This document shows positions 1 to 64,000 of a DNA stretch of 64,000 nt, in pieces. The stretch's first letter is position 1, and the number at the start of each line of letters is the position of its first letter. The position numbers were made by a program, and so were the translations under genes. The notes beneath the pieces were generated by a model. The model made no database searches and had not been told where the DNA came from. It saw only the letters and a list, made by a program, of their open reading frames with translations. This DNA comes from Halorubrum rubrum (lineage in GTDB: Archaea; Halobacteriota; Halobacteria; Halobacteriales; Haloferacaceae): contig NZ_JANHDM010000001.1 of NCBI RefSeq assembly GCF_024494685.1, positions 186,001 to 250,000 on the forward strand, read 5' to 3'.

Positions 1-49
1 CGAGCAGGAGCGCGAGGACGGCGTCGTCCGCGGGAGACCGCCTCGTCAC
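1..49 (-). CDS. CitG-like triphosphoribosyl-dephospho-CoA synthase-like protein, N-terminal fragment
   Basis: Only the first 16 codons are inside the window. The GTG start overlaps the TGA of the dus-like gene as GTGA, the tight coupling expected inside an operon. The N-terminus reads [16 protein letters not shown], which fits the start of the haloarchaeal CitG-like family. In haloarchaea that family is often next to cofD and a DUS-like gene. The identification rests on this short peptide and on context, so it is tentative; the rest lies beyond base 1. Confidence 0.45.
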   Translation of the reverse strand, partial: MTRRSPADDAVLALLL

Positions 50-945
50 CGGGACACCTCTCTCCGCCCATCGGGACCATCGGTCAGGTCCCCGTCGCGC
101 CACGCGTCGACCGCGTCCGCGACTCGAGACAGGACCCGCGGGTCGTCGCTCGGCCGGCCGACGCTCACTGCGTCGGCCCCGTACGCCGCGTACTCGCGAA
201 CCGTCTCGCGATCCCTGACGCCGTTGTTGGCGACGATCGTCGGGGAGACGAGGGCGTCCGTTTCGGCGGACGCGGACGCGCCGGCGGCCGCCGAGCGCGC
301 CGCCGCCGTGACCTCGGCGACGACCGCCTCCGAGTCCATCGCGTCGACGTGGATCCACTCCGCGCCCGCCTCGACGACCGCGCGGGCGACCGCGGCGAGA
401 TCGACGCCTTCGACCTCCGTGCGGACCTTCACGCCCGTCGTCGCGCCCGTTTCGGCCGCGGCCGCGACGTAGTCGGCGAGACGCTCGCGGTTCGCGAGCA
501 GGGCTTCACCGCAGCCGACCGCGCGGAGTTCCGGCTGCCGACAGTGGGCGTTTATCTCACAGATCGCCCCGTGATCGGCACACACCGCGGCCGCGTCGCG
601 GACCGGCTCGACCGTCGCGCTCCGGACGTTGACCGCGGAACGGACCGGGGCGTCGGCGAGCGCTCGCAGCTGTCGGTCGATCCACGCGATCGGCTCCGCC
701 GGGAGGAACTCGGACCGGCCGCGGGCGACGAGGTCGCGGGCGGCCTCGCGGCTCGCCGGGTCGAGCGCGATCCCGCCCACCACCGCGCCGTCGACGTGGT
801 CGGCCGCCGCCCGCGCCCACGCCGCGTCCGACGCGCCGCTGAGGCTGGCGGCGACGAGGAACGGGCGGGCGCGGGAGGACGGGCCACCGGCGGTCTCGGA
901 GTCGGCGTCGGCCGGCGAGTTCGACGGGGAGGGCGGGAGCGTCAC
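46..945 (-). CDS. tRNA-dihydrouridine synthase-like FMN-binding TIM-barrel protein
   Basis: A 299-residue protein starting at a GTG that overlaps the cofD stop codon (GTGA). It has the signature of the DUS/dihydroorotate-dehydrogenase superfamily: [15 protein letters not shown] in the middle, a beta strand with KVRTE followed by [11 protein letters not shown], and a C-terminal phosphate-binding part with VANNGVRD and [11 protein letters not shown]. Family members use FMN to reduce uridines in tRNA. This haloarchaeal version is divergent and is encoded with cofD, so a different flavin reaction is possible. Open reading upstream of this GTG runs antiparallel through cofD and is not real coding. 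The first 20 or so residues are low-complexity and the true start could be slightly later. Confidence 0.75.
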
Positions 946-1937
946 GACGCCGCCTCCAGCGCCCGGTCGCACGCGCGGGCGACGCGCTCGGCGTCGTCGG
1001 CGTCGTCGATCCGGGTGTCGGTTCGCTCGACGTGGCGGTCGGGATCGGTCGGGTCGTCGCGGTCGAGGACGAACGCGTCCGCGAACGGGTAGGCGTCGAC
1101 GACGCCCGCGGTCGAGGGGTCGAGCCCGACGCCCGCCATTAGCTCGGCGGCGGGGCCGGAGAACACCTCCTCGCCGACGAACGGCGAGACCGCGACGACG
1201 GACGTCGCCTCCAGGGCGGCCTCGATCCCCGGCACCGCGAGCATCGGTCCGATGCTCGTCACGGGGTTCGACGGCCCGATCACGACCGGCTCCGCGAGCG
1301 CCTCGCGGACCGCGTCGGTCGGCTCGGCCGCGTCCGCGCCGCGGAACTCCACGTCGACGACCGCCGGCTCGCCGCGCCGGGCGACCCAGTACTCCTGGAA
1401 GTGAAGGGTCTCGCCCTCGGCCGTGTGGACCAGCGTCGCGATCGGGTCGTCGGACATGGGGAGCAGGTCGACCGCGAGGCCGAAGGCGTCCGCGAGGATT
1501 CCGATGACCTCGGTGAGCGTGTGGCCCTCGTCGAGGAGGCCGGTCCGCGTGAGGTGGACCGCGCGGTCGCGGTCGCCGATCTCCATGAACTCCGCGACGC
1601 CGGAGAAGCGCCGCCAGCGGGCGAGCCGCCGACCCGCGACCTGGGCGTCGTCGTCGAGGTATCGCGGGCCGGAATCGAGTCCCGCCGCCTCGGCGAGCCG
1701 GACGAGTTCGTCGTGGGTCTCGGTGGTGTCGTCGGCGATCCCCCACCAGCGCTCGCGGTCGAGGACGTCGCCGCCCGCGAACAGCACGGTGTCGACGTCC
1801 GGACAGACGAGGTGGCCGCCGAGCTCGACGTCGTCGCCCGTGTTGGCGACGACCGTCACGTCGTCGAGGTCCCAGCGGACGCTCGCGCCCTCGAGCAGCT
1901 TCGGCGTTCCCGTGCCGCCCGCGAGGAACGTGACCAT
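942..1937 (-). CDS. cofD: 2-phospho-L-lactate transferase CofD (coenzyme F420 biosynthesis)
   Basis: A 331-residue protein that transfers the phospholactate (or phosphoenolpyruvate-derived) moiety onto the deazaflavin Fo, making the F420-0 precursor. It begins [18 protein letters not shown], the glycine-rich nucleotide-binding start typical of CofD. It also carries VVANTGDD near residue 30, [12 protein letters not shown] in the middle and [20 protein letters not shown], all family landmarks. Length agrees with haloarchaeal CofD. It is the first gene of a three-gene minus-strand operon, with 4-base overlaps to the dus-like and citG-like genes. Confidence 0.95.
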
Positions 1938-2464
1938 ACGCCCGCAAGGCGGGGGGCGGATTTGTATCCTCGGCTCCGCGACGACGGCGATGGCGACGAC
2001 GCGATCGGCCGTCGGCGCGCGCCTCCGAGCGCCCCAACGGGGCGCGAGGAGTCCGCGCGAGGGAGGCGAGGCGACCCGCCGGCGGCTCCGGCGGGTCGCC
2101 GAGACCGAGGCTGGGGAGGCGCGAGGTGCGGGGCTGTGGCGGGGGCGGGACTCAAAGGGGCAGTCACGAGGGCGAAGCCTGACGACGCAAGGACCGCAGG
2201 AGCGAACGAAGTAAGCGACGAGGACCGCAGCGAGTCACGCGAGCCCTCGCGACTGGGGCTTTGGCGGTGTTCTCCGCCGGGAAATCGACTGCGTAGTACC
2301 GAGCGGCTGGGGCTTTGGCGGTGTTCTCCGCGCTAGCAACCGCGTATGGTCGAGCGACTGTGGATCTCGCGGTGGTCACTGCGTCAACAGCGTCGATCAC
2401 TCGCGCCGATTCCACGCTCGCTAGACCGGATCTCGATCGCCGATCGTAGTCAGGATCGAGCCGC
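1938..2464. other. 527-bp intergenic region holding a dispersed-repeat copy
   Basis: This is the space between the cofD start and the end of the asparaginase-like gene. Most of it is copy A of the dispersed repeat (about 2040-2330). The last 130 bases contain a second, shorter partial unit with ggggctttggcggtgttc at about 2310-2330, then sequence without a recognisable gene. I see no convincing coding ORF. Confidence 0.6.
2040..2330 (+). repeat. Dispersed intergenic repeat, copy A
   Basis: Contains the family landmarks in order: ggctggggaggcgcgagg, a short variable gctgtgg spacer, gggactcaaaggggca, a region rich in gagcgaacgaagtaagcga-type words, and the terminal ggggctttggcggtgttc, which occurs twice here. 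The same order recurs in copies B to F elsewhere in the window. It has no coding capacity that makes sense. Confidence 0.8.
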
Positions 2465-3424
2465 TCACTCGCTCGTGGCGACGCTCGTCTGCATCCCGGC
2501 GGAGTTGAACGCGCTGCCGACCTCCTCGTCGCCGAGGACGATGACCCCCGCCTCCGCCCCGGTTACGTCGTCGAACTCCGCGATGGCTCGCTCGGCCGCG
2601 GCCTCGGCACCGACGCCCTCCTCTAACAGGTCGACCGCCCGGCGCGTCAGGGTGACGCGCGTGATGTCCTCGCCGGCCCCCGTCGCGCTCGCGCCGCCAG
2701 CCTCCGTACAGAAGAAGCCCGACCCGACCTGGGGGACGTCGCCGACGCGGCCCGCGAGCGCGAACGAGCGCCCGCCCGTCGAGGTCGCCGCCGCGAACGT
2801 CTCGCCGTCGGACGCGACCGCGCCGACGGTGTCGTGGTCGGGCGCGCCGCGCTTCGACTTCCCGTCGCCGCCCACGTCCGTCTCCCCGCCGTCCGCCTCC
2901 GTACCCTCCTCTCCGTCCCCCACCCCGCCCACCTGGTCCGCGCCCGAGGCGAACCGGGTCTCCAGCCATTCGAGGTGCTCGCGCGGGGAGCCGTCGGGCG
3001 GGGACTCGGCCTCGTATCGCTCGCGCGTCTCGTCGGTGAGGAGGTCGACGCCGGTCTCGACGCCGAACGCCGCGGCGAGGTCGACCGCGTGGTCGCCCGA
3101 GACGAGGACGTGCGGGGTCTCCTCCATGACGACGCGGGCGGCCGAGACCGCGTGTTCGACCCCCGGCATCGAGCAGACCGCGCCGACGGCGCGCTCGCTC
3201 GTCATCACGCCCGCGTCCGTGCGGACGACGCCGTCGGACTGGACCGCGCCGCCGACGCCCGCGTTGAACCGGGGGCTCGACTCGAGGACCCGGACCCCCG
3301 CCTCGACCGCGTCGAGGGGGGTGGACGCGGCCGCGCCCGCCTCGGCCGCCTCGTCGAGGACCGACTGTCTTGGTTCCGGTTCGTCGGGAACGCCGCCCGC
3401 GCCGCCGTGAAGTATCACGCGCAT
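2465..3424 (-). CDS. Isoaspartyl peptidase/L-asparaginase (Ntn hydrolase family)
   Basis: A 319-residue precursor of the T2 family, which matures by self-cleavage before a threonine that then hydrolyses isoaspartyl peptides or asparagine. Seen here: N-terminal MRVILHGGAGG, SSPRFNAGVGGAVQSDG, and the cleavage/nucleophile site HDTVGAVASDG with Thr199. GRVGDVPQVGSGFF and GGASATGAGEDI follow, as expected for the beta chain. Residues 165-195, just before the cleavage site, are a Gly/Glu-rich linker. An ATG nine codons upstream is possible, but the MRV start fits the family better. It stands alone on the minus strand, divergent from icd. Confidence 0.9.
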   Translation of the reverse strand: MRVILHGGAGGVPDEPEPRQSVLDEAAEAGAAASTPLDAVEAGVRVLESSPRFNAGVGGAVQSDGVVRTDAGVMTSERAVGAVCSMPGVEHAVSAARVVMEETPHVLVSGDHAVDLAAAFGVETGVDLLTDETRERYEAESPPDGSPREHLEWLETRFASGADQVGGVGDGEEGTEADGGETDVGGDGKSKRGAPDHDTVGAVASDGETFAAATSTGGRSFALAGRVGDVPQVGSGFFCTEAGGASATGAGEDITRVTLTRRAVDLLEEGVGAEAAAERAIAEFDDVTGAEAGVIVLGDEEVGSAFNSAGMQTSVATSE

Positions 3425-3609
3425 GGTCGCCCCCTCCGCGGGCGAGCCCATAAGGCTCCGGAAAGCGGCGGGGTTGGTGGTCGCGCGCGGGACCGCTCGA
3501 ACGCCGGAAACCGGGATACGCGGCCGGGCGCTCGCGGCCCCGTTCCGGGCTCACACTACTGGCCGAAAGCGGCAGGCACTTTACCGGGGTGTGAGAACCT
3601 CCGACCGTT

Positions 3610-4872
3610 ATGAGCTACGACAAGGTCGACGTACCCGAAGACGGCGAGCGGATCACCCTCGCCGACGAGGAGACCGGCGAGCTGGACGTTCCCGAGAACC
3701 CGATCATTCCGATCCTCCACGGGGACGGCATCGGGACCGACGTCGGTCCGGCCGCCCAGCAGGTGCTCGACGCCGCCGCCGAGGCGACCGGCCGCTCCAT
3801 CGCGTGGATGCGCGTGTACGGCGGCGAGAGCGCCCGCGAGAAGTACGACGAGAACCTCCCCGAGGACACCGTGAACGCGATCCGCGAGTTCCGCGTCGCG
3901 ATCAAGGGCCCGATGACGACGCCGGTCGGCTCCGGCTTCCGCTCTTTGAACGTCGCGCTTCGGCAGACGCTCGACCTGTACGCGAACGTCCGCCCCACCT
4001 ACCACCTCGAGGGCGTCCCGTCGCCCGTGAAGAACCCCGAGGCGATGGACATGATCACCTTCCGGGAGAACACCGAGGACGTCTACGCCGGCATTGAGTG
4101 GGAGGCCGGCACCGACGAGGTCGAGCAGGTCCGCGACTTCCTCGAGGAGGACATGGGCGTCGAGGACGTGCTCCACGACGGCCCCATCGGGATCGGCGTC
4201 AAGCCCATCTCCGAGTTCGCCTCCAAGCGGCTCATCCGCGAGGCGCTCGACTACGCGCTCGCGAACGACCGCGACTCCGTCACGCTCGTCCACAAGGGGA
4301 ACATCATGAAGTTCACCGAGGCGCAGTTCCGCGACTGGGGCTACGAGCTCGTCGAGGAGGAGTACGGCGACGAGTTCATCACGGAGGACGAGCTCTGGGA
4401 GGAGTACGACGGCGAACAGCCCGAGGACGCGATCGTCGTGAAGGACCGCATCGCCGACAACATGCTCCAGCAGCTTCTCACCCGGACGGACGACTACTCC
4501 GTCATCGCGACGATGAACCTCAACGGCGACTACATGTCCGACGCCGCCGGCGCGCAGATCGGCGGCCTGGGGATCGCGCCCGGCGTCAACTACGGCCACG
4601 GCCGCGCGCTCGCCGAGCCCGTCCACGGCTCCGCGCCCAAGTACGCCGGCGAGGACAAGGTGAACCCCACCGCGATGATCCTCTCCGGTCGCGAGATGCT
4701 CGAGTACCTCGGCTGGTCGGAGGCCGCCGACCTCGTGCGCGACGCCGTCGAGGAGACCATCTCCTCCGGGAAGGTCACCTACGACCTCCACCGGCAGATC
4801 GAGGGCGGCGAGAAGCTCGCGACGAGCGAGTTCGCCGACGCCGTCGTCGAGAACATCGAGAAGCTCGCGTAA
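3610..4872 (+). CDS. icd: NADP-dependent isocitrate dehydrogenase
   Basis: A 420-residue TCA-cycle enzyme that oxidatively decarboxylates isocitrate to 2-oxoglutarate. Landmarks: ILHGDGIGTDVGPAA near residue 40, the substrate loop SLNVALRQTLDLYANVRP around residue 115, and ITFRENTEDVYAGIEWE. The C-terminal half carries MNLNGDYMSDAAGAQIGG and PVHGSAPKYAGEDKVNP, the metal/cofactor part. Length and motifs match the prokaryotic homodimeric NADP enzyme. It is monocistronic, and upstream of the ATG lies a short intergenic stretch shared with the divergent asparaginase gene. Confidence 0.97.
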   Translation: MSYDKVDVPEDGERITLADEETGELDVPENPIIPILHGDGIGTDVGPAAQQVLDAAAEATGRSIAWMRVYGGESAREKYDENLPEDTVNAIREFRVAIKGPMTTPVGSGFRSLNVALRQTLDLYANVRPTYHLEGVPSPVKNPEAMDMITFRENTEDVYAGIEWEAGTDEVEQVRDFLEEDMGVEDVLHDGPIGIGVKPISEFASKRLIREALDYALANDRDSVTLVHKGNIMKFTEAQFRDWGYELVEEEYGDEFITEDELWEEYDGEQPEDAIVVKDRIADNMLQQLLTRTDDYSVIATMNLNGDYMSDAAGAQIGGLGIAPGVNYGHGRALAEPVHGSAPKYAGEDKVNPTAMILSGREMLEYLGWSEAADLVRDAVEETISSGKVTYDLHRQIEGGEKLATSEFADAVVENIEKLA

Positions 4873-4998
4873 CGCGAGCCACCCCGTCCGTCGGCTGACG
4901 ACGGCGACACCGAAAACCCCGCGCAGGCGACTCGCCGCGTGCCCGGAACTTCCCGATCGTCCGGATTCGAGTATCATCGCGGAGAATCGATCACCGTG

Positions 4999-5007
4999 TT
5001 TTAAATA
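4999..5007 (+). promoter_or_regulatory. TATA box of the 44-residue zinc protein gene
   Basis: The sequence ttttaaata ends 22 bases before the ATG at 5030, with its centre about 27 bases upstream. That is the usual archaeal TATA spacing for a leaderless transcript in haloarchaea. Confidence 0.6.
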
Positions 5008-5029
5008 CGGATAGCGCCTAGTTGGAGTA

Positions 5030-5164
5030 ATGAAAGTCCAGTTCGAGTGCTCGTGTTCCGAGGAGATCTCGGAGTTCACTCGGGGACAGACGAGCCGGGG
5101 GGTTCACGTCGAGTGCGGCAACTGCGGAGCGGTGTACGCGGTCACGATCACCGAACTCGAGTGA
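5030..5164 (+). CDS. Small zinc-finger protein (44 residues)
   Basis: A short ORF preceded by a good TATA box. The protein starts MKVQFECSCSEEISEF and ends HVECGNCGAVYAVTITELE. The Cys pairs (CSC near residue 7 and CGNC near residue 29) are a plausible zinc site, like the haloarchaeal small zinc-finger proteins. It lies between icd and a convergent sensor kinase. Function is unknown; nucleic-acid or protein binding is a guess from the fold type. Confidence 0.8.
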   Translation: MKVQFECSCSEEISEFTRGQTSRGVHVECGNCGAVYAVTITELE

Positions 5165-5181
5165 CGGGACGGCCTCGGAGC

Positions 5182-6093
5182 TTACCCGTCCGGCGGGCTC
5201 TCCGCCGATCGAAACCGGAGCAGGACGGTGGTGCCGTCGTCGGTGGCGTCGAACCGTACCGTACCGCCCTGAAGCTCGCACATCCACTTGACGAGCCACA
5301 GCCCGATGCTGCTGGCGTGTGAAAGCGGGGTCTCCTCTTCCGCCCGCAACACCGCCCGCTCGTCCTCGGGTATCCCCGGCCCGTTGTCGTGGATCTCCAG
5401 GCGGGTCGTCGTCCCGTTCGTCTCGACCCGTGCGCGGACTCGTCGACCGGGGTCGTCGTTGTGGGCGACCGCGTTCTCGAACACCTCACGGACCGGATAG
5501 CTCACCGACTCGTCCGCACGTATCCACGCGCGCTCGGGGAGGTCGAGCGAGACCTCCGCGTCCGTCCGTTCGTCGTGTAGCTCCTCGACCGCCTCGTGGA
5601 CGACCGTCGTGAGATCGACGCGGTCCTCGACGGGGCCGGTCGAGGCGTCCTCGATGACCCGGAGCTTCTCGCTTATCTCGACCATGTCCTCCGTGGTCTC
5701 GCGGATCGTCGCCAGACACTCGCGGCTGCGCTCGTCGTCCAGCCGACGCTCGAGCAGGTCTGCGTACCCCTGGACGACGTTGAGGTCGTTCCGGACGTTG
5801 TGTCTGAACACCCGGCTCAACACCTGGAGCTGCTGGTTCGAGGTCTCCAGCTCCTCGCGAGCGGTGACGGCCCGACGGGAGTGGTGACGCACCGCGCCGT
5901 AGACGAAAAGCGAGGAGGCCCCGACGAGCGCCAGACCGCCCGCGAGCCGGGCGGCCGAGAACGGAACGGCGGAGTCCGAGAGGGTCCCGACCGCGACGTC
6001 GACCGCGACCACGCACGCCGCGCCGAAGAGGAGGTACAGGCCGGCGACGGCGCGGGGTGACCGATCGAAGAGCCGGTCCGGGTCTGACTTCAT
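5182..6093 (-). CDS. Membrane sensor histidine kinase
   Basis: A 303-residue kinase with two membrane helices (about residues 17-36 and 48-68), a short coiled-coil linker, and a HisKA-type dimerisation helix with VFRHNVRNDLNVVQGY (phospho-acceptor His98). The ATP-binding domain has the N box REVFENAVAHND, the G1 box IHDNGPGIPED and the G2 region SIGLWLVKWM. There is no PAS or GAF sensor domain, so sensing is probably through the membrane segment or a partner. No response regulator is adjacent, which is common for haloarchaeal orphan kinases. The downstream end faces the small zinc protein gene. Confidence 0.9.
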   Translation of the reverse strand: MKSDPDRLFDRSPRAVAGLYLLFGAACVVAVDVAVGTLSDSAVPFSAARLAGGLALVGASSLFVYGAVRHHSRRAVTAREELETSNQQLQVLSRVFRHNVRNDLNVVQGYADLLERRLDDERSRECLATIRETTEDMVEISEKLRVIEDASTGPVEDRVDLTTVVHEAVEELHDERTDAEVSLDLPERAWIRADESVSYPVREVFENAVAHNDDPGRRVRARVETNGTTTRLEIHDNGPGIPEDERAVLRAEEETPLSHASSIGLWLVKWMCELQGGTVRFDATDDGTTVLLRFRSAESPPDG

Positions 6094-6243
6094 ATATCAC
6101 TTAACCCCAGCGGATATCGTCCGTAACTAACGGGTCGATCCGACGTGTATTAAGTGTTCACCGTAGCGGAACGAGGCGGTAAATCGGGGGACAGAGCGCC
6201 CGTTCTCCGGGTGGCGGGTTCCGTAAGTCGGTACCGGAACCGG

Positions 6244-6645
6244 TTACCACTCCGTACAGTCGGCACAGACGAGATCGTCGCCGTCGCGCCAGCGCCGCTC
6301 GACCGTCGCGCCGCATCGGTCGCAGTCGGCCCCGTCCGCCGACCACGTCGACGTCGACTCGGCGGGCTCGACGTCGGCGGGAGCGTGTCCCTCCGAGTCG
6401 TCCCCGCCGGAGCCGTCCTCGCCGGAACCGTCCTCGTCGGCCGGATCGTCCTCGACCCTCGAACCGTCCTCGACTGCCGGGTCGTCCTCGACCCTCGAAC
6501 CGTCCTCGACTGCCGGGTCGTCCTCGACCCTCGAACCGTCCTCGACTGCCGGGTCGTCCTCGACCCTCGAACCGTCCTCGTCGGCCGGATCGTCCTCGTC
6601 GGTCCCGGCGGATGCGAAGTCGTCGAGCGAGCGGTCCTCGGGCAT
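6244..6645 (-). CDS. Acidic zinc-ribbon protein with 12-residue tandem repeats (DUF7573-like)
   Basis: A 133-residue protein: N-terminal MPEDRSLDDFAS, a very acidic repetitive middle, a linker with DVEPAESTSTW, and a C-terminal zinc ribbon with CDRCG and CADC. The beginning and end match, from memory, a haloarchaeal family catalogued as DUF7573. The middle holds about four consecutive copies of the 12-residue unit EDGSRVEDDPAV, encoded by near-perfect 36-bp DNA repeats. Its stop is followed by a non-coding gap and its start abuts the end of lysS by one base, so it may be the last gene of the pyrH-lysS transcript. Function unknown. Confidence 0.75.
   Translation of the reverse strand: MPEDRSLDDFASAGTDEDDPADEDGSRVEDDPAVEDGSRVEDDPAVEDGSRVEDDPAVEDGSRVEDDPADEDGSGEDGSGGDDSEGHAPADVEPAESTSTWSADGADCDRCGATVERRWRDGDDLVCADCTEW
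6420..6590 (-). repeat. In-frame 36-bp tandem repeats inside the zinc-ribbon gene
   Basis: The plus strand shows repeated blocks containing ctcgaaccgtcctcgactgc and gggtcgtcctcgaccct every 36 bases. The unit is a multiple of three, so copy-number change keeps the frame and alters only the length of the acidic linker. Confidence 0.85.
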
Positions 6646-8424
6646 TCACGCCTCCCGCCGGAGCCTGGCGACGACGAACTCGCGTTCCAGCTCGCCAAGG
6701 AACTCGCCGAGCCGGGGGCCCTGCGGCTGGTCGAAGAAGAGGCGGTAGCCCGCCTCGAAGAAGTCGGCGACCTCGACCCCGTGGTCGCGGGCGGTCTCGT
6801 ACATCGCCGCCTGGATCGCCTCGCCGTCGTGGCCCGCGGCGACGAAGTCGGCGAGGTCGTCGAGCGCGGCGGCCACGTCGTCGTCGAGGTCGACGGCCGG
6901 GAGATCGGTCTGGAGCCGGTAGTTGTACTCGTTGTCGGTGCGCTCGGCCCACGTCCTCGCGCGCTCGACGCGGGCGAGCGCCTCCCGGACCGCCCACTGC
7001 GGGGTGTCGTCGTCGACGTGCCCCTCGTCGCGGGCGAGCTGCTCGCGCAACTCGTCGTCCTCGACCATGCCGAGGACCGCGGCGAAGGTGTACGGGAACC
7101 GGACCCGGTCCGCCGGATCCGCGTCGTCCGGGCGGTCGGCGTCGGTGGCCGGATGGCCGGACCCCCACCCCATCACGAACGGATACGCGCGCTCGGCGAA
7201 CCGGGTCAGCTCCTCGTCGTCGACCTCGCCGAAGTACGCCCGCTCGAAGCGGTCGAAGCGGTCGACGAGCAGGTCGATCCGCTCGAGGTCGAGGTCGCGC
7301 GCCTTCTTCGGGTGGAGCGCGAAGAAGTACCGGATCACCTCCGGCTCGAGGACCTCGAGGAGTTCCGGCACCGTGACGACGTTGCCAGCCGACGAGGAGA
7401 GCGCCTCCCCGCCGAGCGTGAACCACTCGTACACCATCGGCACCGGGGGCTCGATGCCGAAGACGGTCCGCGCGAGGGCGACGCCGGAGGGCCACGACCC
7501 CTCGGCGTGGTCCTTGCCGAACGGCTCGAAGTCGACGTCGAGGACGTCCCACTGGGCGGGCCACTCGAGACGCCACGGGAGCTTCCCCTCCCGGAACGTG
7601 GCGGTTCCCTCGTGGCCGCAGCCCTCGATGACGTCGTCGCCGACCTCGAGGTCGGTACACGCGTACTCGACGGTTCCCGCCTCGAGGTCGACCGCGGTCA
7701 CCGTCTCCGTGACCTTCCCGCACGCCGCACAGACCGGGTTGAAGGGGACGTACTCGTCGTCGACCTTGTCCTGGTAGCTCCCGAGCGTCTCGCGGACCGC
7801 CTCCAGGTCGGCGAGGACGGTCCGGACCGCGTCGTCGAAGCTCCCGTCGGCGTACAGATCCGTGTTCGAGACCATCTCGACGGGGACGCCGAGCCGCTCG
7901 GCGTCGGCGGAGAGCAGCGCCGCGAAGTGCGCCGCGTACGACTCGCGCTCGCCGAACGGGTCCGGGATGGACGTGTACGGCTTCCCGAGATTGCGGCCGA
8001 GCGCGCCCGCGTCCACGTCGCCGAGGCCGACGATCTCGCCGTCGGCGTTCGCCAGCTTCCGCGGGAGCTTCCGGAGCGGGTCCTTGTCGTCGGAGGTGAA
8101 CAGCTGTCTGACCTCGTGGCCGCGGTCGCGGAGCACCTCGGCGACGAAGTAGCCGCGCATGACCTCGTTGACGTTGCCGACGTGCGCGACGCCAGAGGGG
8201 GAGACGCCCCCCTTGATCACGATCGGGTCGTCGGGGTCGCGCGCCTCGATCTCGTCGGCGACGACGTCCGCCCAGAAGGCGTGGAACTCGTCGTCGCTAC
8301 CCGAGACCGCACTCTCGGAGTCCGTCTGCTCGGAGAGGATGTGGGGGGAGTCGGCGTTCGTCGGGTCGTCGCCCGCCGGGCCGTCGCTCGCCGGGTCGGC
8401 GTCCGCCGGGTCGTCGCCGGTCAT
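6646..8424 (-). CDS. lysS: Lysyl-tRNA synthetase, class I
   Basis: A 592-residue class I LysRS, the archaeal type that charges tRNA-Lys. The HIGH-like signature is in SPSGVAHVGNVNEVMRG (about residues 75-91). The KMSKS-equivalent loop appears as LSSSAGNVV. A zinc-type cysteine cluster has CAACGK followed by further Cys before GCGHEG. The anticodon-binding helical part is C-terminal. The start ATG overlaps the pyrH stop (ATGA), which decides this start. The first 45 residues are an acidic Asp/Pro-rich extension that looks dispensable. Open reading continuing further upstream is an artefact over pyrH. Confidence 0.95.
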   Translation of the reverse strand: MTGDDPADADPASDGPAGDDPTNADSPHILSEQTDSESAVSGSDDEFHAFWADVVADEIEARDPDDPIVIKGGVSPSGVAHVGNVNEVMRGYFVAEVLRDRGHEVRQLFTSDDKDPLRKLPRKLANADGEIVGLGDVDAGALGRNLGKPYTSIPDPFGERESYAAHFAALLSADAERLGVPVEMVSNTDLYADGSFDDAVRTVLADLEAVRETLGSYQDKVDDEYVPFNPVCAACGKVTETVTAVDLEAGTVEYACTDLEVGDDVIEGCGHEGTATFREGKLPWRLEWPAQWDVLDVDFEPFGKDHAEGSWPSGVALARTVFGIEPPVPMVYEWFTLGGEALSSSAGNVVTVPELLEVLEPEVIRYFFALHPKKARDLDLERIDLLVDRFDRFERAYFGEVDDEELTRFAERAYPFVMGWGSGHPATDADRPDDADPADRVRFPYTFAAVLGMVEDDELREQLARDEGHVDDDTPQWAVREALARVERARTWAERTDNEYNYRLQTDLPAVDLDDDVAAALDDLADFVAAGHDGEAIQAAMYETARDHGVEVADFFEAGYRLFFDQPQGPRLGEFLGELEREFVVARLRREA

Positions 8425-9140
8425 CGCTCCCTCGCCCACGCCGCCGGCTCGGTGCTCCCCTCGGGGATCACGTTCGTTCCCGTGTGCTCGCCGCGGAGGA
8501 CCGCGTCGACGACGGCATCGGGATCGGTGCCGTCGAGGACGACGGAGCGGACTCCGGCGCGGTCGATCAGCTTCGCCGCGAGCAGGTCGACGGGCGCGGA
8601 GGAGCCGGCGTCCCGGCTCATCGGGAGCACCACGTCGACGAGTTCGGCGGGCGACAGCGACTCGAACCGGGTCGCGTCGTCGTGGCGGTTCGGGTCGACG
8701 TCGTAGACGCCGTCGGCGCTCGTCGCGAACACGAGCAGGTCGGCGTCGACGGACTCCGCGAGCGCGACCGCGACCGCGTCGGTCGTCTGTCCGGGCGTGA
8801 TCCCGCCCATCACGGGGACCTCGCCCCGGCGGAACGCGGCGGCGGCCTCGTCGTACCCCGTCGCCGGCGCGGGCGCGGCCGCGTCGTCGAGCGCGGCGAT
8901 CAGCAGGCGGGCGTTGAGCCGCGTGGTGCCGATGCCGAGCTCGTCGAGTTCGACCTCGTTGCCGCCGAGCTCGCGGGCGGTCGTGATGTACTCGCGGGCG
9001 ACGCCGCCGCCGCCGACGACCGCGGCGACCGAACACTCCTCCGTCGTCAGCCGCCTGACCGCGTCGGCGTAGGCGGCGACACGTTCGGGATCGAGCTCCG
9101 GCGCGAGCACGCTCCCGCCGATGGAAACGACGACTCTCAT
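8421..9140 (-). CDS. pyrH: UMP kinase (archaeal type)
   Basis: A 239-residue amino-acid-kinase-fold enzyme that converts UMP to UDP in pyrimidine biosynthesis. Seen: N-terminal MRVVVSIGGSVLAPE, the glycine-rich AAVVGGGGVAREYI, GGITPGQTTDAVAVALAE, and the ATP-site segment FATSADGVYDVDPNRH. Length is typical of archaeal PyrH. It is the first gene of the pyrH-lysS pair, linked by a 4-base overlap. A TATA-like ccttaag lies about 28 bases before the ATG. Confidence 0.95.
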   Translation of the reverse strand: MRVVVSIGGSVLAPELDPERVAAYADAVRRLTTEECSVAAVVGGGGVAREYITTARELGGNEVELDELGIGTTRLNARLLIAALDDAAAPAPATGYDEAAAAFRRGEVPVMGGITPGQTTDAVAVALAESVDADLLVFATSADGVYDVDPNRHDDATRFESLSPAELVDVVLPMSRDAGSSAPVDLLAAKLIDRAGVRSVVLDGTDPDAVVDAVLRGEHTGTNVIPEGSTEPAAWARER

Positions 9141-9258
9141 TGCGGCGAGGTAGCCGTGTCGCCGGCTTAAGGATTGTCAAGCGGGGACGGCGAGGGCGGA
9201 GATATCCGGAGGTTCCCCCATGGAAAACAGTTTAGGACCGTCCGAGAGTCCACCCGCC

Positions 9259-11070
9259 ATGAAGGTCCACGTCGGGTCGGCGGCGACGCCCGAGGAGGCC
9301 GAGGCGATCGCCCGATCGCTCGCGGCGCACCTCGGCGTCGGCGTCGAGGTCCACCTCGGGGAGAGCGGGGAGCCCGCGGCGAGCGCCGATCCCCCGGAGA
9401 CGGCCTATCCCCTCGAGGACGATCTCGGACCGACCGACCGGGAGCGGGACCTCCGAGCGGAGATCGCGGACGTCCGGGAGGGCGGCCCCGCGAAGTACCG
9501 CGAGCGGCTCGAAGAGCAGGGGAAGCTGTTCGTCCGCGACCGGCTCGACCTCTGGTTCGGCGGCGAGGGGGGAACGCGCGGCGCGGGCGATCCGAGCTCC
9601 TCGGACGACGGCCCCGTCGGGATTCGCTTCGAGGACGGCACGTTCGCCGCGTTCGACGACTGGCACCCGAACGCGCCGGACCACAGCGGAGACGAGGCGT
9701 CCGAAGGAACGGACGACCGCCTCCCGGCGGACGGCCTCCTGACCGGGGGCGCGGAGTTCGAGGGACGCGACGTCCACTTCATGGCCAACGACTTCACCGT
9801 GAAGGCGGGATCGATGGCGGCGAGGGGCGTCGAGAAGTTCCTCCGGATGCAACAGCGCGCGCTGAAGACGGGCAACCCCGTCCTCTACCTGATGGACTCC
9901 TCGGGCGGGCGGATCGACCGGCAGTCCGGCTTCTTCGCCAACCGCGAGGGGATCGGGAAGTACTACTACAACCACTCGATGCTGTCGGGGGCGGTCCCGC
10001 AGATCTGCGTGCTCTACGGGCCGTGTATCGCCGGGGCGGCCTACACCCCCGTCTTCGCCGACTTCACCGTCATGGTCGAGGGCGTCTCCGCGATGGCGAT
10101 CGCCTCCCCGCGGATGGTCGAGATGGTCACCGGCGAGGAGGTCGATCTGGAGACGCTCGGGGGACCGCGGCTCCACGCCGAGGAGTCGGGATCGGCAGAC
10201 CTGATCGCTCGCGACGAGGAACACGCCCGCGAGCTCGTCGCCGACCTGATCGCCTACCTCCCGGACCGGGCCGGCGAGAAGCCGCCGCGCGCGGAGCCGA
10301 AGCCGCCGAAGTTCTCTCCCGAGGGGATCGACGAGCTGATCCCCGAGTCGCCCACCCGCCCGTACGACGTGCGCGACCTCCTCGACCGGATCGCGGACGC
10401 GGAGTCCGTCTTCGAGCTGCGGTCGGGGTACGGCTCCGAGATACTCACCGCGTTCTGTCGGATCGACGGGCGACCCGTGGGCGTCGTCGCCAACCAGCCG
10501 ACGGAGCGGGCCGGGGCGATCTTCCCCGACGCCGCCGAGAAGGCCGCGGAGTTCGTCTGGACCTGTGACGCCTACGAGATCCCGCTTCTGTACCTCTGTG
10601 ACACGCCGGGGTTCATGGCCGGCTCGCAGGTCGAGCGGGACGGCATCCTGGAGAAGGGAAAGAAGCTGATCTACGCCACGTCGTCGGCGACGGTCCCGAA
10701 ACAGACCGTCGTCGTCCGGAAGGCGTACGGCGCGGGGATCTACGCGATGGGCGGCCCCGCCTACGACCCCGAGAGCACCATCGGGCTCCCCTCCGGCGAG
10801 ATCGCGATCATGGGACCGGAGGCCGCGATAAACGCCGTCTACGCCCGGAAGCTGGCCGAGATCGACGACCCCGAGGAGCGCGCGGCCGAGGAAGCGCGGC
10901 TCCGCGAGGAGTACCGCGAGGAGATCGACGTCCACCGGATGGCGAGCGAGGTCGTCATCGACGAGATCGTCCCGCCCTCGGACCTCCGCGCCCAGCTCGC
11001 CGCCCGCTTCGACTTCTACGAGGACGTGAAGAAGGACCTCCCCGAGAAGAAACACGGGACGGTGCTGTGA
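9259..11070 (+). CDS. Acyl-CoA carboxylase carboxyltransferase (beta) subunit
   Basis: A 603-residue carboxyltransferase of the acetyl/propionyl/methylcrotonyl-CoA carboxylase family, which moves CO2 from biotin to an acyl-CoA. The N-lobe contains FTVKAGSMAARGVEKFLRMQ, MDSSGGRIDRQSGFF and a GPCIAGAAYTPVF oxyanion-type segment. The C-lobe has LLYLCDTPGFMAGSQ and KAYGAGIYAMGGPAYDPE. There is an extra N-terminal region of about 90 residues before the carboxyltransferase core. An in-frame ATG at 9220 exists, but the MKVHVGSA start is preceded by aaaacagttta at TATA distance. No biotin carboxylase or biotin carrier gene is beside it, so it must use subunits encoded elsewhere. The exact acyl-CoA is not evident. 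Confidence 0.9.
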   Translation: MKVHVGSAATPEEAEAIARSLAAHLGVGVEVHLGESGEPAASADPPETAYPLEDDLGPTDRERDLRAEIADVREGGPAKYRERLEEQGKLFVRDRLDLWFGGEGGTRGAGDPSSSDDGPVGIRFEDGTFAAFDDWHPNAPDHSGDEASEGTDDRLPADGLLTGGAEFEGRDVHFMANDFTVKAGSMAARGVEKFLRMQQRALKTGNPVLYLMDSSGGRIDRQSGFFANREGIGKYYYNHSMLSGAVPQICVLYGPCIAGAAYTPVFADFTVMVEGVSAMAIASPRMVEMVTGEEVDLETLGGPRLHAEESGSADLIARDEEHARELVADLIAYLPDRAGEKPPRAEPKPPKFSPEGIDELIPESPTRPYDVRDLLDRIADAESVFELRSGYGSEILTAFCRIDGRPVGVVANQPTERAGAIFPDAAEKAAEFVWTCDAYEIPLLYLCDTPGFMAGSQVERDGILEKGKKLIYATSSATVPKQTVVVRKAYGAGIYAMGGPAYDPESTIGLPSGEIAIMGPEAAINAVYARKLAEIDDPEERAAEEARLREEYREEIDVHRMASEVVIDEIVPPSDLRAQLAARFDFYEDVKKDLPEKKHGTVL

Positions 11071-11111
11071 CATGTTAACATTTTTGAGATCTCGAATCCC
11101 TATGGATCTCC

Positions 11112-11741
11112 ATGGACGGGGAAGAAACGGGTGATGACGGCGGCGAGTGGAGCGACGAACTCCGGGAGGAGTACCGAAACGCGTTCGTCGAGGCGTCGAA
11201 AGAAGACGTTCGGGACCTGAGGGTCGTCCTCTCTGATGGGTCACTGGACGGGAGCGGACTCGTGGAGAGGTATCCGATCTCGGCGGGCGATGGACAGGAC
11301 AGTCGTCCGAGAACGGAGCCGGAAGGTCGGATAGATCGGGAGCTGGCGGAGTATCACGACGTCAAACGGGAGCAGGAAACCGTTCTGAAACGCGAAGAGC
11401 AGTTAATCCGGTCACTGGATCTCCTCGAGCGAGGATTCGACGAGGTGGATGGATCGAACGACGCCGACGGAGCCGTATCCATTCGGGAGGCCGCCTACGC
11501 GACGCAGTTGTGTTCCCAGCGGCTCACGATGTTGCGCTCGTCCGTCACCGCGAGTGTGGGGAGTAGACTCAAGAACCTGTTCGGCTGGCTCAAAAACGTC
11601 ATCTCGTCGGTGTCGGCGAAGCTGTGGACCCTGGTCTCCTCACACACCAGTCTCCGGGAGTGGAGCGTCACCGGCGGGGCCGGCGTCTCGATGTTCGGCC
11701 TCCAGGGCAACGCCGATCTGTCGTTGACGTTCGGTCCCTGA
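11112..11741 (+). CDS. Orphan hypothetical protein with helical middle and hydrophobic C-terminus
   Basis: A 209-residue protein I do not recognise. Residues 1-70 are acidic and probably disordered. About 75-155 is predominantly helical and heptad-like (EYHDVKREQETVLKREEQLI). About 155-185 is an amphipathic to hydrophobic stretch with LKNLFGWLKNVISSVSAKLW. The tail (GGAGVSMFGLQGNADLSLTF) alternates like a beta hairpin. Base composition is lower in GC and codon use less extreme than its neighbours, suggesting later arrival. A promoter-like ttaacatttttgag lies just upstream and it stands alone. The shape would suit membrane association, but no function is claimed. Confidence 0.65.
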   Translation: MDGEETGDDGGEWSDELREEYRNAFVEASKEDVRDLRVVLSDGSLDGSGLVERYPISAGDGQDSRPRTEPEGRIDRELAEYHDVKREQETVLKREEQLIRSLDLLERGFDEVDGSNDADGAVSIREAAYATQLCSQRLTMLRSSVTASVGSRLKNLFGWLKNVISSVSAKLWTLVSSHTSLREWSVTGGAGVSMFGLQGNADLSLTFGP

Positions 11742-11819
11742 TCGTCTCCGGATCGGTCCGATCGTTGGAGCCCCGCGGATGGTGATTTTATACGTGGCGC
11801 ACGCGACCGTGAGCGAGCG

Positions 11820-12347
11820 ATGATCGAGACCGGCGTCAAAGCCCCCGACTTCGCCGCGCCCACGGTCGCCGACGGGAGAGGGACCGAGATCGCGCTGTAC
11901 CGGCTCGTGGAGTCGCACCGCGCGGTCGTCCTCGCGTTCGCGCCGGCGACCTTCGTCCCGACGAGCACGGCGGCGTTCGCGGCGGTCCGGGACGCCGGGT
12001 GGCACGACCGCGAGGACCTCGCGGTGGTCGCGCTCACCGGCGACTCGCTGTACGCCGGGTTCGCGTACGTCGACCGCTTCGATCTCCCGTTCCCCGTCGT
12101 CTCCGACTTCCACGGCGGGATCGCCGACTCCTACGACCTGCTGGCCGACTCGTGGGAGGGGCACGCCGACATCCCGCGCCGCGCGACCGTCGTGATCGAC
12201 GGCGACTGGCGGGTCCGGTTCGCCGAGGCGACGACCGACGCGCTCGACCGCCCCGCGCCCGCGCCGGTCGAGAACGCGACCGCGACGCTGCGGGACCTCG
12301 GCGTCGACGTCGACCGCCCCCGCGTGAACTACGACGGGCCGTGGTGA
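11820..12347 (+). CDS. Peroxiredoxin-fold protein lacking all cysteines
   Basis: A 175-residue protein with the AhpC/TSA outline: N-terminal KAPDFAAPTVADG, a strand VVLAFAPATFVPTSTAAF, VVALTGDS, FPVVSDFHGGIADSYDLL and RRATVVIDGDWRVRF. In true peroxiredoxins the segment after AFAP carries the peroxidatic Cys; here it reads TFVPTSTAAF, and the whole protein contains no cysteine. It therefore cannot be a thiol peroxidase and is more likely a structural or regulatory relative. A TATA-like tgattttatacg precedes the ATG. The end of the gene is followed by a short 17-bp tandem duplication. Confidence 0.85.
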   Translation: MIETGVKAPDFAAPTVADGRGTEIALYRLVESHRAVVLAFAPATFVPTSTAAFAAVRDAGWHDREDLAVVALTGDSLYAGFAYVDRFDLPFPVVSDFHGGIADSYDLLADSWEGHADIPRRATVVIDGDWRVRFAEATTDALDRPAPAPVENATATLRDLGVDVDRPRVNYDGPW

Positions 12348-12377
12348 ACGACGGACCATGGTGAACGACGGGCCGTG
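12344..12377 (+). repeat. 17-bp tandem duplication at the stop of the peroxiredoxin-like gene
   Basis: Two near-identical 17-base units (gtgaacgacggaccatg and gtgaacgacgggccgtg) follow and overlap the stop codon, each resembling the last codons of the gene. This is probably replication slippage. It changes nothing upstream of the stop. Confidence 0.7.
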
Positions 12378-12440
12378 GTGAGACCGGCGGAGTCGTTCCC
12401 ACCGCCGAGTTCACACCACCGATACGACCGGCGCGCGCCG

Positions 12441-12545
12441 GTGAGCGCCCGACGGGCGCGAACCGACCGTGCGAGGGAGCCCGCGGCCGCCGGCGGCGGC
12501 CGCGGCGAGGCTGGGGAGGCGTGAGGTGCGGGGGCTGTGCGGTTG
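12441..12545 (+). repeat. Dispersed intergenic repeat, truncated copy B
   Basis: Carries the left part of the family (gtgagcgcccgacgggcgcg, gcgagggagc, then ggctggggaggcgtgagg and gctgtgcgg) but lacks the gggactcaaaggggca block and the terminal ggggcttt block. It is followed by ggctttttggctg. The 315-bp gap 12348-12662 contains nothing else that I recognise apart from this and the promoter of the next gene. Confidence 0.65.
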
Positions 12546-12662
12546 CGGTTCGGGTGGCTTTTTGGCTGTTCGTCTCTCCGTCGCCCGCGGATCGGTCTCG
12601 GATCGGTATCAGATCGGGATCGCGACGGTCGTTATTTGTGTCTCGACGAAGACGCACGCACG

Positions 12663-12962
12663 ATGCCCTCCGTCCTCTCCGATCTCGTGTTCAGCGAGCC
12701 GTCCGGCCGGACCAACGCGCTCGTCCAGTTCGCGGGAGCGCTCGCGTTCCTGGGGCTGTACGGCTACTCCCGGATCGCGGGCGACGCCGACCCGAGCGAC
12801 TGGCTGCTCGTCATGGCTCTCGGGGCCGTCCTGGCGGGGACCGCCGAGTCCCTCCCGAACGACCGGAAACGCACGGCCGGCGTGCTTCGGCTCGCGGCGG
12901 TCCTCGTACTGCTGTGTCTGCTCGTCGCCATCGTCCTCGCTCCGGAGTTCGTCGTTGGATAG
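12663..12962 (+). CDS. Small membrane protein (99 residues)
   Basis: Starts at an ATG preceded by gtcgttatttgtg at TATA distance. Three hydrophobic segments can be seen: about residues 19-37, 46-62 and 75-95 (GVLRLAAVLVLLCLLVAIVL). This gives a small integral membrane protein of unknown function. It is bracketed by a truncated dispersed-repeat copy upstream and an inverted copy downstream, so it sits inside a repeat-flanked cassette. Confidence 0.65.
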   Translation: MPSVLSDLVFSEPSGRTNALVQFAGALAFLGLYGYSRIAGDADPSDWLLVMALGAVLAGTAESLPNDRKRTAGVLRLAAVLVLLCLLVAIVLAPEFVVG

Positions 12963-13016
12963 TGTGGGACAGCTTGTCTCCGTTGAAACGCTCGTTTTCA
13001 GAGACGATTTGGGCTG

Positions 13017-13390
13017 AAACGGCCGTTCTATTTCGAGTGCTTGTAGAACGGGTGTTTCGTGAGAGGCCGAGGTGATACGAAGGGGATCCTGGCTGGTGCG
13101 GTGACCACCGCCAAAGCCCCAGCCGCGAGGACTCCTGCGCCTCGCTGCGCGCTTCGGTCGCTCACTTCGTTCGCTCCCTCCAGTGCTTACGTCGGCGGAG
13201 TTCGTCCTCACGACTGCCCCTTTGAGTCCCACCCCGCACAGCCCCGCAACCGCGCCTCACGCCTCCCCAGCCTCGCCGCTCGCTCGGGCTCCCTCCGGTC
13301 GCCCCAGTCGCTCGCGGCGTCCCTCGCGGTCGGGTTCGCGCCCTCCGGGCGCTCACCGGCACGCCACCGCAATCGCTCGCTCCTTCGTCT
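13017..13390 (-). repeat. Dispersed intergenic repeat, copy C
   Basis: Reverse orientation. In order on the minus strand: ggtgagcgcccggagggcgc, cgcgagggacg, ggctggggaggcgtgagg, gggactcaaaggggca, a gagcgaacgaagtgagcga-type region and ggggctttggcggtgg. A 60-base extension (aaacggccgttctatttcga on the plus strand) is shared with copy E. The wider gap 12963-13600 has no other gene than the stem-loop below. Confidence 0.8.
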
Positions 13391-13529
13391 GTACTGCCCA
13401 CCGCCGGAGTATGACATCTCATCTACGGAGGATTTCAACAGAGCCACGAGTGTTATATCGGTACTGCCGATCGAAAGCGGTCGATAGCGTCGAACCTCTC
13501 GGTGATTTCGACCACTTGGTTCACAAAAG

Positions 13530-13577
13530 CACCGGCCGAGACTCCCGCGAGTGAAACGAGCGGGAGTCAGGCCGGTG
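13530..13577 (-). terminator. Long stem-loop followed by T run, downstream of tRNA-Gly
   Basis: An outer 8-bp stem (caccggcc with ggccggtg) encloses a 9-bp perfect stem (gactcccgc with gcgggagtc) around an 11-base loop. On the minus strand the structure is followed by gcttttgtg, so it has the form of an intrinsic terminator for the tRNA transcript. A second hairpin (gatcttc/gagaagatg, about 13578-13600) lies between it and the tRNA. Confidence 0.6.
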
Positions 13578-13600
13578 GATCTTCGAGCGTAGCGAGAAGA

Positions 13601-13671
13601 TGCACCGGCCGAGATTTGAACTCGGGTTGCAACCATGGCAAGGTTGCGTGATACCACTACACTACCGGTGC
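13601..13671 (-). tRNA. tRNA-Gly (anticodon GCC)
   Basis: A 71-nt cloverleaf read from the minus strand: acceptor GCACCGG pairs with CCGGTGC plus discriminator A. The D arm contains GTAGTGTAGTGG, the anticodon arm is CAACC-TTGCCAT-GGTTG with GCC, and the T arm carries GAGTTCAAATCTC. No CCA is encoded and no intron is present. The gene is isolated. Confidence 0.97.
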
Positions 13672-13714
13672 GTGCTTCGCGATCGATGCTCCGCCGGTGA
13701 GACACTTAAACCTG

Positions 13715-14056
13715 TCACATTCCCGGCTCCGTGAGATCGATCGTCACCGACTCGGTCGACAGGTCGTAGAGGTTCATCTCGCGTCCCTTCGTCGAGTAGC
13801 GCACTCCGACGGGCGTGATGAGGTCGACGCGCTGGAGCCGGCGCAGGTGGTAGGTGACCGCCTGAAGCGAGACGTCGAGTTCGTCGGCGATCTCGGAGGG
13901 CGTCGACGGCGACTCGCGGACGACGGCGATCACCTCGCGGGCGGTCGCCGACGCGAGAACCTCGAGGAGCGCGTCGGATCCCTCGAGCGAGGCGGTCCGG
14001 CGGTCCCGGTCGGCGTCGGACGTCGTCGGCGGCGGGGAGAGCTGTTCGAGCGTCAT
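13715..14056 (-). CDS. ArsR-like winged-helix transcriptional regulator
   Basis: A 113-residue DNA-binding protein. The wHTH core runs from SDALLEVLASATAREVIAVV through SEIADELDVSLQAVTYHLRR (recognition helix) to a wing with GVRYSTKGREMNLYDL. No metal-binding Cys or His set is visible, so it is not a classical metal sensor. It lies divergently from the CARF-like regulator gene with a 249-bp intergenic region between them. Typical haloarchaeal members act on nearby genes or themselves; the target here is unknown. Confidence 0.85.
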   Translation of the reverse strand: MTLEQLSPPPTTSDADRDRRTASLEGSDALLEVLASATAREVIAVVRESPSTPSEIADELDVSLQAVTYHLRRLQRVDLITPVGVRYSTKGREMNLYDLSTESVTIDLTEPGM

Positions 14057-14305
14057 CGTCGGAGATCGGTGAGGGGCGATCGGCGGGCCGCGACGCCTCC
14101 GTCGTCGACTGAGGCGTCGGCGGGAGCGTGGGAGGGCCGTCGGTCGAGGGGGAACCGCTCGTTCGGCTGATCGTTCACTCTCGATGAAGCGAGCATCGGC
14201 TCTCTGAAGCGACGGGATGCGGCCGCATAGGTATTATGTCGTCACAAACGTCACGATCGACTGTATCGGCACAACAATCAATACCTGCGGCCCGTATCCG
14301 CGAAC

Positions 14306-15064
14306 ATGGCGGAACTAGACGCACCGAGACGGGTCCACGTCGTCCCGCTCGGGTACGAGAAGGACCGCATCGTGGAGCCGGTCGTCGACGCCGACGCCGA
14401 CGAGGCGCTCTTCCTCGAGCCGAACCCCGACGACGAGGGCGTCGACCGGCCGGCCTACCACGAGGAAGTCAGAGAGCGAATTCGGGCGGCCGGGATCCGG
14501 ACGGAGACGATCGAGTGTGACATCTTCGACCTGTACAGCTCGCTGGGGACGATCGCGGAGGTGGCAAACCGGTTCCGCGAACACAGCGTCTACGTCAACC
14601 TCGCGTCCGGCTCGAAGGTGACCGCGATCGGCGGGATGATCGCGTGTATGGCGACAGGAGCCGTCCCGTACTACGTGCGCGCGGAGACGTACGCGGGCGG
14701 CGAGGATCGACCGGTCGCCTCGGGCGCGAAACCGCCGGAGACGCTCCCGAAGTACCACATCGAGGAGCCGAAGCGCGAACACGTCGCGGTCCTCGGCCAC
14801 GTCGAGCGCGAGGGGTCCGTCACGAAGCGAGAGCTCATCGAGTACGGCCGTCGCGAGGGGCTCCCGTTCGTGGATCGGTACGACGCTGAGGGCGTCCAGA
14901 ACCCCGACCGGGGGTACTACCGCCGGCTCAACGCGCGGATCGTCGACCCGCTCCGGAGCCGCGGGTTCATCGAGATCGAGGAACACTCCAAGTACCAGTA
15001 CGTCTCGGTCACGGAGAGCGGCGAGAACCACCTCCAAGCGTTCGGATACCTCCTCGAGGAGTGA
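14306..15064 (+). CDS. CARF-like domain / winged-helix regulator (HFX_2341/DUF6293-type)
   Basis: A 252-residue protein. Residues 1-140 form a Rossmann-like domain beginning RRVHVVPLGYEKDRIVEPV, with CDIFDLYSSLGTI and the loop VNLASGSKVTAIGGMIACMA, which resembles the nucleotide-binding motif of CARF domains in CRISPR-associated regulators. Residues about 160-252 are a winged helix (VTKRELIEYGRREG, then a basic helix with YYRRLNARIVDPL). The set-up matches the haloarchaeal HFX_2341-like family. The expected role is a transcription factor whose DNA binding responds to a cyclic oligonucleotide or other nucleotide; this is inferred from the family, not shown. No cas genes are nearby. Confidence 0.85.
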   Translation: MAELDAPRRVHVVPLGYEKDRIVEPVVDADADEALFLEPNPDDEGVDRPAYHEEVRERIRAAGIRTETIECDIFDLYSSLGTIAEVANRFREHSVYVNLASGSKVTAIGGMIACMATGAVPYYVRAETYAGGEDRPVASGAKPPETLPKYHIEEPKREHVAVLGHVEREGSVTKRELIEYGRREGLPFVDRYDAEGVQNPDRGYYRRLNARIVDPLRSRGFIEIEEHSKYQYVSVTESGENHLQAFGYLLEE

Positions 15065-15140
15065 GCGGGGAGCTCGGGCCACCACTCCGCGATCCGCGAC
15101 CCCCGTCAGCCCTATGTCGCTCTCGTGCCGAGGGGACCGC

Positions 15141-16289
15141 ATGGGGATCCATGACACGCTCTCGGCGGCCCTCGACCGGCTCGAGCCGCCGGAGCGGCTC
15201 GTCGACTGGTCGCTCCTCGCCGTCGTGCTCGCGGAGACGGCCACCGGACTGGTCTCGTTCACCGTCGGAACGCCCGCCGGCTGGCCGGTCTTCTGGCTCC
15301 ACCGCGCGCTCGGGCTCGCGATCGTCGTCCTGCTCGGCTGGAAGCTCGCCCGCGTGCGTCACCGCCTGACCGACCGGACGCTGTGGCGGCCGTCGACCGC
15401 CCTCTCGGTCCTCACGCTCGTCGCCGCGGTCGGGACGGTCTCGACGGGGGTCGTCTGGGTGTTCGGGCTCGACGTCCGGCTCTCCTACTGGACGCTGCTG
15501 TCCGTCCACGTCGGCTTCGGGCTGGCGCTCGTCCCCCTCGTCGCCGCCCACGCCTCGACCCGGTTCCGGCCGCCGAGGCGGGTCGACTTCGAGGGGCGGC
15601 GGACCGCGATCCAGTACGGAGCGTTGTTGATCGCGGGCGCGGTCGTCTACCGGCTCCAGCAGGGCGCGAACCGGCTGCTCTCGACGCCCGGCGCGGACCG
15701 CCGGTTCACGGGCTCTCAGCCGCGTGAGGGTGAGGGGAACGGCGCGTTCCCGGTCACCTCCTGGGTCGCCGACGACCCGGACCCGATCGACCGGGCGAGC
15801 TACCGGCTCTCGGTGAGCGGGCTCGTCGCGGAGCCGCGGGAGTTCGCCACGGACGACCTCGAGCGCGTCGGCGGCGACGAGACCTCGGCGTTGCTCGACT
15901 GTACGAGCGGCTGGTACACGGTCCAGGAGTGGGGCGGCGTGCGGGTCGGCGACCTGATCGCGGCGGCCGGCGGCGTGGAGGGGAACGGCCGGGCGGAGGG
16001 GGACGACGGGGTGGAGGGAGGCGACGGGGCGGAGGACGACGAGCGGTACGTCCGGTTCGTCTCCGTCACGGGGTACCGGTGGACGCTCCCGCTCGCGGAG
16101 GCCGAGGACGCGCTGCTCGCGACCCACGTCGGCGGCGACCGACTCGCGCACGGCCACGGCGCGCCCGTTCGGCTCGTCGCGCCCGGCCGTCGAGGGTTCC
16201 AGTGGGTGAAGTGGGTGACCCGGATCGAGGTCCGTTCCGAGCGCGACCCCGCGCAGTGGATCGTCACGCTGGTGAGCGGGTTCGACTGA
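15141..16289 (+). CDS. Membrane-anchored molybdopterin-dependent oxidoreductase (SUOX/YedY-type with cytochrome-b-like N-terminus)
   Basis: A 382-residue fusion. Residues 20-175 hold four or five membrane helices with candidate haem-ligand histidines (His54, His74, His123, His137), like a cytochrome b561-type domain. Residues 195-382 form a sulfite-oxidase-fold molybdopterin domain: LLDCTSGWYTVQEWGGV contains the expected molybdenum-ligand Cys254, followed by GVRVGDLI and GFQWVKWVTRIEV at the end. A Gly/Glu-rich insertion lies near residues 275-300. Substrate unknown; the fused membrane part suggests electron exchange with the quinone pool. The start is the ATG at 15141 because it begins the first helical region; another ATG is nine codons upstream. 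Confidence 0.85.
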   Translation: MGIHDTLSAALDRLEPPERLVDWSLLAVVLAETATGLVSFTVGTPAGWPVFWLHRALGLAIVVLLGWKLARVRHRLTDRTLWRPSTALSVLTLVAAVGTVSTGVVWVFGLDVRLSYWTLLSVHVGFGLALVPLVAAHASTRFRPPRRVDFEGRRTAIQYGALLIAGAVVYRLQQGANRLLSTPGADRRFTGSQPREGEGNGAFPVTSWVADDPDPIDRASYRLSVSGLVAEPREFATDDLERVGGDETSALLDCTSGWYTVQEWGGVRVGDLIAAAGGVEGNGRAEGDDGVEGGDGAEDDERYVRFVSVTGYRWTLPLAEAEDALLATHVGGDRLAHGHGAPVRLVAPGRRGFQWVKWVTRIEVRSERDPAQWIVTLVSGFD

Positions 16290-16352
16290 AGCGCCTCGGT
16301 GAAGTCTGTTTTCAGGCCGTTTGCGAACGAAACGCCCGGTACAGGTCTCGTA

Positions 16353-16709
16353 CTTATCTAGCGGGATAGGGCGCTAAAACCTCGCGCTTCAGCGCGGGGA
16401 TACAGCGCCCGCATGTGGTTTTAAGGGATTCTACGACGTGTTGAATGCTAACCGAGGCGGTCTACTCGCCCTATCCCAATGAGACAGTATCGGGATTCGC
16501 CCTTTCGTCGTGGAAGGCACCCTTCCATCAGACGAACAGGGTGTAAGAAGCCCAAGATACCCCCGAATCCCCGCCTCACCGCCGAGGATAGGGGTAACGG
16601 TAGCGTGGCACTGCCAGCATTCCCTCGGGAATGTTAAACCGTAAATCTCCCAAACTAGCAAGCTTTCGCTTGTGGGAAGCTCCGCCGTTTACGGCGGAGA
16701 GGATGTCAC
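16353..16709 (-). mobile_element. 357-bp structured non-autonomous element, copy 1 (IS200/IS605-like ends)
   Basis: Identical base for base to copy 2 at 49891-50247, in opposite orientation. It reads from gtgacatcc at 16709 to agataag at 16353 on the minus strand. There is a perfect subterminal hairpin at the left end (ctccgccgt/acggcggag) and a nested hairpin at the right end, the arrangement used by IS200/IS605 transposases. No transposase gene is present, so any movement would need one in trans. The right flank is tacgagacc and the left flank is ccgttct. It interrupts or abuts dispersed-repeat copy D. Confidence 0.8.
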
Positions 16710-17060
16710 AGAACGGTTGTTTTGGTGGAGATTGAGGTGAGTAGAAGAGGATCGTTGCTGGCGCGGTGAACGCCGGCAAAGCCCCAACGCCGAGAACTCG
16801 GGGACCTCGCTGTGGTCCTCAGTCGCTCACTGCGTTCGCTCCCTGCGGTCCTTGCGTCGGCCGCCGTCGCCCCCGGCGTTGCCCCTTTGAGTCCCACCCC
16901 ACCCCGCACAGCCCCACACCTCACGCCTCCCCAGCCTCGCGGCTCGCTATCGAGGTGCTCGTTTCACTCGCACCTCGCTCGCCGCGTCCCTCGCGGGCTC
17001 CTCGCGAGCCGATGGCTCGCTCGGAGGCGCGCCACCGCAGGATCGCTCGTTCACCCCCCT
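16710..17060 (-). repeat. Dispersed intergenic repeat, copy D
   Basis: On the minus strand: ggtggcgcgcctccgagcg, cgcgagggacgcgg, ggctggggaggcgtgagg, gggactcaaaggggca, a gagcgaacgcagtgagcga-type region, ggggctttgccggcgttcac and agcaacgatcc. The 357-bp element follows within 75 bases of the ggggctttg block. The sequence on the far side of the element (gaaacgcccggtacaggtct at about 16329-16350) may be the displaced outer end of this repeat. Together, element and repeat fill the 956-bp gap 16290-17245. Confidence 0.75.
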
Positions 17061-17245
17061 GTCTTGACTACAACCACTCCGAACCGTCCCACGCGCCGAG
17101 GACGTCGGCGAGGGTAACTGGACGATCGACGACCGATCGATCCCGAAACCTCCGGATAGCCCCGTGTGAACGCTCCACAGCCCGGAAACCGGACCGCTAT
17201 CCTTTTAGTCCGTCGTCCGGAATCACGGGGTACAGTCTCGCCACG

Positions 17246-18112
17246 ATGCGCACCGAGGACGGACTCACGATCTGTGTCCCGTCCTCGGTCGTCCGGGAAG
17301 CCGAGGACGATCGCGAGGCGACTCGCAAACTCGGCTACGTCGCCCGCGCGGCGGCGGTGTTCCGGGCGGACCGGCTCGTCGTCTTCCCCGACAGGGAGGG
17401 CGAACGACGCCGGGGCGGGGAGTACGTCCGCGCCGTGCTGGGGTACGCCGCGACGCCCCCGGAGCTCCGAAAGGACCTCTGGGGCGAACGCGAGGAGCTC
17501 CGGTACGTCGGCGTGCTGCCGCCGCTGCGCGTGCCGTGGCGGACCGGCTCGGCCCCGAACGGGGACGAGTCGACAACACAGGGACTCGTGACCGAGGTCG
17601 GACCTGAAGGCCGCGTCCGGGTCAATTCCCCGCTGGGGGAACACCCGATCTCCCTGCTCGTCCCCTCCGGAATGGAGGTCGAGCGAGGAGAGCGCGTCAC
17701 CATCAGGGTCTCTTCGAGAGAACCGGTCCGCGCCCGCATCACCGGGAAGCCGGAGGTCGGCTTCCAGGTCGTGGAAGCGGACCTGTCGGAAGCGCTCGCC
17801 GCCGACGACGTCGCCGTCGCCACGTCGCGACACGGGGAGGAACTCTCCGTCTCGCGGCTCGGCGACCTCGTCGTCGACGCGCGGGAGGCCGGCGGATACA
17901 CCGTCGCCTTCGGCGCACCGGAACGGGGGCTTCCGGAGATGCTCGGGCTCTCACCCGAGGACGTTCGGGCGGCCGTCGCCGACGGCCGCCGAGTCGAACC
18001 CGATCCGGGGTTCGACCTCTGGCTGAACACGATCCCGGCACAGGGCAGCGGGGTAGTCCGAACGGAGGAGGCTCTGTTCGCGACCCTCGGCTCGCTCACA
18101 CTCACGGAGTAA
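17246..18112 (+). CDS. SPOUT-superfamily RNA methyltransferase (ribosomal operon leader gene)
   Basis: A 288-residue protein of the archaeal SPOUT class annotated as putative RNA uridine methyltransferase, regularly found just before rpl3. N-terminal ICVPSSVVREAEDDREATRK and LGYVARAAAVFRADRLVVFPD form the knotted Rossmann part. An inserted OB-like segment (about residues 110-165) interrupts it, and FGAPERGLPEML with FDLWLNTIPAQGSGVVRTEEA completes the cofactor pocket. The start is ATG 17246; a longer open frame upstream runs through the repeat and is not coding. The TATA-like ctatccttttag lies about 35 bases before the ATG, making this the probable first gene of the super-operon. Confidence 0.85.
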   Translation: MRTEDGLTICVPSSVVREAEDDREATRKLGYVARAAAVFRADRLVVFPDREGERRRGGEYVRAVLGYAATPPELRKDLWGEREELRYVGVLPPLRVPWRTGSAPNGDESTTQGLVTEVGPEGRVRVNSPLGEHPISLLVPSGMEVERGERVTIRVSSREPVRARITGKPEVGFQVVEADLSEALAADDVAVATSRHGEELSVSRLGDLVVDAREAGGYTVAFGAPERGLPEMLGLSPEDVRAAVADGRRVEPDPGFDLWLNTIPAQGSGVVRTEEALFATLGSLTLTE

Positions 18113-18116
18113 ACAC

Positions 18117-19133
18117 ATGCCACAACCAAGCCGACCACGAAAAGGCTCGCTGGGCTACGGCCCACGCACCCGCGCGGACAGCGAGGTACCGCGCATCCGC
18201 TCGTGGCCAGACGACGACGGGGCGCCCGCACTACAGGGCTTCGCCGGCTACAAGGCCGGAATGACCCACGTCATGATGGTCAACGACGAGGCGGACTCGC
18301 CGCGTGAGGGGATGGAGGAGTCCGTCCCCGTCACGGTGGTGGAGACGCCGCCGATGCACGCCGTCGCCGTGCGAGCCTACGAGGAGACGCCGTACGGACA
18401 GAAGCCGGTTGCCGAGGTCTGGGCGACCGAGTTCCACGAGGAGCTCGACCGCGCGCTCGACCTGCCGGCGGAGGACACCTTCGAGGAGGACCGAACGGAG
18501 CTCGAGGAGCTGCTGGAGGAGGACGTGATCGACGACGTTCGCGTCATCACCCACACCAGCCCCTCGGAGCTCGCGAACGTACCGAAGAAGAACCCCGACG
18601 TGATGGAGACGCGCGTCGGCGGCGGTTCCCTCGAGGAGCGCGCCGACTTCGCGCTCGAGCTCGTCGCGGACGGCGGTGCCCACGAGTTCGGCGACGTCTT
18701 CCGCGCCGGACAGTACACCGACGTCTCCGGCGTCACGAAGGGGAAGGGGACGCAGGGTCCCGTCAAGCGCTGGGGCGTACAGAAGCGGAAGGGCAAACAC
18801 GCCCGCCAGGGATGGCGGCGTCGGATCGGCAACCTCGGTCCGTGGAACCCCTCCCGCGTTCGCTCCACCGTTCCCCAGCAGGGCCAGACCGGCTACCACC
18901 AGCGCACCGAGCTCAACAAGCGCCTCATCGACTTCGGCGAGGGCGACGACGCCTCCGTCGACGGCGGCTTCGTCAACTACGGCGAGGTCGACGGCGAGTA
19001 CGCGCTCATCAAGGGCTCGCTACCGGGGCCGAACAAGCGCCTGCTGCGCTTCCGCCCGGCCATCCGGCCGAACGACCAGCCGCGCCTCGACCCCGAGGTC
19101 CGGTACGTATCCACCGCATCCAACCAGGGATAA
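18117..19133 (+). CDS. rpl3: 50S ribosomal protein L3 (uL3)
   Basis: 338 residues, archaeal/eukaryotic length. The N-terminus MPQPSRPRKGSLGYGPRTRA and the segment FAGYKAGMTHVMMV are diagnostic. TKGKGTQGPVKRWGVQKRKG is the loop that reaches the peptidyl-transferase centre, and GNLGPWNPSRV follows. It starts five bases after the SPOUT gene stop and three bases before rpl4. The protein is acidic outside the rRNA-binding loop, the usual halophilic adaptation. Confidence 0.98.
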   Translation: MPQPSRPRKGSLGYGPRTRADSEVPRIRSWPDDDGAPALQGFAGYKAGMTHVMMVNDEADSPREGMEESVPVTVVETPPMHAVAVRAYEETPYGQKPVAEVWATEFHEELDRALDLPAEDTFEEDRTELEELLEEDVIDDVRVITHTSPSELANVPKKNPDVMETRVGGGSLEERADFALELVADGGAHEFGDVFRAGQYTDVSGVTKGKGTQGPVKRWGVQKRKGKHARQGWRRRIGNLGPWNPSRVRSTVPQQGQTGYHQRTELNKRLIDFGEGDDASVDGGFVNYGEVDGEYALIKGSLPGPNKRLLRFRPAIRPNDQPRLDPEVRYVSTASNQG

Positions 19134-19136
19134 TCC

Positions 19137-19883
19137 ATGAACACGACAGTACACGACCTGGACGGCGGGGACGCGGGCAGCGTCGAGCTGCCGGCGATCT
19201 TCGAGACCGCGTTCCGACCGGACCTCATCGGTCGGGCGGTCAGCGCCGCACAGGCTAACCGGAAACAGGCCTACGGGGCCGACGAGTTCGCCGGACTGCG
19301 AACCCCCGCGGAGTCGTTCGGCTCCGGACGTGGGCTCGCCCACGTTCCGCGCTCCGAGAACGTCGCCCGCCGCGTCCCGCACGCGGTGTCGGGCCGCGCC
19401 GCACACCCCCCGAAGGCCGAGAAGGACCAGACGAAGAAACTGAACGACAAGGAGCGCCAGCTCGCGGTTCGGTCGGCCATCGCCGCCACCGCGGACGCGG
19501 AGCTCGTCGCCGAGCGCGGTCACGCGTTCGACGAGGACCTCGACCTCCCGCTCGTCGTGAGCGACGAGTTCGAGGACCTACAGAAGACCCAGGAGGCCCT
19601 CGGCGTTCTCGAGGCCCTCGGCGTCGACGCCGACGTCGAGCGCGCCGACGAGGGGCGCTCCGTCCGCGCGGGTCGCGGGAAGACCCGCGGTCGCAAGTAC
19701 AGCCAGCCGAAGTCCGTGCTCGTCGTCACGAGCGAGGAGCCGTCGCGCGCCGCTCGCAACCTCGCGGGCGTCGACGTCGCGACCGCTGGCGAGGTCAACG
19801 CGGAGGACCTCGCGCCCGGCACGCATCCGGGTCGGCTCACGCTGTGGACCGAGTCGGCGATCGAGGAGGTGGCCGACCGATGA
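19137..19883 (+). CDS. rpl4: 50S ribosomal protein L4 (uL4)
   Basis: 248 residues. The segment VSAAQANRKQAYGADEFAGL and the extended loop with SFGSGRGLAHVPR are the universal L4 features that line the exit tunnel. The C-terminal globular part includes VDVATAGEVNAEDLAPG. The stop overlaps the rpl23 start (ATGA). Length and order fit the archaeal S10 cluster. Confidence 0.98.
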   Translation: MNTTVHDLDGGDAGSVELPAIFETAFRPDLIGRAVSAAQANRKQAYGADEFAGLRTPAESFGSGRGLAHVPRSENVARRVPHAVSGRAAHPPKAEKDQTKKLNDKERQLAVRSAIAATADAELVAERGHAFDEDLDLPLVVSDEFEDLQKTQEALGVLEALGVDADVERADEGRSVRAGRGKTRGRKYSQPKSVLVVTSEEPSRAARNLAGVDVATAGEVNAEDLAPGTHPGRLTLWTESAIEEVADR

Positions 19884-20134
19884 GCTCGCTCATCGAACAC
19901 CCGCTCGTGACCGAGCAGGCGATGAACGAGATGGACTTCAAGAACAAGCTGCTGTTCTTGGTCGACATCGACGCGACGAAACCGGAGATCCGCGACGAGG
20001 TCTCCGAACGGTACGACGTCACCGTCACCGACGTGAACACGCAGGTGACGTCGAAGGGCAAAAAGAAGGCGACGGTCACGCTCTCCGAGGACGACGACGC
20101 GACCGACGTCGCCTCCCGGATCGGGGTGTTCTGA
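19880..20134 (+). CDS. rpl23: 50S ribosomal protein L23 (uL23)
   Basis: 84 residues starting MSSLIEHPLVTEQAMNEMD at an ATG that overlaps the rpl4 stop by four bases, which decides the start over an in-frame upstream codon. It contains KNKLLFLVDIDATKPEI and the KGKKKATVTL strand. It forms part of the tunnel-exit docking site for SRP and the SecY channel. Confidence 0.97.
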   Translation: MSSLIEHPLVTEQAMNEMDFKNKLLFLVDIDATKPEIRDEVSERYDVTVTDVNTQVTSKGKKKATVTLSEDDDATDVASRIGVF

Positions 20135-20136
20135 CG

Positions 20137-20859
20137 ATGGGACGACGAATCCAAGGACAGCGGCGAGGACGCGGCGGCCCGACGTTCCGGGCCCCGTCCC
20201 ACCGCTACAAGGCGGAACTGTCGCACAAGACGCTCGAGGACACCGACCTGATCACCGGCGAGATCGTCGGGATCGAACACGACCCGGCGCGTTCCGCGCC
20301 GCTCGCGGAGGTCGAGTTCGACGACGACGACCGGCGGCTCGTGCTCGCGCCGGAGGGCGTTCGCGTGGGCGAGACGATCCAGGTCGGCGTCTCGGCGGAG
20401 ATCAAGCCGGGGAACACGCTTCCGCTCGCGGAGATCCCCGAGGGAGTCCCCGTCTGTAACGTCGAGAGCAACCGCGGCGACGGCGGGAAGTTCGCCCGCG
20501 CCTCGGGCGTCTCGGCGACGCTTCTCACCCACGACCGCGACGTCGCGGTCGTCCAGCTTCCCAGCGGGGAAGTCAAGCGGCTCGACCCGCAGTGTCGCGC
20601 CACGATCGGCGTGGTCGCGGGCGGCGGTCGGACGGAGAAACCCTTCGTCAAGGCCGGCAACAAGTACCACAAGATGCAAGCACGCGGGACGAAGTACCCG
20701 CGCGTTCGCGGCGTCGCGATGAACGCCGTTGACCACCCCTTCGGCGGGGGCGGTCGCCAACACCCCGGCCAGCCGAAGTCGGTCTCGCGGGACGCCCCGC
20801 CGGGACGCAAGGTCGGTGACATCGCATCCAAACGGACCGGACGAGGTAGCAACAAATGA
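20137..20859 (+). CDS. rpl2: 50S ribosomal protein L2 (uL2)
   Basis: 240 residues. [20 protein letters not shown] is the archaeal N-terminus, and the C-terminal region contains [16 protein letters not shown] with the conserved His important for peptidyl transfer and subunit joining. It is two bases after rpl23 and overlaps rps19 by four bases. Confidence 0.98.
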
Positions 20860-21281
20860 GTTCCGAATACCGCACCGGCCGCGAGGGCGAGGAGTTCGCC
20901 TACCGCGGTCACTCGCTCGACGAGCTGCAGGAGATGGACGTAGAGGAGGTCGCGGAACTGCTCCCCGCACGCCAGCGGCGAAGCATCACCCGAGGGCTGA
21001 GCGTCGAGAAGGAGAAGCTCCTCGAGAAGGCTCGAAGTCGCGACAAGGAGACGACCGCCGACGACCCGATCCGGACGCATCTGCGCGACATGCCGATCCT
21101 TCCGGAGTTCGTCGGCGTCACGTTTGCCGTGTACAACGGTCACAGCTTCGAGCGCGTCCAGGTCGAACCCGAGATGATCGGCCACTACCTGGGCGAGTTC
21201 CACCAGACGCGAAGCACCGTCGAACACGGTCAGGCCGGCATCGGCGCGACCCGGTCCTCGAAGTTCGTGCCCCTCAAATAA
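20856..21281 (+). CDS. rps19: 30S ribosomal protein S19 (uS19)
   Basis: 141 residues, the long archaeal form. An N-terminal extension ([20 protein letters not shown]) precedes the core with [37 protein letters not shown] and the basic C-terminal tail [11 protein letters not shown]. It contacts S13 and tRNA in the 30S head. ATGA overlap with rpl2. Confidence 0.98.
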
Positions 21282-21284
21282 TCC

Positions 21285-21749
21285 ATGGGAATCAACTATA
21301 GCGTCGAGGCCGACCCGGAGACCACCGCCAAGGGGATGCTCCGCGACCGGCCCATCAGCGTGAAGGACAGCAAGGAGATCTCCAGGGAGATCAAAGGCGA
21401 GACGGTCGCCGACGCCGAGGAGTTCCTCCGGGCGGTAATCGACGAGGAGACCTCGGTACCGATGCGCCAGCACAACGCCGGCGCGGGCCACCGCTCCGAC
21501 ATCGACGGCTGGGACGCGGGTCGATACCCCGCGAAGGCCGCCAAGGACTTCCTGAAGCTCCTCGAGAACGTCAGCAACAACGCCGACGAGCAGGGGTTCG
21601 ACGGCGAGGAGATGGTGATCAAACACGTCGCTCCCCACAAGGTGGGCGAGCGACCCGGTCGGAACCCGCGCGCGGCGGGGGCCACGCAGTGGAACACCAC
21701 GCTCGCGGACGTCGAACTGATCATCGAGGAGCCGGAGGCTGAGAACTAA
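21285..21749 (+). CDS. rpl22: 50S ribosomal protein L22 (uL22)
   Basis: 154 residues starting [20 protein letters not shown]. The hairpin that lines the exit tunnel corresponds to [20 protein letters not shown] near residue 120. The C-terminus [12 protein letters not shown] overlaps the rps3 start by one base (taatg). Confidence 0.97.
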
Positions 21750-22699
21750 TGGCTGACGAACACCAATTCATCGAGGACGGCCTTCGCCGTTCACAGATCA
21801 ACGAGTTCTTCGCGGACGAGCTCGGCCGAGCCGGCTACGGCGGCATGGACGTCGCCAAGACGCCGATGGGCACGCAGATCGTCCTGAAAGCGGAGAAGCC
21901 CGGCATGGTGATCGGGAAAGGCGGGAAGAACATCCGAAAGATCACCACCGAGCTGGAAGAGCGGTTCGACATGGACGACCCGCAGATCGACGTTCAGGAG
22001 GTCGACGAGCCCGACCTGAACGCCCAGATCGTCGCGGACCGGCTCGCGAACGCCCTCGAACGCGGCTGGTACTTCCGGAAGGCGGGCCACACCACGATCG
22101 ACCGGATCATGGACGCCGGCGCGCTCGGCGCGGAGATCGTGCTGAGCGGGAAGGTCACCGGGGCGCGATCGCGCGTCGAGAAGTTCAATCGCGGCTACAT
22201 CAAACACAACGGCGAGCCCGCGGAGGAGGTCGTCGACCACGGCAAGGGAGTCGCGGTGATGAAGCTCGGCACCATCGGGGTCAACGTCAAGATCATCCCG
22301 CCGGGCGCGAAGCTGCCCGACGACTTCGGCGTCCGCGAGGACGCCGAGGTGCCCGAGGTCGACCAGGCCGACGCGGCCGGCGACGAGGGCGTCGAGTCGC
22401 TCCTCGAGGAGGAGCCCGAGGAGGTCCCGGACGTGGGAGCCGACGACGACGACGTCGACGTCCCGGACGACGATCCGGCGGACGTCATCGACGAGGAGAT
22501 CGTCGAGGAGGTCGTCGAGGAGACGGGCGAGACCGCGACGGAGGCGACCGACGCCCGCGCGGAGGAGCCGGGCGAGACCGGCGACGTCGACGAGGAGTCG
22601 GAGGAGCTCGACGAGCTCGACGAGGAGATCGAATCGGAGGCGGCCGACCTGGTCGCCGAGATGGAAGAAGCCGACGAGGAAGCCGAGGAGGACGAGTAA
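21749..22699 (+). CDS. rps3: 30S ribosomal protein S3 (uS3) with long acidic tail
   Basis: 316 residues. Residues 1-200 are the normal S3 with a type-II KH domain ([24 protein letters not shown] loop) and the C-terminal domain around [12 protein letters not shown]. Residues about 205-316 form an extended, almost purely acidic tail (repeated EE/ED/DD with few hydrophobics). Such tails are common on haloarchaeal S3 but this one is long, more than a third of the protein. Confidence 0.97.
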
Positions 22700-22700
22700 C

Positions 22701-22913
22701 ATGGCGATCCTCTACACCGACGAGATCCGCGACATGACCGCGGCGGAGCGGGAGGTCGAACTCGAGGAGCTCGAGACCGAACTCCTCAACACGAAGGCAC
22801 AGCAGGCGGCCGGCGGGATGCCCGAGAGCCCCGGCCGGGTGAACGAGCTGAAGAAGACGATCGCCCGGATCAAGACGATCCAGGCGGAAGAAGGCGACTT
22901 CGACGACGAATAA
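22701..22913 (+). CDS. rpl29: 50S ribosomal protein L29 (uL29)
   Basis: 70 residues, two long helices: [19 protein letters not shown] and [20 protein letters not shown]. Near the tunnel exit in the 50S subunit. One base after rps3, one base before rnp1. Confidence 0.95.
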
Positions 22914-22914
22914 G

Positions 22915-23373
22915 ATGATCTCCCCCGAAACCCTCGCACGGCACGAACTCGTCGGCCTCCCGGTTCGGGTGGCCGACGCCGACAGCGATGCCCACGTCGG
23001 GATCGCCGGTCGCGTGCTGTTCGAGACGGAACGCACCCTCGTGGTGCGGACCGGACGGGGGGAGAAACCGAAGGACAAACGCGTGCCCAAATCGGGCACG
23101 ACCTTCGAGTTCGCGGTCGTCGAGACGGCGACCGCACGCACAGATGAAGCCGCCGACGACGGCCAGTCGTCGGGGTCCGCGTCCCAACTCGGGTCGGATA
23201 CTGCGGGGGTCCGCCCCCGTCAGTCCGGCCCGTCCGCGGCCGGCGCACGGAGCGCCGACGCGGCGAGCCGGCGAGGCGAGTGCAAAGACGCGGTCTACGT
23301 AACGGTGGATGGCACGCGGCTGCGGGACCGGCCCGCCGAACGCACCGAACGAGGTGTCTCACAATGGCGATAG
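22915..23373 (+). CDS. rnp1: Ribonuclease P protein component 1 (Rpp29/Pop4 family) with insertion
   Basis: 152 residues. The Sm-like core of archaeal Rpp29 is split: the first part runs from TLARHELVGLPVRVADADS to GTTFEFAVVETATA, and the last strand is DAVYVTVDGTRLRDRPAERT. Between them, residues about 72-122 are a Ser/Gly/Ala/Arg-rich low-complexity insertion. The family is usually shorter. The protein supports RNase P RNA in 5' maturation of tRNA. Its place between L29 and S17 is the standard archaeal order. The end overlaps the rps17 start by ten bases. Confidence 0.9.
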   Translation: MISPETLARHELVGLPVRVADADSDAHVGIAGRVLFETERTLVVRTGRGEKPKDKRVPKSGTTFEFAVVETATARTDEAADDGQSSGSASQLGSDTAGVRPRQSGPSAAGARSADAASRRGECKDAVYVTVDGTRLRDRPAERTERGVSQWR

Positions 23374-23708
23374 GAATCGACGTACCCATGCCTCCGGAGC
23401 CAGACGACCCGGAGGATTACGACTACGAGAAGTGTCCGTTTTACGGACAGCTTCCCGTCCGCGGCCAGCTCCGAGAGGGGACGGTCGTGTCGACGGATAT
23501 GGAAAAGACCGTCATCGTCGAGCGAGAATACGACGTGTTCGTACCGAAATACGACCGGTACATGAAGCGTCGGTCGCGCATCCCGGCACACGTGCCGGGC
23601 GTGCTCGACTCGCTCGAGGAAGGTGACGAAGTGACGATCGCGGAGACGCGGCCGCTCTCGAAGACGAAATCACACGTCGTCGTCGAGAACCTGTCGGGTG
23701 ATGCGTGA
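23364..23708 (+). CDS. rps17: 30S ribosomal protein S17 (uS17)
   Basis: 114 residues from [13 protein letters not shown]. It includes [39 protein letters not shown] and [16 protein letters not shown], an OB-fold primary rRNA binder. Start 23364 is chosen because the earlier in-frame codons lie within rnp1. Its stop overlaps the rpl14 start. Confidence 0.97.
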
Positions 23709-24106
23709 TGGAGGCGCTCAAAGCCGACGTCACGCAGGGGCTCTCGAAGGGCTCCCTCATCACGTGTGCCGACAACACGGGCGCACGTGAGCTGAAGGTG
23801 ATCTCCGTCGCCGGCTACTCCGGGACGAAGAACCGCCACCCGAAGGCGGGCATCGGCGACAAGGTGACCGTCTCGGTCACGAAGGGGACGCCGGAGATGC
23901 GGCGGCAGGTGCTGGAGGCGGTCGTCGTCCGCCAGCGCAAGCCGATCCGCCGTCCCGACGGCACGCGCGTCCGCTTCGAGGACAACGCGGCCGTGATCAT
24001 CGACGACCTCGACGAGCCGCGGGGCACGGAGATCAAAGGCCCCGTCGCCCGCGAGGTCGCCGAGCGCTACGGGAGCATCGCGTCCACCGCGACGATGATC
24101 GTGTAA
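23708..24106 (+). CDS. rpl14: 50S ribosomal protein L14 (uL14)
   Basis: 132 residues starting [40 protein letters not shown] is the universal L14 signature. The start ATG shares its A with the S17 stop (TGATG). It forms intersubunit bridges and contacts L19e/L24e. Confidence 0.97.
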
Positions 24107-24108
24107 CC

Positions 24109-24465
24109 ATGACGAAACAGCCACGCAAACAACGAAAACAGTCGGAGACCGCGTCGCTTCACGAGCGACAACGGAAGGTCCGATCCCCGCTCACGCCCGA
24201 GCTCCGCGAGGAGTACGGCCAGCGGAGCGTCCGCGTCAACGCGGGCGACACCGTCGAAGTGCTCCGCGGCGACGCCGCGGGGACCGAAGCGGAGGTCCTC
24301 TCGGTGGACCTGTCCGCCGAGCGGATCACCGTCGAGGACGTCACCGTCGAGCGAGCGGACGGGGAAGAGGCTCCCCGTCCGATCCCGGCGAGCAACGTCC
24401 GCGTGACGGAGCTGGACCTCTCGGACGACCGCCGCGAGGCGCGGCTCCAGGAGGACAACGAATGA
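24109..24465 (+). CDS. rpl24: 50S ribosomal protein L24 (uL24)
   Basis: 118 residues. The basic N-terminus [20 protein letters not shown] and the KOW motif [20 protein letters not shown] identify it. An early assembly initiator in the 50S subunit. Overlaps rps4e by four bases. Confidence 0.97.
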
Positions 24466-25217
24466 CGCGACATCAGAAACGACTGGCGGTACCGAACTCC
24501 TGGCCGGTCGAGCGGAAGACCCAGACGTTCACCGTGAAGGCCGGCGCAGGCCCGCACGGCGAGGCTGGCGTCCCGCTCGTCGTCCTGCTGCGGGACGTGC
24601 TCGGCTACGTCGACTCGACGAAGGAGGCGCGCTACGCACTGAACAACGACTCGGTCCTCGTGAACGGGGACGCGGTGTCGGACGAGCAGCGTCCGATCGG
24701 GATGTTCGACATCCTGGCGTTCCCCGTCCGCGGGGAGTACTTCCGGGTGTTCCCCGACGAGGGGGGCCGACTCGCGTTGACCCCCGTCGACGAGGAGTCC
24801 GCGGGCAGCCGGCTCGGGAAGGTGGCGAACAAGGCTGTCGTCCCCGGCGGGGACGTCCAGCTGACGCTCCACGACGGGACGAACGTCCGCGTGGACGCCG
24901 ACACCGAGTACGACACCAAGGACTCGATCGTCATCGACAACGAGTCGAAGGAGATCGTCGCCCACTTCGAGTACGAGGAGGGTTCCCTGGTCACCGCCAT
25001 CGCCGGCCAGCACGCCGGTCAGATCGGCGAGATCGAGACGATCGACGTCACGCTCGGCTCCGGCTCCAACACGGTCGTCGTCGGCGACGGCGAGGACCGC
25101 TACGAGACGGTCGAGGAGTACGTCGTCGTCATCGACGAGAACTTCACCGACGACGAGGACGCCGCGGACGCGGCGGCCGACTCCAACGCCGACGAGGCGG
25201 GTGACACGGATGAGTGA
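24462..25217 (+). CDS. rps4e: 30S ribosomal protein S4e (eS4)
   Basis: 251 residues: [20 protein letters not shown], the S4-type RNA-binding part with [20 protein letters not shown], a central eS4 domain, and a KOW segment near [20 protein letters not shown]. The C-terminal tail is acidic ([13 protein letters not shown]). Archaeal/eukaryotic only. Overlaps rpl5 by eight bases. Confidence 0.97.
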
Positions 25218-25734
25218 CGCCGAGAGCGCGTCCCACGAGATGCGCGAGCCGTACCTGGAGAAGGTCGTCGTCCACATGGGCGTCGGGCAGGGCGGCGAGC
25301 CGCTCGCGGACGCCGAGGAGATCATCGAGGAGGTCACGGGCCAGCAGTCGGTCCGGACCACCTCCAAGCGCACCATCGCCGAGTTCGGGATCCGCAAGGG
25401 CGACCCGATCGGCGTCAAGGTGACGCTGCGCGGCGAGGACGCCCACGCGTTCCTCGAGACGGCACTCGAACTGGTCGACGTCTCGTCGAGCCAGTTCGAC
25501 GACACGGGGAACCTGAGCTTCGGGGTCGACGACCACACCGACTTCCCGAGCCAGGAGTACGACCCGAACATCGGCATCTACGGGCTCGACGTGACGACGA
25601 CGATCGTCCGACCGGGTTACCGCGTCTCCAAACGTGACAAGGTGACCCGCTCGATCCCGTCGAACCACCGGATGACCGCCGAGGACGCCATCGCGTTCCT
25701 CGAAACCAACTTCGACGTTGAGGTAACGGAATGA
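25210..25734 (+). CDS. rpl5: 50S ribosomal protein L5 (uL5)
   Basis: 174 residues from [40 protein letters not shown] and the [16 protein letters not shown] strand define L5, which binds 5S rRNA and the P-site tRNA elbow. A GTG three codons upstream is possible. ATGA overlap with rps14. Confidence 0.97.
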
Positions 25735-25904
25735 GCGAAGCGAACAACGAGACGGGCGAGCACGCGGCGAAGCGCACCGGCCAGGAACACGAGTGCCGGC
25801 GGTGCGGCCGCGAGCAGGGGTTAGTCGGGAAATACGACATCAACCTCTGCCGGCAGTGCTTCCGCGAGGTCGCTCGAGACATGGGATTCGAGAAGTACAG
25901 CTGA
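25731..25904 (+). CDS. rps14: 30S ribosomal protein S14 (uS14), zinc-binding form
   Basis: 57 residues, easily missed because of its length. It has the C+ form with two CxxC pairs: [20 protein letters not shown] and [17 protein letters not shown]. The start overlaps the rpl5 stop, and the stop is two bases before rps8. Part of the 30S head. Confidence 0.97.
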
Positions 25905-25906
25905 TC

Positions 25907-26299
25907 ATGACGGGAAACGATCCATTCGCCAACGCACTCGCCGGCGTGGACAACGCCGAGAGCGTTGGCCACCTGTCGTACACGGTAGAGCCCGCTTCGA
26001 ACATCATCGGCTCCGTCCTCGAGGTCCTCTACGACCGCGGGTACGTCGACGGCTTCGAGTACGTCGACGACGGGAAAGCCGGGAAGTTCGAGGTCGAACT
26101 GAAAGGCGCGATCAACGAATGTGGCGCCGTCAAGCCCCGCTACTCCGCGGGTGCGGACGACTTCGAGAAGTGGGAGAAGCGATACCTCCCCGCCCGTGAC
26201 TACGGGACGCTGGTCGTCACGACGAGCCACGGCGTCATGAGCCACTACGAGGCCCGCGAAGAGGGCATCGGCGGCCAAGTGATCGCATACGTCTACTAA
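25907..26299 (+). CDS. rps8: 30S ribosomal protein S8 (uS8)
   Basis: 130 residues from MTGNDPFANALAGVDNAESV. Contains SNIIGSVLEVLYDRGYVDGF and the C-terminal TSHGVMSHYEAREEGIGGQV, both classic S8 segments contacting h21 of 16S rRNA. A longer open frame upstream overlaps S14 and is not used. Confidence 0.97.
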   Translation: MTGNDPFANALAGVDNAESVGHLSYTVEPASNIIGSVLEVLYDRGYVDGFEYVDDGKAGKFEVELKGAINECGAVKPRYSAGADDFEKWEKRYLPARDYGTLVVTTSHGVMSHYEAREEGIGGQVIAYVY

Positions 26300-26301
26300 C
26301 A

Positions 26302-26835
26302 ATGAACAGAGTCGAAATCGAGATTCCGGACGACGTCTCCGCCGAGACCGATCACCTCGAACTCACCGTCGAGGGCCCCAACGGGAGCGTCACGCGACGC
26401 CTCTGGTACCCCGACATCGAGGTGTCGGTCGAGGACGGCGCGGTCGTTATCGCCTCGGAGAACGAGGACGCGAAGACGAACGCCACGGTCGGCACCTTCG
26501 AGAGCCACGTCTCCAACATGATCCACGGCGTGACCGAGGGATGGGAGTACACGATGGAAGTGTACTACGCCCACTTCCCGATGCAGGTCGGCGTGGAGGG
26601 CGAGGAAGTCGTCATCGAGAACTTCCTCGGCGAGAAGGCGCAGCGACGCACTCCGATCCGCGGAGACACGGACGTACAGGTAGACGGCGAGACGGTCACC
26701 CTCTCGGGCTCCGACAAGGAGGCCGTGGGACAGACCGCCGCCGACATCGAACAACTGACCAAGGTGACCGACAAGGACACGCGCGTCTTCCAGGACGGCG
26801 TGTACATCGTCGAGAAACCGGCCGGAGGTGCCTGA
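26302..26835 (+). CDS. rpl6: 50S ribosomal protein L6 (uL6)
   Basis: 177 residues: [39 protein letters not shown], and the second repeat with [20 protein letters not shown]. It lies near the factor-binding site of the 50S subunit. One base separates it from rpl32e. Confidence 0.97.
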
Positions 26836-26836
26836 C

Positions 26837-27544
26837 ATGGCCGAGGAACTCGAAGACATCAGCGGCGTCGGTCCCTCGAAGGCGGACGCCCTTCGAGCGG
26901 CCGGCTACGAGACGGTCGAGGACGTGAAGGCCGCCTCCCAGTCGGAGCTCTCGGAGGTCGACGGCGTCGGAAACGCGCTCGCCGCGCGGATCAAAGCCGA
27001 CGTCGGCGGCCTGGAGGTCGACGAGGAGGCCGAAGCGGAGATCGAAGACGAGACCGACGAGGAGGAGGCCGCGGCGGCCGACTCCGACGAGGCGGTCGAG
27101 ACTGAGCTTCGTCCCCGCGGCCACGCCGAGAAAACGCCGGAACTGGACGAGGAGACCGCTCGCGCGCTCGCACAGAAGCACCGCGAGGGGAAACCGCAGT
27201 TCAACCGGCAGGACTACCACAAGAAGAAGCGGATCCCGACGTCGTGGCGCAAGCCGCGCGGCGGGCTCTCCAAGCAGCGCCGTCGCATGAAAGCGAAGGG
27301 GCCGATCGTCGAGGCCGGCTTCCGCTCGCCGACGGCGTCGCGCGATCTCCACCCGAGCGGCTTCGAGGAGGTCCGCGTCCACAACACGGACGACCTCGAG
27401 GGCGTCGACGGCGACACGCAGGCGGTGCGGATCGCCTCGAAGGTCGGCGGTCGGAAGCGCGAGCTGATCGAGGACGAGGCGGAGGAGCGCGGCATCCGCG
27501 TGTTGAACCCGACCTACGTCGAGGTGGAGGTGAACGATGAGTGA
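26837..27544 (+). CDS. rpl32e: 50S ribosomal protein L32e (eL32) with N-terminal helix-hairpin-helix extension
   Basis: 235 residues. The N-terminal 60 residues form a helix-hairpin-helix unit ([20 protein letters not shown] and [16 protein letters not shown]), then an acidic linker of about 35 residues, then the L32e core with [20 protein letters not shown] and [20 protein letters not shown]. The extra domain is characteristic of haloarchaeal L32e and may add RNA contacts. Its C-terminus overlaps rpl19e by eight bases. Confidence 0.96.
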
Positions 27545-27998
27545 CCTGAAAGCCCAGAAGCGACTGGCCGCGGACGAGCTCGACGTCGGCAAGGGCCGCG
27601 TCTGGCTCGACCCCGACGCCCAGGAGGAGATCGAGGACGCGATCACCCGCGAGGACGTTCGCGAGCTCATCGACCAGGGAACGATCCGCGCGAAGGACGC
27701 GAAGACGAACTCCCGCGGTCGGGCCCGCGAGCGCGCGGAGAAGCGCTCGTACGGCCACAAGAAGGGTGCCGGATCCCGGAAGGGGAAGGCCGGCGCGCGA
27801 CAGAACACGAAGGACGACTGGAAGGCGCGGATCCGCGCACAGCGGGCGCGCCTGAAGGAACTGCGTGACGAGGAGGACGTCCTCGACGCCACGGAGTACC
27901 GCACGTTGTACAACAAAGCGAGCGGCGGAGAGTTCGAGGACGTCGCCCGGCTGGAGGCGTACATCCGGACGCAGTACGGTTACGAGGTGAACGACTAA
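27537..27998 (+). CDS. rpl19e: 50S ribosomal protein L19e (eL19)
   Basis: 153 residues: [20 protein letters not shown], a basic middle ([20 protein letters not shown]) that penetrates rRNA, and a long C-terminal helix ending [11 protein letters not shown]. The stop overlaps the rpl18 start by one base. Confidence 0.97.
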
Positions 27999-28555
27999 TG
28001 GCGACAGGACCACGATACAAGGTGCCGATGCGGCGCCGCCGCGAGGTCCGGACCGACTACCACCAGAGGTTGCGCCTGCTGAAATCGGGCAAGCCTCGCC
28101 TGGTCGCCCGGGTGAGCAACGCTCACGTCAGGGCGCAGCTGGTCACCCCCGGACCCGACGGCGACGAGACCCACGCGGCCGCCTCCAGCGAGGACCTCGC
28201 GGAGTACGGCTGGGAGGCCCCCACGGGCAACCTCCCCAGCGCGTACCTCACGGGGTACCTCGCGGGCGCTCGCGCGGTCGAGGCCGGCCTCGAGGAGGCG
28301 GTCCTCGACATCGGGCTCAACACGGCGACGCCCGGCAACAAGACGTTCGCGGTACAGGAAGGAGCTATCGACGCGGGCCTCGAGATCCCCCACAACGACG
28401 ACGTGCTGGCCGACTGGTCGCGCACGCGAGGCGAGCACATCGCCGCGTACGCCGATCAGCTCGACGAGCCGCTGTACAGCGGGGAGTTCGACGCCGGCGA
28501 GTTACCCGAGCACTTCGACTCCGTGCTCGACGAGCTACAGGAGGACCATGAGTAG
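27998..28555 (+). CDS. rpl18: 50S ribosomal protein L18 (uL18)
   Basis: 185 residues, archaeal L18/eukaryotic L5 form that carries 5S rRNA. Contains [40 protein letters not shown] and [20 protein letters not shown]. Overlaps rps5 by eight bases. Confidence 0.97.
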
Positions 28556-29195
28556 ACACAACGACGGCTGGGAACCGCGAACGCGGCTCGGCCGCAAGGT
28601 ACAGGACGGCGACATCACGTCGATGGAACAGGCGCTCGACTCCGGCCTCCCGCTGAAGGAGGCCGAGATCGTCGACCAGCTCCTTCCGGGGCTGGAAGAC
28701 GAGGTGCTGGACATCAACATGGTCCAGCGAATGACCGACTCCGGCCGGCGCGTGAAGTTCCGGTGTGTCGTGGCGGTGGGCAACCGCGACGGCTACCTCG
28801 GCTACGCACAGGCGCGGGACGACCAGGTCGGCGGCGCGATCCAGAAGGCGATCGACGTCGCGAAGCTGAACATCATCGCGGTCGACCGCGGCTCGGGGTC
28901 CTGGGAGGACCAGCCCGGCGGCACGAACTCGCTGACCCGGACGGCGAAGGGGAAGGCCGGCTCCGTCACCGTCGAGATCAAGCCCGCTCCACAGGGACTG
29001 GGCCTCGCGGCCGCGGAGACGGTCCGGAACATCTTGGAGCTTGCCGGCGTCGAGGACGCCTGGACGAACTCCGACGGCAACACCCGGACGACGGTGAACC
29101 TCGCGAAGGCGACGTTCAACGCCTTAGAGAACGCGGCGCAGTCCCGCACGCCCCAGCACGCGCGCCAGGTCCACTACGACGAGGTGAGCGAGTGA
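28548..29195 (+). CDS. rps5: 30S ribosomal protein S5 (uS5)
   Basis: 215 residues. The double-stranded-RNA-binding-like N domain has [20 protein letters not shown] and [20 protein letters not shown]. The C domain has [19 protein letters not shown]. Decoding-fidelity protein of the 30S subunit. Its stop overlaps the rpl30 ATG. Confidence 0.97.
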
Positions 29196-29659
29196 TGCAG
29201 GCGATCGTTCAGCTCCGCGGAGAGGTCAACGTGAACGAGGGCGTCGTCGACACGCTCGACATGCTGAACGTCGGGCGCGTCAACCACGCGACGTTCGTTC
29301 CGGAGACCGACTCCTACCGCGGCATGATCACGAAGGTGAACGACCTCGTCGCCTTCGGCGAGCCGAGCGTCGAGACGGTGGCGGCCACCATCGAGCGGCG
29401 CGGCGAGCCCCTCGAGGGCGACGCCGACGTCGACGACGCGTGGGTGGCGGAGCACACCGACTACGACGACGTGGCGGCGCTGGCGGAGGCGATCGTCGAC
29501 GAGGAGACGACGCTGCGCGAGCAGGGCCTCTCCCCGACGCTCCGTCTTCACGCCCCGCGTGGCGGTCACGACGGCATCAAACACCCGATCGTGGAGGGTG
29601 GCGAACTCGGTCGCCACTCCACGGAGGAGATGGACGCGCTCCTGGAGGCGATGCGATGA
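29195..29659 (+). CDS. rpl30: 50S ribosomal protein L30 (uL30)
   Basis: 154 residues from [20 protein letters not shown], followed by LNVGRVNHATFVPETDSYRG and the longer archaeal C-terminus with LRLHAPRGGHDGIKHPIVEG. Start ATG shares its A with the S5 stop. ATGA-type overlap with rpl15. Confidence 0.97.
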   Translation: MQAIVQLRGEVNVNEGVVDTLDMLNVGRVNHATFVPETDSYRGMITKVNDLVAFGEPSVETVAATIERRGEPLEGDADVDDAWVAEHTDYDDVAALAEAIVDEETTLREQGLSPTLRLHAPRGGHDGIKHPIVEGGELGRHSTEEMDALLEAMR

Positions 29660-30153
29660 CGGACAAGAACCGTCGACAGCGCGGCTCCCGGACGCACGGC
29701 GGCGGCACGCACAAGAACCGGCGCGGCGCAGGTCACCGCGGCGGCCGCGGCGCGGCCGGTCGCTCGAAACACGAGTACCACAACTACGGGCCGCTCGGCA
29801 AACACGGCTTCAAGCGTCCCGAGGACTCGAAGACGGACGTCCTCGAGGTCAAAGCCCAGAAGCTCGACGAGGACGCGGCGCTGTACGTCGCGGAAGGTCT
29901 CGCCGAGGAGGACGGTGACGCGTACGTGATCGACGCCCGCGACGTCGTCGACGACGGGTACGACGTCGACGTGGTGAAGGTGCTCGGCGGCGGACAGGTC
30001 CGCCGCGAGCTCCGCGTCACCGCCGACGCGTTCACGGCCGGGGCGGTCGAGGGGATCGAGTCCGCCGGCGGCGAGGCGACGCTCTCCGAGCGCGCCGAGA
30101 CCGCGTCGGACGGATCAGAAAACACTTCCGACGACGAGACTGACGAGGCGTAA
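29656..30153 (+). CDS. rpl15: 50S ribosomal protein L15 (uL15)
   Basis: 165 residues: the Gly/Arg-rich MTDKNRRQRGSRTHGGGTHK and RGAGHRGGRGAAGRSKHEYH, then a globular domain ending with an acidic tail (SENTSDDETDEA). Two bases before secY, as in the spc operon. Confidence 0.96.
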   Translation: MTDKNRRQRGSRTHGGGTHKNRRGAGHRGGRGAAGRSKHEYHNYGPLGKHGFKRPEDSKTDVLEVKAQKLDEDAALYVAEGLAEEDGDAYVIDARDVVDDGYDVDVVKVLGGGQVRRELRVTADAFTAGAVEGIESAGGEATLSERAETASDGSENTSDDETDEA

Positions 30154-30155
30154 CG

Positions 30156-31634
30156 ATGAGTTGGAAGGAGGTCGCCGAACCGGTGCTCTCGCGGATGCCC
30201 GTCGTGGAGCGGCCCGCTGGTCACGTCCCGTTCAGGCGCAAGCTCATGTGGACGGCGGGGATCCTGCTCGTCTACTTCTTTTTGACCAACATCAATCCGT
30301 TCGGCCTCGCCGCCGAACAGGGGAGCGACTTCTTCGGGCAGTTCCGCTCGGTGTTGGCCGGCCAGCAGGGATCGCTGTTACAGGTCGGCATCGGGCCGAT
30401 CGTCACCGCGTCGATCGTCTTACAGCTGCTCGGCGGCGCGAACCTGCTCGGGCTCGACACCGACGACCCGCGCGACCAGGTCCTGTATCAGGGCCTCCAG
30501 AAGCTGCTCGTGGTCATCGTGACCGCGCTGACGGCCGCACCCATGGTGTTCACCGGCGAGTTCCTTCCAGCCGATCAGGCCGTCGGACAGGCGCTCGGCA
30601 TCGGCGAGTTCGGCGTTCAAGCCCTGATATTCGCACAGATCTTCGTCGGCGGCATCCTCATCCTGTTCATGGACGAGATCGTGAGCAAGTGGGGGGTCGG
30701 CTCCGGCGTAGGGCTGTTCATCATCGCCGCCGTGAGCCAGCAGATCGTCGGCGGGTTCTTCAGCTTCTCCGCGCTCGGCGCGACCGGCTTCTTCGCGAGC
30801 TGGTACGGGATCGTCTTCGGCGACGTGCCCGTCTCGCTGTCGCCGTTCACGGCCGAAGGGCTCCAGAACCTGCTTTTCGCGCCCGGTAACGTCCTGGCGC
30901 TGTTCACGACGGTGTTCATCTTCGGGATCGTCGTGTACGCGGAGTCGGTCCGCGTCGAGATCCCGCTGTCGCACGCCCGCGTGAAGGGCGCTCGGGGACG
31001 GTTCCCGGTGAAGCTCATCTACGCGTCCGTGCTGCCGATGATCCTCGTCCGGGCGCTCCAGGCGAACGTCCAGTTCCTCGGGCAGATCCTCTCCTCGCAG
31101 TGGGCGGGGATGCCGACGTGGCTCGGCGAGTACAGTGACCGGGGCGAGCCCCTCTCCGGGCTGTTCTACTACCTGAACCCGATCCAGGCGCGGACCGAGT
31201 GGATGTGGTTCCTCGGAGAGATCCCGGCGTCGGTCGAGCCGTGGATGATCGCCGTCCGACTGCTCATCGACCTCACGTTCATGGTCGTCGGCGGCGCGAT
31301 CTTCGCGATCTTCTGGGTCGAGACCACCGGCATGGGGCCGGAGGCGACCGCCCAACAGATCCAGAACTCCGGGATGCAGATCCCCGGCTTCCGACGGAAT
31401 CCACAGGTCGTCGAGAAGGTCATGGAGCGGTACATCCCGCAGGTGACCGTCATCGGCGGGGCGCTCGTCGGACTGCTGGCCGTGATGGCGAACTTACTCG
31501 GCACCATCGGCCAGGTCTCCGGAACCGGTCTGCTGCTCGCGGTCTCGATCACGTACAAGCTGTACGAGGAGATCGCAGAGGAGCAGCTGATGGAGATGCA
31601 CCCGATGATGCGCCAGATGTTCGGCAACGAGTAA
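30156..31634 (+). CDS. secY: Preprotein translocase subunit SecY
   Basis: 492 residues with about ten membrane helices, the channel of the Sec translocon. Landmarks: PVVERPAGHVPFRRKLMWTA, GIGPIVTASIVLQLLGGANL, IFAQIFVGGILILFMDEI, SVRVEIPLSHARVKGARGRF (cytoplasmic loop contacting the ribosome) and FWVETTGMGPEATAQQIQNS. The last gene of the super-operon, placed to couple ribosome and translocon production. A T-rich ctattttatct about 45 bases after the stop could serve as terminator. Confidence 0.98.
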   Translation: MSWKEVAEPVLSRMPVVERPAGHVPFRRKLMWTAGILLVYFFLTNINPFGLAAEQGSDFFGQFRSVLAGQQGSLLQVGIGPIVTASIVLQLLGGANLLGLDTDDPRDQVLYQGLQKLLVVIVTALTAAPMVFTGEFLPADQAVGQALGIGEFGVQALIFAQIFVGGILILFMDEIVSKWGVGSGVGLFIIAAVSQQIVGGFFSFSALGATGFFASWYGIVFGDVPVSLSPFTAEGLQNLLFAPGNVLALFTTVFIFGIVVYAESVRVEIPLSHARVKGARGRFPVKLIYASVLPMILVRALQANVQFLGQILSSQWAGMPTWLGEYSDRGEPLSGLFYYLNPIQARTEWMWFLGEIPASVEPWMIAVRLLIDLTFMVVGGAIFAIFWVETTGMGPEATAQQIQNSGMQIPGFRRNPQVVEKVMERYIPQVTVIGGALVGLLAVMANLLGTIGQVSGTGLLLAVSITYKLYEEIAEEQLMEMHPMMRQMFGNE

Positions 31635-32022
31635 CACGATGTGTACACACTCGGTCTGACGATCGAGTGCTTCCACGTCGGCTATTTTATCTGGCTATCT
31701 GAAGTCGGGCAGTCGTGACTGATTACTCCCGATGACGCGGCAGCAGTGGCGCGCTCACAGGGGCACACACCGGCTACTGGCGATGAGAAATTACCAGCTT
31801 TCGTATAACTGATTAATTGACGTACTCAAAACACAGGAGGGTTGTCGAAGCGATAATGAAGAGGTTGACCGACCGGTGATTGAATCGCAGAGGTACAACT
31901 AACCAGGTCTCAACGTTCCGGCTCGGTCGCGTCGTTCGCCGCTACGCTCCGCCGCCCCTCCATCCCTTCCCCTACCGTGCCCGGAACGCGGCCCTTTTGT
32001 CCCATATCGACGAAGCCGACGC
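31635..32022. other. 388-bp gap downstream of secY
   Basis: No convincing gene. It includes a noticeably AT-rich part (about 31780-31890) unlike the surroundings, and a gtgtacacac palindrome just after the secY stop. A 26-codon ATG frame at 31732 has no support. The last 60 bases hold the promoter of trm1 (cccttttgtccc). Confidence 0.6.
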
Positions 32023-33150
32023 ATGGACATCGAGGAGGGCGGGGTCACGGTCGAGGTCCCAGAGGCCCGAGACGGCGCGAGCGAGGGGACCGGCGGCGGC
32101 GTCTTCTTCAACCCTACACAGGAGCTGAACCGGGACGTCACGGTCGCGGCCTTGCGCGCCTACCGCGACCGCGAGCCGCGCGCGGCGACGTACCTCGACG
32201 CGATGGCCGCTTCGGGGGTCCGAGGCGTTCGCGCCGCCGCCGAAGGGTACGACGTGACCTGCGCCGACGTCGACGCCGACGCGGTCGACCTCGCCGAGCG
32301 GAACCTCGAGGCGAACGGTCTGGAGGGAGAGGCCGTCCGCCGGGACGTCAACGCCCTGTTGTACGACGAGGGACCGTTCGACGTGGTGGATCTGGACCCG
32401 TACGGGACGCCGGTCCCCTTCGCCGACGCCGCGTTCGCGAACGGGCGGAACCTCGTCTGCGTCACCGCCACCGACACCGCGCCGCTGTGTGGCGCACACC
32501 TCAACAGCGGGATCCGCAAGTACGGCGCGGTGCCGCGCAACACCGACTACCACCCGGAGATGGGACTCCGGACGCTGGTCTCGGCGCTGGTCCGGACAGC
32601 CGCGCGGTACGACAAGGCCGCGCGGCCGATCCTCTCGCACGTCTCACGGCACTACGCGCGGACGTACCTCGAGCTCGAGTCGGGGGCACGCGCGGCCGAC
32701 GACGCCGTCGGGGAGCTGGGGTACGTCGACAACTGCGAGGACTGCCTCTGGCGGGAGGCGACCGCCGGGCTGATCGCGGATCCAGTCGACGCCTGTCCGG
32801 TCTGTGACGGCGACCGCGTGCTCACGGCGGGGCCGATCTGGCTGGGGCCGGTCGCGGACGTCGAGTTCGCCCGCGCGGTCCGCGAGCGCGTCACGGACGA
32901 CATGGGCGAGGCGAAACGGGCGCGGAAGCTGCTCGGAACCGTCGCCCGCGAGCTGGACACGCCGACCCACTACGACCAACACCGGCTGTACAAACAGTGG
33001 GGCGAGCCGGCGATCGGCATGGAGGAGTTCGTCGAGCGGCTCCGCGCGGCCGGCCACGAGGCGAGCCGCGCCCACTACCGCGGGACGGCGGTCAAGTCCT
33101 CGGCGTCGATCCCGGAGATGCGCGAGGCGGTCCTCGGCGACGGGGCGTAG
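32023..33150 (+). CDS. trm1: tRNA (guanine(26)-N2)-dimethyltransferase
   Basis: 375 residues. It uses S-adenosylmethionine to methylate G26 of tRNA. Seen: [20 protein letters not shown], the SAM site [18 protein letters not shown], the catalytic/adenine part [19 protein letters not shown], and a C-terminal zinc-like domain with CEDCLW and CPVCDG. Length is typical of archaeal Trm1. It follows secY but is separated by 388 bp and has its own promoter-like sequence. Confidence 0.96.
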
Positions 33151-33232
33151 CCGGTCGGCGAGAGGAGCGCCTCCGAGCGAGGGAACCGATCGAGCCCGGC
33201 GCGTTTTTGGTTCCGTCGTCCGAACCCCGGAC

Positions 33233-34540
33233 GTGTCCCGCCGCCAGACAGCCGCAGTCGACACCGTCCGTCGCGTCGTCGACATCTCGTTCGACCGACA
33301 GGTGACGTTCCTCGCGGCCGCGATAGCCTACTACGCGTTCGTCTCGCTCGTCCCCGCCCTGCTATTGCTCGTGGTCGTCGCGAGCGCGGTGTTCGGCGAC
33401 GCGATCGCCGTCCAGCTGGCCGCGGTCGCGGGCGACTTCCTCACGCCCGCGGGCGAGGAGGCCGTCGCCGCGGCCGTCTCCTCCGCGAGCGGGCGGACCG
33501 GCGCGGGGATGCTTGGGATCGTCGTCCTCCTGTGGTCGACGCTGAAGGTGTTCCGCGGGCTCGACACCGCCTTCGGCGCGCTGTACGGCGACGCGTCGCC
33601 GCCCGGCTTCCGCGAACAGGTCACGGACGCGATCGCGGTCGTGGTGGGCGTCGGAGTGGGCATCGGCGTGATGGTCGCCGTGGGGACGTTCCTCGCGGCC
33701 GTGGACGCGATCCCGGCGGTCGAGGCGGCGAGCATTCTCGCGTTGCCCGCCGTTCTCACGGTCGTGTTCCTCCCCCTGTACTACCTGCTCCCGGAGCCGG
33801 CGATCGGGGTCGGAGAGGCGCTGCCCGGCGCTGCGTTCGCGGCCGGCGGCTGGACGCTGCTCCAGGCCGGCTTTCAGGTGTACGCCGCGAACGCCGGTCA
33901 ATACCAGGTGTACGGCGTCATCGGCGGGGTCCTCCTCCTCGTGACCTGGCTCTACCTCGCGGCCGTCGTCGTCGTCGTCGGTGGCGTGATCAACGTCGCG
34001 GTCGCCGGACGGAACGCCGACGGCGGGCTCGCGGGCGAGCACGACCGCGACCGCGACGATCGTGAGTCGGACCGGCAGTTACAACACGACCGCGGCCGAC
34101 CCACGGGTATGAACGGCGAGTCGGACGGTTCCGGAGGCGCCGGCGACGCGGAACGCCCCCGCGGGGCACCGGACGTCGCGGCGCTCGAGGAGGAACTCGG
34201 CGAGTTGCGCGCGGAGTTCGACGAGTTCGAGACGAACGTCGAGGAGCGAACGGTCGACAAGCCGAAACTGGAGTCCGAGCTGAAACGCTACGTCCGTTCC
34301 CGGATGCGTCGCGGCCACGCTCGCGGCTGGGGACCGTACCTCGTCCTCCTGTACGGGACGGTCCTGACGCTCGGGGCGTTCACCTTCCTCCAGGGGATCT
34401 ACGCGATCGCCGCGATGATCGTCCTCGGGCTGTCGACGCTGGGGCTGTACACCCTCTTCGTCCTCGTCGGCGTCGGCCTCAACCTGATCGAGACCCCAGG
34501 AAAGGCGATCGAGTACGCGCGCAACCGGGGAGACGACTGA
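33233..34540 (+). CDS. YihY/BrkB-type membrane protein joined in frame to a coiled-coil membrane domain
   Basis: A 435-residue open frame from a GTG. Residues 1-265 are a YihY/virulence factor BrkB-like protein with about six membrane helices (VTFLAAAIAYYAFVSLVPAL, LVTWLYLAAVVVVVGGVIN). Residues about 293-435 are a separate-looking unit: Gly/Asp-rich start, a coiled coil (ALEEELGELRAEFDEFETNV), a basic patch (RYVRSRMRRGHARGW) and two helices. In other haloarchaea I would expect these as two genes. Here no stop separates them. The second unit has its own ATG at 34109 with a TATA-like element 27 bases before, so internal initiation is also likely. Confidence 0.7.
   Translation: MSRRQTAAVDTVRRVVDISFDRQVTFLAAAIAYYAFVSLVPALLLLVVVASAVFGDAIAVQLAAVAGDFLTPAGEEAVAAAVSSASGRTGAGMLGIVVLLWSTLKVFRGLDTAFGALYGDASPPGFREQVTDAIAVVVGVGVGIGVMVAVGTFLAAVDAIPAVEAASILALPAVLTVVFLPLYYLLPEPAIGVGEALPGAAFAAGGWTLLQAGFQVYAANAGQYQVYGVIGGVLLLVTWLYLAAVVVVVGGVINVAVAGRNADGGLAGEHDRDRDDRESDRQLQHDRGRPTGMNGESDGSGGAGDAERPRGAPDVAALEEELGELRAEFDEFETNVEERTVDKPKLESELKRYVRSRMRRGHARGWGPYLVLLYGTVLTLGAFTFLQGIYAIAAMIVLGLSTLGLYTLFVLVGVGLNLIETPGKAIEYARNRGDD
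34109..34540 (+). CDS. Possible internally initiated coiled-coil membrane protein (bZIP-like annotation)
   Basis: 143 residues in the same frame as the end of the YihY ORF. Starting at MNGESDGSGGAGDAE gives a normal acidic N-terminus, a coiled coil with heptads, and two membrane helices (GPYLVLLYGTVLTLGAFTFL, then IVLGLSTLGLYTLFVLVGVG). Homologues are often labelled bZIP transcription factor, a name I consider weak because of the membrane helices. The gttacaac at 34078-34085 sits at TATA distance. It may be made in addition to, or instead of, the fusion. Confidence 0.5.
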   Translation: MNGESDGSGGAGDAERPRGAPDVAALEEELGELRAEFDEFETNVEERTVDKPKLESELKRYVRSRMRRGHARGWGPYLVLLYGTVLTLGAFTFLQGIYAIAAMIVLGLSTLGLYTLFVLVGVGLNLIETPGKAIEYARNRGDD

Positions 34541-34547
34541 CCGGACC

Positions 34548-35528
34548 GTGACCGGGCTCGTCTCCGCGGAGCGCGGGATCGGCGGGATCGCGCTCGCCGA
34601 CGCGCTCCCCGAGGTCGTCGTCGTGGTCTTCGCGGCCGTCACCCACCTCGCGGACCCGTGGTTCCTGTTCGCGCTGCTCGCGGTGGGCTACTGGTTCGCC
34701 GACGACCGGCTCGCGGGGTCGCCCCGACGAGCCGGCGCGACCGCCATCGCGGTCGTCACCTGCGCGTACGCCGCCGTCGCGGTCGCGAAGGCCGGATTCG
34801 CGGTCCCGCGGCCGCCGGGCGCGACGGGTCCCGCAGACGTGCCGACGTGGCTTCCCGTCCTGCTCTCGGGGTGGTACGAGGCCCAGGTGCTCTCGGACGG
34901 ATTCGGCTTCCCGAGCGGCCACGCCACCGGCGGGGCGGCCGCGTACGGCGCGTTAGCGCTCGCGTACGACCGGCTCTGGACGGGTCGGACACGCGTGGCC
35001 GCGGCGGTCGCGATCGCGGTCGCCGTGGCGGTCTCGCGGGTCGTCATCGAGGTCCACTACGCCGTCGACGTGATCGCCGGGCTGCTGCTCGGCGCGGCCG
35101 TCGTCGCCGGCGCGCTCGCGCTCGCCGGCGACCCGCGGCTCCGGCCGGGCGGCGACTCCTCCGGGGACCCCACCGCCGCGCTCGACCCGACCCCCGCGTT
35201 CGTCCTCGCGGCGGCCGTCTCGGTCGTCGCGGCCGGCGTCGCGGTCGCCGGCGGACACCCCGGCGAGGTGATCGAGGCGGGGATCGGGATCGCCACCGGC
35301 GTCGGCGGCGCGGTCGGTTGGCTGCTCGTCGACGGCGACGAGCCGCCGGTGTCGGTCGGGGTCGCCGTCCCGGCGCTCGCGGTCACCGGCGCGCTCTGGG
35401 TGGGCGCGTACGCGCTCGCCGACTCGCTTCCCGTCACGCTGGTCGCCACGACCGTCGCGGTCGTCGCCGTGGTCGCGTTGCCGGCGGCCGCGCGAGAGGG
35501 ACTCGACGGGATCCGGGCGGCTGTTTAA
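34548..35528 (+). CDS. PAP2-superfamily membrane phosphatase
   Basis: 326 residues, GTG start. The three PAP2 phosphatase motifs are visible: KAGFAVPRP, PSGHATGG, and SRVVIEVHYAVDVIAG with the catalytic His. About ten hydrophobic segments in total. A C-terminal half of five or so helices has no recognised role. Likely substrates are lipid phosphates or isoprenoid pyrophosphates, facing the outside. It starts eight bases after the preceding ORF, so it is probably cotranscribed with the YihY-like gene. Confidence 0.88.
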   Translation: MTGLVSAERGIGGIALADALPEVVVVVFAAVTHLADPWFLFALLAVGYWFADDRLAGSPRRAGATAIAVVTCAYAAVAVAKAGFAVPRPPGATGPADVPTWLPVLLSGWYEAQVLSDGFGFPSGHATGGAAAYGALALAYDRLWTGRTRVAAAVAIAVAVAVSRVVIEVHYAVDVIAGLLLGAAVVAGALALAGDPRLRPGGDSSGDPTAALDPTPAFVLAAAVSVVAAGVAVAGGHPGEVIEAGIGIATGVGGAVGWLLVDGDEPPVSVGVAVPALAVTGALWVGAYALADSLPVTLVATTVAVVAVVALPAAAREGLDGIRAAV

Positions 35529-35554
35529 CACGACCCGCACCGACACCACGATCG

Positions 35555-36532
35555 ATGGTCGGTAGCCCCCTCGTCAACGTCGCCGTGATCGCCGCGACCG
35601 TCCTCGGCCTCTGGATCGGCGCGAGCTCGCTGGTGGACGCCGTGGTCCGCATCGCCCGCCGGTTCGGCGTCTCGGAGCTGACGATCGGGTTGACGATCGT
35701 GGCGATGGGGACCTCGACCCCGGAACTCGTCGTCTCGATCGACGCCGCGTTCGCGGGGCTTGGGGACGTCGCGGTCGCGAACGTGATCGGGAGCAACGTC
35801 TACAACCTCGCGTTCATCCTCGGCGTCGTCTCGCTCCTCCGGGTCGTCCCCGTCGAGCGCTCGCTGGTCCACCGCGACGGGGTCGCGCTCGTGCTCGCGA
35901 CGTTCGCGGGCGTCTGGACCGTCGCCGACGGCGTCGTGACGCGCCCCGAGGGACTCGCGCTCGCGCTCGGCTTCGTCGCCTACACGGCCTACCTGCTCCG
36001 CGACGAGCGCGGCGACCCCTCGATCGTCACGGAGTACCCCGACTCGCGGGTGACGGAGACGCTCGCCGATCACGCCCGGTTCCGCGGCCGCGACGCGGTC
36101 CTGCTCGTCGGCGGGCTCGCCCTCGTGTTAGTCTGCGGGCACTTCATGGTGGAGGCGGCCACGTCGCTGGCGCTACGCGCCGGGATCTCGGCGTGGGTCG
36201 TCGGCGGGACGATCGTGGCCGCGGGGACGTCGACGCCGGAGCTCGCGGTGTCGCTCGTCGCGATGCGGCAGGGCCACGTCGGGATGTCCGTCGGCAACGT
36301 CGTCGGCTCGAACGTGTTCAACGTCCTCGGGATCATGGGCGTCGCGGCCGCGCTCCGACCGCTCGCGGTGAGCGGGGCGGCGGCGGAGACGGGGGCGTGG
36401 CTCGCGGTCGTGACGGTCCTGATGGTCGCCGCGCTGTGGACCGGCCGCCGACTCTCGCGGATCGAGGGCGCACTGTTCGCGCTCTCCGAGGGGCTCCGCT
36501 GGGTCCTCGGACTGCTCCGGACGTTCGGGTGA
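35555..36532 (+). CDS. Calcium/sodium antiporter (CaCA family, YrbG-like)
   Basis: 325 residues, about ten membrane helices in two inverted halves. Each half has the alpha repeat: GLTIVAMGTSTPELVVSIDA and NVIGSNVYNLAFILG in the first, GGTIVAAGTSTPELAVSLVA and NVVGSNVFNVLGIMG in the second, with the ion-binding Glu in both PEL motifs. A cytoplasmic loop separates the halves (YPDSRVTETLADHARF). It exchanges Na+ for Ca2+ or another divalent cation across the membrane. The ctgtttaac 30 bases upstream could be a TATA element, so it may be transcribed separately. Confidence 0.93.
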   Translation: MVGSPLVNVAVIAATVLGLWIGASSLVDAVVRIARRFGVSELTIGLTIVAMGTSTPELVVSIDAAFAGLGDVAVANVIGSNVYNLAFILGVVSLLRVVPVERSLVHRDGVALVLATFAGVWTVADGVVTRPEGLALALGFVAYTAYLLRDERGDPSIVTEYPDSRVTETLADHARFRGRDAVLLVGGLALVLVCGHFMVEAATSLALRAGISAWVVGGTIVAAGTSTPELAVSLVAMRQGHVGMSVGNVVGSNVFNVLGIMGVAAALRPLAVSGAAAETGAWLAVVTVLMVAALWTGRRLSRIEGALFALSEGLRWVLGLLRTFG

Positions 36533-36600
36533 CGCGGACGCGTCGCCGGGCATCGCTGGGCGGCGCCGACGCGGCGAAAAAACGGGAGCGTTCGACGGCC

Positions 36601-37971
36601 TCAGAACGTCTCGAGGTAGCGGTCCTCCTCCCACTCGGAGACCTGGGTGAGGTACTCGCTGAACTCCTGGGATTTGGCCTCCGCGAACTTCTCGGAGACG
36701 TGCGGGCCGAGCGCGTCCTGGATGACTTCGTCCTCCTCGAGCGCCTCGACGGCCGCGCCGAGGTTCGGCGGGAGCGTGTCGATGCCGTACTCCTCGCGTT
36801 TGGCGTCGTCGAACTCGTAGATGTCCTCGCGGACCGGGTCGCCGGGGTCGGCGTCGTTCTCGATCCCGTCAAGGCCGGCGGCGATGAGCGACGCCATGCC
36901 GAGGTAGGGGTTACACGACGGGTCCGGGCTGCGGACCTCGAAGCGCGCGGAGACGCCCGCGGCGTCGGGGACGCGCACCAGCGCCGAGCGGTTCGTGTCG
37001 GACCACGCGACGTAGATCGGGGCCTCGTAGCCGGGCACCAGCCGCTTGTAGGAGTTCACGGTCGGGTTCGTGACGGCCGTGAACGCCTGCGCGTGGTTCA
37101 GGATGCCGCCCATGAACTGGTAGGCCGTCTCGCTCAGGTTGAACTCGTCGTCGTCGTCCGCGAAGGCGTTGCCGTCCTCGTCGAAGAGCGAGATGTGGCT
37201 GTGCATTCCCGAGCCGTTGATCTCGGCGATCGGCTTGGGCATGAACGTCGCGTGTAGGTCGTGTTGGGCGGCGACGGCGCGGACGACGGCACGGAACGTC
37301 GCGATGTTGTCCGCGGTGGTGAGCGCGTCGGCGTACTTGAAGTTGATCTCGTGTTGGCCCTCGGCGACCTCGTGGTGGGAGGCCTCGATCTCGAAGCCCA
37401 TCTCCTCTAACGTGAAGATGATCTCCTTGCGGACGTCGCTCGCGAGGTCCTTCGGGGCGAGATCGAAGTAGCCGCCGTTGTCGTGGGGGATCGTCGTCGC
37501 GTTCCCCTCGTCGTCGGTCTTGAACAGGAAGAACTCCGGCTCGGGGCCGATGGAAACGGTGTACCCCATCTCCTCGGCTCTCGCGAGGACGCTCTTGAGC
37601 ACCTGCCGCGGGCCGCCGACGAAGGGTTCGCCGTCGGTGTCGACGATGTCACAGATCAGGCGAGCGGCGGCGGAGTCGTCGTCGCCGTTGCTGCGCCACG
37701 GGAGCACCGCGAACGTCTCGGGGTCAGGGACGAGCCGCATGTCGGACTCCTGGATGCGGACGAACCCCTCGATCGAGGAGCCGTCGAAGTAGATACCCTC
37801 CGTGAACGCCTTCTCGGCCTGGTGGGCCGGTACGGAGACGTTCTTGACGACGCCGAGGATGTCGGTGAACTGCAACCGCAGGAAGTCAACGTTCTCCTCG
37901 TCGATCTCGTCGAGTACCGCCTGTTCCTCGGCCGTGAGGCCGCCGTCCGGTTTGGCGTGGTCGCCGGTCAT
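36601..37971 (-). CDS. glnA: Glutamine synthetase, type I
   Basis: 456 residues, the ATP-dependent enzyme that assimilates ammonia into glutamine. Landmarks: [15 protein letters not shown], the metal/ATP residues GPEPEFFLF and [14 protein letters not shown], the nucleotide loop [37 protein letters not shown] and [20 protein letters not shown]. Start ATG 37971 is preceded by a TATA box 30 bases upstream (leaderless). It is divergent from an Lrp-type regulator with a 126-bp shared intergenic region, the arrangement known from other haloarchaea in which Lrp controls glnA. Confidence 0.98.
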
Positions 37972-38000
37972 GTTTTGGACAGTTACCTCGTTATCTGCCA

Positions 38001-38008
38001 GTATAAAG
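38001..38008 (-). promoter_or_regulatory. TATA box of glnA
   Basis: On the minus strand ctttatac lies about 30 bases before the glnA ATG. The divergent Lrp-family gene has its own element at 38061, so both promoters share 90 bases where the regulator could bind. Confidence 0.65.
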
Positions 38009-38060
38009 GCCTTGTCGCTTGACGCATGAACCGCCGAGTCCCCGCCAGTAGTGGACGTTC

Positions 38061-38068
38061 GTAAAATT
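38061..38068 (+). promoter_or_regulatory. TATA box of the lrp gene
   Basis: gtaaaatt at about 30 bases before the ATG at 38098. No Shine-Dalgarno follows, consistent with a leaderless transcript. Confidence 0.6.
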
Positions 38069-38097
38069 CTAAACCCCCCAAACCGTGATCGAACCCA

Positions 38098-38559
38098 ATG
38101 ACGTACGAAAACCTCGACGCCAAACTCGTGAACTCGCTTCTCGGAAACGGTCGCGCCAGTCTCCGCAGCCTCGGGGACGAGCTCGACGTCTCCGTGACGA
38201 CGGTCTCGAATCACCTGCGGGACCTCGAGGACGAGGAGGTCATCCGCGGGTACAGTCCGATCGTCGACTACGACAAGCTCGGGTTCGACGTGACCGCCAT
38301 CCTCCAGCTGAAAGTGGAGGGAAGCGCGCTCCCGGAGGTCACCGAGAAGCTCCGTCAGGAGAAACAGATGATAAGCGTCTACGAGGTCACGGGCGACTAC
38401 GACGTGATCGCGATCGGGAAGTTCACCGACACCGACGGCATGAACGACCAGATCAAGGAGATCCTCACCGACGCCGACATCCGCGAGTCGAACACCAGCG
38501 TCGTGCTCAATGCGGTCGTCGAGAACAAGCAGTTCGAACTCGACCTCAACGAGGAGTAG
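38098..38559 (+). CDS. lrp: Lrp/AsnC family transcriptional regulator next to glnA
   Basis: 153 residues. The N-terminal helix-turn-helix is [20 protein letters not shown] followed by [20 protein letters not shown]. The C-terminal RAM/ligand domain runs from [20 protein letters not shown] to [19 protein letters not shown]. It probably binds an amino acid such as glutamine or leucine and controls glnA; the link to glnA is inferred from position and from known haloarchaeal homologues. Confidence 0.93.
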
Positions 38560-38623
38560 TCGTCCCCGCGAACGGCGGGGTGGTCGACCACGTCACGGAC
38601 CGCTCCCGCCGCGACGATCCGCT

Positions 38624-39898
38624 CTAGTTCGCCGCGAGCCGCCGGACCGCGTCCGTGATCACGTCGACGCCGACGTCGATACACGCCTCGTCGACGTCGA
38701 AGTACGCCGTGTGGTGGCCGTCCGGGTTGCCCCCGCCGACGCCGAGGTACGTCGCCGTCCCGCCCCGTTCCTGGACGCGCCGGATCAGGTAGGAGGCGTC
38801 CTCGCTGCCGCCGAACTCCTTCGTTATCACCTCCTCGACCGAGTCGGTCGCGCTCGCGGCCGTCTCGACGACATCCACGACCGACGCGTCGTTCTCGAAC
38901 GTCGTCGTCTTCCCGTAGAGGCTCGTCTCGTAGGTCACGTCGTGCATCGTCGCCGCGCCGTCGACGACCTCCCGAGCCCGCCCGAGCATGTACTCGTTGA
39001 GGTCGTGGGTCTCGCCGCGGACCTCGACGCGCATCGTGGTCTCCTCGCAGATGACGTTCTGGGCGTTGTCGGCGTTGACCCGTCCGACGTTGATCCGCGT
39101 CGCGCCGTCGCCGTGTCTGGCGATCCCGTAGAGGTTGCCGATCGCCGCCGTGGCCGCTTGGAGGGCGTTTCGGCCGGCGTGCGGCTGGCCGCCCGCGTGG
39201 GCCGGCTCGCCGGAGAAGGTCACGTCGAGCTTGGCGTTCGAGAGCGGCCCGTCGTAACTGGAGACGACGGTGCCGATCGGCTCGTCGAGGCCGACGTGGA
39301 CCGCGAGCAGATGGTCCACGTCGTCGAGGTGACCCGACTCCGCCATCGGCTTGCCGCCGCGGCCGCCCTCCTCGGCGGACTGGAAGAACAGCTTGAGGGT
39401 GCCGTCGAAGCCGCCCTCCGCGAACGCGCGCGCCACGCCCAGCCCGATCGCGGCGTGGGCGTCGTGGCCGCAGGCGTGCATCTCGCCGGGATGGACGCTC
39501 GCGAATCCCTCCGCCGCCGGTCGGTGATCGTCGTCCATCGCCTCCTGTCGCTCCAAGGCGTCGATGTCGGTGCGGAGGCCGATCGTCGGCCCGTCGCCGA
39601 ACGTCCGGGTCGCGATCACGCCGGTGATGTCGCCCATCCGGTCGAGGTACTCCTCGGGCGCGCCCTCCTCGCGGGCGCGCTCGCGGGCCGCGGCGACCTC
39701 GTCGGCCGGCGGAACGCCCATCCGCGAGTCGGGGTCGACCGTCTCCTCGCCGAGGAACACGTCGTAGCCGAGGTCCTCGAGTTCGGCCGCGAGCAACGCC
39801 GAGGCACGGAACTCCTTCCAGCCGGCCTCCGCGTGTCGGTGGAGGTCGCGGCGGATCTCGGAAAGCGAGCTGTCGGCGAACGTCGTCAGTGGCTCCAT
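38624..39898 (-). CDS. M20-family amidohydrolase (aminobenzoyl-glutamate/aminoacylase-like)
   Basis: 424 residues from MEPLTTFADSSLSEIRRDLH. Metal ligands are visible in PGEMHACGHDAHAAIGLGVA and in SAEEGGRGGKPMAES, and a dimerisation domain lies in between. A C-terminal HHTAYFDVDEACIDVGVDVI completes it. The closest named relatives cleave N-acyl amino acids or p-aminobenzoyl-glutamate. No pathway neighbours; substrate unassigned. The longer upstream frame crosses the promoter region and is not used. Confidence 0.88.
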   Translation of the reverse strand: MEPLTTFADSSLSEIRRDLHRHAEAGWKEFRASALLAAELEDLGYDVFLGEETVDPDSRMGVPPADEVAAARERAREEGAPEEYLDRMGDITGVIATRTFGDGPTIGLRTDIDALERQEAMDDDHRPAAEGFASVHPGEMHACGHDAHAAIGLGVARAFAEGGFDGTLKLFFQSAEEGGRGGKPMAESGHLDDVDHLLAVHVGLDEPIGTVVSSYDGPLSNAKLDVTFSGEPAHAGGQPHAGRNALQAATAAIGNLYGIARHGDGATRINVGRVNADNAQNVICEETTMRVEVRGETHDLNEYMLGRAREVVDGAATMHDVTYETSLYGKTTTFENDASVVDVVETAASATDSVEEVITKEFGGSEDASYLIRRVQERGGTATYLGVGGGNPDGHHTAYFDVDEACIDVGVDVITDAVRRLAAN

Positions 39899-40052
39899 AC
39901 GGTCCCCTCCGGGCCGAGCGGAAAAAGCGTTGAGTAAACGGAGAAACGCGCCTCGGCGGGACGGGGCGATCCGTCGATCGGCCGATTCGCGGAAATCGGT
40001 TCTCGTAGGAGAAGATTTATGAAACAATCAACGGATCGACACTGACGAATCC

Positions 40053-40472
40053 ATGACACGTGCGCTGAAGGGGTCCGGATTTCTCGGATTGGCAGTCATG
40101 ATGGTCGTCGGGTTACACCAGTTCGTCATCCTCTCCGGCGGCAGCGCCGTCCCGCCGTGGATGATCGGCGGACACGCCCACCTCGGCGTGCTCTCCATCC
40201 TCGCGGTCGTGATGGGATTCGCCGTCCCCGCGCTCGAGGTGACGGGGACCCTACGAACCGCCGTGACCGCGCTCTTCGTCGCCGGTCAGTGGGGCATCCC
40301 CGGCATCGTCTGGCTCGGTGAGGGGTTCGGGCTGACGTTCCTCATGCCGACCGGGTTCCTCTGGGGCGGCGCGCTGATCGTCTCGATGCTGATCATGTTC
40401 TACTACTCGGTGACGGAGCCGGCGAATGCCGCGGGGGGCGGTTCGTCGAGTTTCGCGCCCGGCGACGACTGA
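40053..40472 (+). CDS. Four-helix membrane protein of unknown function (139 residues)
   Basis: Residues 7-30, 40-62, 66-86 and 97-117 are hydrophobic helices. The loop PPWMIGGHAHLGVLSILAVV carries two His residues near a helix end, and LHQF is in helix 1, so a metal or haem site is conceivable. It ends with a short Gly/Ser tail. A gaagatttatg about 30 bases before the ATG is TATA-like. No family name can be given with confidence. Confidence 0.7.
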   Translation: MTRALKGSGFLGLAVMMVVGLHQFVILSGGSAVPPWMIGGHAHLGVLSILAVVMGFAVPALEVTGTLRTAVTALFVAGQWGIPGIVWLGEGFGLTFLMPTGFLWGGALIVSMLIMFYYSVTEPANAAGGGSSSFAPGDD

Positions 40473-40544
40473 GCGTCGGGAACGGCGGAACGGTCGGCGG
40501 CGGCCCCGTTGACCGTCTCTCGGTCGGAACGAGACCGCACGAAA

Positions 40545-40890
40545 CGGCCGTTATATTTCGAGTGCTTGTCGTACGGATGTTTCGGTGGTAATCGGGGTGA
40601 TAAGAATGAGATCGTTGCTAGCGCGGTGAACACGTCCAAAGCCCCAGCCGGCTCCAGTCGAGGGCCTCGCGGCGCTCCTCGCTCACTTCGTTCGCTGTGG
40701 TGCTTGCGTCGGCCGTCTTCCCGGAGCCGGCTGCCCCTTTGAGTCCCACCCGACCGCACCGCCCCACACCTCACGCCTCCCCAGCCTCGCGGCTCGCGCT
40801 CTCCGAGCGCTCACCGCGTCCCTCGCGGGCTCCTCGCGTCCTTCGGACGCTCGGAGGCGCGCCACCGCGATCGCTCGTTGCTTCGCCTGT
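40545..40890 (-). repeat. Dispersed intergenic repeat, copy E
   Basis: Minus-strand order: ggtggcgcgcctccgagcgt, cgcgagggacgcgg, ggctggggaggcgtgagg, gggactcaaaggggca, a gcgaacgaagtgagcga-type region, ggggctttggacgtgttcac and agcaacgatctc. The outer extension gaaacggccgttatatttcg is shared with copy C. It fills the gap 40473-40969 between the convergent membrane-protein gene and pgk, apart from a 70-base stretch with a short ggatcgacgac tandem. Confidence 0.8.
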
Positions 40891-40969
40891 GTTGACCGGA
40901 TTCGGACCCGGACGTATCACTCACAGGCGATCTCAACGGATCGACGACGGACGGATCGACGACGCGCGG

Positions 40970-42196
40970 CTACGCCCCGCCGTCGTCCGCGCGCCGGAGC
41001 AGTTCGATCGCGGGCAGCGGCTCGCCGGTGAGCGCGCGGATGTACGCGCCGCCGGCGATGGAGACGTGCGAGAAGTCCGCCTCGTCCAGCCCGTACAGCT
41101 CGATCGCTCTCGAGGTGTCGCCGCCGCCGACGACCGAGAAGCAGTCGGTCTCCGCGATGGCCTCCAGCACGCCGACGGTGCCGTCCGCGAACCGCTCGTC
41201 CTCGAAGACGCCGAGCGCGCCCTTCACGAAAACGGCGTCGGACTCGCGGATGAGGGGGCCGTAGTCGGCGACGGTGTCGGAGCCGACGTCGAGGTAGGCG
41301 TCCGTCTTCTCGTCGAGGTCGGCGACGCGGACCTCGGCGCGGTCGCCGTCCGCGCCCTCGTAGGCGAGGTCGATCGCGAGGCGGATCGCGTCGCCGCGCT
41401 CCTCGAGGATCGCCTCGACGGTGTCGTGGGTCGCCTCCCACTGCTCGTCGAAGAGGTCCATCCCCTCGAGGTCGCGGCCGACCGGGTGGCCGGCCGCGCG
41501 CAAGAAGAGCTCGCCGGCGACGCCGCCGAGCAGGAACCGGTCGACGCGGTCGCCGAGGGCGTCCATCACGCCGATCACGTCGGTGGCCTTCGTCCCGCCG
41601 ACGACCATCGTGACCGGGCCGTCGAACTCCTTGCGGGCGATCGCGGTGTTGGCCTCGTACTCCGTCTCCATCACGCGGCCGGCGTAGGCGGGGAGCGCGA
41701 CCGGGAAGCCGACCAGCGAGGCGTGCTTGCGGTGGGCCGCGGAGTACGCGTCGTTGACGTAGGCGTCGAAGCGCGGCGCGAGCGTCCGGACGAACTCGGT
41801 GTCGGCCTTCTCCGTCGGCGACGCCTCCGGTAGCTCGTCGTCGCACATCCGCGTGTTCTCTAAGAGGAGCACGTCGCCCGCTTCGAGCGCCTCGATCGCC
41901 GCGAGCGCCTCCTCGCCGTAGGTGTCGGCGACGAAGCCGACCTCGCGGCCGACGTGGTCGGCGAGGATCGCCGCGTGGCCCGAAAGCGACGTGAAGTCGT
42001 CGCGGCCGGGGCGGCCCTGGTGGGCGAGGAGGGCGACGCGGTGGCCGGCGTCTGCGAGCTCGCGAACCGTGCGCGCGTGTCGCTCGAACCGGCGGTTGTC
42101 CCGCGGCTCGCCGTCCTCGATGGGGGAGTTCAGATCGAGGCGAACGAGCACGCGCGAGCTGGCCGGCAGGTCGTCGATGGTCTGGAACGTGGACAT
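40970..42196 (-). CDS. pgk: Phosphoglycerate kinase
   Basis: 408 residues. It interconverts 1,3-bisphosphoglycerate + ADP with 3-phosphoglycerate + ATP. Seen: VLVRLDLNSPIEDGEPRDNR, the substrate region LLAHQGRPGRDDFTSLSGHA, DAYVNDAYSAAHRKHASLVG, and the nucleotide-site VSIAGGAYIRALTG near the C-terminus. The start is the ATG at 42196; the same frame remains open far upstream through gap, which is composition only. It lies 65 bases downstream of gap on the same strand, an obvious functional pair. Confidence 0.97.
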   Translation of the reverse strand: MSTFQTIDDLPASSRVLVRLDLNSPIEDGEPRDNRRFERHARTVRELADAGHRVALLAHQGRPGRDDFTSLSGHAAILADHVGREVGFVADTYGEEALAAIEALEAGDVLLLENTRMCDDELPEASPTEKADTEFVRTLAPRFDAYVNDAYSAAHRKHASLVGFPVALPAYAGRVMETEYEANTAIARKEFDGPVTMVVGGTKATDVIGVMDALGDRVDRFLLGGVAGELFLRAAGHPVGRDLEGMDLFDEQWEATHDTVEAILEERGDAIRLAIDLAYEGADGDRAEVRVADLDEKTDAYLDVGSDTVADYGPLIRESDAVFVKGALGVFEDERFADGTVGVLEAIAETDCFSVVGGGDTSRAIELYGLDEADFSHVSIAGGAYIRALTGEPLPAIELLRRADDGGA

Positions 42197-42261
42197 GGGT
42201 GAGACTAGGTGTGTCGGTGTATCCGTCGGCAGGGGTTGTGAATTCCGGGGAAACGCGGCGG

Positions 42262-43314
42262 TTACGACTCCGCGTGGACGTACGCGGCCATATCGAGCAT
42301 TCGACACGAGAAGCCGTACTCGTTGTCGTACCACGTGAGGATCTTGAGCAGGCCGCCGTCGGCGATCACGTTGGTGGACGGGAGGTCGACGTAACTCGAG
42401 AAGGGGAGGCCGGTGACGTCGCTGGAGACGACCTCGTCGTCGGTGTAGCCGAGCACGCCCGCGAGCGGCCCGTCGTCGGCGGCCGCGCGGAACGCGTCGT
42501 TGACCTGCGACTCGGTCACGTCCTCCGTGAGATCGACGACGAACTCCGTGATCGAGCCCGTCGGGACGGGAACGCGGATCGCCATCCCGTCGATCTTGCC
42601 GTCGAGCTGCGGGAGGACCTTCTGTGCCGCGCCGGCCGCGCCCGTCGAGGTCGGGACGATGTTCTCGGCGGCGGCGCGTCCGCGACGGGTCTTCGCCTTC
42701 GGGCCGTCGATGAGCGCCTGCGATCCGGTGTAGGCGTGGACGGTGGTGAGGGTGCCGGCCTCGATGCCGAACTCCTCGTCGAGCACCTTCGCGACCGGCG
42801 TGATGGAGTTGGTCGTACACGAGGCGTTCGAGACCACGTCCTCGCCGTCGTACTCGTCGTGATTGACGCCGTAGACGAGCTGTTTGACCGGCTCCTCGCC
42901 CTTCGGCGGCGCGGAGATGACGACGGTGTCGGCCCCGCCCGCGAGGTGCGCGCTCGCGTCCTCCTTCGTCCGGAAGATGCCGGTACACTCCAGGGCGACG
43001 TCGACGTCGAGGTCGTCCCACGGGAGGTCGGCGGGGTCCTGAACGTTGAAGAGCGGCACCGACGTGCCGCCGATCGTCAGCTCGTCGTCGACGAGCTCGA
43101 TCCCGTCGAGCCGCCCCATGACGGTGTCGTACTTCGCGAGGTAGCCCATGTCCTCGAACTCCATCACGTCGTTGATCCCGGCGAGCTCGATCCGGGGGTC
43201 CTCGAGGACCGCGCGGAGGACGTTGCGGCCGATCCGACCGAATCCGTTGAGTCCGACCCGCACGACCTCCTCGTCGGGTACCTCGTCGCCAGCGGACAGA
43301 TACGATTTACTCAT
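42262..43314 (-). CDS. gap: Glyceraldehyde-3-phosphate dehydrogenase (bacterial-type)
   Basis: 350 residues. NAD(P)-binding VRVGLNGFGRIGRNVLRAVL, the catalytic Cys in VSNASCTTNSITPVAKVLDE, HAYTGSQALIDGPKAKTRRG, and the C-terminal TWYDNEYGFSCRMLDMA. In haloarchaea a bacterial-type GAPDH next to pgk serves gluconeogenesis or the lower glycolytic step; the direction is not readable from sequence. The TATA-like ggatttaa lies about 30 bases before the ATG. Confidence 0.96.
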   Translation of the reverse strand: MSKSYLSAGDEVPDEEVVRVGLNGFGRIGRNVLRAVLEDPRIELAGINDVMEFEDMGYLAKYDTVMGRLDGIELVDDELTIGGTSVPLFNVQDPADLPWDDLDVDVALECTGIFRTKEDASAHLAGGADTVVISAPPKGEEPVKQLVYGVNHDEYDGEDVVSNASCTTNSITPVAKVLDEEFGIEAGTLTTVHAYTGSQALIDGPKAKTRRGRAAAENIVPTSTGAAGAAQKVLPQLDGKIDGMAIRVPVPTGSITEFVVDLTEDVTESQVNDAFRAAADDGPLAGVLGYTDDEVVSSDVTGLPFSSYVDLPSTNVIADGGLLKILTWYDNEYGFSCRMLDMAAYVHAES

Positions 43315-43340
43315 ATGCGAAAAAGCGGTGCGCAGACACT

Positions 43341-43348
43341 TAAATCCG
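43341..43348 (-). promoter_or_regulatory. TATA box of gap-pgk
   Basis: ggatttaa read on the minus strand, about 27-30 bases before the gap ATG at 43314. It indicates a leaderless transcript. Confidence 0.6.
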
Positions 43349-43452
43349 CCCGAGTCGTGCGAGCCCGCCGCGGAGCGTGTCTCTCACGGTCGATCCACGG
43401 GGATCCGACGATCGACAGAAGGCTTATCGGGGAGACCGCCCTCACACGAACC

Positions 43453-43830
43453 ATGGACAGAGACGATCGAGACGACCCGTTCGGCGACTTCTTCGAGGAG
43501 ATCGAACGGATGATGAACGAGGTGGCCGGAAACGGACACGGGACCGACGACGCCGGCTTCGGGTCGGAGACGCACGTCGACGCGTACGCGACCGAGGAGT
43601 CCGTTCGACTCGTCGCCGACCTCCCCGCCGTCTCGAAAGAGCAGCTCTCCCTGCAGTGTGACGGGGAGGCGCTCACCATCTCGGCGGCCTCCGACCGACG
43701 CGAGTACGACGAGACCGTCGAGCTCCCCGCGACCGTCGACGAGCGGTCCGGCGAGGCGACGTTCAACAACGGCGTGCTCGAGGTCGAGTTCGAGCGCGAC
43801 GACGACTCCGCCTCCATCGACGTCGTCTAG
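43453..43830 (+). CDS. hsp20: Hsp20/alpha-crystallin family small heat-shock protein
   Basis: 125 residues: acidic N-terminus with a DDPFGDFFEEIERMMNEVAG amphipathic helix and an alpha-crystallin domain (VRLVADLPAVSKEQLSLQCD, GEATFNNGVLEVEFERDD). It keeps unfolding proteins soluble and works with other chaperones. A ggcttatc at 43421 lies about 30 bases before the ATG. The stop overlaps the convergent ATP-grasp gene by four bases. Confidence 0.9.
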   Translation: MDRDDRDDPFGDFFEEIERMMNEVAGNGHGTDDAGFGSETHVDAYATEESVRLVADLPAVSKEQLSLQCDGEALTISAASDRREYDETVELPATVDERSGEATFNNGVLEVEFERDDDSASIDVV

Positions 43831-44750
43831 GCGTCGTTCCCGCGACCCGTTCTCCGCGACCCGTTCTCCGCGACCCGTCGGATCACCCCCGCGAGTCGGT
43901 CGTAGAACCCCGGCTCGTACTTCCTCGCCGTGTCGACCGTCGGTCGGGCGTTCGTCTCGTTAACCAGGAACCGACCGTCGGCTTCGAGCAGGTCCACGCC
44001 GAGGTAGTCGATCCCGAGCGCCGCCGCCGTCCGCTCGGCCAGTTCGCGACCCTCCCCGTCGAGTTCGACGCCGCGCGCGTCCGCGCCGCGGTGGACGTTG
44101 TGTTTCCAGCGGCCGGCCGCGAGCGCGTCGGGAGGGAGTTCGCGACGGACCGCACCCGCGTAGGCGCCGTCGACGACCATCGCCCGGTAGTCGCGCGCGC
44201 CGGGGAGAAACTCCTGTATCAGGTACGACTTGTCGCCGGTCGCGCGGTAGTCGTGAGCGAGGTTCAGGTAGTCGACGACCCCCAAAAGCGAGTCGAGGTC
44301 GGTCGCCTTCGCGACGCCGACGCCGCGGGTCGCCGAGTTAGGCTTGACCACGACGGGGAACTCGAAGTCTGCGGCCGCCTCGACGACGGCCGACTCGTCG
44401 ACCGGGTTCGAGACCAGCGTCGTCCGGGGAACGGGGAGTCCCGCGTCCGAGAGCGCCGCGAGCACGCCCGCCTTGTTCCGGGAGGTCACGACCGCGTCCC
44501 GACCGTTCACCCACGGGACGGCGAGCCGGCGGTCGAGGACCTCACCCTCCATGAGCCGGGACGGGTAGACGAAGCCGACGTCGAACGCCTCCGCGTCCGT
44601 CGCCGCGTCGCCGTCCGCCCCGTCGAGCCGGAACGTCCGCTCTTTCGCTCGAACGTGATCGACGTCGATCCCGCGGTCGGCGAGTGGCCCGCGGACGCGC
44701 TCGTAGGTCTCCGCCGCGGTGGTCATCGCGAGCCGGGTGGGGTCGGTCAC
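43827..44750 (-). CDS. RimK-like ATP-grasp ligase
   Basis: 307 residues. The ATP-grasp core has FPVVVKPNSATRGVGVAKAT, YLIQEFLPGARDYRAMVVDG and the metal-binding FLVNETNARPTVDTARKYEP. Relatives join a carboxylate to an amino group, for example adding glutamates to proteins or small molecules. The first 30 residues are variable. A GTG at 44750 gives the longest protein; an ATG at 44726 is equally plausible. The C-terminal ten residues are encoded by 14-bp tandem repeats. Substrate unknown. Confidence 0.85.
   Translation of the reverse strand: MTDPTRLAMTTAAETYERVRGPLADRGIDVDHVRAKERTFRLDGADGDAATDAEAFDVGFVYPSRLMEGEVLDRRLAVPWVNGRDAVVTSRNKAGVLAALSDAGLPVPRTTLVSNPVDESAVVEAAADFEFPVVVKPNSATRGVGVAKATDLDSLLGVVDYLNLAHDYRATGDKSYLIQEFLPGARDYRAMVVDGAYAGAVRRELPPDALAAGRWKHNVHRGADARGVELDGEGRELAERTAAALGIDYLGVDLLEADGRFLVNETNARPTVDTARKYEPGFYDRLAGVIRRVAENGSRRTGRGNDA
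43841..43877. repeat. 14-bp tandem repeat at the C-terminus of the ATP-grasp gene
   Basis: The unit cgcgacccgttctc is present twice, followed by a third partial copy. The unit length is not a multiple of three, so gain or loss of one unit would shift the end of the protein. Confidence 0.8.
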
Positions 44751-44815
44751 GGTCGGAGACGGCGTCTATCGAGCCCCGCGGAGAGCGGGGTGTCGCCGCG
44801 GCGGCGCGACCGCGC

Positions 44816-45106
44816 TCACTGGAGGTGTCCCTCCTCGCGGAGCTGCTCGGCCTCGTTCTTCTCGTAGCGCCAGGAGATGTCCGCCTTCTCGTCCTGCCAG
44901 TCCCACGGTTCGACGAGGACGATGTCGTCCTCGCGGATCCAGACGCGCTTTTGCATTCGTCCCGGTATCCGTGCCGTCCGTTCCTTCCCGTCCGCACAGC
45001 GGACCTTCACGCGGTTGGCACCGAGCATCTCGACGACCTCCGCGAACACCTCGTCGTCGTCGGGCATCCGGAGGTCGCGCCGGCCCTGGCCGTCTCCGTC
45101 GGTCAT
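44816..45106 (-). CDS. eif1A: Translation initiation factor eIF1A
   Basis: 96 residues from [20 protein letters not shown]. The OB-fold core has [20 protein letters not shown] and [20 protein letters not shown], then [20 protein letters not shown], which is specific to aIF1A. It occupies the A-site region of the small subunit during initiation. A longer in-frame start lies in non-conserved sequence and is not used. Confidence 0.97.
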
Positions 45107-45225
45107 GCGTGTCGGGTGATACGTGTCCCACCCGATAAAAGCCCCACCCTCCGACGCGGCGCTCCGGCCCGACGCGGCGCTCCCGAGGCGTCCCATTTAA
45201 CCGGCGGCGGACGGAGACCCCGGAC

Positions 45226-45405
45226 ATGCGAGACACGCTCGGACTGGAGGGGATCGCGGGAGTCGTCGTCGTGTTCCTGGCGATCACGGTCGTGACGCTT
45301 CGCGACCCCGTGATCGGCGGCGGGCTGATGCTCCTCGTCGCCGGCCTCGCGCTGATCGCGAAGGGGGTCGCGGCGTCGACGATGCGCGCGTTCGGCCTGA
45401 AGTGA
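45226..45405 (+). CDS. Small two-helix membrane protein (59 residues)
   Basis: MRDTLGLEGIAGVVVVFLAI then DPVIGGGLMLLVAGLALIAK. Two membrane helices with a short polar turn. It belongs, from memory, to a haloarchaeal family of uncharacterised proteins (DUF7470-like). A TATA-like catttaacc lies about 30 bases before the ATG. Role unknown. Confidence 0.8.
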   Translation: MRDTLGLEGIAGVVVVFLAITVVTLRDPVIGGGLMLLVAGLALIAKGVAASTMRAFGLK

Positions 45406-45501
45406 CCGCGAGAGACGAGGCGACGCGGCCGACGGCGACTGCGTGACCGGCGCGACCGCGCGGCCGAAAGGGCTATACGCGACCGTCTCGGCCGCTTCGA
45501 T

Positions 45502-45747
45502 ATGGCACGGATCCCCGAATTCGCGGTCGAACTGTTCGAACTCCTCGCGCTCGTCGTCGGGTCGGGCGTGGCGTCGGTCATCGGCGTCGAACTCGAGCGC
45601 GTCGGCGTCGCCGGCCTCGCGGGCGGCGACCTCGCAGTCGGGCTGTGGGCGCTCACGATGGGGATCGTCGCGCTGTACGTCGGCGTCGTCGCGCTCGGGT
45701 ACGAGCAGGTGCTCCCCCGACTCCGCGCGCTCGCCGGCGACGCGTGA
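45502..45747 (+). CDS. Small two-helix membrane protein (81 residues)
   Basis: Hydrophobic segments at about residues 10-30 and 42-68 (GLWALTMGIVALYVGVVALG), with a short basic C-terminus. ATG preceded by cgaaagggctatac, a TATA-like element at about 30 bases. Resembles a recurrent haloarchaeal uncharacterised family. It follows the 59-residue membrane protein. Confidence 0.75.
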   Translation: MARIPEFAVELFELLALVVGSGVASVIGVELERVGVAGLAGGDLAVGLWALTMGIVALYVGVVALGYEQVLPRLRALAGDA

Positions 45748-45774
45748 GGCCGCGGCCGCGACCCTCGGACGAGG

Positions 45775-47469
45775 TCACAGCTCGCCGGCGGCGGCCAGTT
45801 CGCGGACGCGGGCCGCGCGCTCCCGGATCGCCTCCCGCTCCCCGTCGTCCTTGTCGTCGGCGTGCGAGTACAGCAGTCCCGTCCGACCGGTCCCGCGAAG
45901 CGTCTCCTCGTGTTCCATCAGGAAGTCCCAGTAGAGCGCGTTGAACGGACAGGCCCCCTCGCCGGTCGTTCGAGAGACCGCGTACGGGCACGACGCGCAG
46001 TGGTCGCTCATGCGGTTCACGTAGCTCCCCGAGGCGGCGTACGGCTTCGATGAGAGGACGTCGGTCCCGAACGATCCCATGGCGACCACGTTCGGTGTCG
46101 TTACCCAGTGGTACGCGTCGACGAAGCCGAGATGGAACCACTCGTCGAGTTCGGCGGGGTCGACGCCGTAGAGCATGGCGAAGTTCGATAGGACCATCAG
46201 CCGCTCGATGTGGTGGGCGTAGCCGTGCTCGCGGACGTGGCCGACCGCCTCCGAGAGACACCGCATGTCCGTCTCGCCGTCCCAGTAGAGCGGCGGGAGC
46301 GTCCGTTTCTGATCGAGACGGTTCGCGTCCGCCAGTTCCGGCATCGTCTCCCGGTAGACGTGACGGACGAACTCGCGCCAGCCGAGCACCTGCCGGATGA
46401 ACCCCTCCGCCGCGTTGAGCGGGACCGGCGAGCGGTCGGCGGCGGTTCCGTCCCCTTCGCCGCCCGTCGCGAACGCGTCGAGGGTCGTCTCCGATCCCGC
46501 GGAGCCGACGTCGGGATCGAACGCCCCCGGTTCGCCGCCGCGCGCCTCGTAGGCCGCCTCCACCGCCCGGACCGGCTCGCGCGGGTCGAGGAGCCCGAGG
46601 TTGATCGCCGGCGAGAGCAGCGAGTGTGCGAGGAACGGCTCACCGCCGACCATGGCGTCCTGATAACGGCCGAACGCGGGGAGCCCGCGGGCGACGAACG
46701 CGTCGAGCGCCGTCAGCGCCTCCTTCCGCGTCACGGGCCACGCGAACGTCTCGATCGAGTCGTTTCCCCACGTGTCGAAGCGGTCGCGAACCCACGCGTG
46801 GGTCTCGCGAGTGAGCGCGTCCGGCTCGAACCGCGGGGGGTTCGGGGGGGTCCAGCCGTCCGGCGGCGTCTCGCGGTTCCGGTCGTCGTAGTTCCACTCG
46901 CCGCCCTCGGGCTCGTCGCCGTCCATCAACACGCCCGTCTCCCGACGGACGTGGCGGTACCAGTCCTCCTGACGGTACGTGCGGTCCGCGGTGCCGTCCT
47001 CGTGGATCGCGACCCCGTCGGCGTTCCGCTCCTTGCCGTTCCGCTCTTCGCCGCCCGACGACTTCCCGGTCCATGCCCGCCAGTCGTCCGGCGTCGTCCA
47101 GAACAGCTCGTTCTCGAGAAGAATCAGGGACCCGCCGCGCGCCTCGACGATCCCGCGGAGCCGCTCGCCAGCCCCGTGACTCGCAGGACGCATGAGCCTG
47201 AAGGCGACGTCCGGCCGCCGGTCGAGGAACGTCGCGATCCCCTCGCCGAAGGAGTCCGCCTCGAGGTAGGTCACGTCGTGGCCGCGATCGCGGAGGTCGT
47301 CGCGGAAGTGACGCATCGCCGAGAAGACGAGCGTCAGCTTGTGCGCGTGGTAGCGCCGGCGGGCCGCGAACCCGTGCGCCTCGATCAGGAGGACGTCGTC
47401 CGTGGCCTCGAGCGCGTCCAGGTCGAGGTTGAGCTGGTCGCCGAGCAGCCAGAGGGTGGAGTCGCTCAC
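45775..47469 (-). CDS. FeS cluster-containing cryptochrome/photolyase (prokaryotic 6-4 photolyase type)
   Basis: About 564 residues. The antenna domain begins LWLLGDQLNLDLDALE. The FAD-binding part is helical: FGRYQDAMVGGEPFLAHSLL, GFIRQVLGWREFVRHVY and VTTPNVVAMGSFGTDVLSSK. The four cysteines expected for the 4Fe-4S cluster are in DMRCLSEA, DHCASCPY and GACPFNALYW. Members repair (6-4) photoproducts with light or act as photoreceptors; which applies is unknown. Starts at GTG 47469 or 47481. An acidic insertion lies near residues 320-350. A long open frame on the opposite strand is only composition. Confidence 0.93.
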   Translation of the reverse strand: MSDSTLWLLGDQLNLDLDALEATDDVLLIEAHGFAARRRYHAHKLTLVFSAMRHFRDDLRDRGHDVTYLEADSFGEGIATFLDRRPDVAFRLMRPASHGAGERLRGIVEARGGSLILLENELFWTTPDDWRAWTGKSSGGEERNGKERNADGVAIHEDGTADRTYRQEDWYRHVRRETGVLMDGDEPEGGEWNYDDRNRETPPDGWTPPNPPRFEPDALTRETHAWVRDRFDTWGNDSIETFAWPVTRKEALTALDAFVARGLPAFGRYQDAMVGGEPFLAHSLLSPAINLGLLDPREPVRAVEAAYEARGGEPGAFDPDVGSAGSETTLDAFATGGEGDGTAADRSPVPLNAAEGFIRQVLGWREFVRHVYRETMPELADANRLDQKRTLPPLYWDGETDMRCLSEAVGHVREHGYAHHIERLMVLSNFAMLYGVDPAELDEWFHLGFVDAYHWVTTPNVVAMGSFGTDVLSSKPYAASGSYVNRMSDHCASCPYAVSRTTGEGACPFNALYWDFLMEHEETLRGTGRTGLLYSHADDKDDGEREAIRERAARVRELAAAGEL

Positions 47470-47601
47470 GACCGATCGCACGGGACCGAATCACATAGCT
47501 CCGGGGTCGAACGCTCCGGTTTGACCGCTCTCGAACCGAGAGCGGTCGCTCCGGGAGAGGAACACCCGCCCTTTTTGTTCGCCGTCGACGAGGAGCGGAA
47601 C

Positions 47602-47799
47602 ATGGACGAGATCCTCACCAACTGGCTCCTCGGTCTGATCGCCGCCCTCCTGGCCGTCCTCGTGCTCGACTCGACCGGCCAGCCGTTCCTCGACCCGCTC
47701 GCGCCCGTCGCGAACGTGCTCGCGCTCGTGACGTTCCTCGCGTTCGTCATCCTCACCGGCGCGTTCCTCGTGTACACCGCGTCGTTCCGGAACGAGTAG
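47602..47799 (+). CDS. Small membrane protein (65 residues), two helices
   Basis: MDEILTNWLLGLIAALLAVL and ANVLALVTFLAFVILTGAF span the membrane. It is preceded by a TATA-like cgccctttttgttc. It sits divergently from the photolyase gene and upstream of the aldo/keto reductase gene. Function unknown. Confidence 0.7.
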   Translation: MDEILTNWLLGLIAALLAVLVLDSTGQPFLDPLAPVANVLALVTFLAFVILTGAFLVYTASFRNE

Positions 47800-47873
47800 T
47801 CGGGGACGGACCGTCCCGGCCGAACCACGCGCCCCCGCGAAGACTTTTGCTCACGGCCGCCCACGGCCGTCCC

Positions 47874-48848
47874 ATGGAGTACACGACGCTCGGAGATACG
47901 GGCATGACCGTCTCGAGGATCTGCCTCGGCTGTATGAGCTTCGGCGACCCCGGCTGGCGCGAGTGGGTGCTCGACGAGGAGGAGGGAAAAGCGCTCGTCG
48001 AGCGGGCACTCGAGCTGGGGGTGAACTTCTTCGACACCGCCAACATGTACTCGAACGGCGAGTCCGAGCGGATCCTCGGGGAGGCGCTGGAGGGTCACCG
48101 TGAGGAGGCGGTCGTCGCCACGAAGGGATACTTCCAGATGGACGAGTCGAACCCGAACTCCGGTGGACTCTCCCGGAAGGCGATAGAACAGGAACTCGAG
48201 AACAGCCTCGACCGGCTCGGGATGGAGACGGTCGACCTCTATCAGATCCACCGGCTCGACCCGGAGACGCCGATAGAGAGGACCCTCGCGGCCCTCGACG
48301 ACGCGGTCCGACGCGGACGGGTTCGTTATCTCGGGGCCTCCTCGATGTGGGCTCACGAGTTCGCGGAGGCGCTTCACGCGAGCGACCGGCTCGGGTTCGA
48401 CCGGTTCGCCACGATGCAGAACCACTACAACCTCGTCTACCGGGAGGAGGAACGCGAGATGCTTCCGCTGTGTGAGAAGGAGGGGATCGGGGTCATCCCG
48501 TGGAGCCCGCTCGCGCGCGGGTACCTGGCGCGCCCGGACGACGACGTCGACGCCACGAGGCGCGGCGAGACCGAGGACCACCTCTACCGCCATCCCTACC
48601 GCGAGGGAGGCGGCCCCGCGGTCAACGCCCGCGTCGCGGAGCTGGCCGACGAGAAGGGCGTGAAGATGGCGCAGATCGCGCTCGCCTGGCAGTTCCACAA
48701 GGACCCGGTCGACGCCCCGATCGTCGGCACGACGAGCATCCGACATCTGGAGGACGCGGTGGAGGCGCTCGAGATCGATCTGTCCGACTCCGACGTCGAA
48801 TGGCTCGAGGAGCCGTACGAGCCGGTCCGCGTCTCCGGACACGACTGA
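47874..48848 (+). CDS. Aldo/keto reductase
   Basis: 324 residues, NADPH-dependent TIM barrel. Catalytic tetrad positions visible: Asp and Tyr in NFFDTANMYSNGE, Lys in VVATKGYFQMD and His in LYQIHRLDPETP. The cofactor site is in IPWSPLARGYLARPDDD and PIVGTTSIRHLEDAVEAL. Starts at MEYTTLGDTGMTVSR. Substrate unknown. Confidence 0.93.
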   Translation: MEYTTLGDTGMTVSRICLGCMSFGDPGWREWVLDEEEGKALVERALELGVNFFDTANMYSNGESERILGEALEGHREEAVVATKGYFQMDESNPNSGGLSRKAIEQELENSLDRLGMETVDLYQIHRLDPETPIERTLAALDDAVRRGRVRYLGASSMWAHEFAEALHASDRLGFDRFATMQNHYNLVYREEEREMLPLCEKEGIGVIPWSPLARGYLARPDDDVDATRRGETEDHLYRHPYREGGGPAVNARVAELADEKGVKMAQIALAWQFHKDPVDAPIVGTTSIRHLEDAVEALEIDLSDSDVEWLEEPYEPVRVSGHD

Positions 48849-48952
48849 TCGCCGGTCGCTGCGGAGTGGATATATTCTGGGGATCGACGTATTCGGTGTA
48901 TTAGGACATATATGGACAACCTACTTATCGAGTGAGTAAATACCACGCACAC

Positions 48953-49108
48953 ATGACCGACGACGGCGACGAGGCCTCGGTCCGGTCGAGCACCGAGTAC
49001 GCGCGCAGCCGGGTCCGGTGTCCGAACTGCGGGGACCACGTCCCGGCGGTCGGCCGGGACGCCGGGGCGACCGAGTGTCCGAACTGTCGAACGCTGGTTC
49101 GCAACTGA
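48953..49108 (+). CDS. Small zinc-ribbon protein (51 residues)
   Basis: MTDDGDEASVRSSTEYARSR then VRCPNCGDHVPAVGRDAGAT and ECPNCRTLVRN. Two CPNC pairs form an obvious zinc site. Downstream of the TATA-like acatatatgg. It is one of the typical haloarchaeal micro zinc-finger proteins, too short for routine ORF callers. Confidence 0.85.
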   Translation: MTDDGDEASVRSSTEYARSRVRCPNCGDHVPAVGRDAGATECPNCRTLVRN

Positions 49109-49185
49109 GCGGCCGGCGGGAGGGGGATCGCACCCACGTGCCCGGAGCGACAACCCTTTTCGGCCGGGCTACCGAATCGGAGCGT

Positions 49186-49623
49186 ATGCCAGACGACGAC
49201 TCCACCGAGCCCGAGGCGGGCGACGACCGGGCCGAGGACGGCGACGAACAGGCCGACGACGAGGAGAAGTCCTTCCGCGAGCGGGTCGAGGAGATCCGCG
49301 AGCGACGCGAAAAGGAGCGCGAGGAGGGCGACCGGCCCGACCCCGAGGAGATGATGGGCGGCGGTGGCGGCGGCCCGCCGGGCATGGGCGGCGGTGGCGG
49401 CGGTAACCCCTTCGCACAGATGATGTCCGGAATGATGGGCGGCGGCCCCGGCGGTCAGGGCGGCCCGCCGGGCATGGGCGGCGGCCCCGGCGGTCGCGGC
49501 GAGGGCGGCGGCGAGGAGGCCGGCAACGAGGAGCTCGTCCGCGAGGTGCGACAGCTCCGCGACGAGGTCCGCGACGCGACCCGCCAGCTCCAGCGCATCG
49601 CGCAGGCGCTCGAGGACGACTGA
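49186..49623 (+). CDS. Low-complexity Gly/Met-rich acidic protein with C-terminal coiled coil
   Basis: 145 residues in three parts: an acidic N-terminus with a charged helix (FRERVEEIRERREKEREEGD), a middle with repeated Gly-Gly-Gly-Pro-Gly-Met units and EEMMGGGG, MMSGMMGGG blocks, and a C-terminal coiled coil (LVREVRQLRDEVRDATRQLQ). No domain recognised. The Met/Gly-rich part could be a flexible linker or metal-binding segment, and the coiled coil an oligomerisation device. Preceded by caaccctttt at TATA distance. Confidence 0.75.
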   Translation: MPDDDSTEPEAGDDRAEDGDEQADDEEKSFRERVEEIRERREKEREEGDRPDPEEMMGGGGGGPPGMGGGGGGNPFAQMMSGMMGGGPGGQGGPPGMGGGPGGRGEGGGEEAGNEELVREVRQLRDEVRDATRQLQRIAQALEDD

Positions 49624-49732
49624 GACGGCGTCGGATCGTTTTCTTGGCGTTCGTCGAAGCTCACCGGTAGCGAGAACCGTCCTCGCTCCGTGCAGGATAG
49701 GTGAGAGAGTGAGCGCTCGCCCTGCGCCGGTG

Positions 49733-49860
49733 AGCGGGTGCGGTCGCACCCGCGAACCGCTCGCGAGGGAGTCGGTCTTCGAAGGCGGCCGACGAGGCCG
49801 GGGAGGCGTGAGGTGCGGGGGCGGGACGATCGCGGCTGAGGCTTTGGCGGTGTCCGCCGC
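49733..49860 (+). repeat. Dispersed intergenic repeat, shortened copy F
   Basis: Contains gtgagcgggtgcggtcgcac, ggccggggaggcgtgagg, gcggggg and gaggctttggcggtgtccgc but lacks the gggactcaaaggggca block. The 357-bp element starts 30 bases after it, in the same relative orientation as at copy D. With the element it fills the 718-bp gap 49624-50341 between convergent genes. Confidence 0.7.
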
Positions 49861-49890
49861 CGATCCGCTCTCAACGAGTATACCGATCCG

Positions 49891-50247
49891 GTGACATCCT
49901 CTCCGCCGTAAACGGCGGAGCTTCCCACAAGCGAAAGCTTGCTAGTTTGGGAGATTTACGGTTTAACATTCCCGAGGGAATGCTGGCAGTGCCACGCTAC
50001 CGTTACCCCTATCCTCGGCGGTGAGGCGGGGATTCGGGGGTATCTTGGGCTTCTTACACCCTGTTCGTCTGATGGAAGGGTGCCTTCCACGACGAAAGGG
50101 CGAATCCCGATACTGTCTCATTGGGATAGGGCGAGTAGACCGCCTCGGTTAGCATTCAACACGTCGTAGAATCCCTTAAAACCACATGCGGGCGCTGTAT
50201 CCCCGCGCTGAAGCGCGAGGTTTTAGCGCCCTATCCCGCTAGATAAG
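49891..50247 (+). mobile_element. 357-bp structured non-autonomous element, copy 2 (IS200/IS605-like ends)
   Basis: Base-identical to copy 1 in opposite orientation. A series of hairpins can be read: left-end 49901-49920 (9-bp stem, aa loop), 49928-49941 (gaaa loop), 49967-49982 (cgag loop), 49984-49994, 50006-50031, 50074-50088, and at the right end a nested structure 50190-50231 (outer gggcgct/agcgccc around ccccgcgctgaagcgcgagg). The left subterminal and right hairpins are as in IS200/IS605 ends. No transposase ORF; a 76-codon open frame inside has no support. Left flank ccgatccg, right flank cagtcagcg. The density of hairpins suggests a functional RNA. Confidence 0.8.
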
Positions 50248-50341
50248 CAGTCAGCGAACACCCACTCGATCCGCATCGTCTCCGAACGAACGGATCCAAC
50301 GGAGCCGAAACGAAGAGGGACGCTCCCTCGACGCTCCTACC

Positions 50342-53300
50342 TCAACACTCGGACCAGCCGCAGGACTCGCACGTCTTACACCCCTCCGAGAAGTAGAGGT
50401 TCATCCCGCCGCACTCGGGACACTCGGGGGACTCGCCGGCTGCGATGAGGTCCTGCGTGACGTCGCCGTCGTCGCCGGCGGGTCCGGCCGGCGACTCAGA
50501 CGCCTCGACGTCGGTCGGCGAGTCGACGGACGCGTCGACCGAACTCCCGCCGGCGACCGCGCCGCCGTCGGTCTGGCTCGGCGGATCGGCGGCGGCGTCG
50601 CGGTCCGCCGTGTCGACGTCGTCGAGGCTCTGCTGTTGGGGGATCCCCTTGTCGATCTCGTCGTCGAGGTAGCGCCGGAGCGCGGTGCCGATCGCGTCCG
50701 GGATCGACTGGATCTGCTCGCCTTTGTCCCAGGCGACCTTCGGACTCCGGGTGCCCTGGAGTTCGTCGACGATCTCCTCGGGATCGACGCCCGAGCGGAG
50801 CGCCGTCGAGATGACCTTCGCGAGCGCCTCCGTGAAGGAGTTGGTGTAGCCGCCGGAGTGGCCGATGTTCGCGAACAGCTCGAACGGCCGGCCGTCCTCC
50901 TCCTCGTTGATGGTGACGTACAGCTTGCCGTAGCCGGTCTCGACGCGCTGGGTCACGCCCGACAGCGAGTCGGGGCGGGGCCGGGTCTCCGTGTACTCGA
51001 CCGCCGGCCGGTCCGCAGACTCGAGGAGCGCGGAGACCTCCGTGTCGACGGCCGCCCGGACGTCCTCGTTGTCGAGGAACGCCTCCAAGCCGCCGAACAC
51101 CTCGTGGATCTGTTCGACGATCGTCTCCGCGGCCTCGCTCTCGTCGGCGAACTCCGTGTTCTTCGCGCGGGTCGTGAGCACCTGCTTCGAGCGGGTGCCG
51201 TCGCGGTAGACGGTGACGCCCTTGCCGCCGTGGTCGTAGATGTAGCGGTACACCTCCTCCATGTCGGCGGCGGTGGCGTCGTTCGGGAAGTTACACGTCT
51301 TCGAGATGGCGGAGTCGACGCCCTGCTGGCAGGCGCACTGGACCGCCGCGTGCTCGATCCCCGACAGCGAGCCGGTGACGACGAACAGCTCGCCGATCGC
51401 GTCCGGCACCGTCGAGAGCCCCTCGACGCCGTCGAAGGCGTTCTCGGCCATCTGCTCTTGGGCCTCCCGCTTGACGGCGTCGACGTCGATGTCGTTCGCC
51501 TCCAGCGTCCGCAGGAAGTAGTCGTCGAACTCGACGAGCATCTCGTCGCCCTGGACGTCGTCGGAGACGTTCTTGTAGAACGCGACGTTGTAAATGGGCT
51601 CACAGCCGCCGGTCGTGTTGCCGATCATCGACGTGGTGCCCGTCGGCGCGATGGTCGTCGTGTTGTGGTTGCGGATCGGGTAGCCGTCCGACCACTCGTC
51701 GGCGTCGAGGCCGGTGTGGTGTTCGAACCACTCGCGGTGCTCGGTCGGGTCCGCGTACTTCGAGTCCGCCCAGTCGTTGAAGACGCCGCGCTGCTCGGCG
51801 AGCTCGTGGGAGGTCGCCTTCGACTCGTGGTTGATGTGGGTCATCAGCTGGCGGGCGACCTCGTTGCCCTCCTCGGAGCCGTACTTGACGCCGAGCTGGA
51901 TGTACAGCTGGGCGAGTCCCATGATGCCGAGCCCGATCTTCCGCATGTCCCGGACCTTCTCCTCGATCTTCTCGACCGGGAAGTCCGACATCGTGACGAC
52001 GTTCTCCAGAAAGCGCGTGCCGTACTCGATGCGGTCGTCGAACTCCTCGAAGTCGATCGCCTCCTCGAGGAAGGCGTCGACAGCCGCCTCGTGGGTGTCG
52101 TACTCGTCCGCGTGCTCCTCGCTCCAGACGCGCCAGTCCGGCGCGCCCTCCGCCGCCAGCGTCGAGAGGTTGATGTGACCGAGGTTACAGGCCTCGTACT
52201 CCTCGAGCGGCTGTTCTCCACAGGGGTTTGTTGCGAGTATTCTATGATTTGGATTTTCCTCTACGTCGAACGAATGTTCCTTGTTCACCCGTTCGAGGTA
52301 GATGACGCCCGGTTCGCCGTTCTCGTGTGCACCCTCGATCATGTCCTCCCAGAGCTCGGCGGCCGGGATCGAGAGCACCTCGCCGACCTCGACGTGCTCG
52401 CCGAGGCCGAACATCTCGTAGATCTCCTTCGTCTCCGGCGTGGCGACGTGGGGCTCCTCCGTGCGCGGGTTGGTGAAGGTGAACTCCTCGTCGTTGTACA
52501 GCGCCTCCATGAAGTCGTCGGTGACGCCGACGCTGATGTTGAAGTTCGAGAGGTGTCCCTCCACCGCGTTCCGGAGGTGTTCGGGGACGCGTCCCTCGTC
52601 GTCGATGAGATCGCGGGCCTCCTCCAAGGCGTCCGCGAAGGAGTTGTGGGTGAAGTCGTCGGGGTCGTTCAGCCGCAGGGAGTGGGCCAAGGAGACGTCC
52701 TTGTTCTTCGAGTGGATGAACTGGATCACGTCCGGGTGGGAGACGCGCATGACGCCCATCTGCGCGCCGCGGCGCGCGCCGCCCTGCGCGATCGTCTCGC
52801 ACATCTGGTCGAAGGTGCGCATGAACGTGATCGGCCCGGAGGCGATGCCGCCGGTGGAGCCGACCGCGTCGCCGTAGGGGCGGAGCTTCCAGAAGGCGTA
52901 CCCCATGCCGCCGCCGGACTGGAAGACCTCGGCCGCCTCCTTGGCGGTCTGGTGGATGTCGGTGATGTCGTCGTCGGGCGAGTCGACGAAACACGCCGAC
53001 AGCTGCTGGAGCTCGTCGCCGGCGTTCATCAGCGTCGGCGAGTTCGGCATGAACGAGAGCGACTCCATCCCGTCGCGGAACGTCGCCGCGGTCTCCTCGA
53101 CGTGCTCGCGGATCCCGTCCGGGAGCTCGGGGACGACCGTGTCGTAGGCGAACTTGTTGACGTTGTGTGCCGAGAGCGTCGTCTCCGCCTCGTCGTCGGC
53201 GGTGACGCCCGCGCCGAAGACCTCCTCGGCGAGCTCGTCCCGGCGCGGATGGTCGGGTTTGAGCTGGTCGGGCGTGACGGTGACCTCGACGTCCCGCTTT

Positions 53301-53521
53301 TCCGCCTCGAAGACCGCCTCCGCGAGCGCGACGTTGCGCGCGACGCGGTCGAACAGCTCCTCCTGCGTCTCGACCGGCTCCCCGTCGGCGTCCTTCCGGA
53401 GGTAGCGCGCGGGGAGGATGTTGTGGTAGGCGTTGGTCGTGAGACGCTCCTCCATCGTCTCGCCCGTGGTGCGTTTGATCGGCAGTTCGAGTTCGTCCGC
53501 GGAGACGCCGTCGCTGCTCAT
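50342..53521 (-). CDS. nrdJ: Adenosylcobalamin-dependent ribonucleotide reductase (class II)
   Basis: 1059 residues; reduces ribonucleotides to deoxyribonucleotides using B12. Seen: an N-terminal region with RTTGETMEERLTTNAYHNIL and ILPARYLRKDADGEPVE, the finger region SFMPNSPTLMNAGDELQQLS, FQSGGGMGYAFWKLRPYGDA, the active-site loop ATNPCGEQPLEEYEACNLG with Cys434, GTTSMIGNTTGGCEPIYNVA, and a C-terminal zinc ribbon CPECGGMNLYF/CKTCESCGW. Residues 411-433 are encoded by an AT-rich tract with rare codons, ending directly at the NP/C junction. Start ATG 53521 follows ggatatgg at TATA distance. Downstream it faces the 357-bp element. Confidence 0.97.
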   Translation of the reverse strand: MSSDGVSADELELPIKRTTGETMEERLTTNAYHNILPARYLRKDADGEPVETQEELFDRVARNVALAEAVFEAEKRDVEVTVTPDQLKPDHPRRDELAEEVFGAGVTADDEAETTLSAHNVNKFAYDTVVPELPDGIREHVEETAATFRDGMESLSFMPNSPTLMNAGDELQQLSACFVDSPDDDITDIHQTAKEAAEVFQSGGGMGYAFWKLRPYGDAVGSTGGIASGPITFMRTFDQMCETIAQGGARRGAQMGVMRVSHPDVIQFIHSKNKDVSLAHSLRLNDPDDFTHNSFADALEEARDLIDDEGRVPEHLRNAVEGHLSNFNISVGVTDDFMEALYNDEEFTFTNPRTEEPHVATPETKEIYEMFGLGEHVEVGEVLSIPAAELWEDMIEGAHENGEPGVIYLERVNKEHSFDVEENPNHRILATNPCGEQPLEEYEACNLGHINLSTLAAEGAPDWRVWSEEHADEYDTHEAAVDAFLEEAIDFEEFDDRIEYGTRFLENVVTMSDFPVEKIEEKVRDMRKIGLGIMGLAQLYIQLGVKYGSEEGNEVARQLMTHINHESKATSHELAEQRGVFNDWADSKYADPTEHREWFEHHTGLDADEWSDGYPIRNHNTTTIAPTGTTSMIGNTTGGCEPIYNVAFYKNVSDDVQGDEMLVEFDDYFLRTLEANDIDVDAVKREAQEQMAENAFDGVEGLSTVPDAIGELFVVTGSLSGIEHAAVQCACQQGVDSAISKTCNFPNDATAADMEEVYRYIYDHGGKGVTVYRDGTRSKQVLTTRAKNTEFADESEAAETIVEQIHEVFGGLEAFLDNEDVRAAVDTEVSALLESADRPAVEYTETRPRPDSLSGVTQRVETGYGKLYVTINEEEDGRPFELFANIGHSGGYTNSFTEALAKVISTALRSGVDPEEIVDELQGTRSPKVAWDKGEQIQSIPDAIGTALRRYLDDEIDKGIPQQQSLDDVDTADRDAAADPPSQTDGGAVAGGSSVDASVDSPTDVEASESPAGPAGDDGDVTQDLIAAGESPECPECGGMNLYFSEGCKTCESCGWSEC

Positions 53522-53976
53522 TCGACGGTCACCCCGCTCGGGTGGCGTGGGATATGGATCATCTGTAGTGTTGGTGTACTGGCGAGGCGGGCCCTTGTAC
53601 GTTCGGATGTGCGGACCCGATGGGCATCTATGTGTACGATTCGTTATGTAACGTCCGTGCCGCGCGTTCGACGCCGAATCCGGGTACGTCGGAAACGAAC
53701 GGGGCCCGAGCACATAATGGTAGTCAGACCGGAGTGAAACTGATACGAACCCGTCGAAACCGAAAGACGTGATCGGGTTCGCATTCGAAGGAAAGGGGGG
53801 TCGATCGGTGGGTCGTTCCCCGAACGGACGAGCCGGTATCGCGTTCGCAGCCGATCGACCGACGCCGACGCGTCGGCGGCTGCCACGGTACGTATCAGAA
53901 AGACAGCAGATCGAGCGGCCGGATCGCCAGACCCCGCCCCCACAAGCTTATACCGCGGCTCGCCGTGCTCGCAGAC
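53522..53976. other. 455-bp gap upstream of nrdJ
   Basis: No gene recognised. The part next to nrdJ carries the promoter-like gggatatggatc, and there is weak dyad symmetry near 53595-53640 (ttgtacg with gtacgattc). The part next to the small membrane gene holds its TATA (agcttatacc). A cobalamin riboswitch was considered for nrdJ, but I see no B12-box-like element. Confidence 0.5.
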
Positions 53977-54189
53977 ATGACCGCTTCGCTCGCCGCGCAC
54001 GCGATGTCGGCACCGCTTCAGGCCGGGATCCTCGCCAGCCCGATGGGACAGTTGCTCGTCGCGCTGGTGGCCGTCGCGGTCGTGATCGTGCTCGGGAAGT
54101 TCGTGTTGAAGCTTGCGTGGCGACTCGTCACGATCGGGATCGTCGTCGTCGCCGCGCTCTTCCTGCTGTCGACGGCGGGACTGATCTGA
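53977..54189 (+). CDS. Small membrane protein (70 residues)
   Basis: MTASLAAHAMSAPLQAGILA, then two hydrophobic helices (LLVALVAVAVVIVLGKFVLK and LVTIGIVVVAALFLLST). The ATG is preceded by agcttatacc at 30 bases. It is convergent with the cdc48 gene. Unknown function. Confidence 0.7.
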   Translation: MTASLAAHAMSAPLQAGILASPMGQLLVALVAVAVVIVLGKFVLKLAWRLVTIGIVVVAALFLLSTAGLI

Positions 54190-54240
54190 AAAATCCGAAC
54201 GCGGCGCGACGGCGCTACCGGGAGGCCCCGGACCGGAGCC

Positions 54241-56514
54241 TCACTGGAACGCGCCGAACTCGGTTTCCGCCGGGTCGTCGACCTCGGAGCGCCGGAACTG
54301 CTTTTCGATCTCCTCGTAGCGCTCGCGGGTCTCCGGGGTGACGCTCGGGTTCACCTCGTCGAGGGCGTCCTCGAAGTGAGCCATCGTCACGCGGACGTTG
54401 CCGACGGACTCGCCGATCTCCTCGCGTGCGACGCTGGCGATGAACTCCCTGGAGGCGTTCATCGACGCCTCGCGGGCCACCGCCTCGAGGTCCGCGCCGA
54501 CGTACCCCTCGGTCTTGCGAGCGATCGCGTCGAGGTCGACGTCGTCCGCGAGCGGCTTCTCGCGGGTGTGGACCTCGAGGATCTTCCGGCGCCCCTCCTC
54601 GTCCGGGACGGGCACGTGGACGTGCCGGTCGAGCCGGCCGGGCCGGAGCAGCGCCGAGTCGATCAGGTCCGGACGGTTCGTCGTCGCGATCACGACCACG
54701 TCCTCCAGCGACTCGAGCCCGTCGAGCTCCGTGAGCAGCTGGGAGACGACGCGCTCGCCGACGCCGGAGTCGCCGGAGTTCTTGCCCCGCTCGGTCGCGA
54801 TCGAGTCGATCTCGTCGAAGAACACGATCGTGGGCGCGTTCTCGCGGGCCTTGCTGAACACCTCGCGGACGCCCTTCTCGGACTCGCCCACGAACTTGTT
54901 CAGGAGTTCGGGACCCTTGATCGAGATGAAGTTCGACTCGCTCTCGTTGGCGACCGCCTTCGCGAGCAGGGTCTTCCCCGTTCCGGGCGGTCCGTACATC
55001 AGGACGCCCTTCGCGGCGGCCATGTCCAGCTGGTCGAACACCTCGGGGTACTCGAGGGGCCACTGGATCGTCTCGCGGAGCCGCTCTTTGGTGTCGCCGA
55101 GCCCGCCGACGTCGTTCCAGGTGACGTCGGGGACCTCGACGAACACCTCCCGGAGCGCGGAGGGCTCGATGCCCTTTATCGCCTCCTTGAAGTCGCCCTC
55201 GGTGACCTGGATCGAGTTCAACACGTCCGCGTCGATCTCGTCGCTCTCTAAGTCGAGCTGCGGGCGGATCCGGCGGAGCGCGTGCATCGCCGACTCCTTC
55301 GCCAGCGACTCGAGGTCCGCGCCGACGAAGCCGTGGGTGTTCTCCGCGTACTCGTCGAGGTCGATCCCCTCGGCGAGCGGCATGTTCCGCGTGTGGACCT
55401 GGAGGATCTCCTTGCGGCCGTCCCGGTCGGGGACGCCGACCTCGATCTCGCGGTCGAAGCGCCCGCCGCGCCGGAGCGCCGGGTCGATCGCGTCGACCCG
55501 GTTGGTCGCGCCGATGACGACGACCTCGCCGCGCTCCTCCAACCCGTCCATCAGCGAGAGCAGCTGGGCCACGACGCGGCGCTCGACGTCGCCGCCGGCC
55601 TCCTCGCGTTTGGGCGCGATGGAGTCCAGCTCGTCCATGAACACGATCGCGGGGGCCTCCTCCGTGGCCTCCTCGAACACGTCACGGAGCTGTTCTTCGC
55701 TCTCGCCGTAGTACTTCGACATGATCTCCGGACCGGAGATCGTGTGGAAGCTGGCGTCGATCTCGTTGGCGACCGCCTTCGCGATCAGGGTCTTGCCCGT
55801 CCCCGGCGGGCCGTGGAGCAGGACCCCCTTCGGCGGGTCGATGCCGAGCCGCTTGAACAGCTCGGGGTGGCGCATCGGCAGCTCGATCATCTCGCGGACC
55901 TGCTCCAGCTCGTCGTCGAGCCCGCCGATGTCCTCGTAGGTGACGTCGGGAGAGCCGTCCGCGGCCGCGCCCTCCGGCGCGCCCGCGCCGCCGACGATCT
56001 CCTCCGCGGGCTTCTCGGAGATCTCGATCTCGGTCGAGTCGGTGACCACGACGGTCCCCGACGGCGACGTGCCCGCGACCTTCAGCGGGACCGCCTGCGA
56101 CTGCCCGCCCATGAAGCCGAAGCCGAGCGGGAGCTGGACGTTCTGGCCCTCGGTGACGGGCTGGCCGCCGAGCTCACGCCGGATCAGCGCGTCGATGTTG
56201 CCGCGGATCCCGAGCCGCTGGGGAAGCGCGATGGTGATCCGGTCCGCGGGCTCGACGTCGACCTGCTCGATCGTCACGCGGTCGTCGATGCCGACGTTCG
56301 CCTCCTGGCGGAGCTTCCCGTCGATGCGGACCACGCCGGTGCCGTCGTCCTCGGGGTAGCCCGGCCAGACGCGCGCGATCGCGGCTCCGTCGGAGCCCTC
56401 GACGCGAATGAAGTCGCCGCCGGAGAGTCCGAGCTCCTCGGCCGCGACGCGGTCTATCGCCGCGAGCCGGCGGCCGGCGTCCTTCTGTTTCAGCGGTTTG
56501 ACGGTGAGTTTCAT
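54241..56514 (-). CDS. cdc48: Cdc48/VCP-type AAA+ ATPase
   Basis: 757 residues. The N domain (about 1-195) starts [20 protein letters not shown] with [18 protein letters not shown]1 has Walker [19 protein letters not shown] and Walker [18 protein letters not shown]2 has [18 protein letters not shown] and [16 protein letters not shown], then arginine-finger segments in both. It unfolds proteins, probably feeding the proteasome. It overlaps the upstream Hsp20-like gene by four bases (ATGA), so both are made from one promoter. Length normal for archaeal Cdc48; no intein at either P-loop. Confidence 0.97.
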
Positions 56515-56762
56515 CGGTCGCCCTCGATCGTCAACACGCCGTTGGTCACCGAGGCGCTCCGGGCCTCGCCGGGCAGTTCGAACTCCGATTCGGCCGGCTC
56601 GCCGTCGCGCTCGATCACGACGATGGCCGTGTGGCCGACGGTGTCGACGCTGATCGACTCGTCGTCGCCGCCGACGTCGGCGGCGACGACCCACCCGTCA
56701 TCGTACTCGTACCGGCGAAGGAGCGAACCGTCGCCGACCGATCGGGTCTGTCTGGTAGTCAT
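56511..56762 (-). CDS. Hsp20-like beta-sandwich protein cotranscribed with cdc48 (DUF7127-like)
   Basis: 83 residues: [60 protein letters not shown]. The last segment is the alpha-crystallin-type end strand (NGVLTI), and the whole fits a compact beta sandwich without the N-terminal helix of Hsp20. From memory this is the haloarchaeal DUF7127 family that precedes cdc48. It could be a client or adaptor for the ATPase; that is inference from the operon. Confidence 0.8.
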
Positions 56763-56779
56763 CCTAACCACAAGTTAGG
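56763..56779. promoter_or_regulatory. Inverted repeat between TATA box and start of the cdc48 operon (candidate operator)
   Basis: cctaac-cacaa-gttagg is a perfect 6-bp inverted repeat with a 5-base spacer. It touches the ATG of the Hsp20-like gene and begins eight bases from the TATA box. In leaderless archaeal genes this position covers the transcription start site, where a repressor would block polymerase. The binder is unknown. Confidence 0.55.
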
Positions 56780-56787
56780 CGCGAGAG

Positions 56788-56795
56788 TATTTAAA
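56788..56795 (-). promoter_or_regulatory. TATA box of the cdc48 operon
   Basis: tttaaata on the minus strand, about 26-30 bases before the ATG at 56762. Strong match to the archaeal consensus. Confidence 0.7.
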
Positions 56796-56954
56796 CTAAT
56801 CGGATAAAATCGCAGGACGTGAGAATACCCGACGTTCAACGGTGGTATTGCGGTTCGGATCGGTTTCCCGCGGTCGACCGAAGGTCCGTCCCGTCGGGCC
56901 CTCTCCGTCCGAGAGTCCCCCCATTTAATCCCCTTCGCGTGCGGGAATCGGATC

Positions 56955-57740
56955 ATGGATCGGAGCGCCGCGGATCGGGTCACGCATCACGACCGCGAGA
57001 CGGCCTACCGCCGCTTCGATCGCGGCGGCGGCGGGCCGACCGTCTGTTTCGTCCACGGAAGCGGCGGGAACGCCGGCGTCTGGAAGGCGCAGGCTCGGCT
57101 GAGCGACCGGTTCCCGGTCGTCGCGCTCGACCTCTCCGGCCACGGCGAGAGCGACGACGTGGAGACGCCCGCCGGGGAGGCGACCCTCGAGGCGTACGCC
57201 GACGACGTCGTCGCCGTCGCGGCGGCGACCGACGCCGACGTGCTCTGTGGTAACTCGCTCGGCGGGGCCGTCGCGCTGTGGACCGCGCTCTCACGCGACG
57301 TCGCGCTCGACGGCCTCGTCCTCGCGGGCACGGGCGCGAAGCTGGCGGTGAGCGAGGGACTGTCGGAGGCGCTCGCGGACGACTTCGACCGGGCGGTGTC
57401 GCTGCTCCACGAGCGCGACCGGCTGTTCCACGACGCGCCCGCCGACCTCCGCGAGCGCTCGCGAGCGACGATGCGGGAGTGCGGCCGAGAGGTGACCGAG
57501 CGCGACTTCCGGACCTGCGACCGGTTCGACGTGCGCGACCGGCTGGAGGAGGTGACCCTCCCGACGCTCGCGGTCGTCGGCGAGCACGACGCGCTCACGC
57601 CGCCGGGGTATCACGAGTTCCTCGCCGACCGGATCCCCGACTGTGCGTACGCCGGGATCGACGACGCCGCCCACCTCGCGATGCTGGAGGAGCCCGCCGC
57701 GTTCGACTCGGCGCTCGCGGGGTTCGTATCGCGGCTCTGA
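56955..57740 (+). CDS. Alpha/beta-fold hydrolase
   Basis: 261 residues. Oxyanion part VCFVHGSGGNAGVWKA, DLSGHGESDD, the nucleophile elbow CGNSLGGAVALW (Ser), the acid in VVGEHDALTPPGYHE and the His in DDAAHLAMLEEP. A complete catalytic triad. Typical of esterase/lipase-like enzymes, substrate unknown. Preceded by ccatttaatcc at TATA distance. Confidence 0.9.
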   Translation: MDRSAADRVTHHDRETAYRRFDRGGGGPTVCFVHGSGGNAGVWKAQARLSDRFPVVALDLSGHGESDDVETPAGEATLEAYADDVVAVAAATDADVLCGNSLGGAVALWTALSRDVALDGLVLAGTGAKLAVSEGLSEALADDFDRAVSLLHERDRLFHDAPADLRERSRATMRECGREVTERDFRTCDRFDVRDRLEEVTLPTLAVVGEHDALTPPGYHEFLADRIPDCAYAGIDDAAHLAMLEEPAAFDSALAGFVSRL

Positions 57741-57806
57741 GAGCCGTCCGGACACCGACCGCGCCGGTCGCGCACCTTTTTCCCCGCCGCCGGCGACGCG
57801 GAACCC

Positions 57807-58496
57807 ATGAGCACCGAGGACGGCGGTCGGGACGCCGCGGGATCGGCGGTGGGACCCCCGGACGACGGGACACACGCGAACCCCGACATCGACGATCTCC
57901 TGGCGCAGCTGGACGCGCTGGAGGAGGCGGTCGACGAGGGGCACGAGCGGGAGCGGGTCCGAGAGACGATCTCGCTCGTCGAGCGGATGCCGGGAAGCGA
58001 CGCGTTCACGACGCGGATCAGCAAGTACACGGGTCGGGACATCGCCCAGTCGTTCGTCGGGGGGATCGTCTTCGCGCTCCCGCTGCTCGTCGAGGGCGGC
58101 GTCTTCGAGATCGCCGCGTGGTTCGCGGCGGCGCGGATCGCCGGGCTCCCCGTCTACCTCGCCGGGCACGTCTGTTTCGTCGTCGGCGTGACCACCGGGC
58201 TGTTGTACTACGCCGACTTCCGGGACGTTCGAGTGTATCGGCCGATCTTCGGGCTCGTCCCCCGCCGGCTCGTCGGCGTCCTGTCCGTCGCGTTCCTCGT
58301 CTCCGCGGGGCTGATGGCGCTGTGGGGTCGGCTCTTCGCGGAGGATCCGACGGCGCTGGAGGCGTTCGCCAGGGTGACCGTCGTCTGGGGCGGGGCGGCG
58401 TTCGGCGGCGCGATCGGCGACATCCTCCCAGGGGAGTCGACCGGACGGGACGTCAGCGAGCGCCTCGAGGAGCTCGGCGACGTCTTCGACGACTGA
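57807..58496 (+). CDS. DUF2391-family integral membrane protein
   Basis: 229 residues. Residues 1-65 are an acidic extension with a short coiled coil (DDLLAQLDALEEAVDEGHER). Then about five membrane helices: IAQSFVGGIVFALPLLVEGG, HVCFVVGVTTGLLYYADF, VGVLSVAFLVSAGLMALWG and VVWGGAAFGGAIGDILPGE. It matches the outline of the DUF2391 (TIGR02587-like) group. Role unknown. Confidence 0.8.
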   Translation: MSTEDGGRDAAGSAVGPPDDGTHANPDIDDLLAQLDALEEAVDEGHERERVRETISLVERMPGSDAFTTRISKYTGRDIAQSFVGGIVFALPLLVEGGVFEIAAWFAAARIAGLPVYLAGHVCFVVGVTTGLLYYADFRDVRVYRPIFGLVPRRLVGVLSVAFLVSAGLMALWGRLFAEDPTALEAFARVTVVWGGAAFGGAIGDILPGESTGRDVSERLEELGDVFDD

Positions 58497-58545
58497 GGCG
58501 GACGGGTACCACAGGTTTTTCGCCGCGGCGACCGTACCGGATTCC

Positions 58546-58941
58546 ATGTCAGCGTTACGCGACGCGCTTCGGGACCTCCCGGACGCGGTGTTTGCGGATC
58601 TGCTCGAGTCCGACGACGGGTACGTTCTGCTCGTCGACCTCCCCGGCGCGACGGCGGGGACCACGGAGGTCCTCTTCGAGGACGGCCGGATCGTCATCGA
58701 GGCCCGCCGCGAGAAGTCGACGCCGGAGGGCTTCCGGTACGTCCGGGAGGACCGACCGCTGTTCCTCGACGCCGAGCTCCCGCTGCCGCCGGACGCCGAC
58801 GGCGACGACGCCGACGCCGAGATGGACCGCGGCGTCCTCGAGGTGACCCTCCCGAAACGCGCCGACGCAGACTCCCACCGGATCCCGGTCGAGGGGAGCG
58901 GCGACGGGCTCGACGACGACGGAGACGAGGCCGGCGCCTGA
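58546..58941 (+). CDS. Hsp20-family small heat-shock-like protein
   Basis: 131 residues. An alpha-crystallin-like domain is visible: DGYVLLVDLPGATAGTTEVL, FEDGRIVIEARREKSTPEGF, ending with the RGVLEVTLPKRA strand. An acidic tail follows. It is three bases upstream of the UbiB-like gene and probably cotranscribed with it. Confidence 0.82.
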   Translation: MSALRDALRDLPDAVFADLLESDDGYVLLVDLPGATAGTTEVLFEDGRIVIEARREKSTPEGFRYVREDRPLFLDAELPLPPDADGDDADAEMDRGVLEVTLPKRADADSHRIPVEGSGDGLDDDGDEAGA

Positions 58942-58944
58942 CGG

Positions 58945-60621
58945 GTGGTCACGCTGGTCAACCTCCGTGCCTACTGGCGGTTCCTCGTCGTCATCCGGCG
59001 GTTCTCCCCGCTGATCCTCGCCTACTGGCGGGATCGGAAGCGGTTCCTGCTGTTCGGACGGAGCCGCGAGGTCGACGCGGCGACCCAGCGCGAGCGCGCC
59101 GACGTCCTGCTCGACATCCTGCTCACGCTGGGCCCGACGTTCATCAAGCTCGGCCAGCTGCTGTCGACGCGGCCCGACGTCCTCCCGCCCGCATACATCG
59201 ACGTGCTCGAGGGGCTCCAGGACGACGTCCCGCCCGCCGACTGGACGGAGTCGAAGCGGGTGTTAGAAGACGAGCTCGGCCCGGTCGAGGAGACGTTCGA
59301 CGACTTCGACACGGAGTCGATAAGCGGGGCGAGCCTCGGACAGGTGTACACCGCACGGTTCGAGGGCGAGGACGTGGCAGTGAAGGTTCGTCGTCCCGGA
59401 ATCGAGTCGCTCGTCGAGGCCGACCTCCGGGCGATCCGCTGGTCGCTGCCGATCGTCCGACGGTTCATCGGCGGCGGCCGGGCGTTCTCGATAGAGAACC
59501 TCTCCGAGGAGTTCGCGAAGACGATCCGCGAGGAGATGAACTACCGCCGCGAGCGGGAGATGCTCGAGGAGATCAAAGCGAACTTCGCGGGCGACGACCG
59601 GATCCGGATCCCGGAGGTGTACGAGGCCGCCTCCGGTCCGCGCGTGCTCACGATGGAGTACATCGGCGGGACGAAGATCAGCCGGATCGACGAGCTCGAC
59701 GCGGCCGGACTCGACCGGACCGCGATCGCGGAGACGCTCCAGGAGGTGTACCTCCAGATGATCATCGACGACGGGGTCTTTCACGCCGACCCGCATCCGG
59801 GGAACCTCGCCGTCGACGCGGACGGCGCGGTGGTCTTCTACGACTTCGGGATGTCCGGACGGGTCGACCCGTTCGTCCAGGAGAAGATCGTCGAGTTCTA
59901 CGTCGCGGTCGCGAGACAGGACACCGACGCGATCCTCGACACCCTGATCTCGATGGGAACGCTCTCTCCGGAGGTCGACCGCGACGTGATGGGCGAGGTG
60001 ATGAACCTGGCCATCGCCGACGCCCGCGGCGAGCAGATCGAGCAGTACCGCGTCAACCAGATCATCGAGCAGGTGGAGTCGACCATCTACGAGTTCCCGC
60101 TGCGGCTCCCGCGCAACCTCGCGTTGGTCCTCCGGGTCGCCACCGTCGTCGAGGGGGTCTGCGTCACGCTCGATCCGGAGTTCGACTTCATCGCGACCGC
60201 GACGAACTACCTGGAGGAGGAGGGGTACTACGAGCAGACCGCCCGCGAGCTCGCCGAGGACGCCGGCAGACAGCTCCAGCGGACGACGGAGTCGCTCTTC
60301 ACCGTCCCGCCGAAGGCCGAGGCGTTCCTCGACCGGGCGAACCGCGGCGACCTCCACGTCGACGTCACCATCGAGGACGAGTCGCGGGTGCTCGACAAGC
60401 TGGCGATGCGGATCGCCTACTCCGTGCTGCTCGCGGTCGGCGTCCTCTCGGCGACGATCCTCTACTCGTTCGCCGAGGAGTGGCGGCTCGCGGCGATCGT
60501 CCTCCTGCTCGCGACCCCGCTCGCGGTCGCGCTGTACCGATCGTTCCGCAAGAAGCGGCGGACGATTCCGGGGAACCCGCAGTTCACCAGACAGGGAATG
60601 CGGGAGCGACGCGACGACTGA
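58945..60621 (+). CDS. ABC1/UbiB-family atypical kinase
   Basis: 558 residues from GTG. The N-terminal KxGQ motif is in LGPTFIKLGQLLSTRPDVLP. The ATP-binding A-rich/Gly loop is in SISGASLGQVYTARFEGEDV, the Lys in VAVKVRRPGIESLVEADL, and the catalytic and metal-binding HADPHPGNLAVD and VFYDFGMSGR. Two C-terminal membrane helices (IAYSVLLAVGVLSATILYSF and LAAIVLLLATPLAVALY). Members support quinone biosynthesis or lipid handling, using ATPase activity. Start spacing to the Hsp20-like gene suggests one transcript. Confidence 0.92.
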   Translation: MVTLVNLRAYWRFLVVIRRFSPLILAYWRDRKRFLLFGRSREVDAATQRERADVLLDILLTLGPTFIKLGQLLSTRPDVLPPAYIDVLEGLQDDVPPADWTESKRVLEDELGPVEETFDDFDTESISGASLGQVYTARFEGEDVAVKVRRPGIESLVEADLRAIRWSLPIVRRFIGGGRAFSIENLSEEFAKTIREEMNYRREREMLEEIKANFAGDDRIRIPEVYEAASGPRVLTMEYIGGTKISRIDELDAAGLDRTAIAETLQEVYLQMIIDDGVFHADPHPGNLAVDADGAVVFYDFGMSGRVDPFVQEKIVEFYVAVARQDTDAILDTLISMGTLSPEVDRDVMGEVMNLAIADARGEQIEQYRVNQIIEQVESTIYEFPLRLPRNLALVLRVATVVEGVCVTLDPEFDFIATATNYLEEEGYYEQTARELAEDAGRQLQRTTESLFTVPPKAEAFLDRANRGDLHVDVTIEDESRVLDKLAMRIAYSVLLAVGVLSATILYSFAEEWRLAAIVLLLATPLAVALYRSFRKKRRTIPGNPQFTRQGMRERRDD

Positions 60622-60631
60622 GACGGGGCCG

Positions 60632-61450
60632 TCACCCCCGACAGATCCAGACGTCGCCCCGCTCGTCGGCGTCGTAACCGCGCTCCGCGAGCCACGCCGC
60701 GAGCGCGTCGGCGTGGTCGTCGCCGGCGGTTCCGTGGACCTCGACGACGAGCAGCGGTCGGTGGGCTCGGATCGTCGTCTCCGCCCCCCGGAGCACCGCC
60801 AGCTCGTGACCCTCGACGTCGACCTTGATCGCGTCCGGCGGTGGGACCGGATCGCCGACGGGCGTCACGGTGCTCGCGTCGACGGCGTCGGCGGCGGCCG
60901 CGTCAGCCGCGTCGTCGTCGACCGCGTCGTCCGAGGTGACTCCCTCGACCAGGTCGTCGAGTCGGAAGACGGGGACCTCCTCCACCGCGTCGACGCGCGC
61001 GCCCCAGCGGGTCGCGCGGTCGCGGTCGAACGCGGAGCACTTCGAGAACGTCGAGCGGTAGAACGGCAGCGACCCGCGCTCGTCGCCGAGGCCGGCCCGT
61101 CGGAGGTCGATCCGGTCGGCGAGCCCGTTTCGGGCCGCGTTCCGGGCCAGCCGGTCCGCGCTCTCGCCGTTGGGCTCGAACGCGACGATCCGCCGGTCGG
61201 TCCCGACGGCGAGCGGGATCGCGTGCTCGCCGACGTGCGCGCCGGCGTCGAGCACGGTCGCGTCGTCCGGAAGTCGGTCGAGAGCGGCCAGTCCGGGGTC
61301 GTCGCCGTGGGGGTTCGTCGGCTCGTAGCTCCGGTAGGTCCCGGCGACGGTTCGTTTCGGCGTGGCGATCCCGAGCGCGTACGTCAGGTCCGCGAGCCGG
61401 TAGCGGGTTCGGAACCCGAGTCGTTCGAGCCACGCGGGGGGAGCGAGCAT
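60632..61450 (-). CDS. FkbM-family SAM-dependent methyltransferase
   Basis: 272 residues. The SAM-binding motif I is ATVLDAGAHVGEHAIPLAVG, the acidic strand is RRIVAFEPNGES, and the FkbM-type DAIKVDVEGHELAVLRGAET near the end is diagnostic. Residues about 180-205 are an Asp/Ala-rich insertion. Members O-methylate sugars or small molecules. No partner genes nearby. The start MLAPPAW is the first ATG of the conserved part. Confidence 0.87.
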   Translation of the reverse strand: MLAPPAWLERLGFRTRYRLADLTYALGIATPKRTVAGTYRSYEPTNPHGDDPGLAALDRLPDDATVLDAGAHVGEHAIPLAVGTDRRIVAFEPNGESADRLARNAARNGLADRIDLRRAGLGDERGSLPFYRSTFSKCSAFDRDRATRWGARVDAVEEVPVFRLDDLVEGVTSDDAVDDDAADAAAADAVDASTVTPVGDPVPPPDAIKVDVEGHELAVLRGAETTIRAHRPLLVVEVHGTAGDDHADALAAWLAERGYDADERGDVWICRG

Positions 61451-61460
61451 CGGCGGAGGA

Positions 61461-62603
61461 TCAGCCCGACACGATCTGTATCGGGACGAGGAGGAAACAG
61501 AGCGCGCCCGCCCCGAACGTGAGCACGCCGACGGCGACGCGGGGCCAGTCGAGTCGCGCCTCGTCGTCGGGGTTCGCCGGACCGTTGAAGGCGATGAGAA
61601 GCGAGAAGACGCCCCAGAACGCCCAGAGGCCGACCGACTCGTCGAGGCCGAGCCCGCGGCCGTAGTGGAGGTACGCGGCGATCGCGAACAGCGCGCCGGG
61701 AACGAGCGACGCGATCGTCTCCTGGCGCGGCCCGACCATCGCCCGGACCATGTGACCACCGTCGAGCTGGCCGACCGGAAGCAGGTTCAGGAGGGTGAAG
61801 AACATCCCGACCCAGCCGCCGATGATCACCGGGTGGACCGCCCGCGTCGGGTCCGCGTACGAGGTCGGCTGCCCGATCGCCTCGGCGATGAGGCTCAAGA
61901 GCGGCGGGTTGTTGAAGCGGATCATCGTGCCGGAGCCGGTCGCGAGCTCCGCCGGAACCCGGATCGGGTCGAGCGAGAGTCCGACGGCCGTGACGACCAC
62001 GGTGGCGACGAGGCCGGCGATCGGGCCGGCGACGCCGACGTCGAAGAGCACCTTCCGGGAGGGCATCCGGCCGCGCATCCGGATGACCGCGCCGAGCGTC
62101 CCGAACGGGAAGACGAACGGGATGACGTACGGCAGCGACACGTCGACGCCGTGGTACCGGCCGGCGACGTAGTGGCCCAGCTCGTGAGTCATCAGGACGC
62201 CGAGGACCGCGGCGGTGAACGGCCACGCCCGCAGCATCACGAGGGGGTTCGCGCGGATCTCCGCGAGCGGGACGTAGTACCAGCCGTACGCGCCGACGAA
62301 CAGCGTGGAGAGCACCGTCGCGAGGAACAGCCCCACGTTCACCCACGGGACCCCCTCGCGTCCGTGGCCGAAGGGGGTCGCGACGACGACGTGGCCCTGC
62401 TCGACGGTCTCCACCTCGACGTCGTAGCCGGCGTCGCGGAACGCCGGGACGAGCTTCCGGAGGAGCGTCCGCTCGGGGATGTACGACTCGCCGACGTACC
62501 GGACGCGACCGTCCTCGCGACGGATCTCCTCGACGCGGAAGAACGTCCGCAGCGGGTCGGGACGGGGGACGTCGGACGCCGCCCCGTCCTCGCGTTCTGG
62601 CAT
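61461..62603 (-). CDS. Site-2 protease family zinc metalloprotease (M50)
   Basis: 380 residues. A soluble N-terminal domain (about 1-90) precedes about seven membrane helices. The zinc site is GVLMTHELGHYVAGRYHG (HExxH) with the third ligand in LLNLLPVGQLDGGHMV. The family cleaves membrane-embedded regulators. An acidic linker precedes the catalytic part. It starts ten bases upstream of the FkbM gene on the same strand, so the two may be cotranscribed. Confidence 0.92.
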   Translation of the reverse strand: MPEREDGAASDVPRPDPLRTFFRVEEIRREDGRVRYVGESYIPERTLLRKLVPAFRDAGYDVEVETVEQGHVVVATPFGHGREGVPWVNVGLFLATVLSTLFVGAYGWYYVPLAEIRANPLVMLRAWPFTAAVLGVLMTHELGHYVAGRYHGVDVSLPYVIPFVFPFGTLGAVIRMRGRMPSRKVLFDVGVAGPIAGLVATVVVTAVGLSLDPIRVPAELATGSGTMIRFNNPPLLSLIAEAIGQPTSYADPTRAVHPVIIGGWVGMFFTLLNLLPVGQLDGGHMVRAMVGPRQETIASLVPGALFAIAAYLHYGRGLGLDESVGLWAFWGVFSLLIAFNGPANPDDEARLDWPRVAVGVLTFGAGALCFLLVPIQIVSG

Positions 62604-62796
62604 CGTCGGTCGTTGGCCGTCGTCGAGTATAAACCCCGCGTCACCGGACGCGGAACGAACCGGTCGGCGGCTGACGGCGGAGGCTGGAGAACGGTCGGCG
62701 CGAGAAGAATAACGGTTCGACGGAAGCGATCGGTGTTCGCGGAAACGCTCCGTCAGCGGGGACGCGTGAGCGTGTCCGGTTCGGTTCCGGGCCGGC

Positions 62797-63057
62797 TCAG
62801 GCGGACTCGACGCGCCAGGTCGTCGCGCCCGTGTACGACCACTTCTCGACGGTGAGCTCGGTGGCGGACTCGCTGAGCTTCACCATCAGCGCGCCGATCT
62901 CCTTCGGCGAGAGGTCGACGTCGTCCGAGATGAACTTCCCCTTGAAGTACATCTCGCCGTCTTCGGCGCGTTGGAGCAGGTACCGTTTCAGCCGCTCCTC
63001 CTTGGAGAGGTCGTCGGTCGTGCCCGCGTTCGTGGAGGGGTTCGCAGTCGCGCTCAT
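62797..63057 (-). CDS. Small winged-helix-like protein (DUF7123-like)
   Basis: 86 residues: N-terminal Ser/Thr-rich stretch, then EERLKRYLLQRAEDGEMYFK, LSPKEIGALMVKLSE and a C-terminal strand WSYTGATTWRVES. It resembles a winged helix-turn-helix and, from memory, the haloarchaeal DUF7123 family. A TATA-like tttataac about 30 bases before the ATG. Possible DNA-binding role not proven. Confidence 0.75.
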   Translation of the reverse strand: MSATANPSTNAGTTDDLSKEERLKRYLLQRAEDGEMYFKGKFISDDVDLSPKEIGALMVKLSESATELTVEKWSYTGATTWRVESA

Positions 63058-63464
63058 GGTACATCCCGACCATGGCGACGGGGGATGTTATAAAGCGGAG
63101 ACCGTTGGTCGGCATTCAGAGGGTTTCAACTCCTTTCAGGCGTCGAGCGGACAGTAAAACGTGCTCTCCGACGTTTCACGACAGTTCTAGAGACGGTTAG
63201 ACAGTTTATACGGCGTCCAAAGCCGTTCGATTCGATCCCGACGGATACGGCGTCGCGGAGGAACCTGCGAACGCCGACTCGGTGGTTTGCGGTGATTGTT
63301 GCCTCTACGATCGCGGGCGAACCGTCCGATCGCGGTCGAGCGCGGACCGCGAGCGAGATCGTTCGGTGCGTATCGACTCCGGATCGGCCTCGGGTCGGGC
63401 CCGGATCGACCGCGGCTCACGGGTCGTAGCCGTCTCGATCGAGCGGCGGTCGACCCGAAACGGC
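63058..63464. other. 407-bp gap between the DUF7123-like gene and moaE
   Basis: The first 50 bases hold the promoter of the DUF7123-like gene. The remainder shows no gene or repeat that I recognise; it is rich in short palindromic words (ggatcgaccgcgg, gatcgcggtcg) but without a clear structure. Confidence 0.5.
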
Positions 63465-64000
63465 TCACGACCGCTGGTGGAGCCAGAACTCCTCGGACTC
63501 GGTGGTCTCCTTTTTGAAGATCGGCACCTCGTCCTTGAGTCGGTCGATCCCGTCCTCGACGGCCCGAAACGCCTCCGCGCGGTGGCCCGCGAGGACGACC
63601 ACGAAGACGATGTCCTCGCCGGCCTCGATCACGCCCGTTCGGTGGTGGAAGGCCACCTCGAAGACGCCCTCCCGGTCCGTCAGCTCCGCGGCGATCGCGT
63701 CCATCCGCTCGCGGGCGACGCCCTCGTACTTCTCGAAGGCGAGGTGGGTCGTCCGGTCGTCCTCGGGCGCGTCCCGCGCGCGGACCCGCCCGGTGAACGT
63801 CGCGATCGCGCCCGAGCGCTCCGCGTCGGCCGACCGCTCGACGCGGTCCACGAGCAGTTCGCGGGTGATCCACGGCTCCGCGCGCTCAAGCCCCGAGAGG
63901 AGTTCCCCGACGTCGACGTCGTCGGGGCGCTTCCCTCGGGCGATCACGTCGCCGGGCGCGTCGTCCGGATCGGCGTCGGGACCCAGAAGCACCGTCGGGA
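63465..64000 (-). CDS. moaE: Molybdopterin synthase catalytic subunit MoaE domain, 5' end beyond window
   Basis: The MoaE core is complete: SGAIATFTGRVRARD, HLAFEKYEGVARERMDAIA, VFEVAFHHRTGVIEAGEDIV and the C-terminal VPIFKKETTESEEFWLHQ with the catalytic Lys. It makes molybdopterin by sulfur transfer. Upstream of the domain the frame stays open to base 64000 with VLLGPDADPDD. In haloarchaea MoaE is commonly fused to an N-terminal MobB-like GTPase domain, and this 60-residue extension fits the end of it. A GTG at 63992 is therefore unlikely to be the true start. Confidence 0.9.
   Translation of the reverse strand, partial: PTVLLGPDADPDDAPGDVIARGKRPDDVDVGELLSGLERAEPWITRELLVDRVERSADAERSGAIATFTGRVRARDAPEDDRTTHLAFEKYEGVARERMDAIAAELTDREGVFEVAFHHRTGVIEAGEDIVFVVVLAGHRAEAFRAVEDGIDRLKDEVPIFKKETTESEEFWLHQRS

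Follow-up and report, generated by a model that had tools for sequence, protein, structure and literature searches.

The locus at positions 14306-15064 raises the question of what is sensed by a transcription factor that is built like a CRISPR-associated regulator and stands apart from cas genes. It was analysed within a stretch of 64,000 nucleotides from Halorubrum rubrum (hereafter the window), taken from a genome of 3.2 Mb in 25 contigs that is 98% complete. The sequence-only reading had likened its domain order, a Rossmann-like sensor with the loop SGSKVTAIGG followed by a winged helix, to that of CRISPR regulators. The following features were assigned to the gene:

14306-15064 (+): CARF-winged-helix regulator with HFX_2341_N and DUF6293_C, 252 aa, ATG start (open reading frame, Pfam, model and PADLOC)
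14327-14692 (+): N-terminal CARF (Rossmann-like) sensor domain, residues 8-129 (Pfam and structure match)
14345-14368 (+): motif 1, PLGYEKDR, residues 14-21, equivalent of the Csa3 cA4-binding motif 1 (alignment)
14597-14617 (+): motif 2, NLASGSK, residues 98-104, in the beta4-alpha4 loop, presumed pocket floor (alignment)
14753-15055 (+): C-terminal winged-helix DNA-binding domain, residues 150-250 (PF22665 and structure match)

The open reading frame is a real CARF and winged-helix regulator. Pfam assigned HFX_2341_N (PF19810) to residues 9-129 (2.8e-41, 141.2 bits against a cut-off of 30) and the winged helix DUF6293_C (PF22665) to residues 147-246 (9.2e-30, 103.5 bits against a cut-off of 27). 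A far weaker match to Csa3_N (PF22662) was found at residues 10-118 (30.8 bits, cut-off 27). Such proteins had been catalogued before, as the PADLOC model PDLC01847 (CARF3--CARF) recognised both the window protein (302 bits) and a 281-aa paralogue in the same genome (283 bits). The view that the regulator was unrecognised therefore had to be given up: its family is named by Pfam and PADLOC, and the founder, HFX_2341 (Crr), was studied experimentally in 2024 and described as a Csa3-like global regulator, its resemblance to Csa3 having been seen with HHpred (PMC11434293). According to that report, the family also occurs in CRISPR-free haloarchaea, and deletion of HFX_2341 had broad effects on the transcriptome, with many transport and metabolism genes changed. 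In the deletion mutant of H. mediterranei the change in cas expression was not significant by RNA-seq and amounted to modest rises by qPCR (PMC11434293).

Neither the single sequence nor a profile gave a meaningful direct match to a solved structure, and a comparison of folds was therefore needed. An AlphaFold model (pLDDT 84.2, pTM 0.77) was built from 27 aligned rows, namely the window protein and 26 of 28 related loci; L026, whose open reading frame has the length and position of that in L025, and the truncated L030 were left out. Among the best 50 Foldseek rows nearly all were CARF-type proteins (the ring nuclease Sis0811, Csa3 with cA4, Csm6, Cam1 and Can2), while row 49 was a halohydrin dehalogenase, which is not a CARF protein. 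The whole-chain query TM scores were low (0.33-0.50), since single domains match and the pair in one pose does not, the two domains being posed differently or one of them being absent from the target. Taken singly by VIA, model residues 8-149 matched the CARF domain of Can2 with a Z of 15.0 (121 aa, rmsd 2.2), followed by those of Cam1 (14.7) and Csm6 (14.5), and residues 150-252 matched the winged helix of STIV F93 (2co5) with a Z of 11.1 (87 aa, rmsd 2.6). The CARF fold, for which a structure prediction had been proposed as a check, was thus confirmed. The loop SGSKVTAIGG corresponds to residues 101-110; in the model it follows the strand 94-98 and extends into the helix 104-117. Both domains could also be aligned by HHalign profile-profile comparison (99.1%, E 8.4e-19) with 19 Csa3-type proteins from a phylum search, among which L081 is truncated and L090 and L091 are divergent and placed apart in the tree. 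The proposed parallel with CRISPR regulators, a CARF fold followed by a winged helix, was borne out by these comparisons.

The alignment with Csa3 allowed the presumed ligand pocket to be compared with a published one. In Csa3, cA4-binding motif 1 reads hydrophobic8-G9-F10-(N/D)11-x-hydrophilic13-F14 and motif 2 small94-small/hydrophobic95-G96-hydrophobic97-R98; cA4 binding is lost in the F10A and F14A variants, and the cA4 phosphates are contacted by G96 and R98 (PMC8844856). The counterparts in the window protein are L15-G16-Y17-E18-K19-D20-R21, aligned to the GFN/GFD of Csa3, and A100-S101-G102-S103-K104, whose segment NLASGSK aligns to SLSGGAR. The Gly and small positions are retained and Tyr or Phe occupies the F10 position, but the revised motifs are departed from at four places, with Glu for N/D11, Arg for F14, Ser for the hydrophobic residue 97 and Lys for R98. 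Haloarchaeal Csa3 proteins likewise lack Phe14 and have Ser or Arg instead, so that R21 alone counts for little against cA4. P14, G16, E18, R21, N98, G102 and S103 were identical in all 27 rows of the alignment, and K104 was present in 25, with Thr in two Halohasta proteins. Of the general CARF motif (D/N)-X-(S/T)-X3-(R/K) of the beta4-alpha4 loop (PMC8844856), N98 (27/27) and K104 (25/27) fit, and position 100 is Ala in 24 of the 27 rows. Much of the phosphate-binding loop is thus kept, yet the published motif is not followed at E18, R21, S103 and K104; the pocket role of these loops is presumed by analogy with Csa3.

In the 17 distant rows of the alignment, several of which are near copies and all of which were counted unweighted, identity to the window protein reached 63.4% over residues 11-24 and 84.2% over residues 93-124, against 40.4% over residues 25-92 and 40.5% over the winged-helix domain. 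Of the 40 invariant columns, 18 lie within residues 97-123. Conservation of the loops presumed to form the pocket is far stronger than that of the DNA-binding domain, which suggests a fixed, CRISPR-independent ligand, and the pattern can be read as one ligand serving many operators. E18 and S103, which depart from the cA4 motifs, would also suit a CARF domain that is only a dimerisation platform, or one whose ligand, instead of a cyclic nucleotide, is a common metabolite or the end of a linear RNA, in the manner of RtcR. This is distinctly unlikely, as N98, G102 and S103 (27/27) and K104 (25/27) preserve much of a loop whose Csa3 equivalents G96 and R98 touch the ligand phosphates (PMC8844856).

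The neighbours of the gene were compared across the 28 related loci. The window contains the following genes next to the regulator:

13601-13671 (-): tRNA-Gly (gcc)
13715-14056 (-): small ArsR/HTH_20-type regulator, divergent (HTH_20, 3.9e-12)
15114-16289 (+): molybdopterin-binding oxidoreductase from its predicted start, with a hydrophobic N-terminal part recognised by eye (PF00174, 1.4e-27)

The divergent ArsR-like regulator and the molybdoenzyme described in the sequence-only reading were both found. The tRNA gene is present too, but it does not lie directly beside the regulator, since the ArsR-like gene sits between them. The ArsR-like gene was found in six of the 28 loci (L003-L008) and long matches to the molybdoenzyme in five, with a 90-aa piece in L008. 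As all of these belong to the closest group, the two genes reveal little about function. A dedicated partner gene was accordingly rejected, both genes occurring only in the group that lies upstream of ribosomal protein genes. In the window, positions 16766-23708 look by eye like a ribosomal protein superoperon; the regulator lies a few kb upstream of it, and this synteny is seen in L003-L008 and not in L009-L011.

The other loci have unrelated neighbours, among them an alcohol dehydrogenase, methylmalonyl-CoA mutase and a pair of E1/E2 genes, as called by a rough heuristic that includes wrong-strand open reading frames. Closely similar copies of the regulator were observed in several genera (L025-L028 and L030, of which L026 and L030 are named plasmids), adjoining genes for ThiF (E1-like) and Prok-E2_E on one side and an integrase-like gene on the other; these neighbours were typed in L028 and assigned by similarity in L025-L027 and L030. 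This set may represent a ubiquitin-like module that is mobile and includes a CARF regulator. Methylmalonyl-CoA mutase lies just downstream of the CARF gene in L019 (typed, and followed by a glyoxalase-family gene) and in L017 (by similarity), and an acyl-CoA carboxyltransferase is encoded at 9220-11070 of the window, about 3 kb upstream of the regulator. The presence of propionate-pathway neighbours at these three loci is possibly a chance recurrence.

No cas gene was found among 20 neighbour proteins typed as a sample from the related loci and the window. The statement that no CRISPR system was in sight held for the 64-kb window but not for the contig, on which a type I-D CRISPR-Cas locus, accompanied by a Csa3 of its own, lies about 82-93 kb upstream of the window gene. 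On this contig (C11), the window gene is located at C11:200306-201061 and cas1 at C11:109742-110557, near a repeat family of 33 copies. In the same locus cas2, cas4 and a type I-D Cas3' scored above their cut-offs and an 810-aa protein was identified as Cas10d (1270 bits, PADLOC). The best model for Cas1 was the type I-D Cas1d (378 bits, slightly below the 385 set as its cut-off and far beyond that of the general Cas1 model). Proteins resembling Csc1 and Cas6 scored below their cut-offs. The true Csa3 of this genome, at C11:118148-118753 and about 82 kb from the window gene, reached 77.6 bits, above the curated cut-off. The I-D locus, its repeat family and this Csa3 are covered by the stretches C11:98000-117900 (L060) and C11:117600-120500 (L092). 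At least three CARF-HTH genes are thus present in the genome: this Csa3, the window gene and the 281-aa paralogue, which lies near C11:352 kb and is 30% identical to the window protein. The gene in the window is a paralogue in its own right and not the Csa3 of the CRISPR locus.

The sequence-only reading had asked for co-occurrence with CRISPR to be checked. Genes of the window clade, defined by at least 75% identity over most of the protein, were present in 15 of 167 family genomes. For cas1, which was found in 50 of the 167, the share was 2/15 among genomes with a window-clade gene and 48/152 among those without (p 0.24); within the genus it was 2/15 and 8/34, respectively (p 0.70). The window-clade gene is therefore not enriched in cas1 genomes. 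For the short-form relatives, cas1 was found in 5 of 40 genomes with such a gene and in 45 of 127 others (p 0.005, uncorrected for kinship); because the set was picked by hand on bit score and relatedness was not corrected for, this contrast was not taken as avoidance of cas1. The Cas10 palm model PF22335 had no match in any of the 167 family genomes, nor in the own genome, although a divergent type III Cas10 may escape this model, since the Cas10d of the own genome was also missed. With no palm in 167 genomes, type III cyclic oligoadenylate (cOA) is unlikely to be the signal here, and even the true Csa3 of this genome is without an obvious source of cOA. The idea that this regulator, with no CRISPR genes around it, might read a nucleotide signal of non-CRISPR origin was supported by the lack of cas genes among the sampled neighbours, the missing enrichment of cas1 and the lack of a Cas10 palm match.

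These results also bear on the alternative of a disguised CRISPR regulator, that is, a Csa3-like protein which senses cyclic oligoadenylate and controls the I-D locus some 82-93 kb away. The homology to Csa3, the type I-D system on the same contig and the repression of cas genes, seen as lowered cas mRNA, upon over-expression of HFX_2341 (PMC11434293) would all agree with such a role. It is nevertheless very improbable. The I-D locus has its own adjacent Csa3 with 77.6 bits, while the window protein scored 33.5 bits with the NCBIfam Csa3 model TIGR01884, under the cut-off of 60.2; cas1 was found in only two of the 15 genomes with a window-clade gene; no Cas10 palm was matched; and E18, R21 and S103 (27/27) and K104 (25/27) lie off the cA4 motifs, R21 counting for little among them.

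Other sources of a nucleotide signal were searched for in the same genomes. A CBASS cyclase was rejected as the source: the SMODS domain was found in 33 of the 167 family genomes at E <= 0.001 (23 above the cut-off), with none in the own genome and two in the 15 window-clade genomes (G105 and G132). A diadenylate-cyclase (DAC) domain was present in all 167 (165 above the cut-off). The window protein could accordingly be a specific sensor of c-di-AMP, the product of a DacZ-type diadenylate cyclase, tuning transport and metabolism to the salt or osmotic state. Apart from the 167/167 count, this draws on the reported essentiality of c-di-AMP in H. volcanii and its link to osmohomeostasis (PMC6741144), on c-di-AMP having been offered as the candidate signal for HFX_2341 (PMC11434293), and on the early suggestion that the Csa3 pocket suits signals similar to cyclic dinucleotides (PMC8699464). 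The DAC domain is universal, however, and the window-type gene patchy, so that co-occurrence does not discriminate in favour of c-di-AMP, and a molecule available everywhere is not singled out as the ligand. As a specific assignment it is on the unlikely side.

The relation of the window gene to HFX_2341 was examined in a quick tree of 70 rows, picked by hand from those fetched. The family itself is nearly ubiquitous, PF19810 being found in 165 of 170 family genomes (164 above the cut-off) in a survey with a capped list of positions that also included a further MAG, G133, which is outside the set of 167. In genome G126, one of the 15 with a window-clade gene, the orthologue is spread over two frames (C1:2940137-2940888, residues 1-63 and 62-251), as a decayed gene or a sequencing error. 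In the tree, which has several long deep branches and a weak root (63), both flagged by its built-in checks, a widespread form of about 300 aa from various genera (L061-L071) together with L073 made up a clade of its own (10 rows, SH-aLRT 99); L061-L071 sit on short branches across genera. In the four proteins of this form that were inspected, SGSK is replaced by S-S/A-M-P-R. The window gene fell among the 42 rows of a DUF6293 group (96), within a Halorubrum clade of 7 rows (100), and its closest named relatives, with identity up to 96%, are from Halorubrum species. The form of about 300 aa is presumed to hold HFX_2341, since this protein has 308 aa and shares over 72% identity with its homologue in Halobacterium (PMC11434293). 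No such form was detected in the own genome, in a search run without a positive control, and the published knock-out primer pattern of HFX_2341 was found in none of the 167 genomes. The viral contigs searched contained no relatives, and no description of the window-gene subfamily was found in the literature searched.

The region before the start codon was inspected for regulatory sites, and the following elements were assigned:

14262-14274 (+): operator-like dyad TGTATCGGCACAA, imperfect in the window, candidate autoregulatory site
14277-14283 (+): putative TATA-like element ATCAATA, about 26 bases before the ATG, recognised by eye

Palindromic pairs were over-represented upstream of 18 family genes, with the best sum of 114 for GTCG-N7-CGAC and TGTC-N2-GACA, followed by TGTG-N2/N4-CACA (111); none of 300 mononucleotide shuffles, which ignore relatedness and dinucleotides, exceeded 106. 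In the Halorubrum and the Halosimplex/Halomicrobium groups the dyad was seen by eye directly before an AT-rich, TATA-like stretch. The dyad upstream of the ATG at 14306 is compatible with autoregulation. A genome-wide search with the own-promoter dyad, allowing one mismatch, returned four sites against six for the backward control, so that no regulon could be named.

The reading that we prefer, at a probability of roughly 0.6, is that of a CARF-winged-helix factor which senses a chromosomally made nucleotide signal unrelated to CRISPR and regulates itself through the dyad. It builds on the two-domain architecture, the homology to Csa3, the conservation of the loops, the lack of a detectable Cas10 cyclase and the separation from cas genes. 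The protein would be a dimeric transcription factor of the DUF6293/HFX_2341 family. Its sensor pocket probably takes up a signal of the nucleotide type that the chromosomal enzymes of the cell produce, and not a type III CRISPR complex. Ligand binding would shift the winged helices on the DNA, and the regulator probably binds the dyad before its own start codon, resulting in autoregulation. Given the CRISPR-Cas system on the same contig and the effect of HFX_2341 on cas mRNA in H. mediterranei, some part in cas control is conceivable as well.

A wider proposal, put forward tentatively, is that CARF regulators of the DUF6293 type serve as receptors for a nucleotide second messenger of chromosomal origin and independent of CRISPR, with c-di-AMP the most plausible candidate. 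If this is true, the CARF-winged-helix switch would be a signalling device of archaea in general, and the CRISPR Csa3 one of its uses. The loops with invariant E18, R21 and S103, which are preserved between Halorubrum and Halosimplex and also in plasmid copies despite the divergence of the DNA-binding half, would then mark the specificity of the receptor. Should the subfamily bind c-di-AMP or another non-CRISPR nucleotide, an essential messenger of archaea would gain a receptor that is a transcription factor, of which a limited literature search found no example, and it would be seen how CARF sensors operate beyond immunity. As it stands, the window gene represents a further branch within a family that has a name and has been studied in part, and the idea of the sequence-only reading was right in kind and is already in print for the family (PMC11434293). 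What is added here is a branch distinct from the form of about 300 aa, presumed pocket loops of unusual conservation and a host in which no cOA synthase was detected.

Among known systems, HFX_2341/Crr is like the window protein in that both are haloarchaeal Csa3-like regulators located away from CRISPR loci (PMC11434293), and the window protein matches both HFX_2341/DUF6293 Pfam domains above the cut-off. It differs in length (252 aa against 308 aa) and in lying outside the clade of about 300 aa presumed to be that of HFX_2341. The PADLOC model PDLC01847, which recognises the protein, carries no function. With Csa3 it shares the CARF and winged-helix domains, both alignable, and G16/Y17 and G102/K104 in the frame of the cA4 motifs; unlike Csa3, the gene does not lie beside cas genes and the protein does not reach the TIGR01884 cut-off, and where Csa3 has N/D, F, a hydrophobic residue and R, it has E18, R21, S103 and K104. 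CARF homologues are abundant outside CRISPR-Cas systems according to the CRISPR classification of 2025 (PMC12669027). In RtcR, a regulator of RNA repair, a CARF domain takes part in transcription control outside CRISPR, but as a Sigma54 AAA+ activator with a divergent CARF domain that binds tRNA fragments it has a different architecture (PMC7790460).
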